Shown piece by piece: positions 1 through 64,000 of a stretch of 64,000 nucleotides of DNA. Position 1 is the stretch's first letter; each line of letters opens with the position of its first letter. The notes under the pieces were generated by a model. The model ran no database searches. It worked only from the letters and a program-made list of their open reading frames with translations, and was not told the origin of the DNA. A program made the translations under genes and the position numbers. Source of the stretch: Corallococcus sp. AS-1-6 (GTDB lineage: Bacteria > Myxococcota > Myxococcia > Myxococcales > Myxococcaceae); the NCBI RefSeq assembly GCF_020037015.1, contig NZ_JAIQDE010000003.1, positions 62,001 to 126,000 of the forward strand. The letters are read 5' to 3'.

Positions 1-1
1 G

Positions 2-508
2 TGCCTCCAGCCGTTCGTGAAGAACCCGAAGCGCTACTGGACGTCCGGGCTCGCGCTGGGCGTGCACGTGGCCCTGTCCGCGGCCGTCTGGCACTTCTTC
101 GGGCTGGGCGTCTACCTCACCGCCTTCGTGGGGCCGCTGTTCGCCGCGTACGCGCTGGGCACGTACCTGTTCTACGCGCAGCACAACTTCGACGACGTGG
201 CCATCCTGCCGGAGGCGGCGTGGAACCACGCGGACGCGGCGCTGGAGGCCAGCAGCTACATGCGCTTCGGGCCGGTGATGGAGTGGTTCACGGGCAACAT
301 CGGCTACCACCACGTGCACCACCTCAACCCGCGCATCCCGTTCTACCGGCTGCCGGAGGCGATGGCGTCCATCCCGGAGCTCCAGGGGCCGCACGTCACC
401 ACGCTCACGCTGAAGGACATCGCCGGGTGCCTGCGGCTGAACCTGTGGGATCCGTCGCTGAAGCGGATGGTGCGCTACCGCGACGTGCAGGTGGCGCCGG
501 GCGCCTGA
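2..508 (+). CDS. Fatty acid desaturase, C-terminal part (gene begins before the window)
   Basis: Only the last 168 residues are in the window, read from base 2; the true start lies upstream. The fragment has a hydrophobic membrane stretch, then FYAQHNFDD (the QHxFE-like box of bacterial acyl desaturases) and the third histidine box YHHVHHLNPRIPFY, which binds the di-iron centre in integral-membrane desaturases. The family introduces double bonds into lipid acyl chains at the cytoplasmic membrane. The first histidine boxes are outside the window, so regiospecificity (delta-12 or other) cannot be judged. The stop is at 506-508, and the next gene is convergent. Confidence 0.85.
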   Translation, partial: CLQPFVKNPKRYWTSGLALGVHVALSAAVWHFFGLGVYLTAFVGPLFAAYALGTYLFYAQHNFDDVAILPEAAWNHADAALEASSYMRFGPVMEWFTGNIGYHHVHHLNPRIPFYRLPEAMASIPELQGPHVTTLTLKDIAGCLRLNLWDPSLKRMVRYRDVQVAPGA

Positions 509-581
509 AGAAGCACGGCGACGAACCTCGGCCCGGCGGGTCCGTTCGGGGCCCGCCCGAGGGACCCACCGGGCCGGGGTG

Positions 582-1058
582 TCAAGGCTTCAAGAGCGCG
601 TGCAGGGCGTTGGCGTGCGCCTCCTCGTCGGCGAGGAGCTCCTCCAGGAGCCGCCGCGTGGTGGGGTCGCGCTCCGCGAAGTAGGGGATGAGGTCGCGGT
701 ACGACGCGATGGCGACGCGCTCCGCCTCCAGGTTCTCGCGCAGCAGCTCCACCAGCGTCCGCCCCTCGTCGTCCCGGGTGTCACCGCTGGACATGAGTCC
801 TCCAAGGTTGAAGTCCGGCCGGCCGCCCAGTTGCTGGATGCGCTCGGCCAGCCGGAGCGCGTGGTCCTGTTCGTCGCGAGCGTGCAGGCCGAACGCGGCC
901 CTCATCGCGTCGTGACAGGCGCCTCCCGCCAGCAGGGCATGGCGCGTGTAGCGCCGCACACAGACCACCTTGGTCGCCAGCGCGGCGTTGAGCAGCGTGA
1001 TGCGGACCCCCAGGTCCCCCAGCTCGGTGTCGGACGGCTGCGACTGCATGTCGGCCAT
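582..1058 (-). CDS. Ferritin-like di-iron protein
   Basis: A 158-residue, mainly helical protein. Two carboxylate/histidine clusters, HARDEQDH and LADEEAHANALH, have the ExxH spacing of the bacterioferritin/Dps-type four-helix fold, and GLRLAERIQQLGG-like sequence follows the first. It is probably a cytoplasmic iron-storage, peroxide-detoxifying or DNA-protecting protein. The start MADMQ at 1058 is preferred because the upstream extension to 1184 is low-complexity and unlike the family. It is convergent with the desaturase and divergent from the helicase. It could instead be a di-iron protein of another ferritin-like subfamily. Confidence 0.75.
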   Translation of the reverse strand: MADMQSQPSDTELGDLGVRITLLNAALATKVVCVRRYTRHALLAGGACHDAMRAAFGLHARDEQDHALRLAERIQQLGGRPDFNLGGLMSSGDTRDDEGRTLVELLRENLEAERVAIASYRDLIPYFAERDPTTRRLLEELLADEEAHANALHALLKP

Positions 1059-1269
1059 GGAAGTGCCCCCGGGCGGCTGCGTGTCCGGAAGCTGGGGGGC
1101 CCGGGCGGCGCCGTCCATCCCACCTGCCCCCGCGTGCCGGGAGCGCCGCGCCTGTCCGTCCCGCCCCCCGACGCCTGCCTCCACGCCGGGCGGCGGGCGG
1201 GGACGTTGTTCGCGAACATCCCTTGCGGCCTCCGGGGCGGAGCAGGGGGTTCGGGGTTAGTCTTCGCCA

Positions 1270-3687
1270 ATGAGCTCGAGCCCATCCAGCCGGCCGTCCG
1301 TCGTCGTGGCGGAGCTGGGGCCCACGAACACCGGGAAGACCTACCGCGCCATCGAACGGATGCTCGAGCACGACTCCGGCATCATCGGCCTGCCGCTCCG
1401 CCTGCTCGCCCGTGAGGTCTACGACCGGGTGACCGCGAAGGTGGGCGAGGGCCGGGTCGCGCTGATGACGGGCGAGGAGAAGCGCGTTCCGCCCCGGCCC
1501 GACTACTGGATCTGCACCGTGGAGGCGATGCCGACCGACCGGGAGGTGGACTTCCTCGCGGTGGATGAGATCCAGCTCGCCGCGCACCGGGAGCGCGGGC
1601 ACGTCTTCACGGACCGGCTGCTGCACGCGCGCGGGCGCAAGGAGACCTGGTTCCTGGGCGCGGACACCATGCGGCCCATGGTGCAGGCGCTGATTCCGCA
1701 TGCGTCCATGAAGCGCGCCACGCGCCTGTCGCAGTTGCGCTACGCCGGGCGCCGCTCGCTGAAGAGCCTGCCGCCGCGCTCGGCGGTGGTCGCGTTCTCC
1801 GCGGACCGCGTCTACGAGCTGGCGGAGTCGCTGCGCCGCCTGCGGGGCGGGGTGGCGGTGGTGCTGGGCGCGCTGTCGCCCCGGACGCGCAACGCGCAGG
1901 TGGCCATGTATCAATCCGGCGAGGTCCAATACCTCGTGGCCACGGATGCCATTGGCATGGGGTTGAACCTGGACCTCAACCACGTGGCCTTCGCGACGCT
2001 CTCCAAGTACGACGGCGCCGAACAGCGCGACTTGTATCCGGACGAGCTGGCGCAGATCGCCGGCCGCGCGGGGCGCCACCTCAACGACGGGAGCTTCGGC
2101 GCGCTGAACACGCTGCCGGAGCTGCCGCCGCGCATCGTCTCCGCCATCGAGTCCCACCGCTTCCCGGCGGTGCGCAGCCTCATCTGGCGCAACTCCTCGC
2201 TGGACTTCGCGAGCCCGGAGGCGCTGCTGGACTCCCTGTCGCGAGCGCCGAGAGACAGCGCCTTCGTCCGGGTGGAGCGCGCGGACGACTTCGACGCGCT
2301 CAAGGGCCTGTCGGCGGTGCCGGCCATCCGCGAGCTCACCACCGACAAGGCGTCCGTGGAGCTGTTGTGGCAGGTCTGCCAGGTGCCGGACTTCCGCAAG
2401 GGGCTCTTCGGGCAGCACGTCGCGCTCTTGCGCGAGACCTTCCTCCAGCTCACGGCCGGGGACGGGAAGCTGGACCCCACCTGGCTGGGCCGGCAGGTGT
2501 CGCCGCTGGATGACGCCTCCGGTGACATCCACACGTTGATGGACCGGCTCGCCGCCATCCGCATCTGGACGTACATCAGCCATCGTCCGGGCTGGCTGAA
2601 CGACGCGGAGGCCTGGCAGGAGCGCACGCGCCGCATCGAGGACGCGCTGGGGGATGCCCTGCATGAGCGGCTGGTGGAGCGCTTCGTGCAGCGGGCCGCG
2701 AGGCGGAGCGCGCGCCGCTTCGTGAGGGCCAGCGCGCAGCCGCAGGCCGGTGCCTCGGACAGTCCGTTCGCGAAGCTGGGGCAGTTGTTGACGGAGGTGC
2801 CGGGCGCGGAGGGCGGGCTGATGACGGAGGAGCAGTTCGTCCAGCGCGTGGTGGACGCGACGCACGACGCCTTCGACGTGGACGCGGCGGGGCGCATCTC
2901 GTTCGAAACACAGCCACTGGCCCGGCTGGTGCGGGGGCGCGACCGGCGCTCGCCGCAGTTGGCGTTGGCGGAGCCGGAGGTGTGGACGGGCGGCGCGCGT
3001 CAGCGATTGGAGCGCCGGTTGGTGGCGCTGGCCAGGGACCTGGTCACGGAGGCGATGGGAGGCTTTCCGGCGGAGTCCTTCACGGGCGAGGGCCGCGCGC
3101 CGGCGATGCGGGGCGTGGCCTACCGGCTGGCGGAGGGGCTGGGCGTCATCTCCCAGGGAGAGGCGCGAGAGCAGTGGCGGCTCCTGGACGAGGCGTCGCG
3201 GGAGCGGCTGAAGGCGCAGGGCGTCCACGAGGGCCAGCGTTTCCTCTACGTCACTCAGGCCCTGTCACCGCAGGCCCTGGAGCGGCGGGCCATGTTGACG
3301 GCGCTGTTCCAGCAGGCGCCATGTCCGCAGGGAATCCCGCAGGAGCCGGCGCTGAACGTCTCGGCGCTGGCCGGGCAGAGCGCGAGGGCCTTCGGCTACG
3401 AGGTCATCGGGCCGGTGGCGCTGCGCATCGACATCGTCGAGCGGCTGGCCGAAGGACTGCGGAACCCGCAGGGCGCGAAGCAGGTGCACGCGCTCATGCA
3501 GCAACTGCGATTGGACGGCGGCGTGCGGGCGCAGGTGCTGCGAGCGTTGGGAGGCCAGCCTCAAGGCGCTGCCTCGAAGCGGCGGCGCCGCAGGCGGGGA
3601 CGGAAGCCATCCGCGACGGCGCCGGAGGCGGGAGGTGTCCGAGGTCGTGAGACGGCAGGCTCGGGCCGGCTCAACGACCGTCCGTGA
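1270..3687 (+). CDS. SUV3-like superfamily 2 RNA helicase
   Basis: An 805-residue helicase. Visible motifs are Walker A GPTNTGKT at residues 17-24, the unusual motif II DEIQ at 99-102, ATDAIGMGLNL at 225-234 (motif V) and QIAGRAGR at 262-269 (motif VI). GPTNTGKT plus DEIQ is the signature of mitochondrial SUV3 and its alphaproteobacterial relatives, which unwind RNA for degradation. After the helicase core a long C-terminal region of about 450 residues ends in a run of arginine/lysine (RRRRRRGRK) that could bind RNA. The start ATG follows a 210-base gap. RNA turnover is inferred from the family; no partner nuclease is adjacent, although RNase R is encoded at 59.3 kb. Confidence 0.88.
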   Translation: MSSSPSSRPSVVVAELGPTNTGKTYRAIERMLEHDSGIIGLPLRLLAREVYDRVTAKVGEGRVALMTGEEKRVPPRPDYWICTVEAMPTDREVDFLAVDEIQLAAHRERGHVFTDRLLHARGRKETWFLGADTMRPMVQALIPHASMKRATRLSQLRYAGRRSLKSLPPRSAVVAFSADRVYELAESLRRLRGGVAVVLGALSPRTRNAQVAMYQSGEVQYLVATDAIGMGLNLDLNHVAFATLSKYDGAEQRDLYPDELAQIAGRAGRHLNDGSFGALNTLPELPPRIVSAIESHRFPAVRSLIWRNSSLDFASPEALLDSLSRAPRDSAFVRVERADDFDALKGLSAVPAIRELTTDKASVELLWQVCQVPDFRKGLFGQHVALLRETFLQLTAGDGKLDPTWLGRQVSPLDDASGDIHTLMDRLAAIRIWTYISHRPGWLNDAEAWQERTRRIEDALGDALHERLVERFVQRAARRSARRFVRASAQPQAGASDSPFAKLGQLLTEVPGAEGGLMTEEQFVQRVVDATHDAFDVDAAGRISFETQPLARLVRGRDRRSPQLALAEPEVWTGGARQRLERRLVALARDLVTEAMGGFPAESFTGEGRAPAMRGVAYRLAEGLGVISQGEAREQWRLLDEASRERLKAQGVHEGQRFLYVTQALSPQALERRAMLTALFQQAPCPQGIPQEPALNVSALAGQSARAFGYEVIGPVALRIDIVERLAEGLRNPQGAKQVHALMQQLRLDGGVRAQVLRALGGQPQGAASKRRRRRRGRKPSATAPEAGGVRGRETAGSGRLNDRP

Positions 3688-3730
3688 AGCACTGGGGCCT
3701 GCTCTGGCACCTCGCTGAACCGCGGAGGGG

Positions 3731-3750
3731 GGCCTGCCAGGGAGCAGGCC
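3731..3750. terminator. Hairpin after the helicase gene
   Basis: GGCCTGC and GCAGGCC form a perfect 7-bp stem with a 6-base loop, 44 bases after the helicase stop. No T-run follows, so intrinsic termination is uncertain; it may be only a GC-rich inverted repeat. Confidence 0.3.
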
Positions 3751-3848
3751 GGCGGCCCGGGAGGAGGGGAGGCGACGAATCCGCGCGGGGCCTGCCCTGA
3801 TTCGCCTATACGCTGGCCCCGTCTCCCTCCCAGTCCGGTGGTCGTCCC

Positions 3849-5567
3849 ATGAGCAGTGGTCGTGCCCTCTCGCCAGTCCTCCTCGTCGGTGCCGGAACGG
3901 GCGAAGCCACGTGCGGCATCCTCTACCTGGCGAGCTACCTGCGGCGTGGCGGGATTGAAGCCTTCGTGCGGCTGTGGGACGGGGATGAGAGCGCGGGCGA
4001 GGTGACGCAGTCCTTCGAGCGCCTCATCGCGCGCGTGCGCCCCAAGCTCATCGGCATCAGCCTGAAGTGGTTCCACCACGTGGATCGCGCGCTGCTCATC
4101 GCGCGAACCATCCGGAAGATCGACCCGTCCATCCGCATCGTCGTGGGCGGCAACTCCGCGTCGTACTGGTGGAAGGAGTTGAGCGCCTACGACTGCATCG
4201 ACCACGTCATCCTGGGCGACGGCGAAGTCCCCCTGCTGGCGCTCTGCAACGGCGAAGAGGCCCCGCCCAACTGCGTGACGCGGCACCCGGACGGCCGTCC
4301 CCGCAGGCTGCCGCTGGCGTACGTGCAGCGCGCCACCAACACGCAGGACGTCTACTACTCGCACTTCAACGAGCTCTTCCTCAGCCAGATGGACGCGCAC
4401 TCCTTCTCCGGCTGGGTCGCGCCCGGCAAGGGCTGCGGCGAGAACTGCCTCTATTGCGGCGGCGCTCGCGGCAACCAGAAGGCGGACTTCGGCCGCGCGA
4501 AGCCGTTCCTGCGCGCGGAAGAGAACGTGCGCCGCGACCACCAGGAGATCGCCAGCCGGACCTGGCAGATGCGCTACGACTTCGCGGGCAGCACGGCGGA
4601 GTTCCTCGGGAGCACCTGGGCCGGCGTGGACCTGTCGCGCCACTGCTGCACGTACTTCCTCTGGGGCGTGCCGCGCGTGGAGCTGGTCGCGGCGCTGGCG
4701 GAGACCTTCCAGCGCATCTACATGGTCATCGACATCGGCTGCTTCTCCGAACAGCAGCGGCTGGAGCAGATGTCCAAGGGCCTGCTCAAGCCTTGCGCGA
4801 AGGACCGCGAGCTGCTCGACGTCATCGAGTCCGTCCGTCGCCATCCCAACGTGGAGGTTGAAATCTCTGGCATCGGCGGCCTGCCGTTCATGAACCGGGA
4901 GCGGCTCGCGGAGGAGCTGCGGCTGGTGGAGCGCATCATCGGCCTGGACTGCGTGGTGGGCTACCAGCGGCTGGAGGCGCAGCCCGGAGCGCTCGTCACG
5001 GAGCACCCCGCGCGCTTCGACATGGTGACGGAGGCGAAGACGTTCGCGGAGTTCCTCGACTACTTCGAGCGCCGCGAGCCCGGTGACGTCTCCGTGCCGA
5101 TGATCCGCTTCAAGGACAAGGAGCTGGAGGCCGCGGTGCAGCGCAACTCGGACCGGGTGGACGCCCTGGCCTGGAAGCACCGGGAGGCGAGGAAGCGCGT
5201 GGAACTCAACGGCCGCACGCGGCTCAAGAACACCGCGCCGTCGACGAAGCGCTTCACGCTGGGCGACTGGCTGGGAAGCCACCGGGCCCCCGCGAAGCTG
5301 GCGAAGGAGCCGGTGACGGTCCTGCGCTCGGTGGATGGAATCACCCTGAGCTGCGCGCCGTCCGTCAACCCGCGCAAGTTCACCGACCCCACGCTGACCC
5401 AGGGCGACGACGGCGCCATCCTCCTCGCTGCCCTGGCCGCCTTCGAGCAGCCCACCACCGTCTCCAGCGCGGTGACACACCTGGGCACGAAGGCGAGGCT
5501 GGATCCGCACTCCGCCCGCGAGGTCATCGACCACCTGGTGGACGGACGCTTCCTCCAGCCGGCGTAG
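3849..5567 (+). CDS. Cobalamin-binding radical SAM protein of unknown substrate
   Basis: 572 residues. The N-terminal 130 residues have a Rossmann-like B12-binding layout (strand-turn at LLVGAGTGEA, then IGISLKW, IRIVVGGNS and HVILGDGE). The radical SAM cluster is C196-x3-C200-x2-C203 in GKGCGENCLYCGG. This arrangement is typical of class B methylases and other B12-dependent radical SAM enzymes that act on complex natural-product, lipid or peptide substrates. The residues after about 450 look like a winged-helix or accessory domain. No biosynthetic gene cluster flanks it, so the substrate cannot be inferred. The start ATG follows a 160-base intergenic region. It is convergent with the next lipoprotein gene. 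Confidence 0.82.
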   Translation: MSSGRALSPVLLVGAGTGEATCGILYLASYLRRGGIEAFVRLWDGDESAGEVTQSFERLIARVRPKLIGISLKWFHHVDRALLIARTIRKIDPSIRIVVGGNSASYWWKELSAYDCIDHVILGDGEVPLLALCNGEEAPPNCVTRHPDGRPRRLPLAYVQRATNTQDVYYSHFNELFLSQMDAHSFSGWVAPGKGCGENCLYCGGARGNQKADFGRAKPFLRAEENVRRDHQEIASRTWQMRYDFAGSTAEFLGSTWAGVDLSRHCCTYFLWGVPRVELVAALAETFQRIYMVIDIGCFSEQQRLEQMSKGLLKPCAKDRELLDVIESVRRHPNVEVEISGIGGLPFMNRERLAEELRLVERIIGLDCVVGYQRLEAQPGALVTEHPARFDMVTEAKTFAEFLDYFERREPGDVSVPMIRFKDKELEAAVQRNSDRVDALAWKHREARKRVELNGRTRLKNTAPSTKRFTLGDWLGSHRAPAKLAKEPVTVLRSVDGITLSCAPSVNPRKFTDPTLTQGDDGAILLAALAAFEQPTTVSSAVTHLGTKARLDPHSAREVIDHLVDGRFLQPA

Positions 5568-5598
5568 GCACGGTGGCTTCATGAGCCCTGTGCGCCGC

Positions 5599-6327
5599 TC
5601 ACTCGGCCAGCGCACGAGGCGGATGCCCCGTGGGAGGCGTCATCGGCTGCGCGAGTGGAACCGGCTGTCCGGTGACCCGCGCGACCTCCGCGGGCTCCGG
5701 CCCCCGGTTCCAGTACCCCTCGCGAGCCACCACGTGCTCACCCACGGGCTGCGTCTGGCGCATCAGCTCCTGGACCTGTGACTCCGGAAGCAGATGCGTC
5801 CCCACGTCGGGCCGCACGAAGTTGTTCGCGCTCACGAACGACCAGCTCAACCCGGTGCTGATGCCCGGCGGCGCCAGGGGCTGCCAGCCAACGAAGCCAT
5901 TTCCCCAACGCCAGTCCACCCAGGCAGGGGCCCACTCGCTGTCGGGCCACCACACCCAACCCTCCGTCGGCGTGGTGAACCACCGGCCGTAGTGGAAGGG
6001 CGCCCAGCCCCACTCCGAGTCGCTCTCGAAGGTCCATCCCCAATCGCTGGAGACCCACCGGCCGTCGGTGGAATACGGGGTGAAGCCCGCCCCCACCTCC
6101 TCCGGGTTGGGCCGCCAGACCCAACCGACATCCGGCAGGTTCATCCACGTGCCGTAGGGCGCCAGCACCTCCCGGAACTGGGACATGGGGTTGTCCAGGG
6201 GCGTCGAGCTCGACGTCACCTGCGGCCCGAATTCCTCCGGGCCCATGGCGCAGCCGCCGGCTGCCAGGATGGCAAGGACGCTGGTGCCGGTCCGAAGCCA
6301 GCGCACCCGGGGATGCCAGGGGCCCAT
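5599..6327 (-). CDS. Tryptophan-rich exported lipoprotein (DUF6600-like)
   Basis: 242 residues. The N-terminus has a basic start, a hydrophobic core and the lipobox-like LAAGGC, so it is probably a membrane-anchored lipoprotein. The body repeats short Trp/Tyr-rich blocks with the pattern Y-G-x-W and W-x-W/x-P (YGTWMNLPDVGWVWRP, DWGWTFESDSEWGWAPF, YGRWFTTPTEGWVWWP, AWVDWRWGNGFVGWQPL). Such blocks mark the DUF6600/YXWGXW-type surface proteins common in Myxococcota. The function is unknown. It is divergent from the flavoreductase gene, with 110 bases between the starts. Confidence 0.78.
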   Translation of the reverse strand: MGPWHPRVRWLRTGTSVLAILAAGGCAMGPEEFGPQVTSSSTPLDNPMSQFREVLAPYGTWMNLPDVGWVWRPNPEEVGAGFTPYSTDGRWVSSDWGWTFESDSEWGWAPFHYGRWFTTPTEGWVWWPDSEWAPAWVDWRWGNGFVGWQPLAPPGISTGLSWSFVSANNFVRPDVGTHLLPESQVQELMRQTQPVGEHVVAREGYWNRGPEPAEVARVTGQPVPLAQPMTPPTGHPPRALAE

Positions 6328-6437
6328 GTCCGGTTCCTTTCGTGGGGGTCTCTGCCCTGCAAGGTGCGGACGCCTTCACGCAACTTCACGAGCCGTGCGT
6401 GAGAAGGCGGCGTATGAACGCCTGCACGGAGGCTCCA

Positions 6438-7148
6438 ATGGCAAACGCCAAGGCCATGCTGGGCAGCATGCTGGGCCGGTTTCTCTTCACTGAAGCGAAG
6501 GTGACCCAGGTTCGCGAGGTCTCTCGCGCCTTTCGACAGATTGACTGCGAGGGGCCCGCGCTGCGTGCGCAGGGATGGACCCCCGGCGACAAGGTGCAGG
6601 TGTTCCTGCCAGGGCTGGGGATGCGCACGTACACGCCGCTGTCCTGGGACGAAGCGCGAGGGGCCACGGCCTTCCTGGTGTACCTGCACGGCGACAGCCC
6701 GGGAGCGAAGTGGGGCCGCGACGTGCGCACCGGCGACACGGTGCGGTTCTTCGGCCCCCGGCGCTCGGTGGCGCTGGAGTCCGGAGACGCGCCGGTGGTG
6801 CTCTTCGGTGACGAAACGTCCTTCGCGGTGGCGCACGCGCTCCGCACCGGAGCGAAGCGGGACGTCACCCCCATCTTCGAGGTCACCCGCCGCGAGGACT
6901 GCGCGCCCGCGCTGCGCGAGCTGGGCTTCGAGGGCCAGGACGTGGAGCGCACGGCGGGCGACGCGCACCTGACGCAGGTCCACGAACGGCTGCGCGAAGC
7001 CCTGCGCGCGAAGCCCGGCGCGACGCTGGTGATGACAGGCCGGGCGCAGTCCATCCAGGCCCTGCGCTCGAAGCTGCGCGGCGACGGCGAGCGCGCCACG
7101 CCGAAGGTGAAGGCCTACTGGGCGGTGGGCAAGACAGGGCTCGACTGA
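6438..7148 (+). CDS. Siderophore-interacting-type FAD-dependent oxidoreductase
   Basis: 236 residues with the ferredoxin-reductase-like two-domain plan of the SIP (ViuB/FAD_binding_9) family. The FAD-binding segment is MRTYTPLSW (compare RxYTxR), followed by FLVYLHGDSPGAKWGRDVRTGD and GPRRSV. The NAD(P)-binding half begins at VVLFGDETSFAVAHAL. Family members reduce ferric siderophores or serve as general flavin reductases in the cytoplasm. The ATG at 6438 was chosen because GGAGG lies five bases upstream (6428-6432); the in-frame ATG at 6414 has no such site. The gene is convergent with the next one, with one base between the stops. Confidence 0.8.
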   Translation: MANAKAMLGSMLGRFLFTEAKVTQVREVSRAFRQIDCEGPALRAQGWTPGDKVQVFLPGLGMRTYTPLSWDEARGATAFLVYLHGDSPGAKWGRDVRTGDTVRFFGPRRSVALESGDAPVVLFGDETSFAVAHALRTGAKRDVTPIFEVTRREDCAPALRELGFEGQDVERTAGDAHLTQVHERLREALRAKPGATLVMTGRAQSIQALRSKLRGDGERATPKVKAYWAVGKTGLD

Positions 7149-7149
7149 T

Positions 7150-7515
7150 TCAGGCCGGCGCGAACTGGATGCCGCGCAGGAAGTCGTCGCGGTCCCGGGT
7201 GACGCCCGCGGGCCTGCGCTTGGACTTCTGCTTGAGGAAGCGTGAGGCGTCCTGGCGGCGGTAGCAGGTGAGGAGCCGGTCCTCGTCATTGAGGATGAGG
7301 ATCCACCCGCGCGCCTGCCGCGCCAGGGACGAGTCCCGCAGCGCAACCGGCAGGTCACGCTCGTGCACGGTGAGGTGCGTGGCACCACACGCCCGGGCGG
7401 GAGTGCCGAACTCGAGGATGAACGCGATGACCTCCTCGCGCAACCTCCAGCGGGCACACTGCTCGACGAAGAGGCGGGTGAGGGAGAACACGGACGACGC
7501 GGGGCTCTGGCGCAT
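7150..7515 (-). CDS. Small conserved-looking protein of unknown function
   Basis: 121 residues, not confidently assigned to a family. The N-terminal half looks helical. The second half (HLTVHERDLPVAL, then GWILILNDEDRLLTCYRR, and a basic FLKQKSKRR segment) resembles DUF4258-like or RelE-like beta-sheet proteins, but no catalytic signature is certain. It has no signal peptide. It ends one base after the flavoreductase on the opposite strand. Codon use looks like that of its neighbours. Confidence 0.55.
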   Translation of the reverse strand: MRQSPASSVFSLTRLFVEQCARWRLREEVIAFILEFGTPARACGATHLTVHERDLPVALRDSSLARQARGWILILNDEDRLLTCYRRQDASRFLKQKSKRRPAGVTRDRDDFLRGIQFAPA

Positions 7516-7867
7516 GGCGGGCTATCTCCTTGCGCGCTTCCCAATACACGCCGCGTTCCAACGCCCCACGCACGCGATTCCGCGCACTTGCGCGGATCCC
7601 CCAGCGGCCTCGAAAGACATTCCGTCAATCCCGCCCGCGGCCCGTGTCACCCAGGCACAGGCCCTTCACGACGGCCGCCGTCCCCCACGCCGCGTGACGG
7701 CGCCGCTCACTCCCGGGATTGGACCCGTTGTGAAGAAAACCTTCACAGGCCCTTCGGCATTTTGACAGGCTCTCGGAGGGCGGGAACGGGGCAGCATCGC
7801 CCCTCCGGCCTCGCGACGCTGCGTGTAGGGTCGGACGACCACTGGCCGAAGGGATGGACGGGGCACG
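7516..7867. other. 352-base intergenic region without a supported gene
   Basis: No start-to-stop frame here has a ribosome site or recognisable protein. The region contains the 19-base inverted repeat at 7729-7747 and a TTGACA at 7762-7767 that could be a -35 element for the downstream operon, but no convincing -10 sits 16-18 bases beyond it. Confidence 0.5.
7729..7747. promoter_or_regulatory. Perfect 7-bp inverted repeat, possible operator
   Basis: TGTGAAG and CTTCACA flank a 5-base centre (AAAAC), 121 bases upstream of the cytochrome/molybdenum-hydroxylase operon and just before a TTGACA hexamer. The symmetry and AT-rich centre suit a dimeric regulator; no regulator is identified. Confidence 0.35.
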
Positions 7868-8539
7868 ATGAATCTTCGCTCGAAGGCACTGGGAGCCGTG
7901 CTGGGCGCGGGGGCGGCGGGGCTGTCGCTGTCGCTCCTGTTCGGCGCGGGATGCGGAGGCCGCGCGGCGCATCCGGTGGTGATGCCGCCGCCCTCGGATC
8001 CACAAGCGCTCCGGCCGCCAGAGGCCTTCGCGGGCATCCGCGACAAGAAGGAGCGCTCGCGGGCGCTGTTCCTGGAGGCGAGCCGGGTGATGCTGCATCC
8101 CCGCTGCGTCAACTGCCACCCCGTGGGCGACAGTCCGCTCCAGGGTGAGAACAGCCAGGTCCATGATCCGCCGGTGGCCCGGGGCCCCGAGGACCTGGGC
8201 GTGCCGGGCCTGGAGTGCACCTCCTGCCACCAGGACCGCAACGCGCAGTTGGCGCGGGTCCCCGGCGCGCCCAAGTGGCACCTGGCGCCCAAGGTGATGT
8301 TCTGGGAGGGGCGCACGCCGCGCTCGCTGTGCGAACAGTTGAAGGATCCGGCGCGCAACGGCGGCAAGAGCCTGGCGGAGTTGATCGAGCACTCGGCGCA
8401 TGACGAGCTGGTGGGCTGGGGCTGGAAGCCCGGCGCGGACCGGGTCCCGGCGCCGGGATCGCAGGCGGAGTTCGGGGCCCTGGTGGCCGCGTGGGTGAAG
8501 GACGGCGCGGAGTGCCCGCGCGAGGAGAGCCGACCGTGA
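7868..8539 (+). CDS. c-type cytochrome lipoprotein of the molybdenum hydroxylase operon
   Basis: 223 residues. A signal sequence ends at LLFGAGCGG, so it is exported and probably lipid-anchored (the lipobox is not canonical at -3). Two haem-binding motifs are visible, CVNCH at residues 80-84 and CTSCH at 117-121. Its stop overlaps the GTG start of the [2Fe-2S] subunit gene (8536-8538), so the genes are translationally coupled. Inference: it accepts electrons from the hydroxylase on the periplasmic side, replacing the FAD subunit used by cytoplasmic relatives. Confidence 0.82.
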
Positions 8540-8997
8540 GCATCCGTCTGCGAGTGAATGGAACCGAGCACGTGCTGGACGTGGATCCGGAGATGCCGCT
8601 GCTCTGGGCGCTGCGCGACGTGCTGACCTTGACGGGCACGAAGTACGGCTGCGGCCAGGCGCTCTGCGGCGCGTGCGTGGTGCACATCGACGGCGCGGCG
8701 GTGCGCTCGTGCGTGACGCCGGTGCGCCGCGCGGAGGGCCGCGAGGTGATGACCATTGAAGGCCTGTCGCCGGATGGCTCGCACCCGCTGCAGAAGGCGT
8801 GGGTGGACCTGGCGGTGCCGCAGTGTGGCTTCTGTCAGGCGGGGCAGATCATGACGGCGGCGGCGCTGCTGGCGAAGAAGCCGAAGCCCACCGACGCGGA
8901 GATCGATCAATCGCTGGCGGGCAACCTCTGCCGCTGCGGGACGTACACGCGCATCCGCACCGCCGTGAAGAAGGCGGCGGGACTGCCGACGGAGTGA
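8536..8997 (+). CDS. Isoquinoline 1-oxidoreductase-type alpha subunit, [2Fe-2S] protein
   Basis: 153 residues, starting at a GTG that overlaps the cytochrome stop. It has the plant-type ferredoxin cluster C39-x4-C44-x2-C47...C59 and the all-helical second cluster C97-x2-C100...C132-x-C134 (QCGFCQ and CRCGTY). This is the standard small subunit of xanthine-dehydrogenase-family hydroxylases, carrying electrons from the molybdenum centre. It has no signal peptide of its own, so it would be exported by hitchhiking with the Tat-bearing large subunit. The length and both clusters are complete. Confidence 0.9.
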
Positions 8998-9008
8998 GGG
9001 CCGCCACC

Positions 9009-11276
9009 ATGCAAGACACGCGCATCCGTCTGTCGCGCCGTTCCGTGCTCGAAGGAATGGGCCTCGTGGCCGCGGGCCTGGGGCTGGAGGTGTTCCTGCC
9101 CGCGAGGGCGCACGCCGCGCCCATGCCCACGTCCCTGCCGGAGGTGCCCTCCGGGGGCCTCCGGGCCAACGTCTTCGTGCACGTGGCGCCGGACGGCGTG
9201 GTGACCATCGTCTGCCACCGCTCGGAGATGGGGCAGGGCGTGCGCAGCTCGCTGCCGGTGCTCATCGCGGACGAGCTGGGCGCGGACATGGCCCACGTGA
9301 AGGTCGTCCAGGGCGACGGCGACGAGGCCTACGGCGACCAGAACACGGACGGCTCCAGCAGCGTGCGGAAGATCTTCGACGACCTGCGCTACGCGGGCGC
9401 GACGGTGCGCACGATGCTGGTGGCGGTGGCGGCGAAGCGCTGGAAGGTGGCGCCCGCGGAGTGCGAGGCGCTCGACCACGCCGTGTTCCACAAGGGCACG
9501 CGGCGGACGTTCAAGTTCGGCGACCTGGCCAGTGACGCGGCGAAGCTGAAGGTGCCCGGGAAGGACGCGGTGACGCTGCGTCCGCGCGGCGAGCTCAAGC
9601 ACCTGGGCAAGGAGCTGCCGCTCTTGGACGGGCCGGACATCGTGACGGGCCGCGCGGTGTTCGGCGCGGACGTCGTGTTGCCGGGGATGCGCACGGCGGT
9701 CATCGCGCGTCCGCCCGTGGCGGGAGGCAAGGTGGCCCGCTACGACGCGACGAAGACGCTGGCGGTGCCGGGCGTGCGGCAGGTGGTGGAGCTGCCGGCG
9801 GCGACGAAGCCCTTCCTGTTCCAGCCGCTGGGCGGGCTGGCGGTGGTGGCGGACCACACCTGGGCGGCGATGAAGGGCCGCGCGGTGCTGGACGTGACGT
9901 GGGAGGGCGGGGACAACGCCGTCTACGACTCGGCGGCGTACCGCGAGCAGTTGCTGGAGGTGATTGGCAAGCCGGGCAAGGTGGTGCGCAACGTCGGCGA
10001 CGCGGAGGGCGCGCTGGCGAAGGCGGCGAAGCGGGTGCGGGCCACGTACAACACGCCGCACCTGGCGCACGCGCCCATGGAGCCGCCCGCGGCGGTGGCG
10101 AAGGTGGAGAACGGCACCTGCGAGGTGTGGGCCACGACGCAGAACCCGCAGGCCGCGCGCAGCGAGGTGGCGAAGGCGCTGGGCATCGACCCGTCGAAGG
10201 TGACGGTGCACGTGACGCTGTTGGGCGGCGGGTTCGGCCGCAAGTCGAAGCCGGACTACGTGGTGGAGGCGGCGCTCGTCGCGAAGGCGGTGGGCGCGCC
10301 GGTGCGCCTGCAGTGGACGCGCGAGGACGACGTGCGCCACGACTACTACCACTCCACGAGCGCGCAGCGGCTGGAGGCGGGCCTGGACGCGAGCGGCAAG
10401 GTGGTGGCGTGGCACCAGCGCATCGCGTTCCCGCCCATCGGCTCCACGTTCGCGGACGCGACGTTCGCGGGGGACGGCGAGATGGGGCAGGGCATCCTGG
10501 ACCTGCCGCTGGCCATCCCCGACGTGCGGATGGAGAACTGCGAGGCGCGGGCGCACACGCGCATCGGCTGGCTGCGCTCCGTGGCGAACATCTACCACGC
10601 GTTCGCGGTGCAGAGCTTCATCGACGAGCTGGCGCACGAGCGCGGCGCGGATCCGCGCGACACGCTGCTGGAGGTGCTGGGGCCGTCGCGCATCGTGACG
10701 CCCAAGGACCTGGGCGTGGCGAAGGTGCCGAACTACGGCCAGTCCCTGGAAGAGCACCCGGTGGACACGGCGCGCCTGCGCAGGGTGATTGAGCGGGTGA
10801 CGGGCCTGTCGCGCTGGGACGAGCGCAAGCGGGAGGGAAGGGCGCTGGGGCTGGCGGCGCACCGCAGCTTCCTGACGTACGTGGCGGTGGTGGTGTCGGT
10901 GGTGAAGGACGCGGACGAGCGCATCCGGGTGGACGAGGCGTGGATCGTCGCGGACGCGGGCACCATCGTGAACCTGGAGCGGGTCCGCGCGCAGATGGAG
11001 GGCGCGGTGGTGTTCGGCCTGAGCCTGGGGCTCTACGGCGCCATCACGATGAAGGACGGCGCCACGGTGGAGAGCAACTTCCGCGACTACCGTCTGGCGC
11101 GCATCGCGGAGACGCCCAGGCGCATCCACGTGGACATCATCCCCAGCGACGGCCGCCCCGGAGGCGTGGGAGAGCCCGGAGTGCCCCCCGTGGCCCCGGC
11201 CCTGGCCAACGCGGTGTTCGCGCTCACCGGAACGCGTGTGCGCGAGCTGCCGCTGGTGAAGACCGTGAAGGTGTGA
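9009..11276 (+). CDS. Isoquinoline 1-oxidoreductase-type beta subunit, molybdopterin-binding
   Basis: 755 residues. The N-terminus carries a Tat signal (RLSRRSVLEGMG, hydrophobic core, ARAHA cleavage site), so the folded enzyme is exported. The body is the xanthine dehydrogenase molybdopterin-binding fold in the IorB arrangement: an early HRSEMGQGV, TQNPQAARSEVAKALG, the cofactor loop GGGFGRKSKPDYV, and GGVGEPGVPPVAPALANA near the C-terminus, where the Glu corresponds to the catalytic base. The family hydroxylates N-heterocycles or oxidises aldehydes; the substrate cannot be told from sequence. The ATG at 9009 is 11 bases after the alpha-subunit stop. moaA and moeA elsewhere in the window would supply molybdenum cofactor. 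Confidence 0.88.
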   Translation: MQDTRIRLSRRSVLEGMGLVAAGLGLEVFLPARAHAAPMPTSLPEVPSGGLRANVFVHVAPDGVVTIVCHRSEMGQGVRSSLPVLIADELGADMAHVKVVQGDGDEAYGDQNTDGSSSVRKIFDDLRYAGATVRTMLVAVAAKRWKVAPAECEALDHAVFHKGTRRTFKFGDLASDAAKLKVPGKDAVTLRPRGELKHLGKELPLLDGPDIVTGRAVFGADVVLPGMRTAVIARPPVAGGKVARYDATKTLAVPGVRQVVELPAATKPFLFQPLGGLAVVADHTWAAMKGRAVLDVTWEGGDNAVYDSAAYREQLLEVIGKPGKVVRNVGDAEGALAKAAKRVRATYNTPHLAHAPMEPPAAVAKVENGTCEVWATTQNPQAARSEVAKALGIDPSKVTVHVTLLGGGFGRKSKPDYVVEAALVAKAVGAPVRLQWTREDDVRHDYYHSTSAQRLEAGLDASGKVVAWHQRIAFPPIGSTFADATFAGDGEMGQGILDLPLAIPDVRMENCEARAHTRIGWLRSVANIYHAFAVQSFIDELAHERGADPRDTLLEVLGPSRIVTPKDLGVAKVPNYGQSLEEHPVDTARLRRVIERVTGLSRWDERKREGRALGLAAHRSFLTYVAVVVSVVKDADERIRVDEAWIVADAGTIVNLERVRAQMEGAVVFGLSLGLYGAITMKDGATVESNFRDYRLARIAETPRRIHVDIIPSDGRPGGVGEPGVPPVAPALANAVFALTGTRVRELPLVKTVKV

Positions 11277-11279
11277 GCA

Positions 11280-12485
11280 TCACGGCACCCACAACGCGCC
11301 ATCCGTCAGGGGGGCCTCGGAGCCGCCGCCCCCCATCCCTCCCCAGATGAAGAGGGCGCTGCCCGTCCACACGCCCACGTGCCCGGCGCGCGCGGAGGGG
11401 GCGCCCTGGGTGCGCAGCGGCGCCCACGTGTCCGTCTCCGGGTCGTAGGCCGCGCCGTCCGAGCAGACACCCCCGCTGGGGCCGCACTTCGATGACGCGC
11501 CACCCCAGATGATCATCTTCGAACCGGTCCACACCGCGATGTGTCCCGTGCGAGGCGAGGGCGCGCCCCTGGCGGAGATGGGGGTCCACTTCCGGTACAG
11601 CGGATCGAACGCGGCGCCCTGCTCGCAATAGACCGGCGGGTCCTGTTGGGCATCGCCACAGCCGATCCCGCCCCAGATGATCATCTTCGAGCCGGTCCAC
11701 ACCGCCGTGTGCGCCCAGCGGCCCGTGGGCGCCCCTTCGGTCGGCATCTCCACCCAGTGGCCCGCGAAGGGGCCGTACATCGAGCCGTCCGCCAGGGCCA
11801 CGTCCACGCCGCCGGCCCCATTTCCGTCTCCGCCCCAGTAGAGCACCTCCCCGGTGGTCTCGCCGCTCCACACCGCGGAGTGGTAGCGGCGCGCCACGGG
11901 AGCGTCGACGAAGTCCATGGTCGTCCAGCGGCCTGTGTCGACGTGGTACCGGGCTCCGTCCCCGAACACGCGCCCCCGCTGGAGATCCTGGCCCCCCCAC
12001 ACCACCATCAGATCTCCGGTCCAGGTGGCCGTGTGTCCGCCTCGCGCAGAGGGGGCGTACTGGGACGTGATGGCGCTCCAGGTGTCGGTGGCGGGATCGT
12101 AGGTCGCGCCGTCGCCACAGGGGCCCAGGGGGCTGCCACAGCCGAGCCCGCCCCAGACGATCATCTTCTCGCCGGTCCACACCGCCGAGTGCTGCGTGCG
12201 CGCGGACGGCGCCCCCTGTGTCGACAGGGGTGTCCAGGTCTTCGCCGCCACGTTGAAGCGGGCCCCGTCGCCGCAGACGCCGTTGACGGTGCAGCCGCCC
12301 AGCCCGCCCCAGAGCAGGACGTTCTGGCCATCGAAGACACTGGACACCTGGAGCCCCGTGCCCAGGGGCGCGCCCGAGGGCAGCGGCGTCCAGGTGCCCA
12401 CCTCCTGCGCCTCCGGACCGGCCTGCTCCTGGGGACTGGAGCAGCAGACCAGGGTCACGAGGAGCAGGCCTGACGTCAGGCGCAT
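11280..12485 (-). CDS. Kelch-like repeat lipoprotein
   Basis: 401 residues from the ATG at 12485. The signal sequence MRLTSGLLLVTLVCCSSP ends in a lipobox-like Cys pair. The rest is about seven repeats of roughly 50 residues, each with a core like HSAVWTGEKMIVWGG followed by GDGA-x-Y/F-D/N-P-x-T-D-T-W. These are galactose-oxidase/kelch-type beta-propeller blades, and six or seven would close one propeller. It is probably a secreted or outer-membrane binding protein; no enzymatic residues are evident. It is the last of three exported-protein genes on this strand and ends convergent with the hydroxylase operon, four bases from its stop. Confidence 0.8.
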   Translation of the reverse strand: MRLTSGLLLVTLVCCSSPQEQAGPEAQEVGTWTPLPSGAPLGTGLQVSSVFDGQNVLLWGGLGGCTVNGVCGDGARFNVAAKTWTPLSTQGAPSARTQHSAVWTGEKMIVWGGLGCGSPLGPCGDGATYDPATDTWSAITSQYAPSARGGHTATWTGDLMVVWGGQDLQRGRVFGDGARYHVDTGRWTTMDFVDAPVARRYHSAVWSGETTGEVLYWGGDGNGAGGVDVALADGSMYGPFAGHWVEMPTEGAPTGRWAHTAVWTGSKMIIWGGIGCGDAQQDPPVYCEQGAAFDPLYRKWTPISARGAPSPRTGHIAVWTGSKMIIWGGASSKCGPSGGVCSDGAAYDPETDTWAPLRTQGAPSARAGHVGVWTGSALFIWGGMGGGGSEAPLTDGALWVP

Positions 12486-12541
12486 CCGAAACGGCTTCAC
12501 TGCGTCACGCTCCGAATGCGCCATCTCTCATTTCCTTCCCG

Positions 12542-13405
12542 TTACCAGGGGCGGGGGCTGCCGCAGGTGTAGCCCGGGCCGTTGATGAAGCGGGACGCGG
12601 CGCGGGCATTGGCATCCGACGCCGCAGTCTGCCTCACGCTCAGCGGAATCCACCACTGGGATTGATCCGCCACATCGCAGAGGAACTCCACCTGCACCTG
12701 GTTGGGCGAGTGGAACCGGCTCGCGGTGCCATTGTTCTCCCACATGGCACCAAAGACATACTTGGAGATGCCGTGGAAGTAGAAGTAGTCGCAGCCGTTG
12801 ATGGTGCACGCGCCCTGCGGGCCGGGACGGTGGCCGCCGGTGTTGCCGTTGTCGTAGCTGTACTTGTCGAAGTAGGCGTGCCAGCCCTCGTGCATGTAGT
12901 CACCGGCGCGCGAGCCCGGGTTGGAGTTGCTGACGGTGGGGTTGTAGAGCGGGCACGCGGTCTCCACGCGGTCCGTGTCCCACGGCCAGAAGCGCGGGGT
13001 GAAGGTCCCGAAGACGTCCGTGCGGTCGGTGACGCTGTGGTAGAGGCTGTCGTGGAAGTTGCTGCTGCGCGCCTCCGCCGTGGCCCGGTAGTCCTCGGTG
13101 CCGTGGAAGGACTGGTCCCAGTTGTCCAGCATGCCGTACGTCAGCAGGTAGGACGCGTTCCAGTGCTTGGGGTACTCCAGGTTGACGTTGCAGGCGTCAT
13201 TCCAGCCGCGGTTGCTCCAGTCACCGGAGCGCAGGCCGTAGGCCTTGTACTGCCAGAGGAAGAAGTCCTGCCAGCAGCCGTGGGTGTTCCAGAGGTCCCG
13301 GTCCGCCTGGCTCGCGGCCGTCTGGGTGCAGACGGCGCCGGCTTCGGTGGCCAGACCGAAGGCCAGGACGGACGACATCAGGGCAATGCCTTGCTTGAGA
13401 TTCAT
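12542..13405 (-). CDS. Exported protein with an HExxH motif, possible metallopeptidase
   Basis: 287 residues with a clear signal peptide (MNLKQGIALM... cleaved near EAGA-V). The mature protein is rich in aromatic residues and Cys (about seven), suggesting disulfides. Residues 172-176 read HEGWH inside YMHEGWHAYFDKY, which matches the zinc-binding HExxH of gluzincin/metzincin-type peptidases; a third ligand is not obvious. I do not recognise the family, and the C-terminal half (GCDYFYFHGISKYVFGAMW) gives no further clue. GGAG lies 11 bases before the start. It is 33 bases downstream of the HEAT-like gene and 56 bases upstream of the kelch gene, probably in one transcript. Confidence 0.72.
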   Translation of the reverse strand: MNLKQGIALMSSVLAFGLATEAGAVCTQTAASQADRDLWNTHGCWQDFFLWQYKAYGLRSGDWSNRGWNDACNVNLEYPKHWNASYLLTYGMLDNWDQSFHGTEDYRATAEARSSNFHDSLYHSVTDRTDVFGTFTPRFWPWDTDRVETACPLYNPTVSNSNPGSRAGDYMHEGWHAYFDKYSYDNGNTGGHRPGPQGACTINGCDYFYFHGISKYVFGAMWENNGTASRFHSPNQVQVEFLCDVADQSQWWIPLSVRQTAASDANARAASRFINGPGYTCGSPRPW

Positions 13406-13438
13406 GGGCGTTCTCGCTCCTCAGGTCGTGAGGGAAGG

Positions 13439-14299
13439 TCAGAACTTCGGAGGGGTCACGTCGTAGGTGTTGGGCTTCTCCTCGGGCGGGCGCGGGTCCT
13501 TCCGCTCGGGGTTCGGCGCCTGCACTTCCGGGTGGGCCTTGAGGTACGCGGTGAGCTTGCGGTTGAAGGCCTCCGCGCCTTCGCCGCTGACGCGCCGGAC
13601 GCGGTCCAGGTACAGGCGCTCCTCCTTGCGGACGAACGGCTCCAACTCCTTGCGAGCCTCCAGCGTGTCCCCGCGGTTCCAGAGGTACGCGCTGATGGCC
13701 TCGGCGCGGACGATGACGGAGGGGTGGTTGCCGGCCTGGTACGCCACCTCGCGGTCGAACTCCGCGTTGCGCAGGTAGGCGACGCCCGCGATGGCCTTGG
13801 CCTGGAGGCGCGCCTGCTGGGCCTCTTCCTGGAGCTCGCCCTCGATGACGGTGCCCTTGGTGGGCAGGGGCATGCGCACGAACTCCACGAGGAACTTCGC
13901 GCCGTCGTAGGTCCGCATCTCGCCCAGCAGGCCCAGGGCGACGAGCGCGCGGCTGGTGTCGCCGGACTTGTTCGCTTCGATGATCTCCTCGATGAAGGCC
14001 TGGATGAGCTCCGGGCTCTTCGCGGCGGAGACCAGCGCCCGGCGCGCGTCGTTCTGCTCCTCCACCACGGACTGACCGGCCCAGGTGATGAATGCATTGA
14101 CGCTCTTGCGAGCATCCTCCACGGTCATCTTCGGCGGCGAGTGCAGGGGCCGGCCCGCGATGACGCGGCTGGGAGGAAGGTCCGACGGCTTTTCCGCGGT
14201 GGGACGGTCCTGCGCGACGGCCATGGAGCCGGACATCAGCCCCAGGGTCACGAAGAAAGTGCCTGCGCGCGAGAAGACCCGCCTGGTGTTGCGCTGCAT
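13439..14299 (-). CDS. Exported HEAT-like helical repeat protein of unknown function
   Basis: 286 residues from the ATG at 14299 (MQRNTRRVFSRAGTF...). A signal peptide ends at GSMAVAQ-D. The body is made of helix pairs (for example RALVALGLLGEMRTYDGAKFLVEFV and AIAGVAYLRNAEFDREVAYQ) like HEAT/armadillo units, and the C-terminus is Pro-rich. No catalytic motif is seen. It is the first gene of the three-gene exported set. An upstream extension to 14359 is open but has no signal-like N-terminus, so the internal ATG is preferred. Confidence 0.7.
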   Translation of the reverse strand: MQRNTRRVFSRAGTFFVTLGLMSGSMAVAQDRPTAEKPSDLPPSRVIAGRPLHSPPKMTVEDARKSVNAFITWAGQSVVEEQNDARRALVSAAKSPELIQAFIEEIIEANKSGDTSRALVALGLLGEMRTYDGAKFLVEFVRMPLPTKGTVIEGELQEEAQQARLQAKAIAGVAYLRNAEFDREVAYQAGNHPSVIVRAEAISAYLWNRGDTLEARKELEPFVRKEERLYLDRVRRVSGEGAEAFNRKLTAYLKAHPEVQAPNPERKDPRPPEEKPNTYDVTPPKF

Positions 14300-14481
14300 G
14301 GTGTTGCCTCCATTCACAGACGTGAAGGAGGTGCCCGCCAAAGGGGCTCCCCCTGCCACGACGCGCCGCTACCGCCGCGACCCGTGGCTGGGCTGACCCA
14401 CTTCAATCGCCGTACCAGCACGCTCCCACAGGGAGGGGAGGGTATGGCAGATCCCGGTTGTTGCTTCCGGAGCGACAGGGG

Positions 14482-14881
14482 GTGTTGTTCGCGTTGCCTG
14501 AGGGGCACGCCTTTCGCTGCCAGCACAAGGGATTGAGCCTGGAGAAGACGTAGTCCCTGGAGCCGTTCACCTCCGTGGCTCTTTACATGCGCGACAAGGG
14601 ATCCACGGAGGGGCTCTTCATCGCGAAGGTCTATGTCGTGGCGCTGATGGGGGACTCGGGCGCCGTCGTGCTGTCTCCAGGACGTCGACGTGCGCGACGC
14701 GCGGACGCATGTCTCCCAGGGGCGGGGCATCGTCATCGAGCATGACAAGGGCCACGAACTACTGGGCATGGACTTGTCACAGGACGAACTCGAATGGGCG
14801 GGGACGGCGCTGCGCCGCGCCCTGGCCGCCCGTCCAAACCTGGACTCACGTCAGCAAGAACGCATCACCGCCAGACCTTGA
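14482..14881 (+). pseudogene. Decayed gene with an in-frame stop and a frameshift
   Basis: Reading from GTG 14482 gives a protein-like segment (LFALPEGHAFRCQHKGLSLE) that hits TAG at 14551-14553. The same frame continues as VALYMRDKGSTEGLFIAKVY and VVALMGDSGAVVLSPG, then loses sense near 14665-14680. From there the next frame carries on coherently (VDVRDARTHVSQGRGIVIEH, DKGHELLGMDLSQDELEW) to a stop at 14879-14881. The coherent composition on both sides of a stop and a shift suggests one broken gene of about 130 codons. No family was recognised. A sequencing error would explain the shift but is less likely to explain both lesions. Confidence 0.45.
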
Positions 14882-14889
14882 GCCTGGAC

Positions 14890-15666
14890 TCACCGGAATT
14901 CAACGCTGCTGCTCTTGTACCATGCACTGGGATGGGAGTTTGCCTCCACCACGGGAATCCTGCATGAGGCCCAGCGAATGACGTCGCCCAGTACCTCTTG
15001 TTTGAGATTCGCCGTACAGGCAACGATGACGGCTGCGGCATTGTAGCGCTCAAGGCGGCTGAGGAAGCCGGCACGTTCATTCATCCCGTAATACAAGGTC
15101 CGCCAGGTGGTATCCCTCAAGCTCCGAGCCGGCTTGTTTTTAGCGAGGGATTGCCGGTGGAGTTCGTAGAGCGAGGCTTGAAACTGGACCGGATTGCAAA
15201 TCAGCAACTCATAGTGATCCGGCGGCAAACCAAGTCGCTGATGGCGATGGAGCAGCGAGAGGATGTGTGCGGCGATGTTCCTGCCGGTCGTATTTTGCGC
15301 AGGGGCAATGGGCATGAATGTCGACGTGTACTCATGCTCGTGCGGTGACTCGATGACCAGCACAATCCGCTTGTGCTGTGAAACGTGCTCATCTGCCCGC
15401 ACATCTCCCGAGAATTGATCGTCATTGATGATGCCGGCGGAGCCACGGCAAGGTGCGGGTGGCATCATGGACTGTGTGGGTGGGCCGTTGGTGAGATCGA
15501 GCACATACCGGACCACGTCAGGCACTCGTGCGCACTCGAGATAAAGCCCGAATACAACAGGACGGCCATTGACGATCCTGCACTGGACTTGAGCTGCTGG
15601 CAGGGACGATTGGAGAAGGTTCCACTGCATTCCGGCGTTCGCCGTCACGGGTAGGACAAATGTCAT
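14890..15666 (-). CDS. Lower-GC orphan protein of unknown function
   Basis: 258 residues from the ATG at 15666 (MTFVLPVTANAGMQ); an in-frame upstream start at 15720 is also possible. Base composition is clearly lower in G+C than its neighbours (roughly high fifties per cent by eye), and rare AT-rich codons are common, which suggests horizontal acquisition. The conserved-looking core is IVLVIESPHEHEY, then TTGRNIAAHILSLL and HYELLICNPVQFQASLYE, then a RDTTWRTLYY helix and AAVIVACTANLKQEVL. This strand order vaguely recalls uracil-DNA-glycosylase-like folds, but the similarity is only a guess. It lies beside a decayed gene and is divergent from thiC. Confidence 0.65.
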   Translation of the reverse strand: MTFVLPVTANAGMQWNLLQSSLPAAQVQCRIVNGRPVVFGLYLECARVPDVVRYVLDLTNGPPTQSMMPPAPCRGSAGIINDDQFSGDVRADEHVSQHKRIVLVIESPHEHEYTSTFMPIAPAQNTTGRNIAAHILSLLHRHQRLGLPPDHYELLICNPVQFQASLYELHRQSLAKNKPARSLRDTTWRTLYYGMNERAGFLSRLERYNAAAVIVACTANLKQEVLGDVIRWASCRIPVVEANSHPSAWYKSSSVEFR

Positions 15667-15825
15667 GGAATCAAGTCCTCTCTGCTGAGTCGGATCGGAA
15701 CTGGATGAGATTGCCCTCACTCATCACGGTCCTGAGCATAGAGCTGCGCAGCCGCCCGGTGATGATGGATGCCTCCCCACAGGGCCACCGTGCGTCCACT
15801 GGACCCAGGCTCCGCTCCGCCCGGG

Positions 15826-15854
15826 TTGAAGCGGACTTCTCCCTGCGCTACATC
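15826..15854 (+). promoter_or_regulatory. Candidate sigma-70-type promoter of thiC
   Basis: TTGAAG at 15826-15831 and TACATC at 15849-15854 are 17 bases apart. Transcription would start near 15861, immediately before the riboswitch P1 stem, which is what the layout predicts. The -10 match is modest. Confidence 0.4.
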
Positions 15855-15863
15855 GCTCCACAG

Positions 15864-17888
<2,025 letters not shown>

Positions 17889-17898
17889 CGCCTCCGGT

Positions 17899-17929
17899 GG
17901 ACGGGGGCCTGCTGGCTCGGCCCCTGTCC
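17899..17929 (+). terminator. Hairpin after thiC
   Basis: GGACGGGGGCC and GGCCCCTGTCC form an 11-bp stem with one G-U pair and a 9-base loop, starting 11 bases after the thiC stop. No T-run follows, so it may need Rho or act as an mRNA 3' end stabiliser. Confidence 0.45.
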
Positions 17930-18016
17930 GCTGGATGACAGGAACCGACACGCCATGTCATGGTGCTCCCATCCGGGCGCACCCGTCGCGCCCCACTCAA
18001 TTCTGGAGGGCGTTTC

Positions 18017-18421
18017 ATGGAGCCAGGGCAGCGCGAGGATCAGCAGTTCGGCACGTTCATCACCGGCTCGCCCACGGCGACCTCGGATGAGAAGACGATG
18101 GGGATGCTGGCCCACCTGGGCTCCATCGCTGGCGTCGTGGTGGGCGCGGGCTTCCTGGGCTGGGCGGTGCCGCTGTTCCTGATGCTGACCAAGGGCAAGG
18201 AGTCGTCCTTCGTCCGCGCGCACGCGGTGGAGTCGCTCAACTTCCAGATCACCACCTTCATCGCGATGGCCATCTCCGCGGTGCTGATGTGCGCGGTGAT
18301 CGGCTTCGTCCTGGCGCCCCTGGTGGCGATCGTGTCGATCATCTTCACGGTCATCGCCGGCCTGAAGGCCAACGACGGCGAGCTCTACCGCTACCCCGTG
18401 AACATCCGGCTGGTGAAGTAA
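18017..18421 (+). CDS. DUF4870 membrane protein
   Basis: 134 residues. The soluble start (MEPGQREDQQFGTFITGSP) is followed by DEKTMGMLAHLGSIAGVVVGAGFLGWAVPLFLMLTKG, then FVRAHAVESLNFQI and two more hydrophobic segments, ending NDGELYRYPVNIRLVK. The motif order (AHL, then a helix, then HAxESLNFQ, then YxYPxxIRLVK) is that of the DUF4870 (Tic20-like) family of small integral membrane proteins, whose function is unknown. The ATG at 18017 has GGAGGG six bases upstream. It is convergent with moaA. Confidence 0.88.
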   Translation: MEPGQREDQQFGTFITGSPTATSDEKTMGMLAHLGSIAGVVVGAGFLGWAVPLFLMLTKGKESSFVRAHAVESLNFQITTFIAMAISAVLMCAVIGFVLAPLVAIVSIIFTVIAGLKANDGELYRYPVNIRLVK

Positions 18422-18424
18422 CCC

Positions 18425-19450
18425 TCAGCCGCCAATGCCCATCATGGGCAGGAGCGTGGCGCCGTTTCCGGCCTCCGTGAAGCGGTGCCCCTCCGGCTTC
18501 TCTCCCAGCGCGCGGCGCACGGCCACGGCGAGCTCCTCGTCCGTCGCGCCGCCCCGGATGAGCTGATGCAGCGGCGCCTGCGCCCGGCCGCCCAGGCAAC
18601 TGCGCAGGTCGCCGTTGGACGCCACCCGCACCCGGTTGCAGCCCCCGCAGAAGTTCTGCGTCAGCGGGGAGATGAACCCCACGCGCCCGCTGTCCGTGCG
18701 CCAGTAGCGCGCCGGCCCGGAGGTGGGGGACGCGGCGCTCTCCTGCGGCTCCTCGGTGAGGACGCGGCCCGCTGCCGCCAGGCGCTCCAGCAGCTCCGCC
18801 GTGGGCACCGGCGTGCCCTGGCCAAAGGGCATCAATTCGATGAAGCGCGGGGTGATGCCGCGCGCGTGCGCGTACGTCACCAGCTCCGGCACCTCCGCGT
18901 CGTTGAGGCCGCGCATCACCACGACGTTGAGCTTCAGCGACTGGAAGCCCGCGCCCGCCGCCGCGTCGATGCCGCGCAGCACCGCCTGGAAGTCGCCCTG
19001 CTTGGAGATGCGCCGGAACACCTCTGCGGACAGCGTGTCCAGGCTCAGGTTGAGCTGGGTGACGCCCGCGTCGCGCAGCGGCCCGGCCAGCGGCTCCAGG
19101 CGGCTCGCGTTGGTGGTGATGGCCAGGTGCTCCACGCCGGACACCGCGGCGATGCGCTTCGCGATGTCGAGGATGTCCGGCCGGGCGAGCGGCTCTCCGC
19201 CCGTCAGCCGCACGCGGCGGATGCCCATGTGCGCGAAGACGGAGACGATGCGCTCGAACTCGCCCGCGTCGAGCAGGTCCTTCTTCCCGCCCCAGGACGC
19301 CGGTGAGCAGTAGGTGCAGCGGAAGTTGCAGCGGTCCGTGACGCTCAGCCGCAGGTACGTCATGCGCCGCCCCTGCGCGTCACACAGTGGCGGGGCGAGC
19401 GGGTTGGGAGCGGGCAGGGGGGCGGTCATCGCGGGGCCTTCCGCCTTCAT
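18425..19450 (-). CDS. moaA: GTP 3',8-cyclase MoaA
   Basis: 341 residues from ATG 19450; ATG 19429 is an equally possible start. This radical SAM enzyme makes 3',8-cyclo-GTP, the first step of molybdopterin synthesis. The N-terminal cluster is C41-x3-C45-x2-C48 (DRCNFRCTYC), with RLTGGEPL downstream. The C-terminal cluster is FCGGCNRVRVASNGDLRSC, and the protein ends in MMGIGG, preserving the C-terminal Gly-Gly that is essential in MoaA. It lies 46 bases after the response-regulator gene on the same strand. It would supply cofactor to the molybdenum hydroxylase at 8.5-11.3 kb. Confidence 0.96.
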   Translation of the reverse strand: MKAEGPAMTAPLPAPNPLAPPLCDAQGRRMTYLRLSVTDRCNFRCTYCSPASWGGKKDLLDAGEFERIVSVFAHMGIRRVRLTGGEPLARPDILDIAKRIAAVSGVEHLAITTNASRLEPLAGPLRDAGVTQLNLSLDTLSAEVFRRISKQGDFQAVLRGIDAAAGAGFQSLKLNVVVMRGLNDAEVPELVTYAHARGITPRFIELMPFGQGTPVPTAELLERLAAAGRVLTEEPQESAASPTSGPARYWRTDSGRVGFISPLTQNFCGGCNRVRVASNGDLRSCLGGRAQAPLHQLIRGGATDEELAVAVRRALGEKPEGHRFTEAGNGATLLPMMGIGG

Positions 19451-19496
19451 GGATAGCAACCCCCGAGAGGAAAGGCACCGCTTCCCTCGGGCCGCC

Positions 19497-20729
19497 TCAG
19501 CCTTCGGTGCCGGAGGCTGAACGGATGACGACGGGCGGCGCGCCAATGGGCGTGGCCGTGCTGCCCACCGGCGGGGAGTCCGGCTCGTCGTCCAGGTCGG
19601 TGAGCCGCGCCAGCTCGGCCTCGGACTCGGCGGCGTCCGCGGCGGCCTGCATCGGGTTGAGCTTCTTCTCCGCCATCTCCTTCTTGATGCGGATGAGGCC
19701 CTCCTCACCGATGTCCAGGAACGCCTTGACGACTTCAGGGTCGAACTGCGTGTTGGCGCAGCGCTTGATCTCCTGGATGGCGTTCGCGAACGTCGTGCCC
19801 TTGCGGTACGGCCGGTCGCTCGTCATCGCGTCCAGCGTGTCCGCCACCGCGAAGATGCGCGCGCCGATGTGGATCTCATGGCGCTGGAGGTTGCGGGGGT
19901 AGCCCGCGCCGTCGTAGCGCTCCTGGTGCGACAGGACGATGTCCGCCGGCGTGGAGAGGAAGGGGATGTTCTGGATCATCTGGAAGCCGATCTCCGGATG
20001 ACGCCGCATCTCCAGCCACTCGTCGGGGGTGAGCTTGCCGGGCTTGAGCAGCACCGCGTCCGGCACGCCGATCTTCCCGATGTCGTGCAGCAGCGCCCCG
20101 CGGCCGATCTCCTCCATCTCCTTGCCGTGGATGCCCATGCGGGTGGCGATGGCGGAGGTGTAGCTGACCACGCGCTGGGAGTGGTCGCTCGTCTCGTGCT
20201 CGCGCGCGTCCAGGGCCGCCACCAGCGCCAGCAGCGTGTTCTGGTACGTGTTCGCGATGTTGTGCAGCGCGCTGCGCAGCTCGGCGGTGCGGTCGCGCAC
20301 CTTGCCCTCGAGCTTCTTCTGGTAGCGCTTGCGCGCCATCTCGATGCGGCGCTTGGCGAGCGCGCGCTCGATGGCGCGGATGAGGTCCGTGAGCTTGGGT
20401 GGCTTGAGCAGGTAGTCCACCGCGCCCCGGCGCAGACAGTCCACGGCGGACTCGGTGTCGCCGTAGCCGGTGAGCATGATGACGGACGTGTCCGGCAGCC
20501 GCTCGCGCAGGTTCTCCAGCAGCCAGAGTCCGTCGCGGCCCGGCATCTTCATGTCGCTGATGACGAGCGGCGTCTCTTCTTCACCCGCCACGTCGAGCGC
20601 CATCTCGGCGCCGTTGGCCACGACGCAGTTGTAGCCCTCCTCACGGAGGAGCACGGAGATGACGTCGCGGACGGAGTCGTCGTCGTCGACGATCAGGATT
20701 CTGGGCGGTGCGGGGGGGATGGCTTCCAC
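19497..20729 (-). CDS. Response regulator with HD-GYP phosphodiesterase domain
   Basis: 410 residues from a GTG at 20729, placed just before the receiver domain (PPRILIVDDDDSVRDVI). The phospho-acceptor is Asp59 in VISDMKMPGRDG, with the conserved Lys in YLLKPP. A coiled helix (KRRIEMARKRYQKKLEGKVRDRTAELRSAL region) links to the HD-GYP domain: LLHDIGKIGVPD, RRHPEIGFQM, SHQERYDGAGYP. RpfG-type proteins of this plan hydrolyse cyclic di-GMP under control of a sensor kinase. No kinase gene is adjacent. The tail (about 60 residues) is acidic and disordered. Other in-frame starts upstream exist, but none has a good ribosome site. Confidence 0.9.
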   Translation of the reverse strand: MEAIPPAPPRILIVDDDDSVRDVISVLLREEGYNCVVANGAEMALDVAGEEETPLVISDMKMPGRDGLWLLENLRERLPDTSVIMLTGYGDTESAVDCLRRGAVDYLLKPPKLTDLIRAIERALAKRRIEMARKRYQKKLEGKVRDRTAELRSALHNIANTYQNTLLALVAALDAREHETSDHSQRVVSYTSAIATRMGIHGKEMEEIGRGALLHDIGKIGVPDAVLLKPGKLTPDEWLEMRRHPEIGFQMIQNIPFLSTPADIVLSHQERYDGAGYPRNLQRHEIHIGARIFAVADTLDAMTSDRPYRKGTTFANAIQEIKRCANTQFDPEVVKAFLDIGEEGLIRIKKEMAEKKLNPMQAAADAAESEAELARLTDLDDEPDSPPVGSTATPIGAPPVVIRSASGTEG

Positions 20730-20901
20730 GGCCGAAGATTCTAGAGGTTTCCAGGGATTAATGGCGAACGAGTGCGAGAAATCATCACCCCCTCGCCTCC
20801 CTGCCATCCAGGGCGGGGTGCGAGCCCTGGTTCCAGGGTGAACGTCTCCGGTCCTTGGGGCATTCCCCACCTTCCGGAGTAGGGCGGGCAGGCACGCCGC
20901 G

Positions 20902-22017
20902 TCAAACGCGCGCCATCGTCCCCCGGTCGTAGCGGAAGGGGGTGAGATCCACCGAGGGCTTCTCCCCCAGCACGGCCTGGGCGACGAGCTTCGCGGTGAT
21001 GGGGGCCAGCAGGATGCCGTTGCGGAAGTGGCCGGTGGCGAGGAACAGGCCGGGCGCGGGGCCTTCTCCGATGTACGGCAGCGCGTCCTGGGTCCAGGGG
21101 CGGAAGCCGGCCCAGGTCTCCGTGATGGGGGCGCTGCCCAGCTCCGGGCAGAGCTGCAGGGCCATGTCGAGGATCCGCGCCAGCCCCGCCGCGGTCACCT
21201 GCTTGTCGAAGCCCACGTGCTCCATGGTGCTCCCGGCGATGATCCGCCCATCCGCGCGCGGCACCAGGTAGCCCTTCGCGGACGTCACCACCCGCTCCAG
21301 GAGGGGCAGCCGCGTCTGCAGTTGCACCATCTGTCCGCGCGCCGGGCGCACCGCCTGCGCCGACACGCCCGCACCCTGGACCAGGGACGACCACGAGCCC
21401 GCCGCCAGCACCACGGCGTCCGCGCGCAGCACCTCGCCGTCCAGGTCCACGCCCACCGCGCGGCCGTGCTCGTGCACCACGCCGCGCACGTAGCCGCTCT
21501 TGAACACCGTGCCCACGCGCGCGGCGGCCATGGTGAGCGCGCGCACGAGCAGCCGGTTGTCCACCTGGTGATCATCCGGGAAGTGCGCGGCGCCCACGGC
21601 GCTGGAGGACAGGTGGGGCTCCAGCTCGCGCGCGGCCTTGCCGTCGAGCAGCTCGGCGCGCAGCCCCATGCCGTGCTGCCAGCCCACGGTGGACTCCACG
21701 TGGTGGAGGTCCGCCTCGTCGAACGCGACGCGCAGCAGGCCGCACGGCCGGTACGCGATGTCCACGCCGGACAGCTCGCGCAGCTCCGCGGCGAAGCCCG
21801 CATAGAGGGCGCGGCTGCGCAGGCACAGCTCGAAGAAGGGGCCCGGACCGTCCGCCTCCCACTGGGGCGCGAGGATGCCGCCGGCGGCGCTGGAGGCCTC
21901 CGCGCCGGGGATGGAGCGCTCCAGCACCGTCACGCGCGCGCCCGCCTGCCGGAGTTTCAGCGCGATGCCACAGCCCATCACACCACCGCCCACCACGAGG
22001 ACGTCGGAGGTTGCCAT
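20902..22017 (-). CDS. thiO: Glycine oxidase ThiO (FAD-dependent)
   Basis: 371 residues. The N-terminal dinucleotide-binding fold is VLVVGGGVMGCGIALKL with VTVLER, followed by the substrate segment SSAAGGILAPQ and the C-terminal FAD contact LATGHFRNGILLAPITA. This is the DAO-family pattern of ThiO, which oxidises glycine to dehydroglycine for the thiazole branch of thiamine synthesis. thiC is 4 kb away on the other strand, so the thiamine link is supported by family and vicinity but not by an operon. The ATG at 22017 begins directly before the first beta strand. Confidence 0.88.
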   Translation of the reverse strand: MATSDVLVVGGGVMGCGIALKLRQAGARVTVLERSIPGAEASSAAGGILAPQWEADGPGPFFELCLRSRALYAGFAAELRELSGVDIAYRPCGLLRVAFDEADLHHVESTVGWQHGMGLRAELLDGKAARELEPHLSSSAVGAAHFPDDHQVDNRLLVRALTMAAARVGTVFKSGYVRGVVHEHGRAVGVDLDGEVLRADAVVLAAGSWSSLVQGAGVSAQAVRPARGQMVQLQTRLPLLERVVTSAKGYLVPRADGRIIAGSTMEHVGFDKQVTAAGLARILDMALQLCPELGSAPITETWAGFRPWTQDALPYIGEGPAPGLFLATGHFRNGILLAPITAKLVAQAVLGEKPSVDLTPFRYDRGTMARV

Positions 22018-22082
22018 GCGCCGCTTGTGCTCAAGCGAGCACGGGTTTGCAAGCATCAAGACAGACCCTGACCCGGGGTGAC

Positions 22083-22111
22083 TTGACGTTGGGGCCTCCG
22101 GTCGTTAACCC
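22083..22111 (+). promoter_or_regulatory. Candidate promoter of the his operon
   Basis: TTGACG (22083-22088) is followed 16-17 bases later by TTAACC/TAACCC (22105-22111). The predicted transcription start falls at about 22117-22119, essentially at the GTG of the leader peptide, so the leader may be translated from a leaderless or nearly leaderless mRNA. Confidence 0.45.
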
Positions 22112-22118
22112 TAGGGCC

Positions 22119-22211
22119 GTGCGTTCCACGTCCCTGCATCACCACCATGCGCATCATCGGCCGGCCCATGACGGGACCGTTCGCCGCGCGCATGCCTGGG
22201 TGACGCACTAG
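22119..22211 (+). CDS. hisL: Histidine operon leader peptide HisL
   Basis: A 30-codon open frame beginning at GTG 22119 and ending at TAG 22209-22211. Residues 7-13 are HHHHAHH (CAT CAC CAC CAT GCG CAT CAT), with three more His codons at 22167, 22191 and 22206, nine His in 30 residues. This is the sensing element of transcription attenuation: scarcity of charged tRNA-His stalls the ribosome in the His run. The intrinsic terminator at 22249-22277 and hisG follow. There is no clear Shine-Dalgarno sequence before the GTG. The peptide itself is not expected to have another function. Confidence 0.9.
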   Translation: MRSTSLHHHHAHHRPAHDGTVRRAHAWVTH

Positions 22212-22248
22212 AGCGCACCCACTTCCGGCAGATGCCGCAGTGACCGAA

Positions 22249-22277
22249 GGCCCGTCCCCCCAGGACGGGCCTTTTTT
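22249..22277 (+). terminator. Attenuator terminator of the his operon
   Basis: GGCCCGTCC (22249-22257) pairs perfectly with GGACGGGCC (22263-22271) across a 5-base loop and is followed by six T residues (22272-22277), a textbook intrinsic terminator. It lies 38 bases after the leader stop and 34 bases before hisG. GACGGG at 22170-22175, just after the His run, could pair with CCCGTC of the left arm (22251-22256) as an antiterminator. Confidence 0.93.
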
Positions 22278-22310
22278 CGTTTCCGCCACCGCAGTCCCCC
22301 GAGCCCAGCC

Positions 22311-23168
22311 ATGTTGAAGATTGCCCTGCCCAACAAAGGACGTCTGTCCGAGGAAGTGCGCGAGCTGTTCAACGACGCGGGCCTGGAGGTGCGCGCCCGG
22401 GGCGAGCGGGCCCTCACCGCGTCCCTGGGCGGCGAGTTCGAGGCCATCTTCGTCCGCGCCCAGGACATCCCGGAGTTCGTCGCGGACGGCGCCGCGCAGG
22501 CGGGCGTCACCGGCTGGGACCTGGTGAACGAGGCCGGGCGCGAGCTGGAGCCGCTGATGGACCTGGAGTTCGGCCGCTGCCGGCTGGTGGTGGCCGCGCG
22601 CGACGAGAGCGGCATCTCCCGCGCGGAGGACGTGAAGGACGGGATGCGGGTGGCGTCCTGCTTCCCCCGGCTGACGCAGGCCTTCTTCCAGCAGCGCGGG
22701 CAGCAGGTGACGGTGGTGCCGGTGAGCGGCGCGGCGGAGATCGCCCCGCACCTGGGCATCGCGGACATCGTCGTGGACCTCACGTCCACGGGGTCCACGT
22801 TGAAGATGAACGGCCTGCGGGAGGTCGCCACCGTGCTGGAGTCGAGCGCCCGGCTGGTGGCGTGTCCGCGCAACGGCCAGGAGGCGCGGCGCGCGCTGGA
22901 GGAGCTGACGCAGGCGCTGGGGTCGGTGCTGGCGGCGCGCGGGCAGCGCTACCTGATGGCCAACGTCCCGAAGACGTCCCTGGAGCAGGTGCGCGAGGTG
23001 CTGCCCGGCCTCAACGGCCCCACGGTGGTGGACGTGATGAACGGGGGCCACTTCGTGGCGGTGCACGCGGTGGTCTCGTCGCGCAACCTCTACCGCACGG
23101 TCAACGCGCTGAAGGCGCTGGGCGGGCAGGGCATCCTCGTCACGCGCATCGAGAGGTTGATGGCATGA
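22311..23168 (+). CDS. hisG: ATP phosphoribosyltransferase HisG (long form)
   Basis: 285 residues. It catalyses the committed step of histidine synthesis, joining ATP and PRPP. Recognisable stretches are MLKIALPNKGRLSEE, the ITGWDL-like VTGWDLV, and the phosphate loop IVDLTSTGSTLKMNGL. The final 75 residues (ARGQRYLMANVPKTSLEQV to ILVTRIERLM) are the ACT-like regulatory domain, so this is the HisZ-independent long form that is feedback-inhibited by histidine. The stop overlaps the hisD start (ATGA). No strong ribosome site precedes the ATG. Confidence 0.97.
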   Translation: MLKIALPNKGRLSEEVRELFNDAGLEVRARGERALTASLGGEFEAIFVRAQDIPEFVADGAAQAGVTGWDLVNEAGRELEPLMDLEFGRCRLVVAARDESGISRAEDVKDGMRVASCFPRLTQAFFQQRGQQVTVVPVSGAAEIAPHLGIADIVVDLTSTGSTLKMNGLREVATVLESSARLVACPRNGQEARRALEELTQALGSVLAARGQRYLMANVPKTSLEQVREVLPGLNGPTVVDVMNGGHFVAVHAVVSSRNLYRTVNALKALGGQGILVTRIERLMA

Positions 23169-24466
23169 GCGCTCCGGTCCTCAAGTACCAGGGGGCATTG
23201 TCCTCGCTGGAGCCCGACGCGCGGCGGAGGCTGTTGGCCCGCACGGGGGAGTCGGATGCCCTGGTGGCCTCCCGCGTCCAGGCGCTGATCGCCCGAGTCC
23301 GCACGGAGGGAGACCGGGCCCTCTTCGACTTCGCCCGGCAGTTCGACCGCGTGGAGCTGACGGCGCTGGAGGTTCCGCGTGAACGGTGGAGCGCGGCGCT
23401 GGAGTCGATTCCGGCCGACGTGCGCGAGGCGCTGACCCGCGCGGCGCGCAACATCGCCCGGGCGCACGCGGCGCAGCGGCCCCAGTCCATGGAGGTGGAG
23501 ACGGAGCCCGGGGTCGTCGTGGGCCGCCGGCCGGATCCGCTGAGCCGCGTCGGCGTGTACGCCCCTGGCGGCCGGGCGGTGTACCCCAGCAGCGTGCTCA
23601 TGGGCGTGGTCCCCGCGAAGGTCGCGGGCGTGGACGAGGTCATCGTCTGCTCGCCGCCGGGGCCGGATGGCTTGCCGAGCGCGGGCGTGCTCGCGGCGGC
23701 GGCGCTCGCGGGCGCGGATCGGGTGTTCGCGTTGGGGGGCGCGGGCGCGGTGGCCGCGCTGGCGTATGGCACCCAGAGCGTCCCCCGCGTGGATCGCATC
23801 GTCGGACCGGGCAACGCGTACGTCGCGGCCGCGAAGCTCCAGGTGGTGGACGCCGTCGCCATCGACGCGCCCGCGGGCCCGAGCGAGATCCTGGTGGTCG
23901 CCGACGCGAGCGCCCGTCCGGACGCCGTGGCGCGTGAGCTGCTGGCCCAGGCGGAGCACGACCCCGAGGCCTGCTGCGTGGCGCTGGTGGTGGGCGCCAC
24001 CCTGGCGCAGGCGGTGCGGGACGCGGTGGAGCGGCAGGCCCGCGTCGCCCGGCGCGGCGACATCGTCCTCTCCGCGCTGGGGAGCCGGGGCGCGGTGCTG
24101 CGCATCGACTCGCTGGAGGAGGCGTGGCCCTTCGTCGCGGAGTTCGCTCCGGAGCACCTGCTGCTCGCGACGGAGACACCCTCCGAGGACCTGGCGCGCG
24201 TTCGCAACGCGGGCACGGTGTTCGTGGGGCAGCGCGCGTCGGTGGCCTTTGGTGACTACCTCACGGGAGCGAACCACGTGCTGCCCACGGCGGGGCTGGC
24301 CCGGGCGTACTCGGGCCTGAGCGTGCTGGACTTCTACCGGTGGACCACGTGGCAGCGCGTGACACCGGCGGCGGCGGCGGCGATGGCGGACGACGTGGGG
24401 ACGCTGGCGGACAGCGAGGGCCTCTTCGCCCACGCGGCCGCGGCTCGGGCCTGGAGGGTGCCGTGA
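23165..24466 (+). CDS. hisD: Histidinol dehydrogenase HisD
   Basis: 433 residues. This zinc- and NAD-dependent enzyme oxidises histidinol to histidine in two steps. Signatures are PLSRVGVYAPGGRAVYPSS, GAGAVAALAYGT, VDRIVGPGNAYVAAAK, the DAPAGPSEILVVAD loop, QAEHDPEA, FAPEHLLL and TGANHVLPT, which include the zinc-ligand and catalytic His/Glu positions. Length is normal. ATG 23165 overlaps the hisG stop, and its own stop overlaps the hisC start. Confidence 0.97.
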   Translation: MSAPVLKYQGALSSLEPDARRRLLARTGESDALVASRVQALIARVRTEGDRALFDFARQFDRVELTALEVPRERWSAALESIPADVREALTRAARNIARAHAAQRPQSMEVETEPGVVVGRRPDPLSRVGVYAPGGRAVYPSSVLMGVVPAKVAGVDEVIVCSPPGPDGLPSAGVLAAAALAGADRVFALGGAGAVAALAYGTQSVPRVDRIVGPGNAYVAAAKLQVVDAVAIDAPAGPSEILVVADASARPDAVARELLAQAEHDPEACCVALVVGATLAQAVRDAVERQARVARRGDIVLSALGSRGAVLRIDSLEEAWPFVAEFAPEHLLLATETPSEDLARVRNAGTVFVGQRASVAFGDYLTGANHVLPTAGLARAYSGLSVLDFYRWTTWQRVTPAAAAAMADDVGTLADSEGLFAHAAAARAWRVP

Positions 24467-25500
24467 TTCCATTCCGCGAGTCGTACCGGGACATCCCCTT
24501 GTACTCCCCCGCGAAGAAGCCGTGCCGGGTGGACCTGAGCGACAACACCAACCTCTTCGGCGCGCCGCCGTCCGCGGATCGCGTGCTGCGGGAAGAGGGC
24601 GTCCTGCGGTTGGCCCGCTATCCCGCGGGCTATGCGCCGGACCTGAAGCGCGCCGTGGCCACCTACGCGGGCGTCTCGGTGGAGAGCGTGACGACGGGCT
24701 GCGGCTCGGACGACGTCATCGACTGCGCGCTGCGGGCCTTCCTGGAGCCCGGGGACGCGGTGGCCTTCGCGGATCCCACGTTCGTGATGGTGCCGCTGTA
24801 TGCCCGGTTGAGCGCGCTCAGGCCGGCGCCCGTACCGCTGCGCGCGGACCATGACCTGGACGTGGACGGCCTGCTCGCCACGGGGGCGAAGCTCATCTAC
24901 GTGTGCACGCCGAACAACCCCACCGGCACGGTGGCCTCGCGCGCGGCGGTGGAGCGGCTGGTGGACTCCGCTCCGGGCGTGGTGCTCATCGATCAGGCCT
25001 ATGTGGAGTTCACGCGGGGCGGGGACCTCCTCGACCTGGCGCGGACGCGGCCCAACGTGCTGGTGACGCGCACGATGTCCAAGGCGTTCGGGCTCGCGGG
25101 TCTGCGGGTGGGGTGGGGCGTGGGGGCTCCGTCGCTGGTGGCGGAGGTGGAGAAGGCCCGGGGGCCCTACAAGCACACGGCGCTGGGCGAGGCCGTGGCG
25201 GTCGCCGCGCTCACGGATGACGTCCCGTGGATGCAGGCCTGCGCGGCGGAGGCGGTGGAGAACCGGGAGCGGCTGCGCGGCGCCTTGAAGGCGCTGGGGC
25301 TGGAGCCGCTCCCTTCGGAAGGGAACTTCCTCCTCGTCCCCGTGCCGCAGGCGCGGAGGGTGGGCGAGGCGCTGCGGGAGCGCAACGTGAACGTGCGGGT
25401 GTTCGAAGGGCTCACGGGCGTGGGCGATGCGCTGCGCATCGGCTGCGGTCCCTGGCCGCTGATGGCCTCGGCGCTGAAGGCCCTGAAGGAGGTGCTGTGA
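24463..25500 (+). CDS. hisC: Histidinol-phosphate aminotransferase HisC
   Basis: 345 residues from a GTG at 24463 that overlaps the hisD stop. It is a PLP fold type I aminotransferase acting on imidazole-acetol phosphate and glutamate. Markers are LSDNTNLFG, GCGSDDVIDCALRAF, YVCTPNNPTGT, DQAYVEF, and the PLP lysine K207 in TMSKAFGLAGLRVGW, with the C-terminal Arg in DALRIGCG that binds the substrate carboxylate or phosphate. Operon position settles the assignment over other HisC-like enzymes. Confidence 0.96.
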   Translation: MIPFRESYRDIPLYSPAKKPCRVDLSDNTNLFGAPPSADRVLREEGVLRLARYPAGYAPDLKRAVATYAGVSVESVTTGCGSDDVIDCALRAFLEPGDAVAFADPTFVMVPLYARLSALRPAPVPLRADHDLDVDGLLATGAKLIYVCTPNNPTGTVASRAAVERLVDSAPGVVLIDQAYVEFTRGGDLLDLARTRPNVLVTRTMSKAFGLAGLRVGWGVGAPSLVAEVEKARGPYKHTALGEAVAVAALTDDVPWMQACAAEAVENRERLRGALKALGLEPLPSEGNFLLVPVPQARRVGEALRERNVNVRVFEGLTGVGDALRIGCGPWPLMASALKALKEVL

Positions 25501-26093
25501 TGCGGGTGACCCTGTTCGACTATGGCGCTGGCAACCTGCACTCGCTGATCAAGGCGCTGGCCACCGCGCCCGGCGCGGACGTGCGCGTGCAGGAGGATCC
25601 GCTGCGCGCGCTGGACACCGACGTCCTGGTGCTCCCCGGAGTGGGGGCGTTCGGCGCGGCGGCGGCGCGGCTCGCTCCGGGACGCGAGGCGATGCGCGAG
25701 GCGCTGGACGCCGGCCTGCCGTGCCTGGGCATCTGCCTGGGCATGCAGCTCCTCTTCGAGGAGAGCGACGAGGGGGCAGGGCAGGGACTCGGCTACTTCC
25801 CGGGCCGCGTGACGCGGCTGGCGGCGCGGCACGTTCCGCAGATTGGATGGAACGACGTGGAGGAGGACCGGGCGCTCCAGGCCGCGCGGTTGTCCACCGT
25901 GTACTACGCGCACAGCTTTGTCTGCCGCGCCGTGGATGCGCGCGAGGTGGTGGGCTGGACCACGCACGAGGGCGACCGGTTCCCGGCCTCCGTGCGGCGC
26001 GGCAACGTGCTGGGCGTGCAGTTCCACCCGGAGAAGTCCTCCCACGCGGGCGTGCGCTTCGTGCAGGCCTTCCTCCAGGAGGTGTCGTCATGA
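25500..26093 (+). CDS. hisH: Imidazole glycerol phosphate synthase, glutaminase subunit HisH
   Basis: 197 residues. This class I glutamine amidotransferase subunit feeds ammonia to HisF. It shows FDYGAGNLHSL, LPGVGAFG, the nucleophile elbow LGICLGMQLLF with Cys79, and the His-Glu pair in GVQFHPEKS. The start overlaps the hisC stop as TGATG, and its stop overlaps hisA as ATGA. It is separated from hisF by hisA and hisB, the common bacterial order. Confidence 0.97.
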   Translation: MRVTLFDYGAGNLHSLIKALATAPGADVRVQEDPLRALDTDVLVLPGVGAFGAAAARLAPGREAMREALDAGLPCLGICLGMQLLFEESDEGAGQGLGYFPGRVTRLAARHVPQIGWNDVEEDRALQAARLSTVYYAHSFVCRAVDAREVVGWTTHEGDRFPASVRRGNVLGVQFHPEKSSHAGVRFVQAFLQEVSS

Positions 26094-26806
26094 TCGCCAT
26101 CCCGGCCATCGACCTGCGGGAAGGCGCGTGCGTGCAGCTCGTGGGGGGCTCCTACGAGGCGGAGCGCGTGCGCGTGAATGATCCGCTGGACGCCTTGAAG
26201 CAGTGGCTCGCGCTGGGCTTTCGCGCGTTCCATGTCGTGGACCTGGACGCGGCGCTGGGCAAGGGCTCCAACGCGGACGTGGTGACGCGGCTGGTGTCGC
26301 ACGCCCCGGGCCTCACGTTCACGGTGGGCGGCGGTGTCCGTGAGGCCTCGCGCGTGGAGGCGGTGCTCGCGGGCGGGGCGTCCTCGGTCGTCGTGGGGAC
26401 CCGCGCCATCGAGGACCTGGCCTGGCTCACCGAGGTCGCGGATCGCTTCCCCGGCCGCGTGGTGGTCGCCGCGGACGTGAAGGGCCGCGAGGTCGTGACG
26501 CGAGGCTGGACGTCCGGCAGCGCGCGCGACATCCGCGACGTGCTGTCCGCGTTGGAGCCCCTGCCGCTGGGCGGGATGCTCGTCACGGCGGTGCACAAGG
26601 AGGGGCAGTTGGGCGGCGTGGACCTGCCCTTGATGGAAGAGGTGGCCCGTTCGAGCCGGCACCGGCTCTACGCCTCCGGCGGGGTGACGACGCTGGAGGA
26701 CCTGCGCGCGCTGGCGAAGGTGGGCGCTTACGGGGCGGTGGTGGGCATGGCGCTTTACACAGGACGTCTGGATGCGCGCGCGGTCGCGCGGGAGTTCACG
26801 CAATGA
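26090..26806 (+). CDS. hisA: ProFAR isomerase HisA
   Basis: 238 residues, a (beta/alpha)8 barrel that opens the ribose ring of ProFAR to PRFAR. Marker segments are AIDLREGACVQLVGG (catalytic Asp in the first strand), HVVDLDAALGKGSN, TVGGGVRE, VVVGTRAIED, VAADVKGREVVTRGW and a late YASGGVTTLEDL. Both phosphate-binding half-barrel motifs are intact. ATG 26090 overlaps the hisH stop. Confidence 0.96.
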   Translation: MIAIPAIDLREGACVQLVGGSYEAERVRVNDPLDALKQWLALGFRAFHVVDLDAALGKGSNADVVTRLVSHAPGLTFTVGGGVREASRVEAVLAGGASSVVVGTRAIEDLAWLTEVADRFPGRVVVAADVKGREVVTRGWTSGSARDIRDVLSALEPLPLGGMLVTAVHKEGQLGGVDLPLMEEVARSSRHRLYASGGVTTLEDLRALAKVGAYGAVVGMALYTGRLDARAVAREFTQ

Positions 26807-27348
26807 GCACGGTCACCACGGTCGTCCGCGAAACGAAGGAGACCCAGGTCACGGTGGAGCTGGCGCGCGGAACCGGCGTGGCCCGGGTGGACACGGGCCT
26901 CAAGTTCTTCGACCACATGCTCGCCACGTTCGCGCGCTACGCGGGGCTGGACCTGACCCTGCGCGCTCGCGGCGACCTGCGCCACCACCTGATGGAGGAC
27001 GTGGCCATCACCCTGGGCACCGCCGTCCAGCGCGTCATCCCCGCCACCGCCGCGCGCTACGGCGAGCGCACCCTGCCCATGGATGACGCCCTGGTGCAGG
27101 CGTGCCTGGACGCGGGCGGGCGCTTCTACTACCGGGGCCCGTTGAAGAACCGGCTGTACGAGCACTGGATGCGCTCGTTCTGCGAGCACGCGCGCATCAC
27201 GCTCCACCTGCGCGTGCTGCGCGGCAAGGACAGCCACCACCTCACCGAGGCGGCCTTCAAGGCGCTGGGGCTCGCGCTGCGCGACGCCATGGTGGACTCC
27301 GGCGTCGTCTTCAGCATGAAGGGCAGTGTCTCCCTGGAGGTGAAGTGA
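26803..27348 (+). CDS. hisB: Imidazoleglycerol-phosphate dehydratase HisB
   Basis: 181 residues, the monofunctional dehydratase without the N-terminal phosphatase domain of enterobacterial HisB. Manganese-binding motifs are [53 protein letters not shown] and [15 protein letters not shown]. The phosphatase step is supplied separately by hisN two genes downstream. The start overlaps the hisA stop. Confidence 0.97.
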
Positions 27349-28109
27349 TGCTGCGCCGACGGATCATCGTCTGCCTGGACGTGAAGGGCGGCCGCGTGGT
27401 GAAGGGCGTCCAGTTCGAGGGCCTGCGCGACGTGGGCGACCCGGTGGAGCTGGCCCGGCGCTATGAAGAGGCGGGCGCGGACGAGGTGACCTTCCTGGAC
27501 ATCTCCGCGAGCGCCGAGGAGCGCCAGACGCTGTGGGACCTGGTCCAGCGCACCGCGGAGCGCCTCTTCATCCCGCTCACGGTGGGCGGAGGCGTGCGCA
27601 CCGTGGACGACGTGGGCCGCGCGCTGCGGGCCGGCGCGGACAAGGTGAGCATCAACTCCGCGGCCGTGGCCACGCCGGAGCTGCTCACCGGCTGCGCGGA
27701 GCGCTTCGGCGCCCAGTGCGTGGTGGCCAGCATCGACGCGAAGCGCGAGGCAGACCGCTACCGCGTCTATACGCACGGCGGCCGGCGGCCCACGGATTGG
27801 GACGCCGTGGCCTGGGCGAAGGAGTGCGTCCGGCGCGGCGCGGGCGAGGTGCTGCTCACCAGCATCGACCGGGACGGGGCGCGCACGGGCTACGACCTGG
27901 AGCTGACCCGCGCGGTGGCGGAGGCCGTGGACGTGCCCGTCATCGCCTCCGGAGGCGCGGGCCGCGCGGAGCACGTGCGCGATGCCCTGACCCTGGGCGC
28001 GGCGGACGCGGCGCTCGTCGCCGGCATCCTCCACGACGGCCTCACCACGGTGGGCGCCTTGAAGTCCCTGCTGAATGACAGCGGCATCGCCATCCGGAGC
28101 ACGACATGA
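27348..28109 (+). CDS. hisF: Imidazole glycerol phosphate synthase, cyclase subunit HisF
   Basis: 253 residues, a (beta/alpha)8 barrel that uses ammonia from HisH to make imidazole glycerol phosphate and AICAR. Markers are [18 protein letters not shown] (catalytic Asp near residue 10), [30 protein letters not shown], the second Asp in [14 protein letters not shown] and [12 protein letters not shown]. It starts at TGATG with hisB and ends overlapping hisN. Confidence 0.97.
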
Positions 28110-28888
28110 ACGCGGACCCGCGAGACTTGATGGAGGCCGCCGCCGACGTGGCGCGCAAGGCCGGTGACGTGGCGCTGGACTTCTTCCGGCGCGGCATCGC
28201 CGTGGACACCAAGAGTGACGGCACCCCCGTGACGGTGGCGGACCGCACCGCCGAGTGGACCGCCCGCGAGTGGCTGGAGGCGCGCTTCCCCCAGGACGGC
28301 ATCCTGGGCGAGGAGTTCGGCGAGTCCCGGCCGGGCGTGAAGCGCCGGTGGATATTGGATCCCATCGACGGCACGAAGACGTTCATCCGGGGCGTGCCGC
28401 TGTGGGGCACGCTGGTCGCGGTGGCGGAAGGGGAGACCATCCTCGCGGGCGCGGCCTACTTCCCGGCCGTGAACGAGCTGGTCGTCGCGTCGCCGGGCCT
28501 GGGCTGCTTCTGGAACGGCTCCGCGGCGCGCGTGTCGGAGCAGGACTCGCTGGCGCAGTCAGTGGTGCTCGTCACCGACGATCGCTTCCTCCAGAGCCCC
28601 GCGAAGGGCGCCGCCTGGACGGAGCTGGCGCGGCAGGCGTCCCTGTCCCGCACGTGGGGGGACTGCTACGGCTACCTCCTCGTCGCGACCGGCCGCGCGG
28701 AGGTCATGGTGGACGAAGCCCTGTCTCCCTGGGACGCGGCGGCCCTCCAGCCCATCATCGAGGAGGCGGGCGGCGTCTTCACCGACTGGAAGGGCGCGCG
28801 CACGGCGTTCGGCGGTGATGGCATCGCCACCAACGCGGCGCTGTCCGGGCGCGTGCGCGAGCTGCTTCGCACGGGGGGCCAGCCATGA
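28106..28888 (+). CDS. hisN: Histidinol-phosphatase HisN (inositol-monophosphatase family)
   Basis: 260 residues with the metal-binding motifs of the inositol monophosphatase fold: [21 protein letters not shown] (DPIDGT) and the C-terminal [18 protein letters not shown]. Location inside the his operon, between hisF and hisIE and overlapping both, together with the lack of a phosphatase domain on HisB, indicates that it dephosphorylates histidinol phosphate. Some homologues act on other sugar phosphates, so context carries the specific assignment. Confidence 0.93.
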
Positions 28889-29502
28889 CGCTGGACCTCT
28901 CCAAGCTGGACTTCGACAAGGGCCAGGGGCTGGTGACGGTGGTGACGCAGGACGCGAGCACCGGCGACGTGCTGATGGTCGCGCACGCGGACCGCGAGGC
29001 GCTGGAGCGCACGCTCGCCACGGGCGAGATGCACTACCGCTCCCGCACGCGCGGCCTCTGGCACAAGGGCGCCACCAGCGGGAACACGCAGCAGGTCGTC
29101 TCCCTGGATGCGGACTGCGACGGCGACGCGGTGCTCGCGCGCGTGCGCAAGGCCGGCCCCGCGTGCCACACCGGCGAGGAGACCTGCTTCGGCGAGGGAC
29201 GCTGGGACGCGCTCGCGCACCTGGCCGCGACGCTCGCCGCCCGCGCGGCCGGCCCCCAGCCCGAGGGCGCCAGGCCCAGCTACACCCGGCGCCTCCTGGA
29301 GGACCGCAACCTGCGCCTGAAGAAGGTGGGCGAGGAGGCCGCGGAGCTCGTCACCGCCTGCGCGGACGCGGACACGCACCGGGCCGCGGAGGAGGCCGCC
29401 GACGTGCTCTTCCACGCGCTCGTCGCGGTGCGGGCCCTGGGCGTGACACTGGACGACGTGAAGGCCGTCCTCGCCGCCCGCGCGCGTCCAAAATCGCCCT
29501 GA
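28885..29502 (+). CDS. hisIE: Bifunctional HisIE (PR-AMP cyclohydrolase / PR-ATP pyrophosphatase)
   Basis: 205 residues. The N-terminal HisI part (about 1-110) has [17 protein letters not shown], the [17 protein letters not shown] metal-binding loop, [11 protein letters not shown] and [10 protein letters not shown]. The C-terminal HisE part (about 115-205) is an all-helical MazG-like domain with [15 protein letters not shown] and [14 protein letters not shown]. The two reactions are steps 3 and 2 of histidine synthesis. It overlaps hisN by ATGA and closes the operon. Confidence 0.96.
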
Positions 29503-29724
29503 ACTCCCCGGATAGCCCGGCGTGTCGGTTGCGACCCAGGCGGAGTTGTCCAACCGCACTGCATCCTCACAGCGTGGCTGGCACACAGGCGCGCCAAAGG
29601 TGCAGGCGTGTGTCCGCTACTCTTCAACCGCCTCTGCGATCCTGGTACAGATTCCGCCCTGCGACACGGGCCGTGCCCGACGAAGCGGCCCCGTCGTCAT
29701 CAGCGTTCGCATCCCGGAGGCTTC

Positions 29725-30168
29725 GTGTCTGCCACGTACCAATCCGAACTCATCGACCGCGTCCTGTTCTCGCGGTGGCACAACCCGCCGACGAAGGACG
29801 ACGTCCAGGCCATCATGGCGCAGATGGAGGACGCGACGCAGCGGCTGGGGCAGAACGTCCTCTACATCGCCTCCATCAGCCCCAAGGCGAAGGTTCCCGA
29901 CGCGACCGAGCGCGCGCACCTGAACCAGATGGTGGCCGAGGGCCGCCGCTACTGTGAGCAGTCCTGGCTCGTGTACGAGGGCACGGACCTGCAGCACAAC
30001 CTGCAGCGAGTCATCATCTCGGGCGTGCTCATCCTCACGCGCACGTTCGACAACTACCTGTCGGTCGCGAAGTCGGCGGACGCCATCGTCAAGGACGTCT
30101 CCACCGCCCTGAAGAAGGACGCGTCCGGCATCTTCCGTCAGGCGCGCGAGCGCGGCCTGATCGCCTGA
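29725..30168 (+). CDS. Conserved-looking small protein of unknown function
   Basis: 147 residues from a GTG at 29725 with GGAGG four bases upstream (29716-29720). It begins SATYQSELIDRVLFSRWHN and alternates strands and amphipathic helices (NVLYIASISPKAKVP, SWLVYEGTDLQHNLQRVIISGVLILTR), ending in a long helix. The strand-helix order resembles STAS/SpoIIAA-type folds, but I would not assign a function. It has no signal peptide. It stands alone, 222 bases after hisIE, and is convergent with the next gene across a strong hairpin. Confidence 0.7.
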   Translation: MSATYQSELIDRVLFSRWHNPPTKDDVQAIMAQMEDATQRLGQNVLYIASISPKAKVPDATERAHLNQMVAEGRRYCEQSWLVYEGTDLQHNLQRVIISGVLILTRTFDNYLSVAKSADAIVKDVSTALKKDASGIFRQARERGLIA

Positions 30169-30173
30169 GGACC

Positions 30174-30210
30174 CACGCGGGCGACGTCGGAGCCCCTCCG
30201 ACGCCGCGTG
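30174..30210. terminator. Long hairpin between convergent genes, possible bidirectional terminator
   Basis: CACGCGG (30174-30180) pairs with CCGCGTG (30204-30210), and CGTCGGAG (30185-30192) pairs with CTCCGACG (30196-30203), with a 3-base loop and a 4-base bulge on one side: 15 perfect pairs. It sits six bases after one stop and 18 bases from the opposing stop. No T-runs are present. Confidence 0.6.
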
Positions 30211-30227
30211 CGTGAAGGCGCCCGTGC

Positions 30228-31358
30228 CTACCGGGCGCCGATGATCTCCAGCTCCTTCAGCTCCACCCCCGGCCGCTCCGGCAGGACGCTCACCGCTTCC
30301 ACGTCGAGCAGGGGGACCCCGGGCTTGCAGATCTCCCACCTGCCCGTGCCGTGGAAGCGGCAGACGGTGGGATCCACGAAGAAGCCCTTGCCCCCCGGCT
30401 CCGCGTGCCCCACGCCGTCCGGTGCGCGCACGTGTGCCCGCAGCGAGCCCGGCCCCGTCGCCCGCACCTGGAAGGACGCCACGGACTTCAGCGACGGCGC
30501 GTACGCGAGCCGCAGCGCGCTGCCCGTGCCCGCGTCCGCCATGGGCAGCTTCACCCCGGACAGCTCGTCCCGGTCGAACGCGCGGAACGCGTCCCCGGGC
30601 CCCGCCGTCTGATCCGGCTCGATGGGCTTCGTCTCCACCGCGCCCGCCGTGTTCAGCGTCGCCAGCAGGGGCGCCCGGTGGGCCTGCTGCACCGCCGCCG
30701 CGTTCAGGAGCGGCGCGGGCAACTGCCCCGTCTTCACGCACGTGGGCGCCAGCGCCTCCGTGAGCGCCAGCACCTGCGGCTCCACGACCTGCCCCGTCAT
30801 GGCCGCGGGGCCCACGGCCTGGCGCGCGAGCTCCTGGCAGGCCGAGCCCAGGGCGGCCCCCGCGTGCTCCAGGCTCCAGCTTGCCTCCTGTAGGGGCGGG
30901 TTCCCCCGGCGCGCGGCCTCCCGCAACGCGCGCGTCACGGCCTGGGCGCAGGGATTGTCCGCGGGAGCACACCGCTCGCACAGGGTGGCGAGCAGCTCGC
31001 GGGGCAGGTCGTCCTTCGCCGTCAGGGGCGCGCGCAAGGCCAGGGCGGGCCCCCGGGCGCAGGCGGCGGCGGGAGGGGTGGGGCAGTCGCCGAGCTGCCG
31101 GCGCGCGTCGCTCCAGGCCGTGCCCGCGTCCCCTCCGGCGCCTCCGTCGCCCTGGAGGAGGTCCCCCAGGACGGCGTCCAGGCCCCGGCACGCGGCGGGG
31201 CCCAGGTCGGGCGGGGTGATGCGCACCGGCTGCTTCGCGCCCGGCGCCTTCCCGGGGGCCGGAGCGGGCGGGGCTTGATGCGACACGTAATAGAGGCGGG
31301 CGAACGCCAGCAGCGCTACTAGCATCAAGAGAAGCGTGTGGAGCGGGAAGCGACGCAC
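30228..31358 (-). CDS. Membrane-anchored protein of unknown function
   Basis: 376 residues from a GTG at 31358, chosen because GGAG lies seven bases before it and a transmembrane segment follows at once (VRRFPLHTLLLMLVALLAFA). The rest would be outside the membrane. A Pro/Ala linker leads to a helical region with about ten Cys in pairs (CERCAPADNPC). The last 120 residues, starting near FRAFDRDELSG, look like a beta-sandwich with Trp/Cys motifs. No enzyme signature was recognised. It is divergent from lpdA. Confidence 0.7.
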   Translation of the reverse strand: MRRFPLHTLLLMLVALLAFARLYYVSHQAPPAPAPGKAPGAKQPVRITPPDLGPAACRGLDAVLGDLLQGDGGAGGDAGTAWSDARRQLGDCPTPPAAACARGPALALRAPLTAKDDLPRELLATLCERCAPADNPCAQAVTRALREAARRGNPPLQEASWSLEHAGAALGSACQELARQAVGPAAMTGQVVEPQVLALTEALAPTCVKTGQLPAPLLNAAAVQQAHRAPLLATLNTAGAVETKPIEPDQTAGPGDAFRAFDRDELSGVKLPMADAGTGSALRLAYAPSLKSVASFQVRATGPGSLRAHVRAPDGVGHAEPGGKGFFVDPTVCRFHGTGRWEICKPGVPLLDVEAVSVLPERPGVELKELEIIGAR

Positions 31359-31369
31359 GAGCAAACTCC

Positions 31370-31398
31370 TTGATTCCAACCGGGACCGGGGGTTATCA
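31370..31398 (+). promoter_or_regulatory. Candidate promoter of lpdA
   Basis: TTGATT (31370-31375) and TTATCA/TATCAG (31393-31399) are spaced 17-18 bases apart, 41 bases before the GTG start. It is a moderate sigma-70-like match in an otherwise GC-rich gap. Confidence 0.35.
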
Positions 31399-31439
31399 GC
31401 GCCCGCGAGTTCCATCCGCAAAAATGACCGGAGGCGTGT

Positions 31440-32837
31440 GTGGCTGAGACTTTCGACGTGGTGATCATCGGCTCGGGTCCTGGCGGCTATGTGGGCGCCA
31501 TCCGCGCGGCCCAGCTCGGGCTGAAGACGGCCATCATCGAAAAGGACAAGCGCCTGGGTGGCACGTGTCTGCACCGCGGCTGCATCCCCACCAAGTCGCT
31601 CCTGTGGACGGCGTCGCTCTTCCACCACATCAAGGAGTCGTCCGACTTCGGCATCGACGTGGCGAACCCGACCGTGAACTGGGCCAACGCCCAGAAGCAC
31701 AAGGACAAGGTCGTCACGAAGGGTGCCAACGGCATCGACTTCCTGATGAAGAAGAACAAGATCACCGTGGTGAAGGGCCACGGCCGCATCGCCGGCAAGG
31801 GCAAGGTGGAGGTCACGGCGGAGGACGGCTCCAAGCAGACCCTGGAGACGAAGAACATCATCGTCGCCACGGGCTCCGTGCCCAAGTCCCTGCCGAACGT
31901 GGTGGTGGACCACAAGCGGGTGATGAACAGTGACTCCATCCTGACCATCGATCGCATCCCCAAGAGCATCATCGTCCTGGGCGCGGGCGCGGTGGGCTGC
32001 GAGTTCGCCTCCGTGTTCAACCACGTGGGCAGCAAGACGGCCATCGTGGAGTACATGCCCGCGCTGCTCCCCATCGAGGACGCGGACATCTCCAAGGAGC
32101 TGGACAAGGTCTTCCGCCGCCGCGGCATCGACGTGCACACGGGCGCCAAGGTGGAGAAGGTGGAGCACACCGCGGACGGCGTGCGCGTCACCATGACGGT
32201 GGGCTCGGAGACCAAGACGCTGGAGGCCGAAATCCTCCTGTCGGCGGTGGGCCGCTCGCCCGTCACCGAGGACGTGGGCCTCAACAAGACGGCCGTCCAG
32301 GTGGACCGCGGCTTCATCAAGGTCGACACGCTGTGCCGCACCAGCGAGCCCAACGTCTACGCCATCGGCGACGTCATCCCCACGCCGATGCTGGCGCACA
32401 TGGCCAGCGCCGAGTGCGTGATGGTGGTGGAGCACATCGCCGGGAAGAACCCTGCGCCCATCAACTACGACCTGACCCCGTCCGCCACGTACTGCTACCC
32501 CGAGGTGGCGTCCGTGGGCCTCACGGAGAAGAAGGCCAAGGAGCGCGGCTACGACGTGAAGGTGGGCATCGCCCCCTTCGGCGCCGTGACGAAGTCGGCC
32601 ATCTCCAACGAGTCGGTCGGCCTCATCAAGATCGTCTCCGACAAGAAGTACGACGAGGTGCTGGGCATCCACATCATCGGGCCGCACGCCACGGAGCTGC
32701 TCGCCGAGGCCTGCGTCGCGATGAAGCTGGAGATCACCACCGAGGAGCTGGCCCACACCATCCACGCGCACCCGACGCTCTCCGAGATCATGCACGAGGG
32801 CGCCGAGGCCACGCTGGGTCACCCGCTGCACTTCTAG
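31440..32837 (+). CDS. lpdA: Dihydrolipoyl dehydrogenase (E3)
   Basis: 465 residues from a GTG at 31440 with GGAGG five bases upstream. This flavoprotein reoxidises dihydrolipoamide in 2-oxoacid dehydrogenase complexes and the glycine cleavage system. It shows the FAD fold VVIIGSGPGGYVGAIRAAQLG, the redox disulfide GGTCLHRGCIPTK, the NAD fold IIVLGAGAVGCEFASVF, the second FAD contact VYAIGDVIPTPMLAHMA, and the C-terminal His-Glu pair in HAHPTLSE. It stands alone here. The E2 at 50.7 kb and the lipoylation genes beside it are plausible partners. Its end overlaps the converging WYL regulator gene by four bases. Confidence 0.97.
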   Translation: MAETFDVVIIGSGPGGYVGAIRAAQLGLKTAIIEKDKRLGGTCLHRGCIPTKSLLWTASLFHHIKESSDFGIDVANPTVNWANAQKHKDKVVTKGANGIDFLMKKNKITVVKGHGRIAGKGKVEVTAEDGSKQTLETKNIIVATGSVPKSLPNVVVDHKRVMNSDSILTIDRIPKSIIVLGAGAVGCEFASVFNHVGSKTAIVEYMPALLPIEDADISKELDKVFRRRGIDVHTGAKVEKVEHTADGVRVTMTVGSETKTLEAEILLSAVGRSPVTEDVGLNKTAVQVDRGFIKVDTLCRTSEPNVYAIGDVIPTPMLAHMASAECVMVVEHIAGKNPAPINYDLTPSATYCYPEVASVGLTEKKAKERGYDVKVGIAPFGAVTKSAISNESVGLIKIVSDKKYDEVLGIHIIGPHATELLAEACVAMKLEITTEELAHTIHAHPTLSEIMHEGAEATLGHPLHF

Positions 32838-33832
32838 CGGTCACGGCGGCCCGGCCTCTTCTGGCCGGGCTCGCCGTAGAGCGCCCGCAGGGAGGCCGCC
32901 AGCGCGGCCAGCCGTTGGCGCAGCGGTTCCGGGGCGAGCACCTCCACGCCCGCCCCGATGTCGCACAACTGGGAGACCGCGATGGCCTCCCGCTCGAAGT
33001 CCAGCGTCACCTTCCGCTTCCCACCGCGTGCCGCGGGCGCCTTGTCGATGCGCTCACCGTCGGCCGGGGGACGCATCCTCCGCAGCGCTGCTTCCCCCTC
33101 CTGCGTGCAGGAGAGCGTGACGTCGTAGCGGGGGCGCTCGGTGGCGAACTTCGCGCACCAGTCCTTCCAGAACACGGGCAGGTCGAAGCCCGGCGGGCGG
33201 GTGAAGCCCTGGGGGCGCAGCCGCACGTCGCCAATGCGCCCGCCCCGGAAGACGCGCGGGCCCTTGTCCGTCCCCGCGACGAGGTACCAGCGGTCCGCCT
33301 TGATGACGAGCCCGTAGGGGTCCACCGTCCGGCGGGAGCGGGCGCCGTCGAAGTCCTGGTAGCTGAGCGACACGCGGCGGTCCTGCCAGGCGGCGTCGCG
33401 CAGCTTGCCCAGGTGGGGCAGGGGCTCGCGGCCGGTGAACCACCCGGAGGCGTCCACGTGGAGCCGCTGGCGCGCGTGCTCCAGCGCGGGCTGCTGGAGG
33501 GCGGGGAGGGCCGCGGCCAGCTTCACCAGCCCCGTGCGCAGCGGTCCAGACAGGCCCAGGTCGTCCAGGGCTCCCGGGGCGCCCACGGTGGCCAGGGCCT
33601 GGAGCTCCGGGCGGGTGAGGCCGGTGAGCTGCGTGCGCCAGCCCTCCATCAGCGCCACGCCGCCGGCGGCTCCGCGGGTGGCGTAGACGGGGACGCCCGC
33701 GGTGGTGAGGGCGTCCAGGTCCCGGTGGACGGTGCGGCTGGAGACCTGGAGCTCGCGCGCCAGCTCGCCCACGGTGCTGCGCGAGCGGGCCTGGAGGCGC
33801 ATCAACAGGTGGACGAGGCGATCCGCGCGCAT
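32834..33832 (-). CDS. WYL-domain transcriptional regulator
   Basis: 332 residues. Residues 1-60 are a DeoR/HTH_11-type winged helix (MRADRLVHLLMRLQARSRSTVGELARELQVSSRTVHRDLDAL), with recognition helix VSSRTVHRDL. A middle helical segment leads to the WYL domain (VSLSYQDFDGARSRRTVDPYGLVIKADRWYLVAG), which senses small ligands or nucleic acid in this family, and then the WCX-type C-terminus. The start at 33832 is preferred over 33874 because it begins exactly at the HTH domain. It is divergent from the SDR gene, 102 bases away, and probably regulates it. Confidence 0.9.
   Translation of the reverse strand: MRADRLVHLLMRLQARSRSTVGELARELQVSSRTVHRDLDALTTAGVPVYATRGAAGGVALMEGWRTQLTGLTRPELQALATVGAPGALDDLGLSGPLRTGLVKLAAALPALQQPALEHARQRLHVDASGWFTGREPLPHLGKLRDAAWQDRRVSLSYQDFDGARSRRTVDPYGLVIKADRWYLVAGTDKGPRVFRGGRIGDVRLRPQGFTRPPGFDLPVFWKDWCAKFATERPRYDVTLSCTQEGEAALRRMRPPADGERIDKAPAARGGKRKVTLDFEREAIAVSQLCDIGAGVEVLAPEPLRQRLAALAASLRALYGEPGQKRPGRRDR
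32849..32870. terminator. Hairpin at the lpdA / WYL regulator convergence
   Basis: GCCCGGCC (32849-32856) and GGCCGGGC (32863-32870) pair perfectly over a 6-base loop, 11 bases after the lpdA stop and inside the last codons of the opposing regulator gene. It may end lpdA transcription; it lacks a T-run. Confidence 0.5.
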
Positions 33833-33934
33833 GGGCCCTCTGGGGTTCGGGAGCGGTGCAGTCTGGGCCGGCAATCATGACAGGGGTTGTCAGGATTGGG
33901 GATGCAAGGTGGCGCGTGAAAGGGGAGCACTGAC

Positions 33935-34891
33935 ATGAAGCCACTCGAAGGACAGGTGGCCCTGGTCGCGGGAGCGACGCGGGGCGCGGGCCGGGGAATC
34001 GCGACGATGCTGGGGGCGGCGGGGGCCACGGTGTACTGCACCGGGCGCAGCGTGCGGGGTGGGCTTGCGAGCGGAGCATCGCGGCCGGAGACGATTGAAG
34101 AGACGGCGGAGCAGGTGACGGCGCTGGGCGGCAGGGGCATCGCGGTGCGGGTGGACCACTCCGTGGAGGAGGAGGTGGAGGCGCTCTGTCAGCGCATCCG
34201 CGCGGAGGCGGGGAAGCTGGATGTGCTGGTCAACGACATCTGGGGCGGGGAGACGCTGCACGAGCTGGGGCTGGCGTTCTGGAAGCAGTCTCCGGCGAAG
34301 GCTCGGCTGATGTTCGACCGCGCCGTGGGCACGCACATCGTCACGAGCCGCTACGCGGTGCCGCTGATGCTGGAGCGCGACCGGGGGCTCATCGTGGAGG
34401 TGACGGATGGGGACTCGTTCGGGTACCGGGGCGCCGTCGCGTACGACGTGACGAAGATGGCGGTCATCCGGCTGGCGTTCGCGATGTCGCGCGACCTGCG
34501 CCGCACGAACATCACGGCGCTGGCGGTGACGCCGGGGTTCCTGCGCTCGGAGGAGATGCTGGATGGCTTCGGGGTGAAGGAGGCGAACTGGCGCGACGCG
34601 GTGAAGAACGTCCCGGACTTCATCGCGTCGGAGACGCCGTCGTACGTGGGCCGCGGGGTGGCAGCGCTCGCGGCGGATCCGGAGGTCCACCGCAGGGCGG
34701 GGCGTGTGGTCGCGTCGTGGACGCTGGCGCGCGAGTACGGGTTCACGGACCTGGATGGCTCGCAGCCGCACTGGGCGGAGTACTTCGAGCGGACGTACGG
34801 GAAGCCATACACGGTCGCGGACGACGCGGCGTATGCGTCGTGGCTCGGGGGCTCCATCGAGATCGTGTGTCCGGACTGGCCGAAATACTGA
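33935..34891 (+). CDS. Short-chain dehydrogenase/reductase
   Basis: 318 residues, longer than the usual 250. The NAD(P) site is VALVAGATRGAGRGIATML with YCTGRS, which suits NADP. LDVLVNDIWGGE stands in place of the usual NNAG. The catalytic pair is Y-x3-K in AYDVTKMAVIRLAF, and PGF is in VTPGFLRSE. The extra C-terminal 60 residues (DLDGSQPHWAEYFERTYG) resemble DHRS1-like SDRs. The substrate is unknown. It is divergent from the WYL regulator. Confidence 0.88.
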   Translation: MKPLEGQVALVAGATRGAGRGIATMLGAAGATVYCTGRSVRGGLASGASRPETIEETAEQVTALGGRGIAVRVDHSVEEEVEALCQRIRAEAGKLDVLVNDIWGGETLHELGLAFWKQSPAKARLMFDRAVGTHIVTSRYAVPLMLERDRGLIVEVTDGDSFGYRGAVAYDVTKMAVIRLAFAMSRDLRRTNITALAVTPGFLRSEEMLDGFGVKEANWRDAVKNVPDFIASETPSYVGRGVAALAADPEVHRRAGRVVASWTLAREYGFTDLDGSQPHWAEYFERTYGKPYTVADDAAYASWLGGSIEIVCPDWPKY

Positions 34892-34955
34892 CCGTTCACG
34901 GCCCATCCCCCGAAGTCAGGTGTCGCGCTATGGTCTGACGCGAGAGGTCGCGCAC

Positions 34956-36563
34956 ATGGCCAAGGGGCACCGCAGGAACGACGAGCCGGATCGGATCGAC
35001 GAGACCCGGGTCGCGCCGTTGGACGACGACCTGGACGAGACGGACGAGGTCCGCACCGAGCAGACGCAGGTGCCGGCCTCGGTGCAGCGCGACGCCGCGG
35101 AGGCGGCCCGTTCCTCCGCGGCGGCCTCCGGCCGGAAGTCCTGGGGCAACCAGACGCGGACCGCGCCCCCCACGAGCGCGGCCCCGCGCGTGCCGGAGTT
35201 CACGGGGCTGGAGACGCGGATGACGCCGCCTCCGGTCCCCGACGATGACCTCGTCGAGGAGACCCGCGTGGAAGGGCTGGCGCCCGTGCCGCCGCCCCGT
35301 GGCCCGGGAGCGTGGGAGGAGGACGACGACGCGGAGTTCGCCGCTCCGGCGACCGCCGCGCGTCCGTCGCGTGAGAGCGAGGGTGTCCGGCAGGGGCGCG
35401 CGGGAGCGCGTGGCGGTGCACGCGACAGCGGACAGGGTGCTCCCGAGGTCGTGCGTCCGGGTCGCGCGGTGACCCGTGAAGAGGGGCACGACCTTCCGGA
35501 GATCATCCGACCTTCACGCGGTGGTGCGCGAGACGAAGGCCAGGGTCTTCCCGAGAACGCACGCTCGGGCCGTGGTGGCTCGCGCGAAGAGGGGCACGAC
35601 TTTCCGGAGATCATCCGCCCTTCGCGCGGTGGTGCCCGGGATGAAGGCCAGGGCCTTCCCGAGAACGCACGCTCGGGACGCGGCGGCGCGCGTGAAGAAG
35701 GCCAGGGCCTTCCGGAGATCGTCCGGCCGGGTCGCGGTGGTGCTCGCGATGAAGGCCAGGGCCTTCCGGAGATCGCCCGCCCTCCCCGGGCTGCTGGCTC
35801 CGCTCGTGGCGGTGCTCGCGAAGAGGGGCAGGGGCTGCCGGAGATCGCCCGCCTGGGCCGTGACGGCGCGAAGCAGGAGGAGAGCTTCGAGCTGCCGGAG
35901 CTCATCCGCGCGGGCCGTGGCGCCGAACTGGACGGGAGCTCTTCCGAGCCTCCTCGCAAGGCCAGCCGGCCGGAGCCGATGATCTTCGCTCCACTCCCCT
36001 CCGCGCAGGCGGCCAGCCAGTCCGAAGCGACGCCCGAGCTGCGCACGATGTTCGCCACCCACTCCGCGCTGCTCGCGGAGCGCCTCAAGGCCGAGCTCCA
36101 GCACAAGATCTACGGCCGCAGCCCGCACCGCATCCTCCGCGTGGACGAACCCGAAGGCCCCAGCACCGCGGGCGGCAAGCAGGCCCGTCAGGCCATCTCA
36201 CTCGTGGACCGCAAGGGGACCGCTCCCGCGCTCGTCGCGGGCTGGGTGGACGTGGCCAAGGGCCAGGCCTCGCTGCGCAACCACGAGGCCGTGGCCAAGC
36301 GCTTCGAGTTCCAGCACGGCACTCCACTGGAGCTGGCCCCGGAGGAATACGAGAAGTTCCTCACCGACGTGGACGAAGTGCTGCGCACCGCCGCCATCCA
36401 GGTCCGCATCCTCGTGCCGGACGAATCCGCGCCCACCCGCGCCACCGTCGGGCAGCAGGCCCCGCGTGCCACCGGCGTCGCCGTGCGCTGGGTGATGCTG
36501 CTCGTCATCGTGGCCTTCCTGCTGGGGATCGCCGCCGGAAGCCTGCTGCCTCACGGCGGTTGA
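34956..36563 (+). CDS. Tail-anchored protein with 18-residue tandem repeats
   Basis: 535 residues. The N-terminus is acidic and disordered. Nine imperfect repeats of 18 residues (consensus like GQGLPEIARPGRGGAREE) occupy about residues 159-326. A folded domain follows (LLAERLKAELQHKIYGRSPHRILRVDEP, then AISLVDRKGTAPALVAGWVDVAKGQASLRNHEAVAKRF). The end is a hydrophobic segment (VRWVMLLVIVAFLLGIAAG) followed by only a few residues, so the bulk is predicted cytoplasmic with a C-terminal anchor. I do not recognise the family. The start at 34956 is the first ATG after a 64-base gap. Confidence 0.75.
   Translation: MAKGHRRNDEPDRIDETRVAPLDDDLDETDEVRTEQTQVPASVQRDAAEAARSSAAASGRKSWGNQTRTAPPTSAAPRVPEFTGLETRMTPPPVPDDDLVEETRVEGLAPVPPPRGPGAWEEDDDAEFAAPATAARPSRESEGVRQGRAGARGGARDSGQGAPEVVRPGRAVTREEGHDLPEIIRPSRGGARDEGQGLPENARSGRGGSREEGHDFPEIIRPSRGGARDEGQGLPENARSGRGGAREEGQGLPEIVRPGRGGARDEGQGLPEIARPPRAAGSARGGAREEGQGLPEIARLGRDGAKQEESFELPELIRAGRGAELDGSSSEPPRKASRPEPMIFAPLPSAQAASQSEATPELRTMFATHSALLAERLKAELQHKIYGRSPHRILRVDEPEGPSTAGGKQARQAISLVDRKGTAPALVAGWVDVAKGQASLRNHEAVAKRFEFQHGTPLELAPEEYEKFLTDVDEVLRTAAIQVRILVPDESAPTRATVGQQAPRATGVAVRWVMLLVIVAFLLGIAAGSLLPHGG
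35430..35933 (+). repeat. 54-bp coding tandem repeat array with 108-bp higher-order units
   Basis: Units begin at 35430, 35484, 35538, 35592, 35646, 35700, 35754 (expanded to 72 bp), 35826 and a degenerate one at 35883. Units 2-3 and 4-5 are nearly identical as 108-bp pairs (GHDLPEII... then GQGLPENA...), so the array grew by duplicating pairs. All lengths are multiples of three and keep the frame. Confidence 0.9.
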
Positions 36564-36737
36564 GGCCCGTTCCGCGCCTCGGATGACGGCACCACCGGCC
36601 TGTGGCGCGCGCCCTGCATGACGCGAAGGAATGACGCCTCCTCCACGGCGAAGCCGGGCCACAGCGGCTCAAGCCGTGGCCACGGTGACGCACCGCCGAG
36701 GCGTGACACCCTCAAGGAAAGGGCTTCGGGCACTGAC

Positions 36738-37196
36738 ATGCGACACACCCCTCTGGGAATGAAGCTCAGGTGCTGGGCCGGGATGGCGGTGCTCATGCCC
36801 ACGCTCGCGCAGGCCGCGCCACCCCGGTGGACCGTCCCGGCGAACGCCCGCATCGAGCACCTGACCGCCGGGATGGAGGAGGGCACCGAGAACAGCACCG
36901 ACAAGGAGCACTGCGGCGACTTCACGCTCTCGGCGGAGGAGACGCTCACGTACCTGCGCTCGGCGACGCCCATCCCGGAGGAGGAGGTGCACGACCGCGT
37001 GGACTGGGTGGGCTGCATCGTGCGGGGCACCCTGGTGTCCGGTAGAGGTCAGCAGCGCAAGGAGGTCACCTTCGTGATCTCCGCGACGCTCGCGGCCCGC
37101 CTCCACGACCCCGTCAACGGCCTGCGCTACCTCGTCTGCGAGGGCGCCTGCGAGGCGAAGATGAACGCCCTCATCCAGAAGCACGCGCCGAAGTAG
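36738..37196 (+). CDS. Small exported protein of unknown function
   Basis: 152 residues from ATG 36738. The N-terminus is a signal peptide (MRHTPLGMKLRCWAGMAVLM, then PTLAQA cleavage). The mature domain has four Cys (KEHCGDF, VGCIV, CEGAC), probably two disulfides, and a compact alpha/beta look. No family was recognised. It stands alone between the repeat protein and the alpha-2-macroglobulin operon. Confidence 0.65.
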   Translation: MRHTPLGMKLRCWAGMAVLMPTLAQAAPPRWTVPANARIEHLTAGMEEGTENSTDKEHCGDFTLSAEETLTYLRSATPIPEEEVHDRVDWVGCIVRGTLVSGRGQQRKEVTFVISATLAARLHDPVNGLRYLVCEGACEAKMNALIQKHAPK

Positions 37197-37611
37197 ACCT
37201 GTCCATTGGACGATGGGGCGCGGCGCACCGGTGCGATGGCCCGGCCGCCTTCCCCCTTCCACCTTGGTGTCTCCCCATCCGGCCGGAGGCACCCATGGCG
37301 TCATCCCCTCGCCGTCCGAAGTCCCACCTGCGCAAGCTGCTGGGCGGCTGCGTCGTGTCCGTCGCCCGGGCCTTCGCCCCCACCTCCGTGCTCGCGGACG
37401 GCCCTCCGGTGCTGGACGTCCGTCCGCGTTACGGACGCGCTCCGGTCCCGATCCGGTCCTCTCAATCGCTCGGAATCCGAGGCACGGATCCGCGCCTCCC
37501 CGGATGACGCGGGAGTGACAGCGGGGCGGGGTGCCCCGTGGTACGGTGCTCGCGTCATTTTTCAGGAGGGACATTCACGAGTGCCCGCCCTGGAACTCCG
37601 TGAGCCCCACC
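37197..37611. other. 415-base region upstream of the alpha-2-macroglobulin operon
   Basis: No secure gene. It contains one possible small coding frame (37295-37507, listed separately), a short GC hairpin near 37521-37540 and an AT-rich patch at 37557-37564 just before an AGGAGGG. The promoter of the downstream operon presumably lies here, but no clear -35/-10 pair was found. Confidence 0.4.
37295..37507 (+). CDS. Doubtful small open frame
   Basis: 70 codons from ATG 37295 with GGAGG six bases upstream. The N-terminus is basic then mildly hydrophobic (HLRKLLGGCVVSVARAFAPT), like a weak signal sequence, but the remainder has no protein-like features. It could be spurious in this high-GC region. 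Confidence 0.25.
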   Translation: MASSPRRPKSHLRKLLGGCVVSVARAFAPTSVLADGPPVLDVRPRYGRAPVPIRSSQSLGIRGTDPRLPG

Positions 37612-40600
37612 ATGCGCAGACTCTCCCTGCTCGCCCTCTGCCTCTTCGTCGCCACCGCGTGTTCCCGCGGCGACAAGGACGCGAAGGGCGGCCCCTCGGA
37701 GACCGGCACCGCGCCGGCTCCGTCCTCGAAGTCCCCTGGCCTCGCCGTCGAGCCGCTGCCCGAGCCTCCCGCGCTGAAGATCGACGCCGAGGACGCCGCG
37801 GCGCAGGGCCCGCTCTCCATCGCCGCCGCGCGGCCGACGGGTCAGGTCTACGGCAGCGCCCGGCCGACCATCACCTTCTCCAAGCCGATGATCGCCCTGG
37901 GCTCGGTGGCCGCGGAGCGTGGCCTGGCGGCCCCCGCGACCCTCACCCCCGCGCTGCAAGGCGAGTGGCGCTGGCTGGGCTCCGCGAGCGTGGAGTTCGT
38001 GCCGAGCGCTCCCGTGAAGATGGGGACGCAGTACACGGTGACGGTGCCCGCGGGCCTCAAGGCCATGGACGGCACCGCGCTGGCGCAGCCGTACACCTTC
38101 CAGTTCGAGACGCCCCGCCCCGCGCTCCAGACCGCGCAGCCGGAGTCGGAGTTCCGCTGGCTTCAGCCGGAGCAGGTCTTCACGCTGACCTTCAACCAGG
38201 CCGTGAAGGACCTGGCGCAGCACGCGCGCCTGGAGCCCGCGACCGGCGCGCCCGTGCCGCTCACGCTGGTGAAGGCGACGCCGCTCGCGGACGTGAAGGA
38301 GGTGCAGGTGGGCAGCGGCCCGGAGCGCCGCTCCCAGGACCGCCGCGTGAAGTACGAGCTCAAGCCCGCGCAGAAGCTGCCCTCGGGGACGCAGTTCACC
38401 CTGGTGGTGGACGGTGAGCTGACGGGCACGGAGGGCTCGCTGCCCATGGGCGAGGCGGTGCGCTACCCCTACGCCACCTATGGCGCGCTCAAGGTGGAGT
38501 CCGCGGGCGCGTGCGTGTTCACCTGGGGCGAGCACCAGTGCTCCTACGGCCCGCTCATCCTCTTCACGTCCAACGAACTGGACGTGGCCTCGCTCAAGGG
38601 CAAGGTCACGCTGGAGCCGAAGGCGGAGATCGACTGGGAGCGCGCGCAGACGCAACTGCCGTGGTCGGGCTCGGAGCTGAAGTTCCCCTACGTGTCGCTG
38701 CCCGGCCGCTACCGCCCCGGCACCACGTACACGATCAAGGTCGCGGAAGGGTACAAGGACCTCTTCGGCCAGACGGGCCCCGCCTTCCAGGGCCAGGTGA
38801 AGCTGTCGGACGTGGAGCCGTCCTTCGACTCCGGCTCGCGCGAGGCGCTGGTGGAGGCGTCCGGTGACGGCTCCATCCCCATGGTGACGACCAACGTCCC
38901 GCAGGTGCAGGCGGAGGTGTGGGCGCTGTCTCCCGCGCAGCTCGCGCAGCTCATCGACACCAACGAGTGGCCGGCCTCCGAGCCCTACCGCACCACGCTG
39001 GACACGAACGCCGCGCGCAACGTGGAGCGCACCACGCCGCTGGACCTGCGCCCGGCGTTCAGCGGCGCGAAGACGGGCCTGTTCCTCGCGCGGCTCGATG
39101 CGCCGTCGCTCAATCAGAAGTACCCGCGCCGGGTCATCGGGCAGGTGACGGACCTGGCGGTGCACGCGAAGCTGGGCGCCGCCTCCGGTGTGGTGTGGGT
39201 GACGTCGCTGGCGACGGGCGCCCCGGTGCCGGACGCGCAGCTCACGCTCTGGGACAAGCAGGGCACGGAGCACTGGACGGGGACGACGGACGCCAACGGC
39301 CTGGCGAAGGTGCCGGGCCTGTCGGAGCTGCTCAAGCCCAAGAACGAGTCCCCCTGGAGCACGCCGTGGGCCATGGTGTCCGCGGTGAAGGACACGGACG
39401 TCGGCGTGACGCTGTCCACGTGGGAGGGCGGCATGTCGCCCGGCGCGTTCTCGCTCCAGAGCGCGTGGGAGGGCCGCGTCCCGGACAGCCTGGGCTTCGT
39501 GTTCGCCGACCGCGGCATCTACCGCCCCGGTGACGACGTGATGCTCAAGGGCGTGGCGCGCTACCGCCGCCTGGGCGTGCTCAAGGCGCCGCCCGCGAAC
39601 GCGAAGGCGCGGGTGACGGTGACCAGCTCGCGCGGTGAGAAGGTCTTCCAGACGGAGGCCCCCGTCACGAAGTACGGCACCTTCAGCGCGGAGCTCAAGC
39701 TGGGCAAGGACATGCCGCTCGGCTACTACGACGTGTCCGCGCAGTTGAAGGTCGGCGGCGAGACGCTGAGCTACGGCGGCACCTTCCGCGTGGAGGAGTA
39801 CCGCGCGCCGCAGTTCCGCGTGGACGTGGCGGTGCCGAAGAAGGACGTCGCGGCCGGCGAGCCGCTCACCGCCCGCGTGGACGCGCGCTACCTGTTCGGC
39901 GGCGCCATGGGCGACGCGCAGGTGCGCTGGAACGTGCAGCGCGAGAGCTCCTTCTTCACGCCCCCGGGCAACGAGGCCTTCACCTTCGGGGTGAACACCT
40001 GGTGGTGGGACGATGATCAGCCGGAGCACAGCCGCGAATCGTTCGGCTCCGGTGACGGCCGCACGGACGCGCAGGGACAACTGGCGCTGGCGCTGGGCAA
40101 CGCGGACGCGCCCGGCGGCAAGACGTGGGAGTACACGCTGGAGGCGGAGGTGGAGGACGTCAACCGCCAGCGCGTGGCCAACCGCAACCTCATCATCGTG
40201 CACCCCGCGGACGTCTACGCGGGCCTGCGCACGCTCTCCACCGGCTTCGCGGAGGCCGGCAAGGAGGTGGGCCTGGAGCTGGTCGCCGTCACGCCGCAGG
40301 GCAAGCGCCAGGAAGGCGTCGCGGTGGACGTGAACATCAAGCGCCGCGAGTGGAAGTCCATCCGCAAGAAGGGCGACGGCGGCCAGTGGTTCACCGTCAC
40401 CGAGCCGGTGGAGACGGAGGCGGCGAAGTGCTCCGTGAAGAGCGCGGCGACGCCGCAGCCGTGCAAGTTCACCCCCGCGGAGCCCGGCCTCTACGTGATG
40501 GAGGCGGTGGCCACGGACGCGAAGGGCCGCAAGGCGACGACGCGCGACTCGCTCTACGTCACCGGCTCCGGCTGGGTGTCCTGGCAGCGCAACGACACGG

Positions 40601-43509
40601 ACCGCATCGACCTGGTGGCGGACAAGCAGTTGTACGACGTGGGGGACACCGCGAAGGTGCTGGTGAAGAGCCCGTACCCGCAGGCGGACGCCATCGTCAC
40701 GGTGGAGCGCGAGGGCGTGCTCAGCGTGCGCCGCGTGAAGCTCAAGGGCAGCGCCACCGCGCTGGACGTCCCGCTGGGCGAGGGCGCCATCCCCAACGTC
40801 TTCGTGGGCGTGGTGCTGGTGCGCGGCCGCGTGGAGGCGGCCAAGGGCATCGAGTCCGGTGACGACCCGGGCCGCCCCGCGGTGCGCGTGGGCTACACCC
40901 AGCTCCGGGTGGAGAAGAAGTCCAAGCGCCTGGCCGTGACGCTGACGCCGGACGCGCAGGAGAAGCGCCCGCGCGACAAGGTGACGGTGAACGTCGCGGT
41001 GAAGGACGCGACGGGCAAGGGCGCGAAGTCGGAGGTCACGCTCTGGGCCGTGGACGAGGGCGTGCTGCGGCTGACGGGCTACAAGACGCCGGATCCGCTG
41101 GACGCGATGTTCCAGGAGCGCGGCCTGTCGGTGCGCATTGGCGAGCCGCTCATCCACCTGGTGCTGCGCAAGCTGTACGGCGAGAAGGGCTCGCGCCCGG
41201 GCGGCTCCGGCGGCTCCGACGCGACGGGCTCCGGCATCCGGTCCAACTTCAAGACGACGGCGGTGTTCCAGTCGGTGGAGACGGACGACCAGGGCCAGGC
41301 GAAGGTGGAGTTCACGCTGCCGGACAACCTGACCACCTTCCGCATCATGGCGGTGGCCGTGACGGACGCGGACCGCTTCGGCGTGGGCGAGAGCAAGGTG
41401 CAGGTGGCCAAGCCGCTGCTGGCGCTGCCGGCGCTGCCCCGCCTGGTGCGCGTGGGTGACAAGGCCGAGGCCGGCGTGGTCATCCACACCACCAACCCCG
41501 CCATCAAGGAGGCCAAGGTCACCGCGCGGCTCACCGGGGTGCGCGTGGAGGGGCCCTCGGAGAAGACGGTGCAGTTGGACGGCAAGGCCCGCGAGGTGCG
41601 CTTCACCTTCGTGGCCGAGCAGCCGGGCACCGCGGTGCTGCGCTTCGCCGTCGCGGGCGGTGGGGAGACGGACGGGGTGGAGCAGCAGATCCCCGTGCAA
41701 CTGCCCGTGGGCATGGAGGCGGTGGCCACCTATGGCGACACCACGGGTGAGCGCGTGGAGGGGCTCAAGCCGCCGGGCGGCGTGCGTCCGGGCATGGGCG
41801 GCCTCACGCTGACGATGTCCTCCACGGTGATGGGCGGGTTCGACGAGTCGATGAACCAGTTGGTGGACTACCCCTACGGCTGCCTGGAGCAGATGTCGTC
41901 GCGGCTGGTGCCGTTCGTCGCGCTGCGTGAGCTGTCCGGCAAGTTCGGCGTGGCGTGGACCGGCGGCTCGGAGGAGCAGAAGCAGGCGTTCGTGCGCGGC
42001 TTCCTCAGCGAGGACGCACTGAAGACGCAGGGCTCGCTGGATCCGGACACGGTGGTGACGGCGACGGTGCGCAAGATCCAGGCGCTCCAGAACCACGACG
42101 GCGGCTTCCGCTTCTGGGCCTCCAGCGACTGCTCGTCGCCGTATGCGTCCGCGTACGCGACGCTGGCGTTGGCGCGCGCGAAGGAGGTGGGCTACCCGGT
42201 GGACGCGGCCGTGCTCGACAAGGCGAGGAAGTTCCTGGCGGACAAGGTGGCGGCGGGCGTGTGCATGCAGTGCGCCTACGGCTGCAGCGGGGTGGGTCTG
42301 GAGACGCGGGCCTTCGCGCTCTACACGCTGGCGCGCATGGGGTCGCCGCGGCCGTCGTACTACAACGAGCTGTTCGAGCAGCGGGAGAAGCTGCCGCTCT
42401 TCGCGCGGGCGATGCTGACGGACGCCATCTTCGTGGGGAAGGGCAACCGCGCGCAGGGCCAGAAGATGCTCCAGGAGCTGCTCAACACGGCCCAGGAGAC
42501 CGCGGCGGGCGTGCACTTCCAGGAGACGGACCCGAAGACGTACGCGCCGCTCTGGTCCTCCGACACGCGCACCACGGCGCTGGTGCTCCAGACGCTGGCG
42601 GACGTGCAGCCGGACCACCCCTACGTGTCGAAGATGGGCCGCTACCTGGCGTCCGCGCGCGAGGGTGACGGGCGCTTCCGCAACACGCAGGAGGCGGCCT
42701 TCACGCTGATGGCCCTGTCGGAGGTGGTGCGCCGCAAGGAGACGGCCGCGCCGTCCTTCGAAGCGGTGGTGAAGCTGGGCGGGCAGGTGATTGCCTCCGC
42801 CGACTTCAAGGGCCGCGACATGGGCGTGAAGACGGTGCAGGTCCCGGTGGAGAAGCTGGGCCCGGCGGACAAGGCGCAGCCGCTCACCTTCGGGGTGAAC
42901 GGCACGGGCAACCTCTACTACGGGGCGCTCCTGCGCTACGCGCCGGCGCAGTTGCCGGTGGACCCGCTGGACCGGGGCATCATCGTCCAGCGCTGGTTCG
43001 AGCCGTACACGGGCGGCGGCCAGGCGAAGGCGGCGCGCGCGGGCGAGCTGGTGCGCGTGCGCGTGCGCGTGGCCACGCCCATGCGGCGCAACTTCGTGGC
43101 GGTGGACGTGCCGCTGCCCGCGGGCCTGGAGCCGGTGGACACGTCGCTGGCCAGCACGGCGAGCCTGCCGGGCCCCGCGGGCTCCGGTCAGGAGGAGGGC
43201 CCCGGCGAGGGCTACGAGTACGAGAGCGAGGAGGACCTGTCGGAGACGGACGAGCCCCAGAACGCATGGGCGACGCGCTTCTGGTCGCCGTTCAACCACA
43301 CGGAGATGCGGGATGACCGCGTGGTGTTCTTCGCCGACGAGCTGCCCCCGGGTGTGCACGTGGCGAGCTTCGTCGCCCGGGCCACGACGCCGGGTGACTT
43401 CCTGCTCAAGCCCGCGCACGCGGAGGAGATGTACGCGCCGGAGGTGTTCGGCCGCTCCGAGGGTGGGCGCTTCCCGGTGCTGCTGCCGGACGAGGTCGCT
43501 TCGAAGTGA
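37612..43509 (+). CDS. Bacterial alpha-2-macroglobulin family lipoprotein
   Basis: 1965 residues. MRRLSLLALCLFVATACSRG is a lipoprotein signal, so it is membrane-anchored on the periplasmic side. The chain of macroglobulin beta domains includes the bait-region neighbourhood and the strongly conserved DRGIYRPGDDVMLKGVAR segment. The thioester motif is intact as YPYGCLEQ, with the reactive Cys near residue 1424. The following alpha-helical TED domain has the A-x-G-Y-P-V-D pattern. Family members trap proteases that breach the outer membrane and cooperate with PBP1C. pbpC starts at the overlapping GTGA, the classic pairing. The start was chosen to begin at the lipoprotein signal. Confidence 0.95.
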   Translation: MRRLSLLALCLFVATACSRGDKDAKGGPSETGTAPAPSSKSPGLAVEPLPEPPALKIDAEDAAAQGPLSIAAARPTGQVYGSARPTITFSKPMIALGSVAAERGLAAPATLTPALQGEWRWLGSASVEFVPSAPVKMGTQYTVTVPAGLKAMDGTALAQPYTFQFETPRPALQTAQPESEFRWLQPEQVFTLTFNQAVKDLAQHARLEPATGAPVPLTLVKATPLADVKEVQVGSGPERRSQDRRVKYELKPAQKLPSGTQFTLVVDGELTGTEGSLPMGEAVRYPYATYGALKVESAGACVFTWGEHQCSYGPLILFTSNELDVASLKGKVTLEPKAEIDWERAQTQLPWSGSELKFPYVSLPGRYRPGTTYTIKVAEGYKDLFGQTGPAFQGQVKLSDVEPSFDSGSREALVEASGDGSIPMVTTNVPQVQAEVWALSPAQLAQLIDTNEWPASEPYRTTLDTNAARNVERTTPLDLRPAFSGAKTGLFLARLDAPSLNQKYPRRVIGQVTDLAVHAKLGAASGVVWVTSLATGAPVPDAQLTLWDKQGTEHWTGTTDANGLAKVPGLSELLKPKNESPWSTPWAMVSAVKDTDVGVTLSTWEGGMSPGAFSLQSAWEGRVPDSLGFVFADRGIYRPGDDVMLKGVARYRRLGVLKAPPANAKARVTVTSSRGEKVFQTEAPVTKYGTFSAELKLGKDMPLGYYDVSAQLKVGGETLSYGGTFRVEEYRAPQFRVDVAVPKKDVAAGEPLTARVDARYLFGGAMGDAQVRWNVQRESSFFTPPGNEAFTFGVNTWWWDDDQPEHSRESFGSGDGRTDAQGQLALALGNADAPGGKTWEYTLEAEVEDVNRQRVANRNLIIVHPADVYAGLRTLSTGFAEAGKEVGLELVAVTPQGKRQEGVAVDVNIKRREWKSIRKKGDGGQWFTVTEPVETEAAKCSVKSAATPQPCKFTPAEPGLYVMEAVATDAKGRKATTRDSLYVTGSGWVSWQRNDTDRIDLVADKQLYDVGDTAKVLVKSPYPQADAIVTVEREGVLSVRRVKLKGSATALDVPLGEGAIPNVFVGVVLVRGRVEAAKGIESGDDPGRPAVRVGYTQLRVEKKSKRLAVTLTPDAQEKRPRDKVTVNVAVKDATGKGAKSEVTLWAVDEGVLRLTGYKTPDPLDAMFQERGLSVRIGEPLIHLVLRKLYGEKGSRPGGSGGSDATGSGIRSNFKTTAVFQSVETDDQGQAKVEFTLPDNLTTFRIMAVAVTDADRFGVGESKVQVAKPLLALPALPRLVRVGDKAEAGVVIHTTNPAIKEAKVTARLTGVRVEGPSEKTVQLDGKAREVRFTFVAEQPGTAVLRFAVAGGGETDGVEQQIPVQLPVGMEAVATYGDTTGERVEGLKPPGGVRPGMGGLTLTMSSTVMGGFDESMNQLVDYPYGCLEQMSSRLVPFVALRELSGKFGVAWTGGSEEQKQAFVRGFLSEDALKTQGSLDPDTVVTATVRKIQALQNHDGGFRFWASSDCSSPYASAYATLALARAKEVGYPVDAAVLDKARKFLADKVAAGVCMQCAYGCSGVGLETRAFALYTLARMGSPRPSYYNELFEQREKLPLFARAMLTDAIFVGKGNRAQGQKMLQELLNTAQETAAGVHFQETDPKTYAPLWSSDTRTTALVLQTLADVQPDHPYVSKMGRYLASAREGDGRFRNTQEAAFTLMALSEVVRRKETAAPSFEAVVKLGGQVIASADFKGRDMGVKTVQVPVEKLGPADKAQPLTFGVNGTGNLYYGALLRYAPAQLPVDPLDRGIIVQRWFEPYTGGGQAKAARAGELVRVRVRVATPMRRNFVAVDVPLPAGLEPVDTSLASTASLPGPAGSGQEEGPGEGYEYESEEDLSETDEPQNAWATRFWSPFNHTEMRDDRVVFFADELPPGVHVASFVARATTPGDFLLKPAHAEEMYAPEVFGRSEGGRFPVLLPDEVASK

Positions 43510-45812
43510 GGAGGCGCCTCACGCTTCGCGGGACGGTGCGCGCCGTGGCGGTGCTGGCGGCGCTCCTGGTGGTGGGCTGCGCGGGCTTCATCGCGTGGCC
43601 CCTGCCGGGGACGTTGTTGTCCCGCGAGGCGCTGTCCTCGCTGGTGCTCACCGACCGCACGGGCCACGCCCTGCGCGAGGTGCTGTCTCGCGAGGACGGA
43701 CGCAGTGTGGGCCTTCCGGAGGGGCGCATCCCTCCGAAGGTGCGGCAGGCGTTCATCGCCGCGGAGGACCAGCGCTTTACGTGGCATCCGGGCGTGGACG
43801 TGGTGGCGGTGGCCCGGGCGGCGCGGGACAACGTGTCCGCCGGGCGCATCGTGTCCGGCGCGTCCACGATTCCGCAGCAACTGGCGCGCAGGCTGGTGCC
43901 CCGGGAGCGCTCGTGGTGGGGCAAGGCCGGCGAGGCGCTGTGGGCGCTGCGGCTGACGGCGCACCTGTCCAAGGAGCGGGTGCTGCTGGAGTACCTGGAC
44001 CGCGTGCCGCTGGGGAACTCCACGTTCGGCGTGGAGGCTGCGGCGCGGCGCTACTTCGGGCGGCCGGCGGAGCGGCTGTCGGCGGGGCAGGCGGCGCTGC
44101 TCGCGGGGATGGCGCGGTCGCCCGCGCGGAGGGACCCGTACCGGCGGCCGGAGATGGCCCTGGCCGGGATGCGCGACGTGCTGTCGCGCATGGTGGAGGA
44201 GGGCTTCCTGACGAAGGAGGAGGCGAAGGCGGCGGAGGAGACGCCGCTGGACCTGGTGCCTCCGGAGCGCGTGTTCGAGGTGCCGCACCTGACGACGGCG
44301 CTGCTCCAGCGGCTGCCGGAGCTGGGCCTGGACCGGGCGTCGCGCATCGAGACGACCATCGACCCCGCGCTCCAGGCGGCGGTGGAGAAGGCCATCACGG
44401 AGGAGCTGCGGGGCCTGGCGCACCGGCGCGTGGGGGAGGCGGCGGCCATCGTCATCGACAACGCCTCGGGCGAGGTGCTCGCGTACGTGGGGTCCTCGGA
44501 CTTCCTGGACGAGGAGAAGGGCGGGCAGAACGACGGCGTGCGCTCGCTGCGGCAGCCGGGGTCGGCGCTCAAGCCGTTCGCGTACGGGCTGGCGCTGAGC
44601 AAGGGGTTCACGCCGTCGAGCGTGCTCGCGGACGTGGAGGTGCACCTGGCGACGCCGGGGGGCGCGTACGTGCCGAAGAACTACGACCGGCGGGTGCATG
44701 GTCCGGTGCGGCTGCGGGCGGCGCTGGCGTCCAGCTACAACATCCCGGCCGTGCGGGTGGCGGACGCGCTGGGGCCGGAGCAGGTGCTGCGTGTGCTGCG
44801 CGAGGCGGGCTTCCAGAGCCTCACGGAGAGCGCGTCGCACTACGGCGTGGGCATCGTGCTGGGCAACGGGGACGTGACGCTGCGTGAGCTGGCGCGGGCG
44901 TACCGGGGGCTGGCGCGGGGTGGGGTGGTGGGGCCGTTGCGGGAGGTGCGCGCGGCGTTCGGGCCGGATGGCAGGCCGCTGAGGATTCCGCAGGAGCTGG
45001 AGGAGCACCGCTTCCTGGCGGCGAGGCCGGTGGAGCTGCTGACGGACGTGCTGGCGGACGAGGCCGCGCGGGCACCGGCGTTCGGCCTGGACAATGCGTT
45101 GCGGCTGCCGTTCCGGGTGGCGGCGAAGACGGGGACGAGCCGGGCGCACGTGGACAACTGGGCGGCGGGCTTCACGCGTGAGCGCACGGTGGCGGTCTGG
45201 GTGGGCAACTTCGACGGCACGCCGATGCGCGGGGTGTCCGGCATCACGGGCGCGGGTCCGGTGTTCGCGCGGGTGATGGCGCTGGCGATGAAGGGCTTCC
45301 GGGCCGCGCCGCTGGTGGACCGCGGCCACTTCGAGTCCGCGGAGATCTGCCCGCTGTCCGGCGATCGCGCGGGCCCGAACTGTCCCGGAGCGATGAAGGA
45401 GGTCTACCTGCCGGGCACGGCGCCGCGCCACACGTGCACGATGCACCGGGGCGACGGATCGCTGGACGTGGGCCCGGCTTATCTCGCGTGGGCCCAGGCG
45501 GAAGGGTTGACCTCCACGTCGGTGAGCGCGGAGGGAGGACCGGGGATGCAGCCCGGGTTCATCCTGCCGGCGAACGGGGACGAGTTCCTGGTGGAGCCCG
45601 AGCTGCCCGAGAGCGCGCAGGCGGTGCCCGTGCGGGTGATGGCCCCCCAGGGCGCGAAGCTGCTGGAGCTGCGCACGGACGACGGCCGCCGCATCGAGCT
45701 GCGCCCGCCCTTCGTGACACGGCTGCCGGCGGTGGCGGGAGAGCGCCGGTTGGAGCTCTGGGCGCCCGGTGGCTCCGAGCCGCTGGCGGTGACGCGGTTC
45801 CGGGTCCGATGA
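43506..45812 (+). CDS. pbpC: Penicillin-binding protein 1C
   Basis: 768 residues from a GTG overlapping the previous stop. An N-terminal membrane anchor precedes the glycosyltransferase domain (EDQRFTWHPGVD with catalytic Glu87, then SGASTIPQQLARRL). The transpeptidase domain has S353-x-x-K356 in GSALKP, SSYNIPAV (SxN) and the KTGT box at residues 541-544. The last 90 residues form the BiPBP_C beta domain specific to PBP1C. It polymerises and cross-links peptidoglycan, probably at sites of wall damage together with the alpha-2-macroglobulin. It overlaps the SpoIID-like gene by ATGA. Confidence 0.95.
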   Translation: MRRRLTLRGTVRAVAVLAALLVVGCAGFIAWPLPGTLLSREALSSLVLTDRTGHALREVLSREDGRSVGLPEGRIPPKVRQAFIAAEDQRFTWHPGVDVVAVARAARDNVSAGRIVSGASTIPQQLARRLVPRERSWWGKAGEALWALRLTAHLSKERVLLEYLDRVPLGNSTFGVEAAARRYFGRPAERLSAGQAALLAGMARSPARRDPYRRPEMALAGMRDVLSRMVEEGFLTKEEAKAAEETPLDLVPPERVFEVPHLTTALLQRLPELGLDRASRIETTIDPALQAAVEKAITEELRGLAHRRVGEAAAIVIDNASGEVLAYVGSSDFLDEEKGGQNDGVRSLRQPGSALKPFAYGLALSKGFTPSSVLADVEVHLATPGGAYVPKNYDRRVHGPVRLRAALASSYNIPAVRVADALGPEQVLRVLREAGFQSLTESASHYGVGIVLGNGDVTLRELARAYRGLARGGVVGPLREVRAAFGPDGRPLRIPQELEEHRFLAARPVELLTDVLADEAARAPAFGLDNALRLPFRVAAKTGTSRAHVDNWAAGFTRERTVAVWVGNFDGTPMRGVSGITGAGPVFARVMALAMKGFRAAPLVDRGHFESAEICPLSGDRAGPNCPGAMKEVYLPGTAPRHTCTMHRGDGSLDVGPAYLAWAQAEGLTSTSVSAEGGPGMQPGFILPANGDEFLVEPELPESAQAVPVRVMAPQGAKLLELRTDDGRRIELRPPFVTRLPAVAGERRLELWAPGGSEPLAVTRFRVR

Positions 45813-47032
45813 ACGCGGCGGGCGTGGCCGTGCTCATCGCCGCGCTGATGGCGGGCACGGCGCCTGGTGTGGAGAGCACGGGAGCGTTGGATGACGGCGC
45901 GCCGGTGCGAGGCACGCTGATCACGGCGGCTGATGCGCACGTCACGTCCGCGCGGTCGGCCCGCGCTCCGGCCGATGCGAGCGCACTCTCCGCGCCTGCC
46001 TCCCGTGCGCGTCAGCCCGTGCACGATGCGCAGGTCGATGTTCGCATCCTCTCCAGGCACCGGCCCGCGCGGTTGCGGCTGGATGGCCCGCGCTCATTGG
46101 AGGTCGTGGCGTCGCGGAACTCGCTTGTTGTCGATGGCCGCCCCCAGCCTCACGCCCTGCAACTCGACGCCGGACGCTGGCATGTGCGGGGCCGTGGCCT
46201 GGACCGTCGCTACGAGGCCGCGCTTTCGCTGGAGGCCCGCGACGGTGAGCTGATCGTCGTCGCCACCTTCGCGCTGGAGGCCTATGTCGCCGCCGTCACC
46301 GCGAGCGAGACCGAGGTCGACACCCCTTTCGAGGCGCTTCGTGCCCAGGCCATCACCGCGCGCAGCTACGTGCGCGCCTCCGGCAAGCGGCACGATGAGG
46401 CCCGGGCCTGCGATCTCACCCACTGCCAGGTCCTTCGCGGTGAGGGCTTCGCCCGCCACCTGCGCCGCGCCCGCGATGCCGCCCGCTCCACGGAAGGTGT
46501 CGTGCTGCGCCTTCCCGGCGGCGCCGTGGCCCTCGCTCCGTTCCACGCAAGCTGCGGCGGACACACGGCCGAGCCCGTGGCGGTGTTCGGTGCCCCGGAC
46601 CTCACCGGCGCCGCCGCCGTGCCTGACCGCTGTCCCGCTTCGCCGTGGCGCGCGGTCGTGCCTCGCGCGCTCGTGTCGGCCGCCGCGTCGGTCGCGGTCG
46701 GCGGCCCCGCGCAGGTGGAGGACCTGCTGCTGGAACGCGACTCCAGCGGCGCGGTGGTGCGCGTCGTGGACCGCGCCTCGGGACGCGAGGGCCGCGGTGA
46801 CGCGTTCTTCCGCGCGCTCGGAGCGCGTGCCGGGTGGGATCGGATCCGCAGCGCGCGGTTCTCGATGACGCTTGGCGGTGACCAGGCACTCCTCGAAGGA
46901 CAGGGCCACGGCCACGGCGTGGGCCTCTGTCAGGCCGGCGCGGCCCTGCTCGCACGGCAGGGCTGGACCGCGGAGCAGTTGCTCGCGCACTACTTCCCTC
47001 GCGCCCTCCTGGAGAAGCCCCGGGACAAGTGA
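45809..47032 (+). CDS. SpoIID/LytB-domain protein, putative peptidoglycan lytic transglycosylase
   Basis: 407 residues from ATG 45809, overlapping the pbpC stop. The N-terminus has a hydrophobic export segment. The SpoIID core is present: FALEAYVAAVTASETEVDTPFEALRAQAITARSYV (the Glu in the ASETE segment aligns with the catalytic acid of SpoIID), the Cys pair in DLTHCQVLRG and FHASCGGHT, and the C-terminal GQGHGHGVGLCQAGAALLARQG. SpoIID cleaves glycan strands stripped of peptides. Its place after pbpC suggests wall remodelling coupled to synthesis; this third partner is not part of the enterobacterial pair. Confidence 0.88.
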   Translation: MNAAGVAVLIAALMAGTAPGVESTGALDDGAPVRGTLITAADAHVTSARSARAPADASALSAPASRARQPVHDAQVDVRILSRHRPARLRLDGPRSLEVVASRNSLVVDGRPQPHALQLDAGRWHVRGRGLDRRYEAALSLEARDGELIVVATFALEAYVAAVTASETEVDTPFEALRAQAITARSYVRASGKRHDEARACDLTHCQVLRGEGFARHLRRARDAARSTEGVVLRLPGGAVALAPFHASCGGHTAEPVAVFGAPDLTGAAAVPDRCPASPWRAVVPRALVSAAASVAVGGPAQVEDLLLERDSSGAVVRVVDRASGREGRGDAFFRALGARAGWDRIRSARFSMTLGGDQALLEGQGHGHGVGLCQAGAALLARQGWTAEQLLAHYFPRALLEKPRDK

Positions 47033-47241
47033 ACGCGAGGGCCGCGCTGGCCTCCCGCTCGCAGTCGTCCGCGAAGGTGACGGCCCTCCGGGGGCTCTCC
47101 CCCGGCCTCTCCGCGAGGGCTTACCAGCATCCACCTTGCTCCGTATCGATTGCACCAGAGCCCTCAGCCCCGCGCGGTCCGGTGGGGAGGTGGCTTCGCG
47201 CACCGGCCATCCCGGTGCGGAACCCAACCGGGAGGCATCAC

Positions 47242-48699
47242 ATGGCGTTCAATCTGATCGAGGCAGTCGGCTCGCAGTTCATGCAGAAGGGATTGCTCCA
47301 GAAGATCAGCGGTGCGCTGGGCGAGGATCCGCAGGCCACCACCAAGACGCTGCCGGGCGCCATCGCCGCGGTGGCCGCGGGCGTCGTGGACCAGGGCGGA
47401 AACGAGGCCGGTGCCCACCGACTGCTGACGAAGCTCAACGAGGGCGGCTACACCGGACCGGACGCGACCCCACGCGCGGGCGGCGTCGCGGAGGGACTCC
47501 TCGACGAGGAGGAGCGCGGGAAGGGGATGCTGAGCGGCATCTTCGGCGACAAGCTGGGCGCCGTCAGTGAAGGGCTCACGCGCTTCGGCGGGATGCGCAA
47601 CGCCGGCTCGGCGACGCGGCTGTTGTCCCTGGCCGCCCCCATGCTGATGGGCGTCCTGGGCAAGCAGGTGCGCGATCAGCACATGGGGTCCTCCGGGCTG
47701 ATGCAACTGCTCAACGGCCAGCGCAACAACATCGCCGCCGCGCTGCCGGCGGGCCTGGGCGGCATCCTCGGCTTCGGCGGTCCGCGCCACGCGGTCGCGG
47801 AGGTCATCGAACCCCACCGCGAGACGGTGTCGCAGGTCCGCGAGACGGCGCCCGTGCGCGAGGCCCACACCGTGCGCGAGAAGACGGCCCGGACGACCTA
47901 CAACCGTCCCCCGGAGAAGAAGAGCATCGCCGGCTGGGCCGTTCCGCTGGCCCTGCTCGCCCTGGTCGTGCTCGCGTGGGGCGCCCTGCGCGGACGCAAG
48001 CAGGAGCCCGCCCGGGCGCCGCAGGTGAGCCGCACCACGCCGCCTCCCGCGCAGGAGCGCGTCGCGCAGAGCCCCCAGCCCGCGCGGCCCACGACACCCC
48101 CACCCGCGACCCAGCCGCAGGCCACGCAGCCCACACCGCCCGCGACGGGTGGCGCCGGCACGGTGAAGGATGAGGGCACGGGCGGCGGCGGCACGCAGCC
48201 GAACGAGGGCGCCAACCTGGCGGCCGACGCGGGCACGGGCGGCGCCGGCAACGTGGAGAAGCCGGAGGACGCGGGCACCGGCGGCTCGGGCCAGGAGAAG
48301 CTGCGCGTGAGCGACCCCAACAGCCTGCGCGAGGCCTTCAACAGCCCGAGCGCGGAGCAGGGCTTCGTGCTGGAGGGCGTGGAGTTCAAGACGGGCTCGT
48401 CGCAGCTCACCTCGAAGAGCCAGCGCATGGTGGGCGAGCTGGGCAAGGTGCTGGAGGAGAAGTCCGACGCGCGCGTGCGCATCAACGGCTTCACCGACTC
48501 CACCGGCAACGCGGACGCCAACCGCCAGTTGTCGGAGAGCCGCGCGGAGAGCGTGCGCCGGGCGCTCGTGCGCCGGGGCATCCCGCAGGACCGCATCGAG
48601 GTCAGCGGCGAGGGGGACGCGAACCCCATCGCCTCCAACGACACCCCCGAGGGCCGCGTGCAGAACCGCCGCATCGAGGTGCAGGTGCTCGGTCAGTAA
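47242..48699 (+). CDS. DUF937-OmpA fusion protein
   Basis: 485 residues from ATG 47242 with GGGAGG six bases upstream. Residues 1-180 are a DUF937-type helical domain (NLIEAVGSQFMQKGLLQKIS, ...GMLSGIFGDKLGAVSEGLTR..., LLSLAAPMLMGVLGKQ). A single membrane segment (IAGWAVPLALLALVVLAWGAL) near 235 leads to a long Pro/Gly/Thr linker with GTGGAG-type repeats. The C-terminal OmpA domain binds peptidoglycan (GFTDSTGNADANRQLSESRA, ...NRRIEVQVL). DUF937 and OmpA would lie on opposite sides of the membrane, suggesting an inner-membrane-to-wall tether. Confidence 0.88.
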   Translation: MAFNLIEAVGSQFMQKGLLQKISGALGEDPQATTKTLPGAIAAVAAGVVDQGGNEAGAHRLLTKLNEGGYTGPDATPRAGGVAEGLLDEEERGKGMLSGIFGDKLGAVSEGLTRFGGMRNAGSATRLLSLAAPMLMGVLGKQVRDQHMGSSGLMQLLNGQRNNIAAALPAGLGGILGFGGPRHAVAEVIEPHRETVSQVRETAPVREAHTVREKTARTTYNRPPEKKSIAGWAVPLALLALVVLAWGALRGRKQEPARAPQVSRTTPPPAQERVAQSPQPARPTTPPPATQPQATQPTPPATGGAGTVKDEGTGGGGTQPNEGANLAADAGTGGAGNVEKPEDAGTGGSGQEKLRVSDPNSLREAFNSPSAEQGFVLEGVEFKTGSSQLTSKSQRMVGELGKVLEEKSDARVRINGFTDSTGNADANRQLSESRAESVRRALVRRGIPQDRIEVSGEGDANPIASNDTPEGRVQNRRIEVQVLGQ

Positions 48700-48735
48700 T
48701 CCCCCCGGGCACGCGGTCCCGGCGGCGTCCGGTCC

Positions 48736-49539
48736 TCATGGGGAGGGCCGGGCGCCGCTGTCTTGATTCACGGCGGACGGCTCCGGCCGGTGCAGCGGTT
48801 CGCCCAGCAGGTCCGCCAGGTCGAACGCGTCCAGCAGCGCGTGGCCCTTCAGGTCGTTGTTGAAGAACACCCACGCCGTCCGGCCCGCGCCGCGCCACGC
48901 CTCGAGCCCCGCCGCCACCCGCCGGAGCGCGCGGCGCCCGTAGCGGCCCTCGTAGCGCCCCGTCGCGCCGTGGAAGCGCAGGTAGCGGAAGCCGCCGGTG
49001 GGGTGGGGGACCGGCACGTCCACCAGGTCGTGCTCGCACACCGCCGCGCCGTACGCGTCCAGCAGCGCGAGCACCTCCGGGTGGTACCAGGCCGCGTGCC
49101 GGAACTCGAAGACGTGCTGGACGCCGCCCGGCAGGTGGGCAAGGAAGCGCTCCAGCCGCTCGGGGGCCGGCTTCGTCATGTCCGGCGGCAACTGCCACAG
49201 GATGGGCCCCAGCCGGCGGCCCAGCCGGAAGACGCGCGAGTGGAAGTGCTCCACGCCCTCGCCCACCTCCCGGAGGCGCTTGAGGTGCGTGAGGAAGCGG
49301 CTGCCCTTGCACGCGAAGCGGAACCCGGGCGGCACCTGCTCCCGCCAGCCGTCCACGGCCGCCTCCGTGGGCAGGCGGTAGAACGTGGCGTTGAGCTCCA
49401 CGGCGGAGAACACGCGCGCGTAGTAGGGGAGCCAGCGGCGGACCGGCAGCCCGTCCGGATAGAAGAGCCCCTTCCAGTGCTTGTAGACGTAGCCGCTGGT
49501 CCCCAGGTGGATGGCCGCCATGCGCTGGAGGATGGGCAT
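48736..49539 (-). CDS. DUF72 (YecE-like) protein
   Basis: 267 residues from ATG 49539; ATG 49521 (MAAIHLGTSGYVYKHW) is an alternative start. It is a TIM-barrel family of unknown activity. Characteristic stretches are HLGTSGYVYKHWKGLFYP, VFSAVELNATFYRLP, FRFACKGSRFLTHLKRL, GPILWQLPPDM, VFEFRHAAWYHPEV and AWVFFNNDLKGHAL. The length is typical. It converges with the OmpA fusion gene and is divergent from lipA across the palindromic promoter region. Confidence 0.9.
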   Translation of the reverse strand: MPILQRMAAIHLGTSGYVYKHWKGLFYPDGLPVRRWLPYYARVFSAVELNATFYRLPTEAAVDGWREQVPPGFRFACKGSRFLTHLKRLREVGEGVEHFHSRVFRLGRRLGPILWQLPPDMTKPAPERLERFLAHLPGGVQHVFEFRHAAWYHPEVLALLDAYGAAVCEHDLVDVPVPHPTGGFRYLRFHGATGRYEGRYGRRALRRVAAGLEAWRGAGRTAWVFFNNDLKGHALLDAFDLADLLGEPLHRPEPSAVNQDSGARPSP

Positions 49540-49611
49540 GCCCCCCACGCGTGGCCGCGCCCTGTCCACCGCGTTACACCTCCCGGAAGTTGTCCTCGGG
49601 GTTGGCCCGCG

Positions 49612-49628
49612 CTAACGCGAGGCGTTAG
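49612..49628. promoter_or_regulatory. Palindrome upstream of lipA, candidate operator
   Basis: CTAACGC and GCGTTAG flank GAG as a perfect 7-bp inverted repeat. It ends 10 bases before the TTGACC of the lipA promoter candidate and sits between divergent genes, a typical operator position. The cognate regulator is unknown. Confidence 0.5.
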
Positions 49629-49638
49629 GGCTTCACGC

Positions 49639-49668
49639 TTGACCCTGCTTTCACCCACCCTCTAGAAG
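49639..49668 (+). promoter_or_regulatory. Candidate promoter of the lipA operon
   Basis: TTGACC (49639-49644) and TAGAAG (49663-49668) are 18 bases apart. Transcription would begin near 49675, only about five bases before the lipA ATG, which also lacks a Shine-Dalgarno sequence, so the mRNA may be leaderless. Confidence 0.5.
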
Positions 49669-49679
49669 GCCCGCGACCC

Positions 49680-50609
49680 ATGGCGACTCCCGACCGGTTT
49701 CCCCTCCCACAGGTCTCAGACAGCACCCGGAAGCCCGAGTGGTTGAAGGTGCGCCTGCCGCATGGCGAAGGCTATGAGCGGGTGAAGGCCATCGTGAAGC
49801 GCGTGGGGCTGTCCACGGTGTGCGAGGAGGCCCGCTGCCCGAACATCGCCGAGTGCTGGGGCGGCGGCACCGCCACGGTGATGCTGATGGGCGAGGTGTG
49901 CACGCGCGCGTGCCGCTTCTGCCACGTGAAGGTGGGGGCGCCCCCGCCGCTGGACCCGATGGAGCCCATCCATCTGGCGCAGGCGGTGAAGGAGATGAAC
50001 CTGGAGTACATCGTCGTCACGTCGGTGAACCGCGACGACCGTCCGGACGGCGGCGCCGGCCACTTCGCGTCCGCCATCCGGGAGCTGCGCAAGGAGAGCC
50101 CGCGCACGCTCGTGGAGGTGCTCATCCCCGACTTCAAGGGGAAGGAAGAGGACCTGGCCACGGTGGCGCAGGCGAAGCCGCACGTGGTGGCGCACAACGT
50201 GGAGACGGTGGAGCGGCTGACGCCCACGGTGCGCGACCGCCGCGCGACGTACCGCCAGTCCCTGCGCGTGCTGGAGTACCTGAAGAATCGCCCGGAGAAG
50301 GTCTACACCAAGACGTCCGTGATGGTGGGCCTGGGCGAGACGGACGAGGAGCTGGAGCGCACGTTCAAGGACCTGCGCGACGTGGGCGTGGACGTGCTCA
50401 CGCTGGGCCAGTACCTGCAGCCGTCGCAGTACCACCTGCGCGTGGAGCGCTTCGTGACGCCCGCGCAGTTCGAAGCCTACAAGGCGCTGGCGGAGTCCTT
50501 CGGATTCCTCTACGTGGCTTCGGGGCCGCTGGTGCGCTCCAGCTACCGCGCCGCCGAGTTCTTCATGAAGGGCCTGATGGAGCGCGAGCGCGTCGAGCGA
50601 CTCGGCTGA
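49680..50609 (+). CDS. lipA: Lipoyl synthase LipA
   Basis: 309 residues. This radical SAM enzyme inserts two sulfurs into octanoyl groups on E2/GcvH proteins. The auxiliary cluster is C48-x4-C53-x5-C59 (CEEARCPNIAEC), and the SAM cluster is C74-x3-C78-x2-C81 (CTRACRFC). VTSVNRDDRPDGGA, HNVETVERLTPTVRDRRATY and the C-terminal RSSYRA(AE) with the conserved RSSY serine ligand are all intact. Length is normal. E2 and lipB lie downstream in the same orientation, linking lipoate synthesis to its acceptor protein. Confidence 0.98.
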   Translation: MATPDRFPLPQVSDSTRKPEWLKVRLPHGEGYERVKAIVKRVGLSTVCEEARCPNIAECWGGGTATVMLMGEVCTRACRFCHVKVGAPPPLDPMEPIHLAQAVKEMNLEYIVVTSVNRDDRPDGGAGHFASAIRELRKESPRTLVEVLIPDFKGKEEDLATVAQAKPHVVAHNVETVERLTPTVRDRRATYRQSLRVLEYLKNRPEKVYTKTSVMVGLGETDEELERTFKDLRDVGVDVLTLGQYLQPSQYHLRVERFVTPAQFEAYKALAESFGFLYVASGPLVRSSYRAAEFFMKGLMERERVERLG

Positions 50610-50651
50610 CCGGACGCCCCCTTCCCCAACCAGAGAGAGACACACCCCCTC

Positions 50652-51911
50652 ATGGCGACTTTCGAATTCAAGCTCCCGGATCTCGGCGAAGGCGTGGCGG
50701 AGGGCGAGCTCGTCAAGTGGCACGTCAAGGAGGGCGACCTGGTGAAGGAAGACCAGGTGCTCTGCGAGGTGATGACGGACAAGGCCACGGTCACCGTGCC
50801 CAGCCCCCACGCCGGCCGCGTCGTGAAGACGCACGGGCGTGAAGGCGACATGGCGAAGGTGCACCAGTTGCTGGTGACGCTGGAGATGGAGGGCGGTGCT
50901 CCCGCGTCCCAGGGCGCCCCGGCGTCCCACGGCGCCCCGGCGGCTCCGGCGCCGAGCCCCGCGCAGGCGGCGGCCCCCGCGGCTCCGGCCTCCGGCACGA
51001 AGGTGCTGGCCACGCCCGTCACGCGCCGCATGGCGCGCGAGCACGGCCTGGACCTGGCGGAGATCTCCGGCTCCGGTCCGCAGGGCCGCGTGACGAAGGC
51101 GGACGTGGTGGCGGCGCTGGAGGGCGGCAACGGCGCGCCCAAGAAGAACGAGGTCGCGCCCCAGGCCGCGCGTCCGGCGGCGCCGCCGGTGGCGTCCGGC
51201 AAGGGCGACGAGCGCATCGCGCTGCGCGGGCTGCGCAAGAAGATCGCCGAGAAGATGGTGCGCTCGAAGTTCACGATGCCGCACTTCGCGTTCGTGGAGG
51301 AGGTGGACGCCACGGACCTGGTCGCGCTGCGCACGCGGCTCAACAGCCAGTTGGCGGCGGCCGGTGACGGCACGAAGCTGACGTACCTGCCGTTCATCGT
51401 GAAGGCGACCATCGCCGCGATGAAGAAGTTCCCGCACCTCAACGCGAACTTCGACGAGGCGACGCAGGAGCTGGTGGTGCGCGGCGAGTACAACATCGGC
51501 ATCGCGGTGGCCACGCCGGACGGCCTCACGGTGGCGGTGGTGCGCAACGCGGACCAGCTCACGCTGGGCGAGCTGGCGAAGGAGATCTCCCGCCTGAGCG
51601 TCGCGGCGCGCGACCGCAAGCTGAAGATGGAGGAGCTGACGGGCGGCACCTTCACCATCACTTCGCTGGGGCAGAGCGGCGGCCTGTTCGCCACGCCCAT
51701 CCTGAACCACCCGGAGGTGGGCATCCTGGGCGTCCACAAGCTGAAGAAGCGCCCGGCGGTGAAGAACGACCAGGTCGTGGTCCGGGACATGATGAACCTG
51801 TCGCTGTCCTGCGACCACCGCGTCATCGACGGCGATGTCGCGGCGAGCTTCGTGTACGAGATCATCAAGTACCTGGAAGCGCCGGACCTGCTGTTCCTCG
51901 CGATGGCGTAA
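50652..51911 (+). CDS. 2-oxoacid dehydrogenase complex E2 acyltransferase
   Basis: 419 residues. The lipoyl domain (1-80) carries Lys44 in CEVMTDKATVTVPSP. A Pro/Ala linker leads to the peripheral subunit-binding domain (about 118-153: TPVTRRMAREHGLDLAEISGS, GRVTKADV). The catalytic domain ends with SLSCDHRVIDGDVAASF (active-site His near 389). MTDKA fits branched-chain (BkdC-like) E2s better than pyruvate E2s (compare ETDKA), but this is a weak guide. No E1 gene is in the window. It would be octanoylated by LipB and sulfurated by LipA, whose genes flank it. Confidence 0.93.
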   Translation: MATFEFKLPDLGEGVAEGELVKWHVKEGDLVKEDQVLCEVMTDKATVTVPSPHAGRVVKTHGREGDMAKVHQLLVTLEMEGGAPASQGAPASHGAPAAPAPSPAQAAAPAAPASGTKVLATPVTRRMAREHGLDLAEISGSGPQGRVTKADVVAALEGGNGAPKKNEVAPQAARPAAPPVASGKGDERIALRGLRKKIAEKMVRSKFTMPHFAFVEEVDATDLVALRTRLNSQLAAAGDGTKLTYLPFIVKATIAAMKKFPHLNANFDEATQELVVRGEYNIGIAVATPDGLTVAVVRNADQLTLGELAKEISRLSVAARDRKLKMEELTGGTFTITSLGQSGGLFATPILNHPEVGILGVHKLKKRPAVKNDQVVVRDMMNLSLSCDHRVIDGDVAASFVYEIIKYLEAPDLLFLAMA

Positions 51912-52011
51912 GGACACGTGTCGTGGGGTACTCCCGACCGCTCCTGCTCCGGGGGGCGGCCGGGAGGCGGGGGAACTTCCGGAACAGCAACGTCGAAGGC
52001 GGGCATCCGCG

Positions 52012-53691
52012 ATGGCCGAGAATCCCCGTGAGTTGATCCGCGCCGCGCAGACCGCCGAGCTCCAGGGAGACCGCGCGCGAGCGGCGGAGTGCCTGGAGCA
52101 GGCCGCCGCGCTGTACCAGAAGTCCGGGCACACCTCGCGCGCCTCGCAGTTGTTGCGGCAGGCGCGCCAGTTGAAGGCCCGCGCCCCGGACGTCAGCCCG
52201 GCCTTCACCGCGGCGATGACGGGCAACAAGGACGCGGCGGCCTACCGCGCGGTGGGCTGGAGCGACGCCGTCTCCGACGCGTTCAACGACAAGGTGGACG
52301 CGAGGGTGCACACGCTCGAGGACCCCACCGTGACCGGCGGCGCGGCGCTGCCCACCGAGCCCGGCCTGCCCCGGCTCGCCGGGAGGATCGCCGCCGTGGG
52401 TGCGCCGTCCCCGGCTGAGACGGGCACCCCGCATGACGGGCCCACCTCCGCGACCCAGGCCCCGGGCACGGCCGCCGTCTCCGCGGGAGCCGCCGGTGCC
52501 GATGGTCCGCATGCGGAGAAGGAGACGCCCGCCCCTGGCGGTGAGCGGCCTTCGCCCGCGTTCGCCTCGGACGAGGACGACGACTCGCGGGGCTCCCCGG
52601 GTGGCGACGACGTCGTCGTCCCGGGCGGGCTGCTCATGCCTCCGGAAGAGGACGAACTCGACCCCGCGACCGGGCTGCTGCGCGCCTCGGGCGCGGAGGA
52701 CCCCGTCGTCCCTGGAGGACTCCTCCGGCCGCCGGACGAGGACCCCTCGCCCGTGCACGCCGAACCCGCGCGGGGCCGGCGGCGTGAGAAGCGCATCATC
52801 GAGCGCGGACCCACCCGCGCGGATCCGGCCCTGGACGCGTGGTGCTCGTTCTGCTGCCGGCCCCGGGGCGAGGTGGGCGACCTGGTGGCGGGCCCGGCCG
52901 GCGCGTTCATCTGCAAGGGCTGCCTGGGCGAGTCCCAGGGGCTGCTGGGCGACGTCGTCGCGCCATCCCCCGTGCGCAAGCCCGTGACGGAGGAGCCGCG
53001 CGCCGGGGCCGTGGAGATGGTGGGCCATGACGAGGTGAAGACCCTGCTGGAGCGCACGCTCCAGGCGGGCGCGCGCTGCCTGCTGCTCGTGGGCCCGGAG
53101 GGCTGCGGCAAGAGCCTCTTCTTCCAGACCCTCCAGCGGCGCGGCCTGGGCGTGCTCGCGTCCGTGGACGCGCTGGAGTCCACGCCGGGCACCGAGCCGC
53201 TCCTCGTGGAGGACGTGGACCGCCTGGAGCCCCGCGCCCAGGCCGTGCTGACCGCGTTCCTCGGGAACCGCCCGGCGCGCGCGGTGGTGATGAGCGCTCG
53301 CGGCGCCGTGTCGTCGCTGGGCCTGTGGGTGCGAGGGGAGGGCGGCAGCCTGCCCGTGCCCACCACGGCGGGCATGATCGAAGCCGTGCAGGGCGCCGTG
53401 CCGGTGTCGCTCCTGGAGCGCGTGCAGGTGCTGCTCCCGGTGCGCCGCCCCACGGTGCCGGAGCTGGTCGAGGTGGCCCGCCGCACCCTGGCCCTGCGCC
53501 AGCCGGCGGTGACGTTGTCCGAAGAAGTCCTGGGGGCGTTCGCCGCCGAAGCGGTCCGCTCCCCACGCGCGGGGCATGAGCTCCAGGCGCTGCTGTCGCG
53601 CGTCTACGCGGGCAGTTGGAGCCTGGAGGCGGCCCAGACGCCCGCCGCGCCATCCCACAACCCACGAGGGGGGCGAAAGGGAACACCATGA
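52012..53691 (+). CDS. P-loop ATPase-like protein with a ClpX-type zinc finger
   Basis: 559 residues from ATG 52012. Residues 1-50 form helical TPR-like hairpins (ELIRAAQTAELQGDRARAAE). A long acidic low-complexity linker (100-270) contains the repeat VVPGGLLxPPEED. Residues 278-304 are a four-Cys finger, CSFC...ICKGC, close to the ClpX N-terminal zinc-binding domain (EVGDLVAGPAGAFIC). A P-loop GPEGCGKS is at residues 361-368, with a Walker-B-like LLVEDVDRLEP and then a degenerate AAA-type lid (VPELVEVARRTLAL). It lacks ClpX's substrate loops and IGF loop. Its start follows E2 by 100 bases, and its stop overlaps lipB (ATGA). Confidence 0.75.
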   Translation: MAENPRELIRAAQTAELQGDRARAAECLEQAAALYQKSGHTSRASQLLRQARQLKARAPDVSPAFTAAMTGNKDAAAYRAVGWSDAVSDAFNDKVDARVHTLEDPTVTGGAALPTEPGLPRLAGRIAAVGAPSPAETGTPHDGPTSATQAPGTAAVSAGAAGADGPHAEKETPAPGGERPSPAFASDEDDDSRGSPGGDDVVVPGGLLMPPEEDELDPATGLLRASGAEDPVVPGGLLRPPDEDPSPVHAEPARGRRREKRIIERGPTRADPALDAWCSFCCRPRGEVGDLVAGPAGAFICKGCLGESQGLLGDVVAPSPVRKPVTEEPRAGAVEMVGHDEVKTLLERTLQAGARCLLLVGPEGCGKSLFFQTLQRRGLGVLASVDALESTPGTEPLLVEDVDRLEPRAQAVLTAFLGNRPARAVVMSARGAVSSLGLWVRGEGGSLPVPTTAGMIEAVQGAVPVSLLERVQVLLPVRRPTVPELVEVARRTLALRQPAVTLSEEVLGAFAAEAVRSPRAGHELQALLSRVYAGSWSLEAAQTPAAPSHNPRGGRKGTP

Positions 53692-54773
53692 ACACGCTCA
53701 CCGTCTTCCGCCTGGGCCGGGTGGAGTACGAGGACGGACTGAAGCTGATGCACCTGTTCGGCGAGGCCCGCCTCCAGGAGCGCATCGGGGACGCGCTGCT
53801 GCTGCTGGAGCACCCGCCCGTCCTCACGCTCGGCCGCGCCGCGAAGCGCGAGAACATCACGGCCACGGACGCGCGCCTCGCGGAGGAGGGCGTGGAGGTG
53901 TTCGACACCAACCGCGGCGGCGACGTCACCTACCACGGCCCCGGGCAGGTGGTGGGCTACCCCATCCTCCTGCTGCCGCCGGAGCGCCGCGACGTGCGCC
54001 GCTACGTGCGCGACGTGGAGCGCGGGCTCATCCAGACGCTCGCGGCCTTCGGGCTTACCGCGGGCGCCATCCCCAAGTGGCCGGGCGTGTGGCTGGGGCA
54101 GGAGGGCTCGCCGGACGCACGGAAGATTGGCGCCATTGGCGTGCACCTGTCGCGCTGGCTCACCACGCACGGCTTCGCGCTCAACGTGAACACGAACCTG
54201 GAGCACTTCCAGCTCATCGTCCCGTGCGGCATCCGCGAGGCGGGCGTCACGTCCATGCAGCGCGAGCTGGGCCACCCCGTGTCCGTCCCGGACGTGGAGG
54301 AGGTGCTCGCGCGCGAGTTCACCCACGTGTTCGACGCCCGGCGCGTGGACGGCACGGTGGACCTGCGCACGGTGAGCGTCGCCGTCACGCACGGCCGGGG
54401 ACCGGAGGCGCGCGTGCTGCTGCTGCGCCGGACGCCGGAGCGCGGTGGCTTCTGGCAGACGGTGACGGGGCGCCTGGAGCCGGGCGAGTCCCCCGTGGAG
54501 GCCGCCCGCCGCGAGGTGGCGGAGGAGACGGGCCTCCAGCTCCCCGTGGTGGACCTGGCCTACCGCCACGCGTTCGCGCTGGGCGAAGCGCTGCCGCCGA
54601 GGCTGGTGGAGGAGCACGGCTTCGCGGTGCACGCCGCGCCGGATACCCCGGTGCGCCTGGGCCCGGAGCACGACGCCTTCGAGTGGGTGGACGTGCCCAC
54701 GGCGCTTGCGCGGCTGCCCTTCCGGGGCCTGCGCGAGACGGTGACCCGGGCGCTCAGGACGCCCGGGCCCTGA
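53688..54773 (+). CDS. lipB: LipB octanoyltransferase fused to a NUDIX hydrolase domain
   Basis: 361 residues. Residues 1-225 are LipB: EHPPVLTLGRAAKRENI, the substrate loop RGGDVTYHGPGQ, the catalytic Lys in RKIGAIGVHLSRW, and the catalytic Cys in IVPCGIREAGVTSM. It transfers octanoyl from acyl carrier protein to lipoyl domains. Residues about 226-361 are a NUDIX domain with a complete box at 261-283 (G-x5-E-x7-RE-V-AEE-T-GL), which binds metal and hydrolyses nucleoside-diphosphate-X compounds. LipB alone is about 210-230 residues, so this is a genuine C-terminal fusion; no stop or ribosome site separates the parts. It is last in the lipA operon. Confidence 0.92.
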   Translation: MNTLTVFRLGRVEYEDGLKLMHLFGEARLQERIGDALLLLEHPPVLTLGRAAKRENITATDARLAEEGVEVFDTNRGGDVTYHGPGQVVGYPILLLPPERRDVRRYVRDVERGLIQTLAAFGLTAGAIPKWPGVWLGQEGSPDARKIGAIGVHLSRWLTTHGFALNVNTNLEHFQLIVPCGIREAGVTSMQRELGHPVSVPDVEEVLAREFTHVFDARRVDGTVDLRTVSVAVTHGRGPEARVLLLRRTPERGGFWQTVTGRLEPGESPVEAARREVAEETGLQLPVVDLAYRHAFALGEALPPRLVEEHGFAVHAAPDTPVRLGPEHDAFEWVDVPTALARLPFRGLRETVTRALRTPGP

Positions 54774-54779
54774 CGCCTG

Positions 54780-55667
54780 TTACAACTGGATGACCATCGC
54801 CTCCTTGGCGGCGATGGCGTCCTTGCGGTGCTTGCGCACCTCGCGCAGCAGCTTGTCCATGCTCGCGTCGTCGCGGCCCGGGTCGTGGTGGAAGAGCACC
54901 AGTTGCTTCACCTCGCTGGCGTCCGCCGCGCGCACCGCCGCCTCCCAGGTGGAGTGGCCCCAGCCCGTGCGGACCCGGTACTCGTCCTCCGTGTACATGG
55001 AGTCGTAGATGAGCGCGTCCGCGCCCCGCGCGAAGTCGAACAGCTTCCCGTCCAGCGCGGTGCCGTGCTCCACGTCCGTCGCGTACACCAGCGAGCGCCC
55101 GCCGAAGTCCACCCGGTAGCCCACGTTGCCGCCCGGGTGGTTCAGCTCCAGCGTGCGCACCGTCGCCTTGCCCACGTGGATGTCCTCGCCCACCACCACG
55201 TCCCGGTACGCCAGGCGCGTGCGGAACACCTCCTCCGCCGTCACCGGGAAGTAGGGGTGCACCATCTGCCCGGCCAATATCTGCTTCAGCGACCTGCCGT
55301 CCCGAGGCGACCCGTACAGCGTCACGTCGTTCGCCGGAGAGAACATCGGCGAGAAGAACGGCAGGCCCTGCAGGTGGTCGTAGTGGTAGTGCGAGATGAA
55401 GATGGACGCCTTGATGGGCTTGCGCGTCGCCACCAGCGCATCCCCCAGGCCGCGTGCTCCGGAGCCCAGGTCGAAGATGAGCAGCTCGTCGCCGCAGCGG
55501 ACCTCCACGCACGGCGTGTTGCCGCCGTAGCGCTTCGTCGCCGGGCCCGGCGCGGGGATGGAGCCGCGCACCCCCCAGAAGCGCACCTCGAAGCGCGCGG
55601 TGCTCCGCCGGGCCGGGCGCTCAGCCGGCCTTGGCTTCCGTGTCGTCGTCCTCCGCGAAGAGCTCAA
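54780..55667 (-). CDS. Metallo-beta-lactamase-fold hydrolase
   Basis: 295 residues if started at the TTG at 55667, inside the end of ribA; a GTG at 55586 (VRFWGVRGSIP) would give 268 and matches the usual family N-terminus. The fold begins FWGVRGSIPAPGP...YGGNTPCVEV, the metal site is SHYHYDHLQGLPFF, further His/Asp are in LNHPGGNVGYRV, YATDVEHG and DSMYTEDEY, and a late HHDP. This resembles RNase Z-like or phosphodiesterase-like MBL proteins; the substrate is unknown. It overlaps or abuts ribA on the same strand, suggesting co-transcription, and is convergent with lipB. Confidence 0.85.
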   Translation of the reverse strand: MSSSRRTTTRKPRPAERPARRSTARFEVRFWGVRGSIPAPGPATKRYGGNTPCVEVRCGDELLIFDLGSGARGLGDALVATRKPIKASIFISHYHYDHLQGLPFFSPMFSPANDVTLYGSPRDGRSLKQILAGQMVHPYFPVTAEEVFRTRLAYRDVVVGEDIHVGKATVRTLELNHPGGNVGYRVDFGGRSLVYATDVEHGTALDGKLFDFARGADALIYDSMYTEDEYRVRTGWGHSTWEAAVRAADASEVKQLVLFHHDPGRDDASMDKLLREVRKHRKDAIAAKEAMVIQL

Positions 55668-56295
55668 TCAGGTGCCCCGTACGCTCGCGCTTCGTCCTCA
55701 AGTAGTCGACGTTATGCGGATTGTGCTCGGTCCGGGAAGGGATTCGGCGCCGGACCGCCACGCCTTCCTCCACCAGCCCGGCGATCTTCAGCGGGTTGTT
55801 GGTGATCAGGTCCACCGACCGCACATCCAACGACCGCAGCATTTCCGCGGCGATGTCGTACGAGCGCAAGTCATCCGCGAAGCCGAGCTGGCGGTTGGCC
55901 TCGTATGTGTCCAGGCCCTTGGACTGCAGGGCATAGGCCTTGATCTTGTTGCCCAGGCCGATGCCCCGGCCCTCCTGGCGCAGGTAGAGCACCACGCCCA
56001 GCCCGTTCTGGGACACGAAGTCCAGCGCCCGGTCCAACTGCTCGCGGCAGTCGCACTTGAGGCTGCCGAAGACCTCGCTCGTGAGGCACTCGGAGTGGAT
56101 GCGCACCGGCACCCCCTCCATCCCCTTGGGCTCGCCCACCACCAGCGCCACGTGCTCCTTCCCGTTGCGTTTGTCGCGGAAGACGATGGTCTTCAGCACC
56201 CCGCGGGCCGTGGGCACGTCCGCCTCCGAGTACCGCTCCAGGTGCTGGGTCGGCTTTCGGGTCGGCAGGACCTGGGGTGAGCGCGTGTCGGACAT
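55621..56295 (-). CDS. ribA: GTP cyclohydrolase II RibA
   Basis: 224 residues, the stand-alone cyclohydrolase II without the RibB domain. It converts GTP to the first pyrimidine of riboflavin synthesis. The zinc-binding stretch is VRIHSECLTSEVFGSLKCDC, the active site has LRQEGRGIGLGNKIKAYALQ, and the C-terminus has LRSYDIAAEMLRSL and NNPLKI. GGGAG lies about ten bases before the ATG. Its 3' end overlaps the possible TTG start of the metallo-hydrolase gene. Confidence 0.97.
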   Translation of the reverse strand: MSDTRSPQVLPTRKPTQHLERYSEADVPTARGVLKTIVFRDKRNGKEHVALVVGEPKGMEGVPVRIHSECLTSEVFGSLKCDCREQLDRALDFVSQNGLGVVLYLRQEGRGIGLGNKIKAYALQSKGLDTYEANRQLGFADDLRSYDIAAEMLRSLDVRSVDLITNNPLKIAGLVEEGVAVRRRIPSRTEHNPHNVDYLRTKRERTGHLIELFAEDDDTEAKAG

Positions 56296-56417
56296 GGTAG
56301 GTCGTCTCCCAGAGAGGGGCCGTTACTTCTCGCCCCCCTGGATGCAAGTCAAGGTGACACCCCGATGGGTGTGGTGAAACCCGCCTCTTTGGATGCGGCG
56401 GACGTGGACTTCGTTGC

Positions 56418-57647
56418 TCAGGCGACCCACGAGAGGGGGAGCAGCTCCACATGGGAGCCATCAGTCAAGCTGCTGATTTCCCGGGGGAAGTGGAGCAGAT
56501 GGGTGGCCGCCGCTGCTGAACGCAGGGCCCCCGACGTCTGAGTCCCCAGGGGTTTCGCCCACAGCTCGCCCGCCCGCCAGGTGGCCGTGACGCGCACGAA
56601 GTGGGCAAGCCCCGGGGCCTTGGAGAGCGGGCCCTCCAGGCGGCCGGCGACGCGGGGCGGCTCCACGTCCGCGTGCCCCAGCAGCCGGCGCAGGGCGGGG
56701 CGCACGAAGAGCTCGAAGGTCACCAGGGACGACGTGGGGTTGCCGGGCAGGCCCATGAACAGGGTGGCGCCCCGCTGGCCCACCACCAGCGGCTTGCCGG
56801 GCTTGATGGCCACGCGCCAGAAGCGCTGCTCCACGCCCAGGGCCTCCAGGGCGTCCTTCACGAAGTCGTGGTCGCCCACGGAGACCCCGGCGCTGGTGAG
56901 CACCACGTCGAAGCCCTCCGTGCGCGCCAGGGCCTCCTGGACGGCCTGGCGCGTGTCCCGGGCGATGCCCAGGAGCGTGGGCACGCCGCCCGCGCGCCGC
57001 ACCGCCAGGGCCAGGGCGGGGGCGTTGATGTCCACGATGCCGTCGCCGGGGGGCTCGTCCACCCGGCACAGCTCGTCCCCGGTGGACAGCACCGCCACGC
57101 GCGGCCGGCGGGGCACCGGCACCGTGCCCTGGCCCTGCGCCCACAGCAGCCCCAGCTCCGGGATGCCCAGGGGAGTGCCGCGCCGCAGCAGGACGTCGCC
57201 TTCCTTCGCGTCCTCGCCCCGGGGGCGGACGAAGCTCCCCGGCTTCACGGCCTCCAGGACCTCCACGGCGTCCGGCGCGCCGGGGACGGGGCGGGTGCGC
57301 TCGCGCATCACCACCGCGTCCGCGCCCGGGGGAAGCGGCGCCCCGGTCATGATCCGCGCGCAGGTGCCGGGGACGACCTCCCGGGTGGGGCTTCTTCCGG
57401 CGAACACCGTCTCGCCCACCGCGAGGCGCACGGGCAGGGGGCCCTCCAGGTCCCGGGCCTGGACCGCGTAGCCGTCCATGGCGGAGTTGTCCCAGGGGGG
57501 CAGGGTGCGGCGGGCGCGGACGTCCTCGGCCAGCGCGCGGCCCAGGGCGTCGTCCCCGGGCACCCACTCGGTGGCCAGCGGCGTGCACAGCCCGAGGATC
57601 CGCGCGCGGGCCTCCTCCACCGGCAGCAATGCGGGGGCGTCACTCAT
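56418..57647 (-). CDS. moeA: Molybdopterin molybdenumtransferase MoeA
   Basis: 409 residues. It inserts molybdate into adenylated molybdopterin. Signatures are PPWDNSAMDGYAVQARDL, GTCARIMTGAPLPPGADAVVMRE, VLSTGDEL near the middle, TSAGVSVGDHDFVKDAL, FMGLPGNPTSSLVTFELFV and the C-terminal barrel domain. Length is normal. It would complete cofactor synthesis for the molybdenum hydroxylase at 8.5-11.3 kb, together with moaA. A perfect 8-bp inverted repeat lies six bases before its start. Confidence 0.96.
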   Translation of the reverse strand: MSDAPALLPVEEARARILGLCTPLATEWVPGDDALGRALAEDVRARRTLPPWDNSAMDGYAVQARDLEGPLPVRLAVGETVFAGRSPTREVVPGTCARIMTGAPLPPGADAVVMRERTRPVPGAPDAVEVLEAVKPGSFVRPRGEDAKEGDVLLRRGTPLGIPELGLLWAQGQGTVPVPRRPRVAVLSTGDELCRVDEPPGDGIVDINAPALALAVRRAGGVPTLLGIARDTRQAVQEALARTEGFDVVLTSAGVSVGDHDFVKDALEALGVEQRFWRVAIKPGKPLVVGQRGATLFMGLPGNPTSSLVTFELFVRPALRRLLGHADVEPPRVAGRLEGPLSKAPGLAHFVRVTATWRAGELWAKPLGTQTSGALRSAAAATHLLHFPREISSLTDGSHVELLPLSWVA

Positions 57648-57652
57648 GCATG

Positions 57653-57677
57653 TTTCCCACCCAAAGTCCGTGGGAAA
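57653..57677. promoter_or_regulatory. Inverted repeat in the moeA / H1-fusion intergenic region
   Basis: TTTCCCAC (57653-57660) and GTGGGAAA (57670-57677) are perfect inverted repeats with a 9-base spacer. They lie directly upstream of moeA and 14 bases from the -35 of the opposite gene, so a regulator here could affect both. Confidence 0.5.
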
Positions 57678-57690
57678 ATCAAGTGTTAGT

Positions 57691-57719
57691 TTGACAGCCC
57701 ATCTGATCATCGTTACAAG
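57691..57719 (+). promoter_or_regulatory. Strong candidate sigma-70 promoter of the H1-tail fusion gene
   Basis: A perfect TTGACA (57691-57696) is followed after 17 bases by TACAAG (57714-57719) in the most AT-rich intergenic stretch of the window. Transcription would start near 57726, leaving a leader of about 84 bases. Confidence 0.65.
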
Positions 57720-57809
57720 CAACCGTGATCGCGAGGCTCGCGTCCAACAGCAGGGGCGTCCCGCCAACCCGTTGATAGCACACGGGAAATTCTCAAGGAG
57801 ACAGCGTCG

Positions 57810-59204
57810 ATGGCCAAGCCCAAGTCCGGGGCGAAGAAGCCGACTCCCGCTGCAAAAGCCGGTGCGAAGCCTACCGCGAAGAAGGACAACGCGGCCCGCC
57901 TGGATCTGATCAGGAACGCCTCGAAGAAGGTGGCGACGGCCGCGACGAAGGTCGTCAAGGCGGTGGCTGAGGGGGCGAAGGGGAAGGTCGCGGCGGCGAA
58001 GAAGGCGGTGGCGGAGAAGGTGGAGAAGGCCCCCGCGGCCGCCAAGAAGGCGGCGGCCAAGGCCGCTCCCCCTGCACCCACGACGCCTCCCGCGAAGGCC
58101 GGCAAGGCCGCGGCGAAGGCCGCGCCCGCCGCTCCCGCCGGGAAGAAGGCGGCTGGGAAGGCGGGGGGCAAGGCCCCTTCGGCCGTCCCCGCCGGTCCTC
58201 CCGTGGAGAAGCCGCGCCCGCGCGCGACGAAGCTGCCGCCCGTGGGCGAGCCGCTCACGAAGCGTGAGATGGAGCAGCTCCTCACCGCCGGCGAGGGCCG
58301 CGGCGTGATGGGCGAGGGCAGCCTCAAGGGCCGGCTCATCCTCAGCGGCGAGATGCCCCACCTGGTCGTCGTGGGCCGCGACAAGCGCGAGCTCACGTTC
58401 CTGTTGCAGGGACCGGATCAGGAAGTGCTGCCGGCCTACGTGGACCACAAGGTCTCCGTGAGCGGCCTCATCAAGAAGACGACCAACCACAGCGGCGTGG
58501 TGGAGGTGCGCAAGTACTCCGCCAAGAAGCCGGAGGTGGAAGAGGTCGCGCCGCCTCCGTCCGACTCGGAGCCGAAGCTGCGCTACCTGTCGCCCGGCGA
58601 GGTCTCCATGGCCGTGGCCGCGGGCATGGGCGCCGGCATCAAGGGCTTCGCCAGCATCCGGGGCAACCTGGAGATGATGGGCGAGGACTTCGTGCTCGTG
58701 GTGTCCAACGGCGGCACGCGCCAGCAGGTGTCCTTCGCCATCGAGGGCAAGGCGGCGGTGAAGAGCCTGCGCAAGCACGTGGGGCAGACGCTCCAGGTGA
58801 CGGGCGTGGTGGACAAGACGTCCGGCTGGGGCGGCCGCATCACCGCGGAGACGGTGGAGCCGCGTCCGTCCGAGGCGCGCTCGGTGTCTCGCGACGAGAT
58901 GGAGCTGGTGCACATCGAGGGCGAGGTGCCCACGTCCGTGGACGTGAAGCTCAACCACGGCCTCACGGTGCGCCTGCAGGAGCAGCCCGGCGCCACCTGG
59001 GCCATCGAGCCGACGCTGGCCAAGCGCGTGGGTCTGCGCGAGGCCAACTTCGAGCCGGGCGCCGCCGGCGGCCCCGCCACCCGCGAGTTCTTCTTCACGC
59101 CGCGCAACCCCGGCAACTTCGAAGTGGAGTTCTTCCTCGCCAAGGCGTTCACGCCGGGCGTGGTGGAGCGCTCCTTCAAGATCAACGTCACGGTCAAGCC
59201 CTGA
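57810..59204 (+). CDS. Histone-H1-like tail fused to OB-like and chagasin-like domains
   Basis: 464 residues from ATG 57810, with AAGGAG nine bases upstream. Residues 1-135 are Lys/Ala/Pro-rich with AAKK and KKAVAEKVEKA motifs, like eukaryotic histone H1 tails and bacterial HctA/AlgP-type DNA-binding proteins. Two related beta-barrel segments follow, at about 165-225 (GSLKGRLILSGEMPHLVVVG...VSVSGLIKK) and 275-350 (FASIRGNLEMMGEDFVLVVS...LQVTGVVDK), which look like OB folds. The last 110 residues (LNHGLTVRLQEQPGATWAIEP to FFFTPRNPGNFEVEFFL) resemble the chagasin/I42 protease-inhibitor fold. The combination suggests a DNA- or RNA-binding protein; the function is unknown. Confidence 0.8.
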   Translation: MAKPKSGAKKPTPAAKAGAKPTAKKDNAARLDLIRNASKKVATAATKVVKAVAEGAKGKVAAAKKAVAEKVEKAPAAAKKAAAKAAPPAPTTPPAKAGKAAAKAAPAAPAGKKAAGKAGGKAPSAVPAGPPVEKPRPRATKLPPVGEPLTKREMEQLLTAGEGRGVMGEGSLKGRLILSGEMPHLVVVGRDKRELTFLLQGPDQEVLPAYVDHKVSVSGLIKKTTNHSGVVEVRKYSAKKPEVEEVAPPPSDSEPKLRYLSPGEVSMAVAAGMGAGIKGFASIRGNLEMMGEDFVLVVSNGGTRQQVSFAIEGKAAVKSLRKHVGQTLQVTGVVDKTSGWGGRITAETVEPRPSEARSVSRDEMELVHIEGEVPTSVDVKLNHGLTVRLQEQPGATWAIEPTLAKRVGLREANFEPGAAGGPATREFFFTPRNPGNFEVEFFLAKAFTPGVVERSFKINVTVKP

Positions 59205-59220
59205 CGGCTTGGGCGCACGG

Positions 59221-59255
59221 GCCCTCCCTGGACCGCAAGGTCTGCCGGGGAGGGC
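59221..59255 (+). terminator. Hairpin between the H1-tail fusion gene and RNase R
   Basis: GCCCTCCC (59221-59228) pairs with GGGAGGGC (59248-59255), and inside it GGACC can pair with GGTCT over a GCAA tetraloop. The stable stem lies 17 bases after the stop. There is no T-run, so it may terminate weakly or stabilise the 3' end. Confidence 0.5.
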
Positions 59256-59331
59256 GAATGGGGGCCGGGGGGTTCCCGCCCGCACCCTTCGGGCTTACCC
59301 GTTCCCTCAGCGGCCTTGCCGCATCCCCACC

Positions 59332-62300
59332 GTGAGCCTCTCCCAAGAACACATCCGACAGTTGCTCGCAGAAGCCGACCACCCCCTGGGCGTGAAGGAG
59401 CTCCTTCGCGTCGCGGGGCTGAACCCCGGCCAGCAGACCGAGCTCAAGCGCGCCCTGCGTGAGCTGGTGCGCGCGGGCACCATCGTCAAGGACGGCAAGC
59501 GCTTCCGGCTGGAGGGCCCCCGCCGGCCCCGCGCGCCCGAGGCCGGCTTCGAGCCCCGCCCGGACGCCTCCGCGCCGCCCTTCAAGAAGCGGGGCCCCGC
59601 TCCCGGCAGCGGGCGGGAGGAGCGCCGGGGCGGCTTCCGCGACGAACGTCCGGCCTCCGGCGGCGGCGACTTCCGGCGCTCGCCGCGGCGCGGCTCCCGG
59701 GACGACCGCTTCGAGGACTCCGGCCAGCCCGCGGTGGAGGGCATCCTCCACATGCACCGCGACGGCTTCGGCTTCGTGCACCCGGTGTCGGGCGAGGGGG
59801 AGAACATCTTCCTGCCGCCCGGCGAGGCGCAGCGGGCGCTCGACAACGACCGCGTCCTCGTGGAGGTGGCGGGGCGGCCGGGCCGCTTCGAGGGCCGGCT
59901 GGTGCGCGTGCTCAACCGGCGGCGTGAGCTGGCGGTGGGCACGTACGTGGCGCAGGGCCGGCACTCGCTGGTGATGACCACGGACACGAGCCTGCCGGGG
60001 CCCATCCGCGTGCCGCCGACGCAGATGGCGCGCGACGGCGACCTGGTGAAGGTCCGGCTGGGCGTGGGCGCGGACCTGCTGGAGCCCGGGCAGGGGCTGT
60101 TCGGCGAGGTGGCCGGTTCGCTGGGCCGGCCGGGCGACCCGAGCGCGGAGGTGCTGGGGTCCGCCTTCGCCCACGGCTTCAACGACGAGTTCCCGCCGGA
60201 GGTGATGGACGAGGCGGACGCGTTCGCGGTGAAGGTCACGGAGGCGGAGGCCACGGAGGGCAACCGCCGCGACCTGCGCGAGCTGCCGCTCATCACCATC
60301 GACGGCGAGGACGCGCGCGATTTCGACGACGCCGTGTACGCGGAGCCCCAGGCCGGGGGCTGGCGGCTGGTGGTGGCCATCGCGGACGTGTCGCACTACG
60401 TGAAGGAGCGCAGCGCGCTGGACGCGGAGGCGCTCAACCGCGCCACGTCCGTGTACCTGCCGGACCGCGTGCTGCCCATGCTGCCGGAGCGGCTGTCCAA
60501 CGGCATCTGCTCGCTGCGCCCGGAGGAAGACCGGCTGTGCATGGTGGCGGACATGACGTTCGACCGCCATGGCCAGCGCCGCTCGCACGAGCTGTACCCG
60601 GCGGTGATGCGCAGCGTGGCGCGCTGCACGTACAACGAGGTGCAGGACGTCCTGGACGGCAAGGACGTGCCGCACCGAAACTTCCTCAAGCCCCAGTTCG
60701 AGCAGTTGATGGCGCTGGCGCGCGCGCTGATGGGCATGCGCAAGGCGCGAGGCGCCATCGACTTCGACGTGCCGGAGCACAAGGTGGTGCTGGGCGAGGA
60801 CGGCCTGCCGCTGCGCATGGAGAAGCGCGAGCGCAAGGACAGCCACCGGCTCATCGAGGAGTGCATGCTGGCCGCCAACGAGGCGGTGGCCACGTACTTC
60901 CAGGACGAGGGCCTGCCCACGGTGTACCGGTTCCACGGCGAGCCGGATCCGCAGAAGCTGGCCGCGTTCGCGGTGCTGGCGGAGGCGTACGGCTTCCAAC
61001 TCGACGTGGAGAACGGCGTCTCGTCCAAGGAGCTGGACGCGTTCATCACGCAGTTGGAGGGCCACCCGGAGCAGCGCGCGCTGAACCAACTGCTCCTGCG
61101 CTCCATGATGCAGGCCGTGTACACGGCGACGCGCGTGGGCCACTACGGCCTGGCGGCGGAGAACTACCTGCACTTCACGTCGCCCATCCGGCGCTACCCC
61201 GACCTGCTGGTGCACCGCGTCCTGAAGGCGGTGTGGGCGCGCAAGGGCAAGAAGCCCTCGGAAGCGCAGATGGACCGCGAGGAGGAGCGGCTGGAGGGCA
61301 TGGCGCAGCAGTGCTCGGAGCGCGAGCGCGCGGCCATGACGGTGGAGCGCGAGGTGGTGGCGTTCTACGCGGCCCTGATGATGAAGGACCGCGTGGGCGA
61401 GGAGTTCGACGCGACGGTGGCGGGCATCGCCGAGTTCGGCTTCTTCGTGGAGCTGGACGAGGTCCACGTCGAGGGCCTGGTGAAGGGCGAGTCGCTGGGG
61501 CCGGGCTCCAAGCTGGACAAGCGCACGCACTCGCTCGTGTATCCGAACGGCCGGCGCGTGCGCGTGGGGCAGAAGCTGCGCGTGCGGCTGCTGTCCGCGA
61601 ACACGACGGCGCGGAAGATCGACTTCGAGGCGCTCCAGTTCGAGGACGAGGCCCCGCTCCAGCGGACCGGCGGCGCACGTCCGCCGCCGCGCCGTCGCGA
61701 ATTCGTGAACGAAGCGCCGGGCCGTCACAAGGGTGGCAGGCCCGGACGCGGCGAGCGCGAGGCCGCGAAGACGGGCCGCACGCCGTGGCGCAAGCCCGCG
61801 GGGGACGAGGCCGCGGAGCAGTGGCGGTCGCTCGGCGAGGCGGAGGAGGCGCCGTTCGGCGTGAAGAAGGCGTGGGAGCCGCCCACGCCCGAGGACGCCG
61901 CCACGGTGGAGGCCGCGACGGTCTCCGGGTACGGCGACGAGGTCCTGGGCGAAGCGCCGGCCGCGCCGCGTCCGCGAGGACGGTTCAGCCGGGAAGGGCG
62001 CCGCGAGGAGGCCGCGCCCGCGCGCACCCCCTCCCGCTTCCTGCGTGCCCGCACGGAGGAGGCTCCCGCTGCGAAGGCGGAGCCGGCCACCCCGGCCAAG
62101 GGCAAGCGCAAGGTCATCCGTCCCTCGCTCCCCGCGGCCGGTGAAGGCGACGAGGCCGGCGCCTCATCCGGGGCCGCGGCGACGGACGAGGGTGTTTCGG
62201 TCGCGGACCGCTTCGACGAGGCCGCGCGCGACGCGAGGCGCTCTCGTGAGCCCTGGGCCACGGAGCGCTCGGGCGGCGAGGCTGCTTCGGGCGCGAAGGC

Positions 62301-62589
62301 GCCTCGCGAGGCCTTCACTCCGCCTTCGTTCGACTCCGAGGACCACGCCCCTGCCGCGTCACCGCACCCGGGCTTCGACCGGATCCGTGCGCTGGCCGCG
62401 CAGCGGGGCCAGCTCTCCACGGGGGCGGCGCCGGGCCGCGCGGGCGCGTCCAAGAAGGTCCGCAAGGCGGCCCCTGGCGCGAGCGCGAAGGGGAAAGCCT
62501 CGAAGACGTCCGCGCCGAAGAAGGCCGGCGGCTCGAAGGGCGCGGGCAAGAAGCAGGGGCGAGGCGCCCCGGGCAAGCGCAAGCGCTGA
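59332..62589 (+). CDS. rnr: Ribonuclease R with a long disordered C-terminal tail
   Basis: 1085 residues from a GTG at 59332, against about 700-810 for typical RNase R. Residues 1-65 form a winged-helix domain, followed by an Arg/Gly-rich insert (about 66-135), cold-shock domains (EGILHMHRDGFGFVHP), the RNB catalytic domain with metal-binding Asp in DGEDARDFDDAVYAE starting at residue 324, and an S1 domain near 690-765 (VAGIAEFGFFVELDE). The last 320 residues are Ala/Pro/Lys/Arg-rich and end in KKAGGSKGAGKKQGRGAPGK. RNase R degrades structured RNA 3' to 5' in the cytoplasm; the basic tail may bind RNA or ribosomes. No ribosome site precedes the GTG. Confidence 0.93.
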   Translation: MSLSQEHIRQLLAEADHPLGVKELLRVAGLNPGQQTELKRALRELVRAGTIVKDGKRFRLEGPRRPRAPEAGFEPRPDASAPPFKKRGPAPGSGREERRGGFRDERPASGGGDFRRSPRRGSRDDRFEDSGQPAVEGILHMHRDGFGFVHPVSGEGENIFLPPGEAQRALDNDRVLVEVAGRPGRFEGRLVRVLNRRRELAVGTYVAQGRHSLVMTTDTSLPGPIRVPPTQMARDGDLVKVRLGVGADLLEPGQGLFGEVAGSLGRPGDPSAEVLGSAFAHGFNDEFPPEVMDEADAFAVKVTEAEATEGNRRDLRELPLITIDGEDARDFDDAVYAEPQAGGWRLVVAIADVSHYVKERSALDAEALNRATSVYLPDRVLPMLPERLSNGICSLRPEEDRLCMVADMTFDRHGQRRSHELYPAVMRSVARCTYNEVQDVLDGKDVPHRNFLKPQFEQLMALARALMGMRKARGAIDFDVPEHKVVLGEDGLPLRMEKRERKDSHRLIEECMLAANEAVATYFQDEGLPTVYRFHGEPDPQKLAAFAVLAEAYGFQLDVENGVSSKELDAFITQLEGHPEQRALNQLLLRSMMQAVYTATRVGHYGLAAENYLHFTSPIRRYPDLLVHRVLKAVWARKGKKPSEAQMDREEERLEGMAQQCSERERAAMTVEREVVAFYAALMMKDRVGEEFDATVAGIAEFGFFVELDEVHVEGLVKGESLGPGSKLDKRTHSLVYPNGRRVRVGQKLRVRLLSANTTARKIDFEALQFEDEAPLQRTGGARPPPRRREFVNEAPGRHKGGRPGRGEREAAKTGRTPWRKPAGDEAAEQWRSLGEAEEAPFGVKKAWEPPTPEDAATVEAATVSGYGDEVLGEAPAAPRPRGRFSREGRREEAAPARTPSRFLRARTEEAPAAKAEPATPAKGKRKVIRPSLPAAGEGDEAGASSGAAATDEGVSVADRFDEAARDARRSREPWATERSGGEAASGAKAPREAFTPPSFDSEDHAPAASPHPGFDRIRALAAQRGQLSTGAAPGRAGASKKVRKAAPGASAKGKASKTSAPKKAGGSKGAGKKQGRGAPGKRKR

Positions 62590-62640
62590 ACGCGGGGCCG
62601 GGGCTCCCGGCCTCGCCGCCGTTCCACTCAAGGAGGCCGT

Positions 62641-62859
62641 GTGGGTGCTGTGCGAATCGTGGGGTTGATGCTCGCGGTGGCGGGCGGAGTGCTGCTGTTC
62701 ACCGGGCTCAAGGCGCGGGACTCGCTCACGGAGCGCGCCACCGAGCTCATCACCGGCCGCAACACCGAGCAGACCACGCTCTACGTCGCGGGCGGCGGCG
62801 CCGCGCTGGTGGGCGGCGTGCTGCTGGCCCTCTTCGGGGGAGGACGAGGCCGGCGTTAG
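62641..62859 (+). CDS. DUF3185 small membrane protein
   Basis: 72 residues from a GTG at 62641 with AAGGAGG four bases upstream. Two hydrophobic helices (VRIVGLMLAVAGGVLLFTGL and TLYVAGGGAALVGGVLLALF) flank a short polar hairpin (KARDSLTERATELITGRNTE). The layout matches the DUF3185 family of small inner-membrane proteins of unknown function. It is convergent with the TPR lipoprotein gene. Confidence 0.8.
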   Translation: MGAVRIVGLMLAVAGGVLLFTGLKARDSLTERATELITGRNTEQTTLYVAGGGAALVGGVLLALFGGGRGRR

Positions 62860-62880
62860 GCCCCGTCCCCTCCACCCGGA

Positions 62881-63720
62881 CTACTTGGTGGCGCCGGAGG
62901 CCTGCGCGGCCTTGGCGCGCTTGGTCGCCTCGCCGAACTGCTTGGTCGCCTCGTTGGCCTGGGCCGTCAGCTCTTCAATGCGCTTGGCGTGCGCGGCGGC
63001 GCTGGCCTTGGCGGCGGCGACGCGCTCCGCGGCGGCGGGATCCACCACGGCCTTCTTGCCCTTCTCCGGCTTGGGCGGCATGGCGGCCTCGACGGCCTCC
63101 TGCTCGGCGGCCTGCTGCAGCGACTTCTCGTGCTCGATGTACTTGAACATCACGACGCGCTTGTTCAGGTACGGGTTGGGCAGGTCCGGGTTGATGGCGA
63201 TGACCTGATCATACGTCTTCAGCGCGAGCTCCAGCTCCGCGGGCACCGCGGGCGCGGACATGGAGCGGGCGCCGCCGCGCTGCGAGTGCACCTCCGCGAT
63301 CCAGCTCAGCGCGTCGGTGTCCTTCGGGTTGATCTTCAGGCACTCCTGGAAGTACTGCTCCGCCTTGTCCAGCGGGCCGTTCTTCGCGTACATCGCCGCG
63401 ACGTTGCGGTAGACGTCGGCCTTGTCCTGGGGCGTCTTCGCGTAGTCCAGCAGCTTCAGCGCGGCCTGCGCGGCCTCGTCCGTCTGGCCCGCCTGCATGT
63501 GCGCGAAGGCCTTCTTCTCCCAGACCTTCTCCTGGTTCGGGTCGATCTTCAGCGACTCCTCGTACTCCTTCACCGCCTCCGCGTAGTTCTTGTCGGCGAG
63601 GAAGTTGGTGCCCTTGACCCGGTGCTCCTTGGCCTTCTCTTCCTTCTCATCGGCGCAGCCGAAGGAACCGCCCAGGGTCAGCACACCCAGCATCAAACCC
63701 ACGCTACCCAGCCGCTTCAT
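62881..63720 (-). CDS. TPR-repeat lipoprotein
   Basis: 279 residues from ATG 63720. The signal peptide MKRLGSVGLMLGVLTLGGSFGC ends in a Cys with a near-lipobox. At least four TPR units follow (HRVKGTNFLADKNYAEAVKE, then KVWEKKAFAHMQAGQTDEA, DVYRNVAAMYAKNGPLDKAE, and ALSWIAEVHSQRG). The C-terminal 80 residues are an Ala/Lys/Glu-rich coiled-coil helix. TPR lipoproteins of this type act as assembly scaffolds in the periplasm; the partner is unknown. It stands 120 bases downstream of the permease gene on the same strand. Confidence 0.85.
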   Translation of the reverse strand: MKRLGSVGLMLGVLTLGGSFGCADEKEEKAKEHRVKGTNFLADKNYAEAVKEYEESLKIDPNQEKVWEKKAFAHMQAGQTDEAAQAALKLLDYAKTPQDKADVYRNVAAMYAKNGPLDKAEQYFQECLKINPKDTDALSWIAEVHSQRGGARSMSAPAVPAELELALKTYDQVIAINPDLPNPYLNKRVVMFKYIEHEKSLQQAAEQEAVEAAMPPKPEKGKKAVVDPAAAERVAAAKASAAAHAKRIEELTAQANEATKQFGEATKRAKAAQASGATK

Positions 63721-63840
63721 GCCCAATGCCTTTCGTGAAGTTCCAGGGGCACGTCCCAGCCGGGGGCCCCACATGGCGCGGAATATACCCGAACTCGCCT
63801 CGTGTACCCCCGTCCTGAAGGCCGGGGCCGCGAGGGCGCC

Positions 63841-64000
63841 TCAGGAGCGTGCGCGCGCGAGCAGGGAGACGAGCAGGGGCGCGCCCAGGGCGGCCGTCAC
63901 CACTCCCACGGGCAATTCACGCCCGGGGAGGATCAGCCGCGCCGACGCATCGCACAACGCGAGGAACGCGGCCCCCACCACCACGGATCCGGGCAGCAGC
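63841..64000 (-). CDS. FecCD-type ABC transporter permease, C-terminal end (partial)
   Basis: The last 53 codons of a gene that begins beyond the window. The fragment reads LLPGSVVVGAAFLALCDASA and then RLILPGRELPVGVVTAALGA, with a final PLLVSLLARARS. The E-L-P-V-G-V-V-T-A-x-x-G-A-P block is the hallmark of the C-terminus of BtuC/FhuB/FecCD permeases for vitamin B12, haem or ferric siderophores. Substrate cannot be decided from this piece. Confidence 0.9.
   Translation of the reverse strand, partial: LLPGSVVVGAAFLALCDASARLILPGRELPVGVVTAALGAPLLVSLLARARS

What the first reader, a model, noticed from the sequence alone, without database searches (positions are those of the whole stretch)
12542..14299. 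Exported HEGWH protein in a three-gene set with HEAT-like and kelch-like proteins
A Cys/Trp-rich secreted protein with an HExxH motif is encoded between an exported helical-repeat protein and a kelch-propeller lipoprotein, spaced 33 and 56 bases. A secreted peptidase with a scaffold and a surface binding protein would fit predatory or matrix biology.
Basis: partly seen in the sequence, partly recalled or inferred. Interest (0 to 1): 0.55.

Follow-up and report, generated by a model that had tools for sequence, protein, structure and literature searches.

The report
Exported HExxH protein with HEAT partner
A predatory soil bacterium carries an exported protein with a zinc-protease-like signature that is encoded beside the same kind of helical-repeat partner in three bacterial phyla, which suggests a little-known enzyme-plus-partner pair whose function has not been tested.

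Summary
The window is from a Corallococcus-type genome. The HEGWH protein (12542-13405, minus strand) looks exported and matches no Pfam or NCBIfam model. HEGWH and its 8 cysteines are invariant in 9 aligned homologues, including an Acidobacteria MAG and a Deinococcus plasmid at 66-67% identity. The core unit is a pair: the HEAT-like protein (13439-14299) lies directly upstream of each intact HEGWH gene found (17 of 17 genomes or records). Of 72,556 plasmid records each protein hits one, the same one. Four distant HExxH lineages also have a HEAT-like gene upstream, two of them with weak partner homology; two others have none. Kelch belongs to the set in 13 of 13 testable Myxococcaceae, not in Deinococcus, and stands alone in one Corallococcus. 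AlphaFold supports a solenoid for the partner (pLDDT 77.5) but failed on the HEGWH protein (42.4), so helix placement and third zinc ligand stay open. Best reading: an exported zincin-like metallohydrolase with a cognate HEAT-solenoid partner (restraint or anchor), moved between phyla as a pair. Zinc, catalysis and binding are inferred.

The parts
13439..14299 (-). Exported-looking HEAT-like alpha-solenoid protein (286 aa), first gene of the set
   Evidence: AlphaFold pLDDT 77.5, 12 helices, blocks of residues 51-230 at 87-97; closest solved folds are alphaRep/HEAT-like and CpcE/CpcF, Z 10-11, a range where repeats can match by arrangement alone; homologue directly upstream of each intact HEGWH gene found
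12542..13405 (-). Exported-looking HEGWH protein (287 aa), candidate metallohydrolase; 8 Cys
   Evidence: HEGWH and 8 Cys invariant in 9 homologues from Myxococcota, an Acidobacteria MAG and Deinococcus; no Pfam, NCBIfam or PDB sequence match
12878..12892 (-). Codons of HEGWH, residues 172-176
   Evidence: Residue positions; H172, E173 and H176 aligned and invariant in distant relatives
12830..12832 (-). Codon of His192, favoured candidate for a third metal ligand
   Evidence: Aligned His in all 9 rows of A6; alignment A7 does not keep it in one column
11280..12485 (-). Kelch beta-propeller protein (401 aa), third gene in Myxococcaceae
   Evidence: PF24681 E 1.4e-46; directly downstream in 13 of 13 testable Myxococcaceae sets; absent downstream of the Deinococcus pair; present without the pair in G028

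Best explanation
The core is a two-gene module. The first gene makes an exported (in Deinococcus probably lipid-anchored) HEAT-like solenoid. The second makes an exported, probably disulfide-bonded HExxH metallohydrolase, most likely a peptidase, whose metal would be held by H172, H176 and a third ligand (best candidate H192, alternatives D206 or E240), with E173 as general base. The solenoid is made first and most likely binds the enzyme in the cell envelope, to keep it inactive or in place until release, much as the ankyrin-repeat protein Bd3460 restrains the Bdellovibrio endopeptidases. In Myxococcaceae a surface kelch protein was added to the set. Shown: conservation, linkage, export-type N-termini (by eye), solenoid fold prediction. 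Inferred: metal, catalysis, binding, restraint, target, co-transcription.
For: HEGWH plus 8 Cys invariant over three phyla. HEAT partner upstream in 15 of 15 intact Myxococcaceae sets, and at E <= 0.001 in no other of the 96 family genomes; also in the Acidobacteria MAG and on the Deinococcus plasmid, the one record of 72,556 that either protein hits. Four distant HExxH lineages (G067 second locus, G032/G033, G095, G106) also have an upstream HEAT-like gene. Among 279 ORF calls a profile of HEGWH-type plus G033/G032 partners finds the G095 partner at E 4.3e-6, the next ORF being at 0.21; in a search with the G033 partner alone 13 of the 14 other matches up to E 10 are partners, the best at E 0.0084. 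The set lies in different chromosomal settings in different genera. The HEGWH protein has the lowest dN/dS of the three in each of 9 comparisons.
Against: No usable structure for the HEGWH protein (pLDDT 42.4; Foldseek best E 2.4). The spacing from HExxH to the next His varies (4, 5, 14 or 15 residues) and alignment A7 does not align this His. No HEAT gene was seen beside two distant HExxH relatives (G110; G450). HHalign of the HEGWH profile with the G095 and G106 proteins is not significant (E 0.11 and 0.39), nor is that of HEAT profile A3 with any of four distant partners (E 0.03-0.08). The partners at the G067 second locus and in G106 are weak: E 0.058 and 0.016 with the widest profiles that left them out, level with one unrelated 1272-aa ORF (0.067 and 0.045). 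No metal, activity or binding data.
Confidence: 0.5

Rival explanations
1. The HEAT protein is not an inhibitor but an anchor, chaperone or substrate adaptor; the pair is an envelope or matrix enzyme complex of ordinary housekeeping kind, with kelch as a surface ligand binder.
For: The Deinococcus partner carries a LLAC lipobox (read by eye); some kelch copies have standard lipoboxes; the partner gene comes first, as for an assembly factor.
Against: Patchy presence (10 intact of 16 genomes of the genus, 3 of 27 in g19, 2 of 2 in g5) is unlike a housekeeping role.
Confidence: 0.25
2. The pair works like the Listeria Mtz/Tim pair: the secreted peptidase cleaves and releases its partner, and the released partner acts.
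For: Similar layout of a secreted HExxH-type protein and an exported or lipid-anchored neighbour; Mtz/Tim known from the abstract of PMC8235301.
Against: The partner there is TIMP-like, here a predicted helical solenoid; no comparison with the Listeria proteins was run.
Confidence: 0.1
3. The HEGWH protein is not an enzyme: HExxH is a relic or structural feature of a Cys/Trp-rich binding protein.
For: No known peptidase family matched; third ligand unproven; many other residues are as invariant as HEGWH within the close family.
Against: H172, E173 and H176 stay invariant in distant relatives (21-32% identity to the G033 protein), where only a few other columns do.
Confidence: 0.15

Closest known systems
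Metzincin metallopeptidases (HEXXHXXGXX(H/D), Met-turn; as described in passages of PMC3427221)
   Same: HExxH; distant relatives in G032/G033 (HESRHGAGKSH) and G450 (HEARHVDGFPH) have the exact metzincin spacing with Gly; weak Reprolysin_5 match of the G033 protein, E 0.08, 13.6 bits against a cut-off of 27.
   Different: The window protein has 15 residues between HEGWH and the next His and lacks the Gly spacing; no Met-turn shown; no Pfam match.
Bdellovibrio Bd3459 endopeptidase / Bd3460 ankyrin self-protection pair (PMC4686830; abstract and passages)
   Same: Exported hydrolase encoded beside an exported helical-repeat protein in a predatory bacterium.
   Different: The Bd3459 enzyme is a DD-endopeptidase and not an HExxH protein (the latter recalled); ankyrin not HEAT; the ankyrin gene comes after the enzyme gene; inhibition there is shown, here inferred.
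Listeria Mtz/Tim metzincin and TIMP-like lipoprotein pair (PMC8235301; abstract)
   Same: Secreted metzincin-type peptidase encoded as a pair with a lipoprotein partner.
   Different: Partner fold differs; phage-derived regulatory locus there.
HEAT-like solenoids: alphaRep and phycocyanin lyase CpcE/CpcF
   Same: Fold arrangement of the partner (best VIA Z 10-11, rmsd about 4-7 A).
   Different: Low identity (about 12-16%); best Foldseek E 0.0067, none at 0.001; no shared function implied.

Membership tests
Metzincins | HExxHxxGxx(H/D) zinc motif | tested here: not met
   The window protein reads HEGWH, then 15 residues, then His192. Distant relatives in G032/G033 and G450 do meet it. It is therefore not filed as a metzincin.
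Metzincins | Met-turn below the zinc | tested here: inconclusive
   M221 is invariant in the 9 close homologues, but the column is not Met in the G067 second-locus and G033 proteins in alignment A4; no structure.
Archaemetzincins | HEXXHXXGXXHCX4CXMX17CXXC | tested here: not met
   Sequence compared by eye with the motif given in PMC3427221.
Gluzincins (thermolysin type) | HExxH plus downstream Glu as third ligand, Asp four residues on (recalled) | tested here: inconclusive
   E240 and D244 have this spacing and are invariant in the close family; E240 is replaced in the G033 and G067 second-locus relatives.
Aspzincins | HExxH plus Asp in a GTxD-type motif (recalled) | tested here: inconclusive
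   An Asp aligns with D206 in all 10 rows of A7, but Pfam gives no match of any kind.
Any zinc metallopeptidase | Bound zinc and peptidase activity | not testable with these tools
   Needs purified protein.
HEAT-repeat proteins (partner) | Alpha-alpha solenoid | tested here: met
   AlphaFold model, blocks of residues 51-230 at 87-97 pLDDT, helical apart from a short strand pair; alphaRep among the best matches. Predicted, not solved.
HEAT-repeat proteins (partner) | Pfam HEAT model at or above its cut-off | tested here: not met
   Window protein: no HEAT match. Relatives fall below 27.7 bits: G033 27.2, Deinococcus 21.6, Acidobacteria MAG 14.2, G106 14.9, G067 second locus 12.9; G095 none.
Kelch propellers (third gene) | Kelch repeats | tested here: met
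   PF24681 159 bits against 50.
Bd3459/Bd3460-type self-protection pairs | Partner binds and inhibits the enzyme | not testable with these tools
   Needs purified proteins or deletion strains.

The most novel reading that the evidence does not exclude
This is one branch of an undescribed kind of enzyme-and-immunity pair: exported metzincin-like hydrolases, each with its own co-encoded HEAT-solenoid inhibitor, diversified in predatory myxobacteria and passed between phyla, even on a Deinococcus plasmid.
Probability: 0.3. Interest if true: 0.65.

Novelty: new variant of a known kind. Interest (0 to 1): 0.5.

Why it matters
Predatory bacteria must secrete lytic enzymes without harming themselves, and few self-protection partners are known to me. 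A HExxH protein without a Pfam family whose HEAT neighbour is kept over three phyla gives a small, testable pair for that question and a candidate new metallohydrolase family.

Tried and rejected
AlphaFold of the HEGWH protein with 9 sequences: pLDDT 42.4, not used for fold claims; its Foldseek search gave nothing (25 matches, best E 2.4). PDB sequence searches: no match with the protein, A2 and A4; only chance-level matches with A6 (best E 0.22), with the G067 second-locus protein (E 0.037, to peptidoglycan recognition protein 3, outside the HExxH region) and with the G450 protein (best E 0.19). Two viral-contig scans: no relative. Phage collection: no match. PADLOC: no match. PHROGs: none for HEGWH, two weak unnamed families for HEAT. 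Plasmid searches with three distant relatives: no match. The Smr match of the HEAT protein (21.5 bits, cut-off 25.7) was rejected as below its cut-off. Matches in G108 (E 0.003), G544 and G564 (E 0.006) were dropped because no HExxH protein was among the ORFs called at the fetched locus. Three further weak matches (L040-L042, E 0.0006-0.005), which carry stop codons inside, were dropped too. The ORF caller is home-made and missed the HEAT genes of L069 and L022, so these were not among the 279 ORFs. HHalign of A2 with the G067 second-locus protein was not run. E240/D244 as thermolysin-type third ligand was the first idea and was demoted because distant relatives lack E240. Promoter/terminator scan: nothing found, uninformative for such DNA. 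Kelch as an essential third part was rejected because of Deinococcus and G028. Literature: the listings of searches (1 paper; 8 of 10 shown; 0; 10 of 15 shown; 10 of 196 shown) contained no description of this family; the library is partial and the papers listed were not all opened.

Full report
What is there. The window (G000:C33:62001-126000) comes from a genome whose closest named matches are Corallococcus. On the minus strand lie, in order of reading, a HEAT-like protein (13439-14299), the HEGWH protein (12542-13405) and a kelch protein (11280-12485), 33 and 56 bases apart. The first two proteins have signal-peptide-like starts by eye. The window's kelch protein has only a poor lipobox, while copies in G028, G053 and G014 have good ones.

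The HEGWH protein. It matches nothing in Pfam, NCBIfam or the PDB by sequence. Full-length homologues are in 15 of 96 genomes of the family: 10 of 16 of the genus (plus a fragment in G025), 2 of 2 in g5 and 3 of 27 in g19. Beyond the family they were found in an Acidobacteria MAG (1 of 396 genomes searched in that phylum, drawn from a larger group) and on one Deinococcus plasmid of 72,556 records. At 66-67% identity across phyla for an exported protein this points to horizontal transfer (inference; no tree was built). HEGWH and all 8 cysteines are invariant in the 9 aligned homologues. dN/dS between the window and 9 other genomes is 0.15-0.34, against 0.25-0.69 for the HEAT protein and 0.29-0.55 for the kelch protein.

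The pair is the unit. The HEAT search over the same 96 genomes hit exactly the 15 genomes with a full-length HEGWH gene at E <= 0.001. In each, the gene lies directly upstream on the same strand, 28-39 bases away. It is also directly upstream in the Acidobacteria MAG (27 bases) and in Deinococcus (56 bases by the annotated start). The HEAT protein's only plasmid match is that same Deinococcus record. The kelch gene is directly downstream in 13 of 15 Myxococcaceae sets; in the other two, G023 and G030, the held DNA ends 135 and 147 bases downstream. The MAG contig ends 230 bases downstream, too soon to tell, and Deinococcus has none in 8.0 kb downstream. G028 keeps a kelch gene (66% identical) without the pair. 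The set stands next to different genes in different genera. So kelch is an addition.

Distant relatives. A profile of the HEGWH family found a HEARH protein at a second locus in G067 (E 2.8e-5; 195 genomes searched). With that protein as query (193 genomes), a HESRH protein in G033 (E 1.2e-28) and G032 (1.4e-26), weak matches in G095 (HEATH, 4.9e-4) and G110 (HEARH, 3.6e-4), and in return four HEGWH-family genes (8.1e-8 to 3.6e-5) were found. A wider profile added G106 (HEATH, 3.2e-6; 195 genomes) and G450 (HEARH, 3.5e-5; 396 genomes). E-values are per genome. Directly upstream of the G067, G032/G033, G095 and G106 genes lies a HEAT-like gene; none was seen next to the G110 and G450 genes. The partner relationship was tested against 279 ORF calls from the context loci: a profile of HEGWH-type plus G033/G032 partners found the G095 partner at 4.3e-6 with the next ORF at 0.21. 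In single-sequence searches with the four distant partners the best non-self matches are other partners, though each only at E 0.0035-0.014; for the G033 partner 13 of 14 other matches up to E 10 are partners. The G067 and G106 partners stay weak: 0.058 and 0.016 with the widest profiles that left them out, level with one unrelated 1272-aa ORF at 0.067 and 0.045. HHalign comparisons of single distant sequences with the two HEGWH-type profiles were significant only for the G033 HESRH protein (E 3.5e-6, probability 88%); the other six, covering both sides of the pair, were not. The chain of homology is therefore good for G032/G033, fair for G095 and weaker for the rest.

Metal site. H172, E173 and H176 are invariant in the aligned lineages. 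For a third ligand His192 is favoured: it aligns with a His in all 9 rows of A6, and in G032/G033 and G450 the corresponding stretch has exact metzincin spacing, HESRHGAGKSH and HEARHVDGFPH. But the spacing is 15 in the window protein, and alignment A7 does not keep this His together. An Asp aligns with D206 in all rows of A7; E240/D244 have thermolysin-like spacing (recalled), but E240 is lost in distant relatives. AlphaFold with 9 sequences gave pLDDT 42.4; the helix at 172-181 is therefore no evidence either way.

Partner fold. AlphaFold with 9 sequences gave pLDDT 77.5 and twelve helices in a solenoid, with the signal region and tail at low confidence. Foldseek (best E 0.0067) and VIA-align favour alphaRep, designed HEAT and CpcE/CpcF (Z 10-11). 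The tool warns that repeats reach such Z by arrangement alone, so this supports the fold class only. Pfam's HEAT models stay below their cut-off throughout.

How it may work. An exported hydrolase kept with an exported solenoid suggests a physical complex. In Bdellovibrio an exported ankyrin protein encoded beside an endopeptidase binds and inhibits it for self-protection (PMC4686830, abstract and passages). In Listeria a secreted metzincin acts with a TIMP-like lipoprotein encoded as its pair (PMC8235301, abstract). Patchy presence fits the open, probably horizontally built accessory gene sets reported for Corallococcus predation (PMC6306037, abstract). I favour restraint or placement of a zincin-like enzyme by the HEAT protein; this is inference.

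Verdict. Observation confirmed; interpretation partly supported; the core is two genes, not three. It is a new variant of a known kind (exported hydrolase plus repeat-protein partner) built from a HExxH family that the searched libraries do not hold.

Noticed in passing
15859-15971: TPP riboswitch (76.8 bits) at the start of a large plus-strand gene, taken for thiC from recall of its sequence and the riboswitch; no family search was run on it.
   Followed up: no
14545-14839: Two pieces (residues 101-144 and 308-368, 77-80% identity) of a 378-aa putative membrane protein whose gene is intact next to the set in G018 (L066:3709-4845); in the window it looks like a decayed remnant.
   Followed up: partly
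L016:1505-1926 (G025): A remnant matching window 12429-12852 (end of HEGWH and start of kelch, 83% identity), on another contig than the thiC-side site in that genome.
   Followed up: partly
L062 (G028): Kelch gene present without the pair; window DNA 12524-15771 has no match in this stretch at E 0.001.
   Followed up: partly
L114:973-1830 (G450): Exported-looking protein with HEARHVDGFPH and a CD/Cys pattern in a genome of the MAG's phylum, no Pfam match, no HEAT neighbour: maybe a wider family.
   Followed up: partly
L100:2432-4258 (G110): 609-aa ORF with HEARH and a sub-threshold beta/gamma-crystallin match; the next ORF upstream looks, by eye, like a formylglycine-generating-enzyme-type protein, not HEAT.
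   Followed up: partly
L025:13714-14886: S8 serine peptidase annotated about 5 kb from the Deinococcus pair.
   Followed up: no
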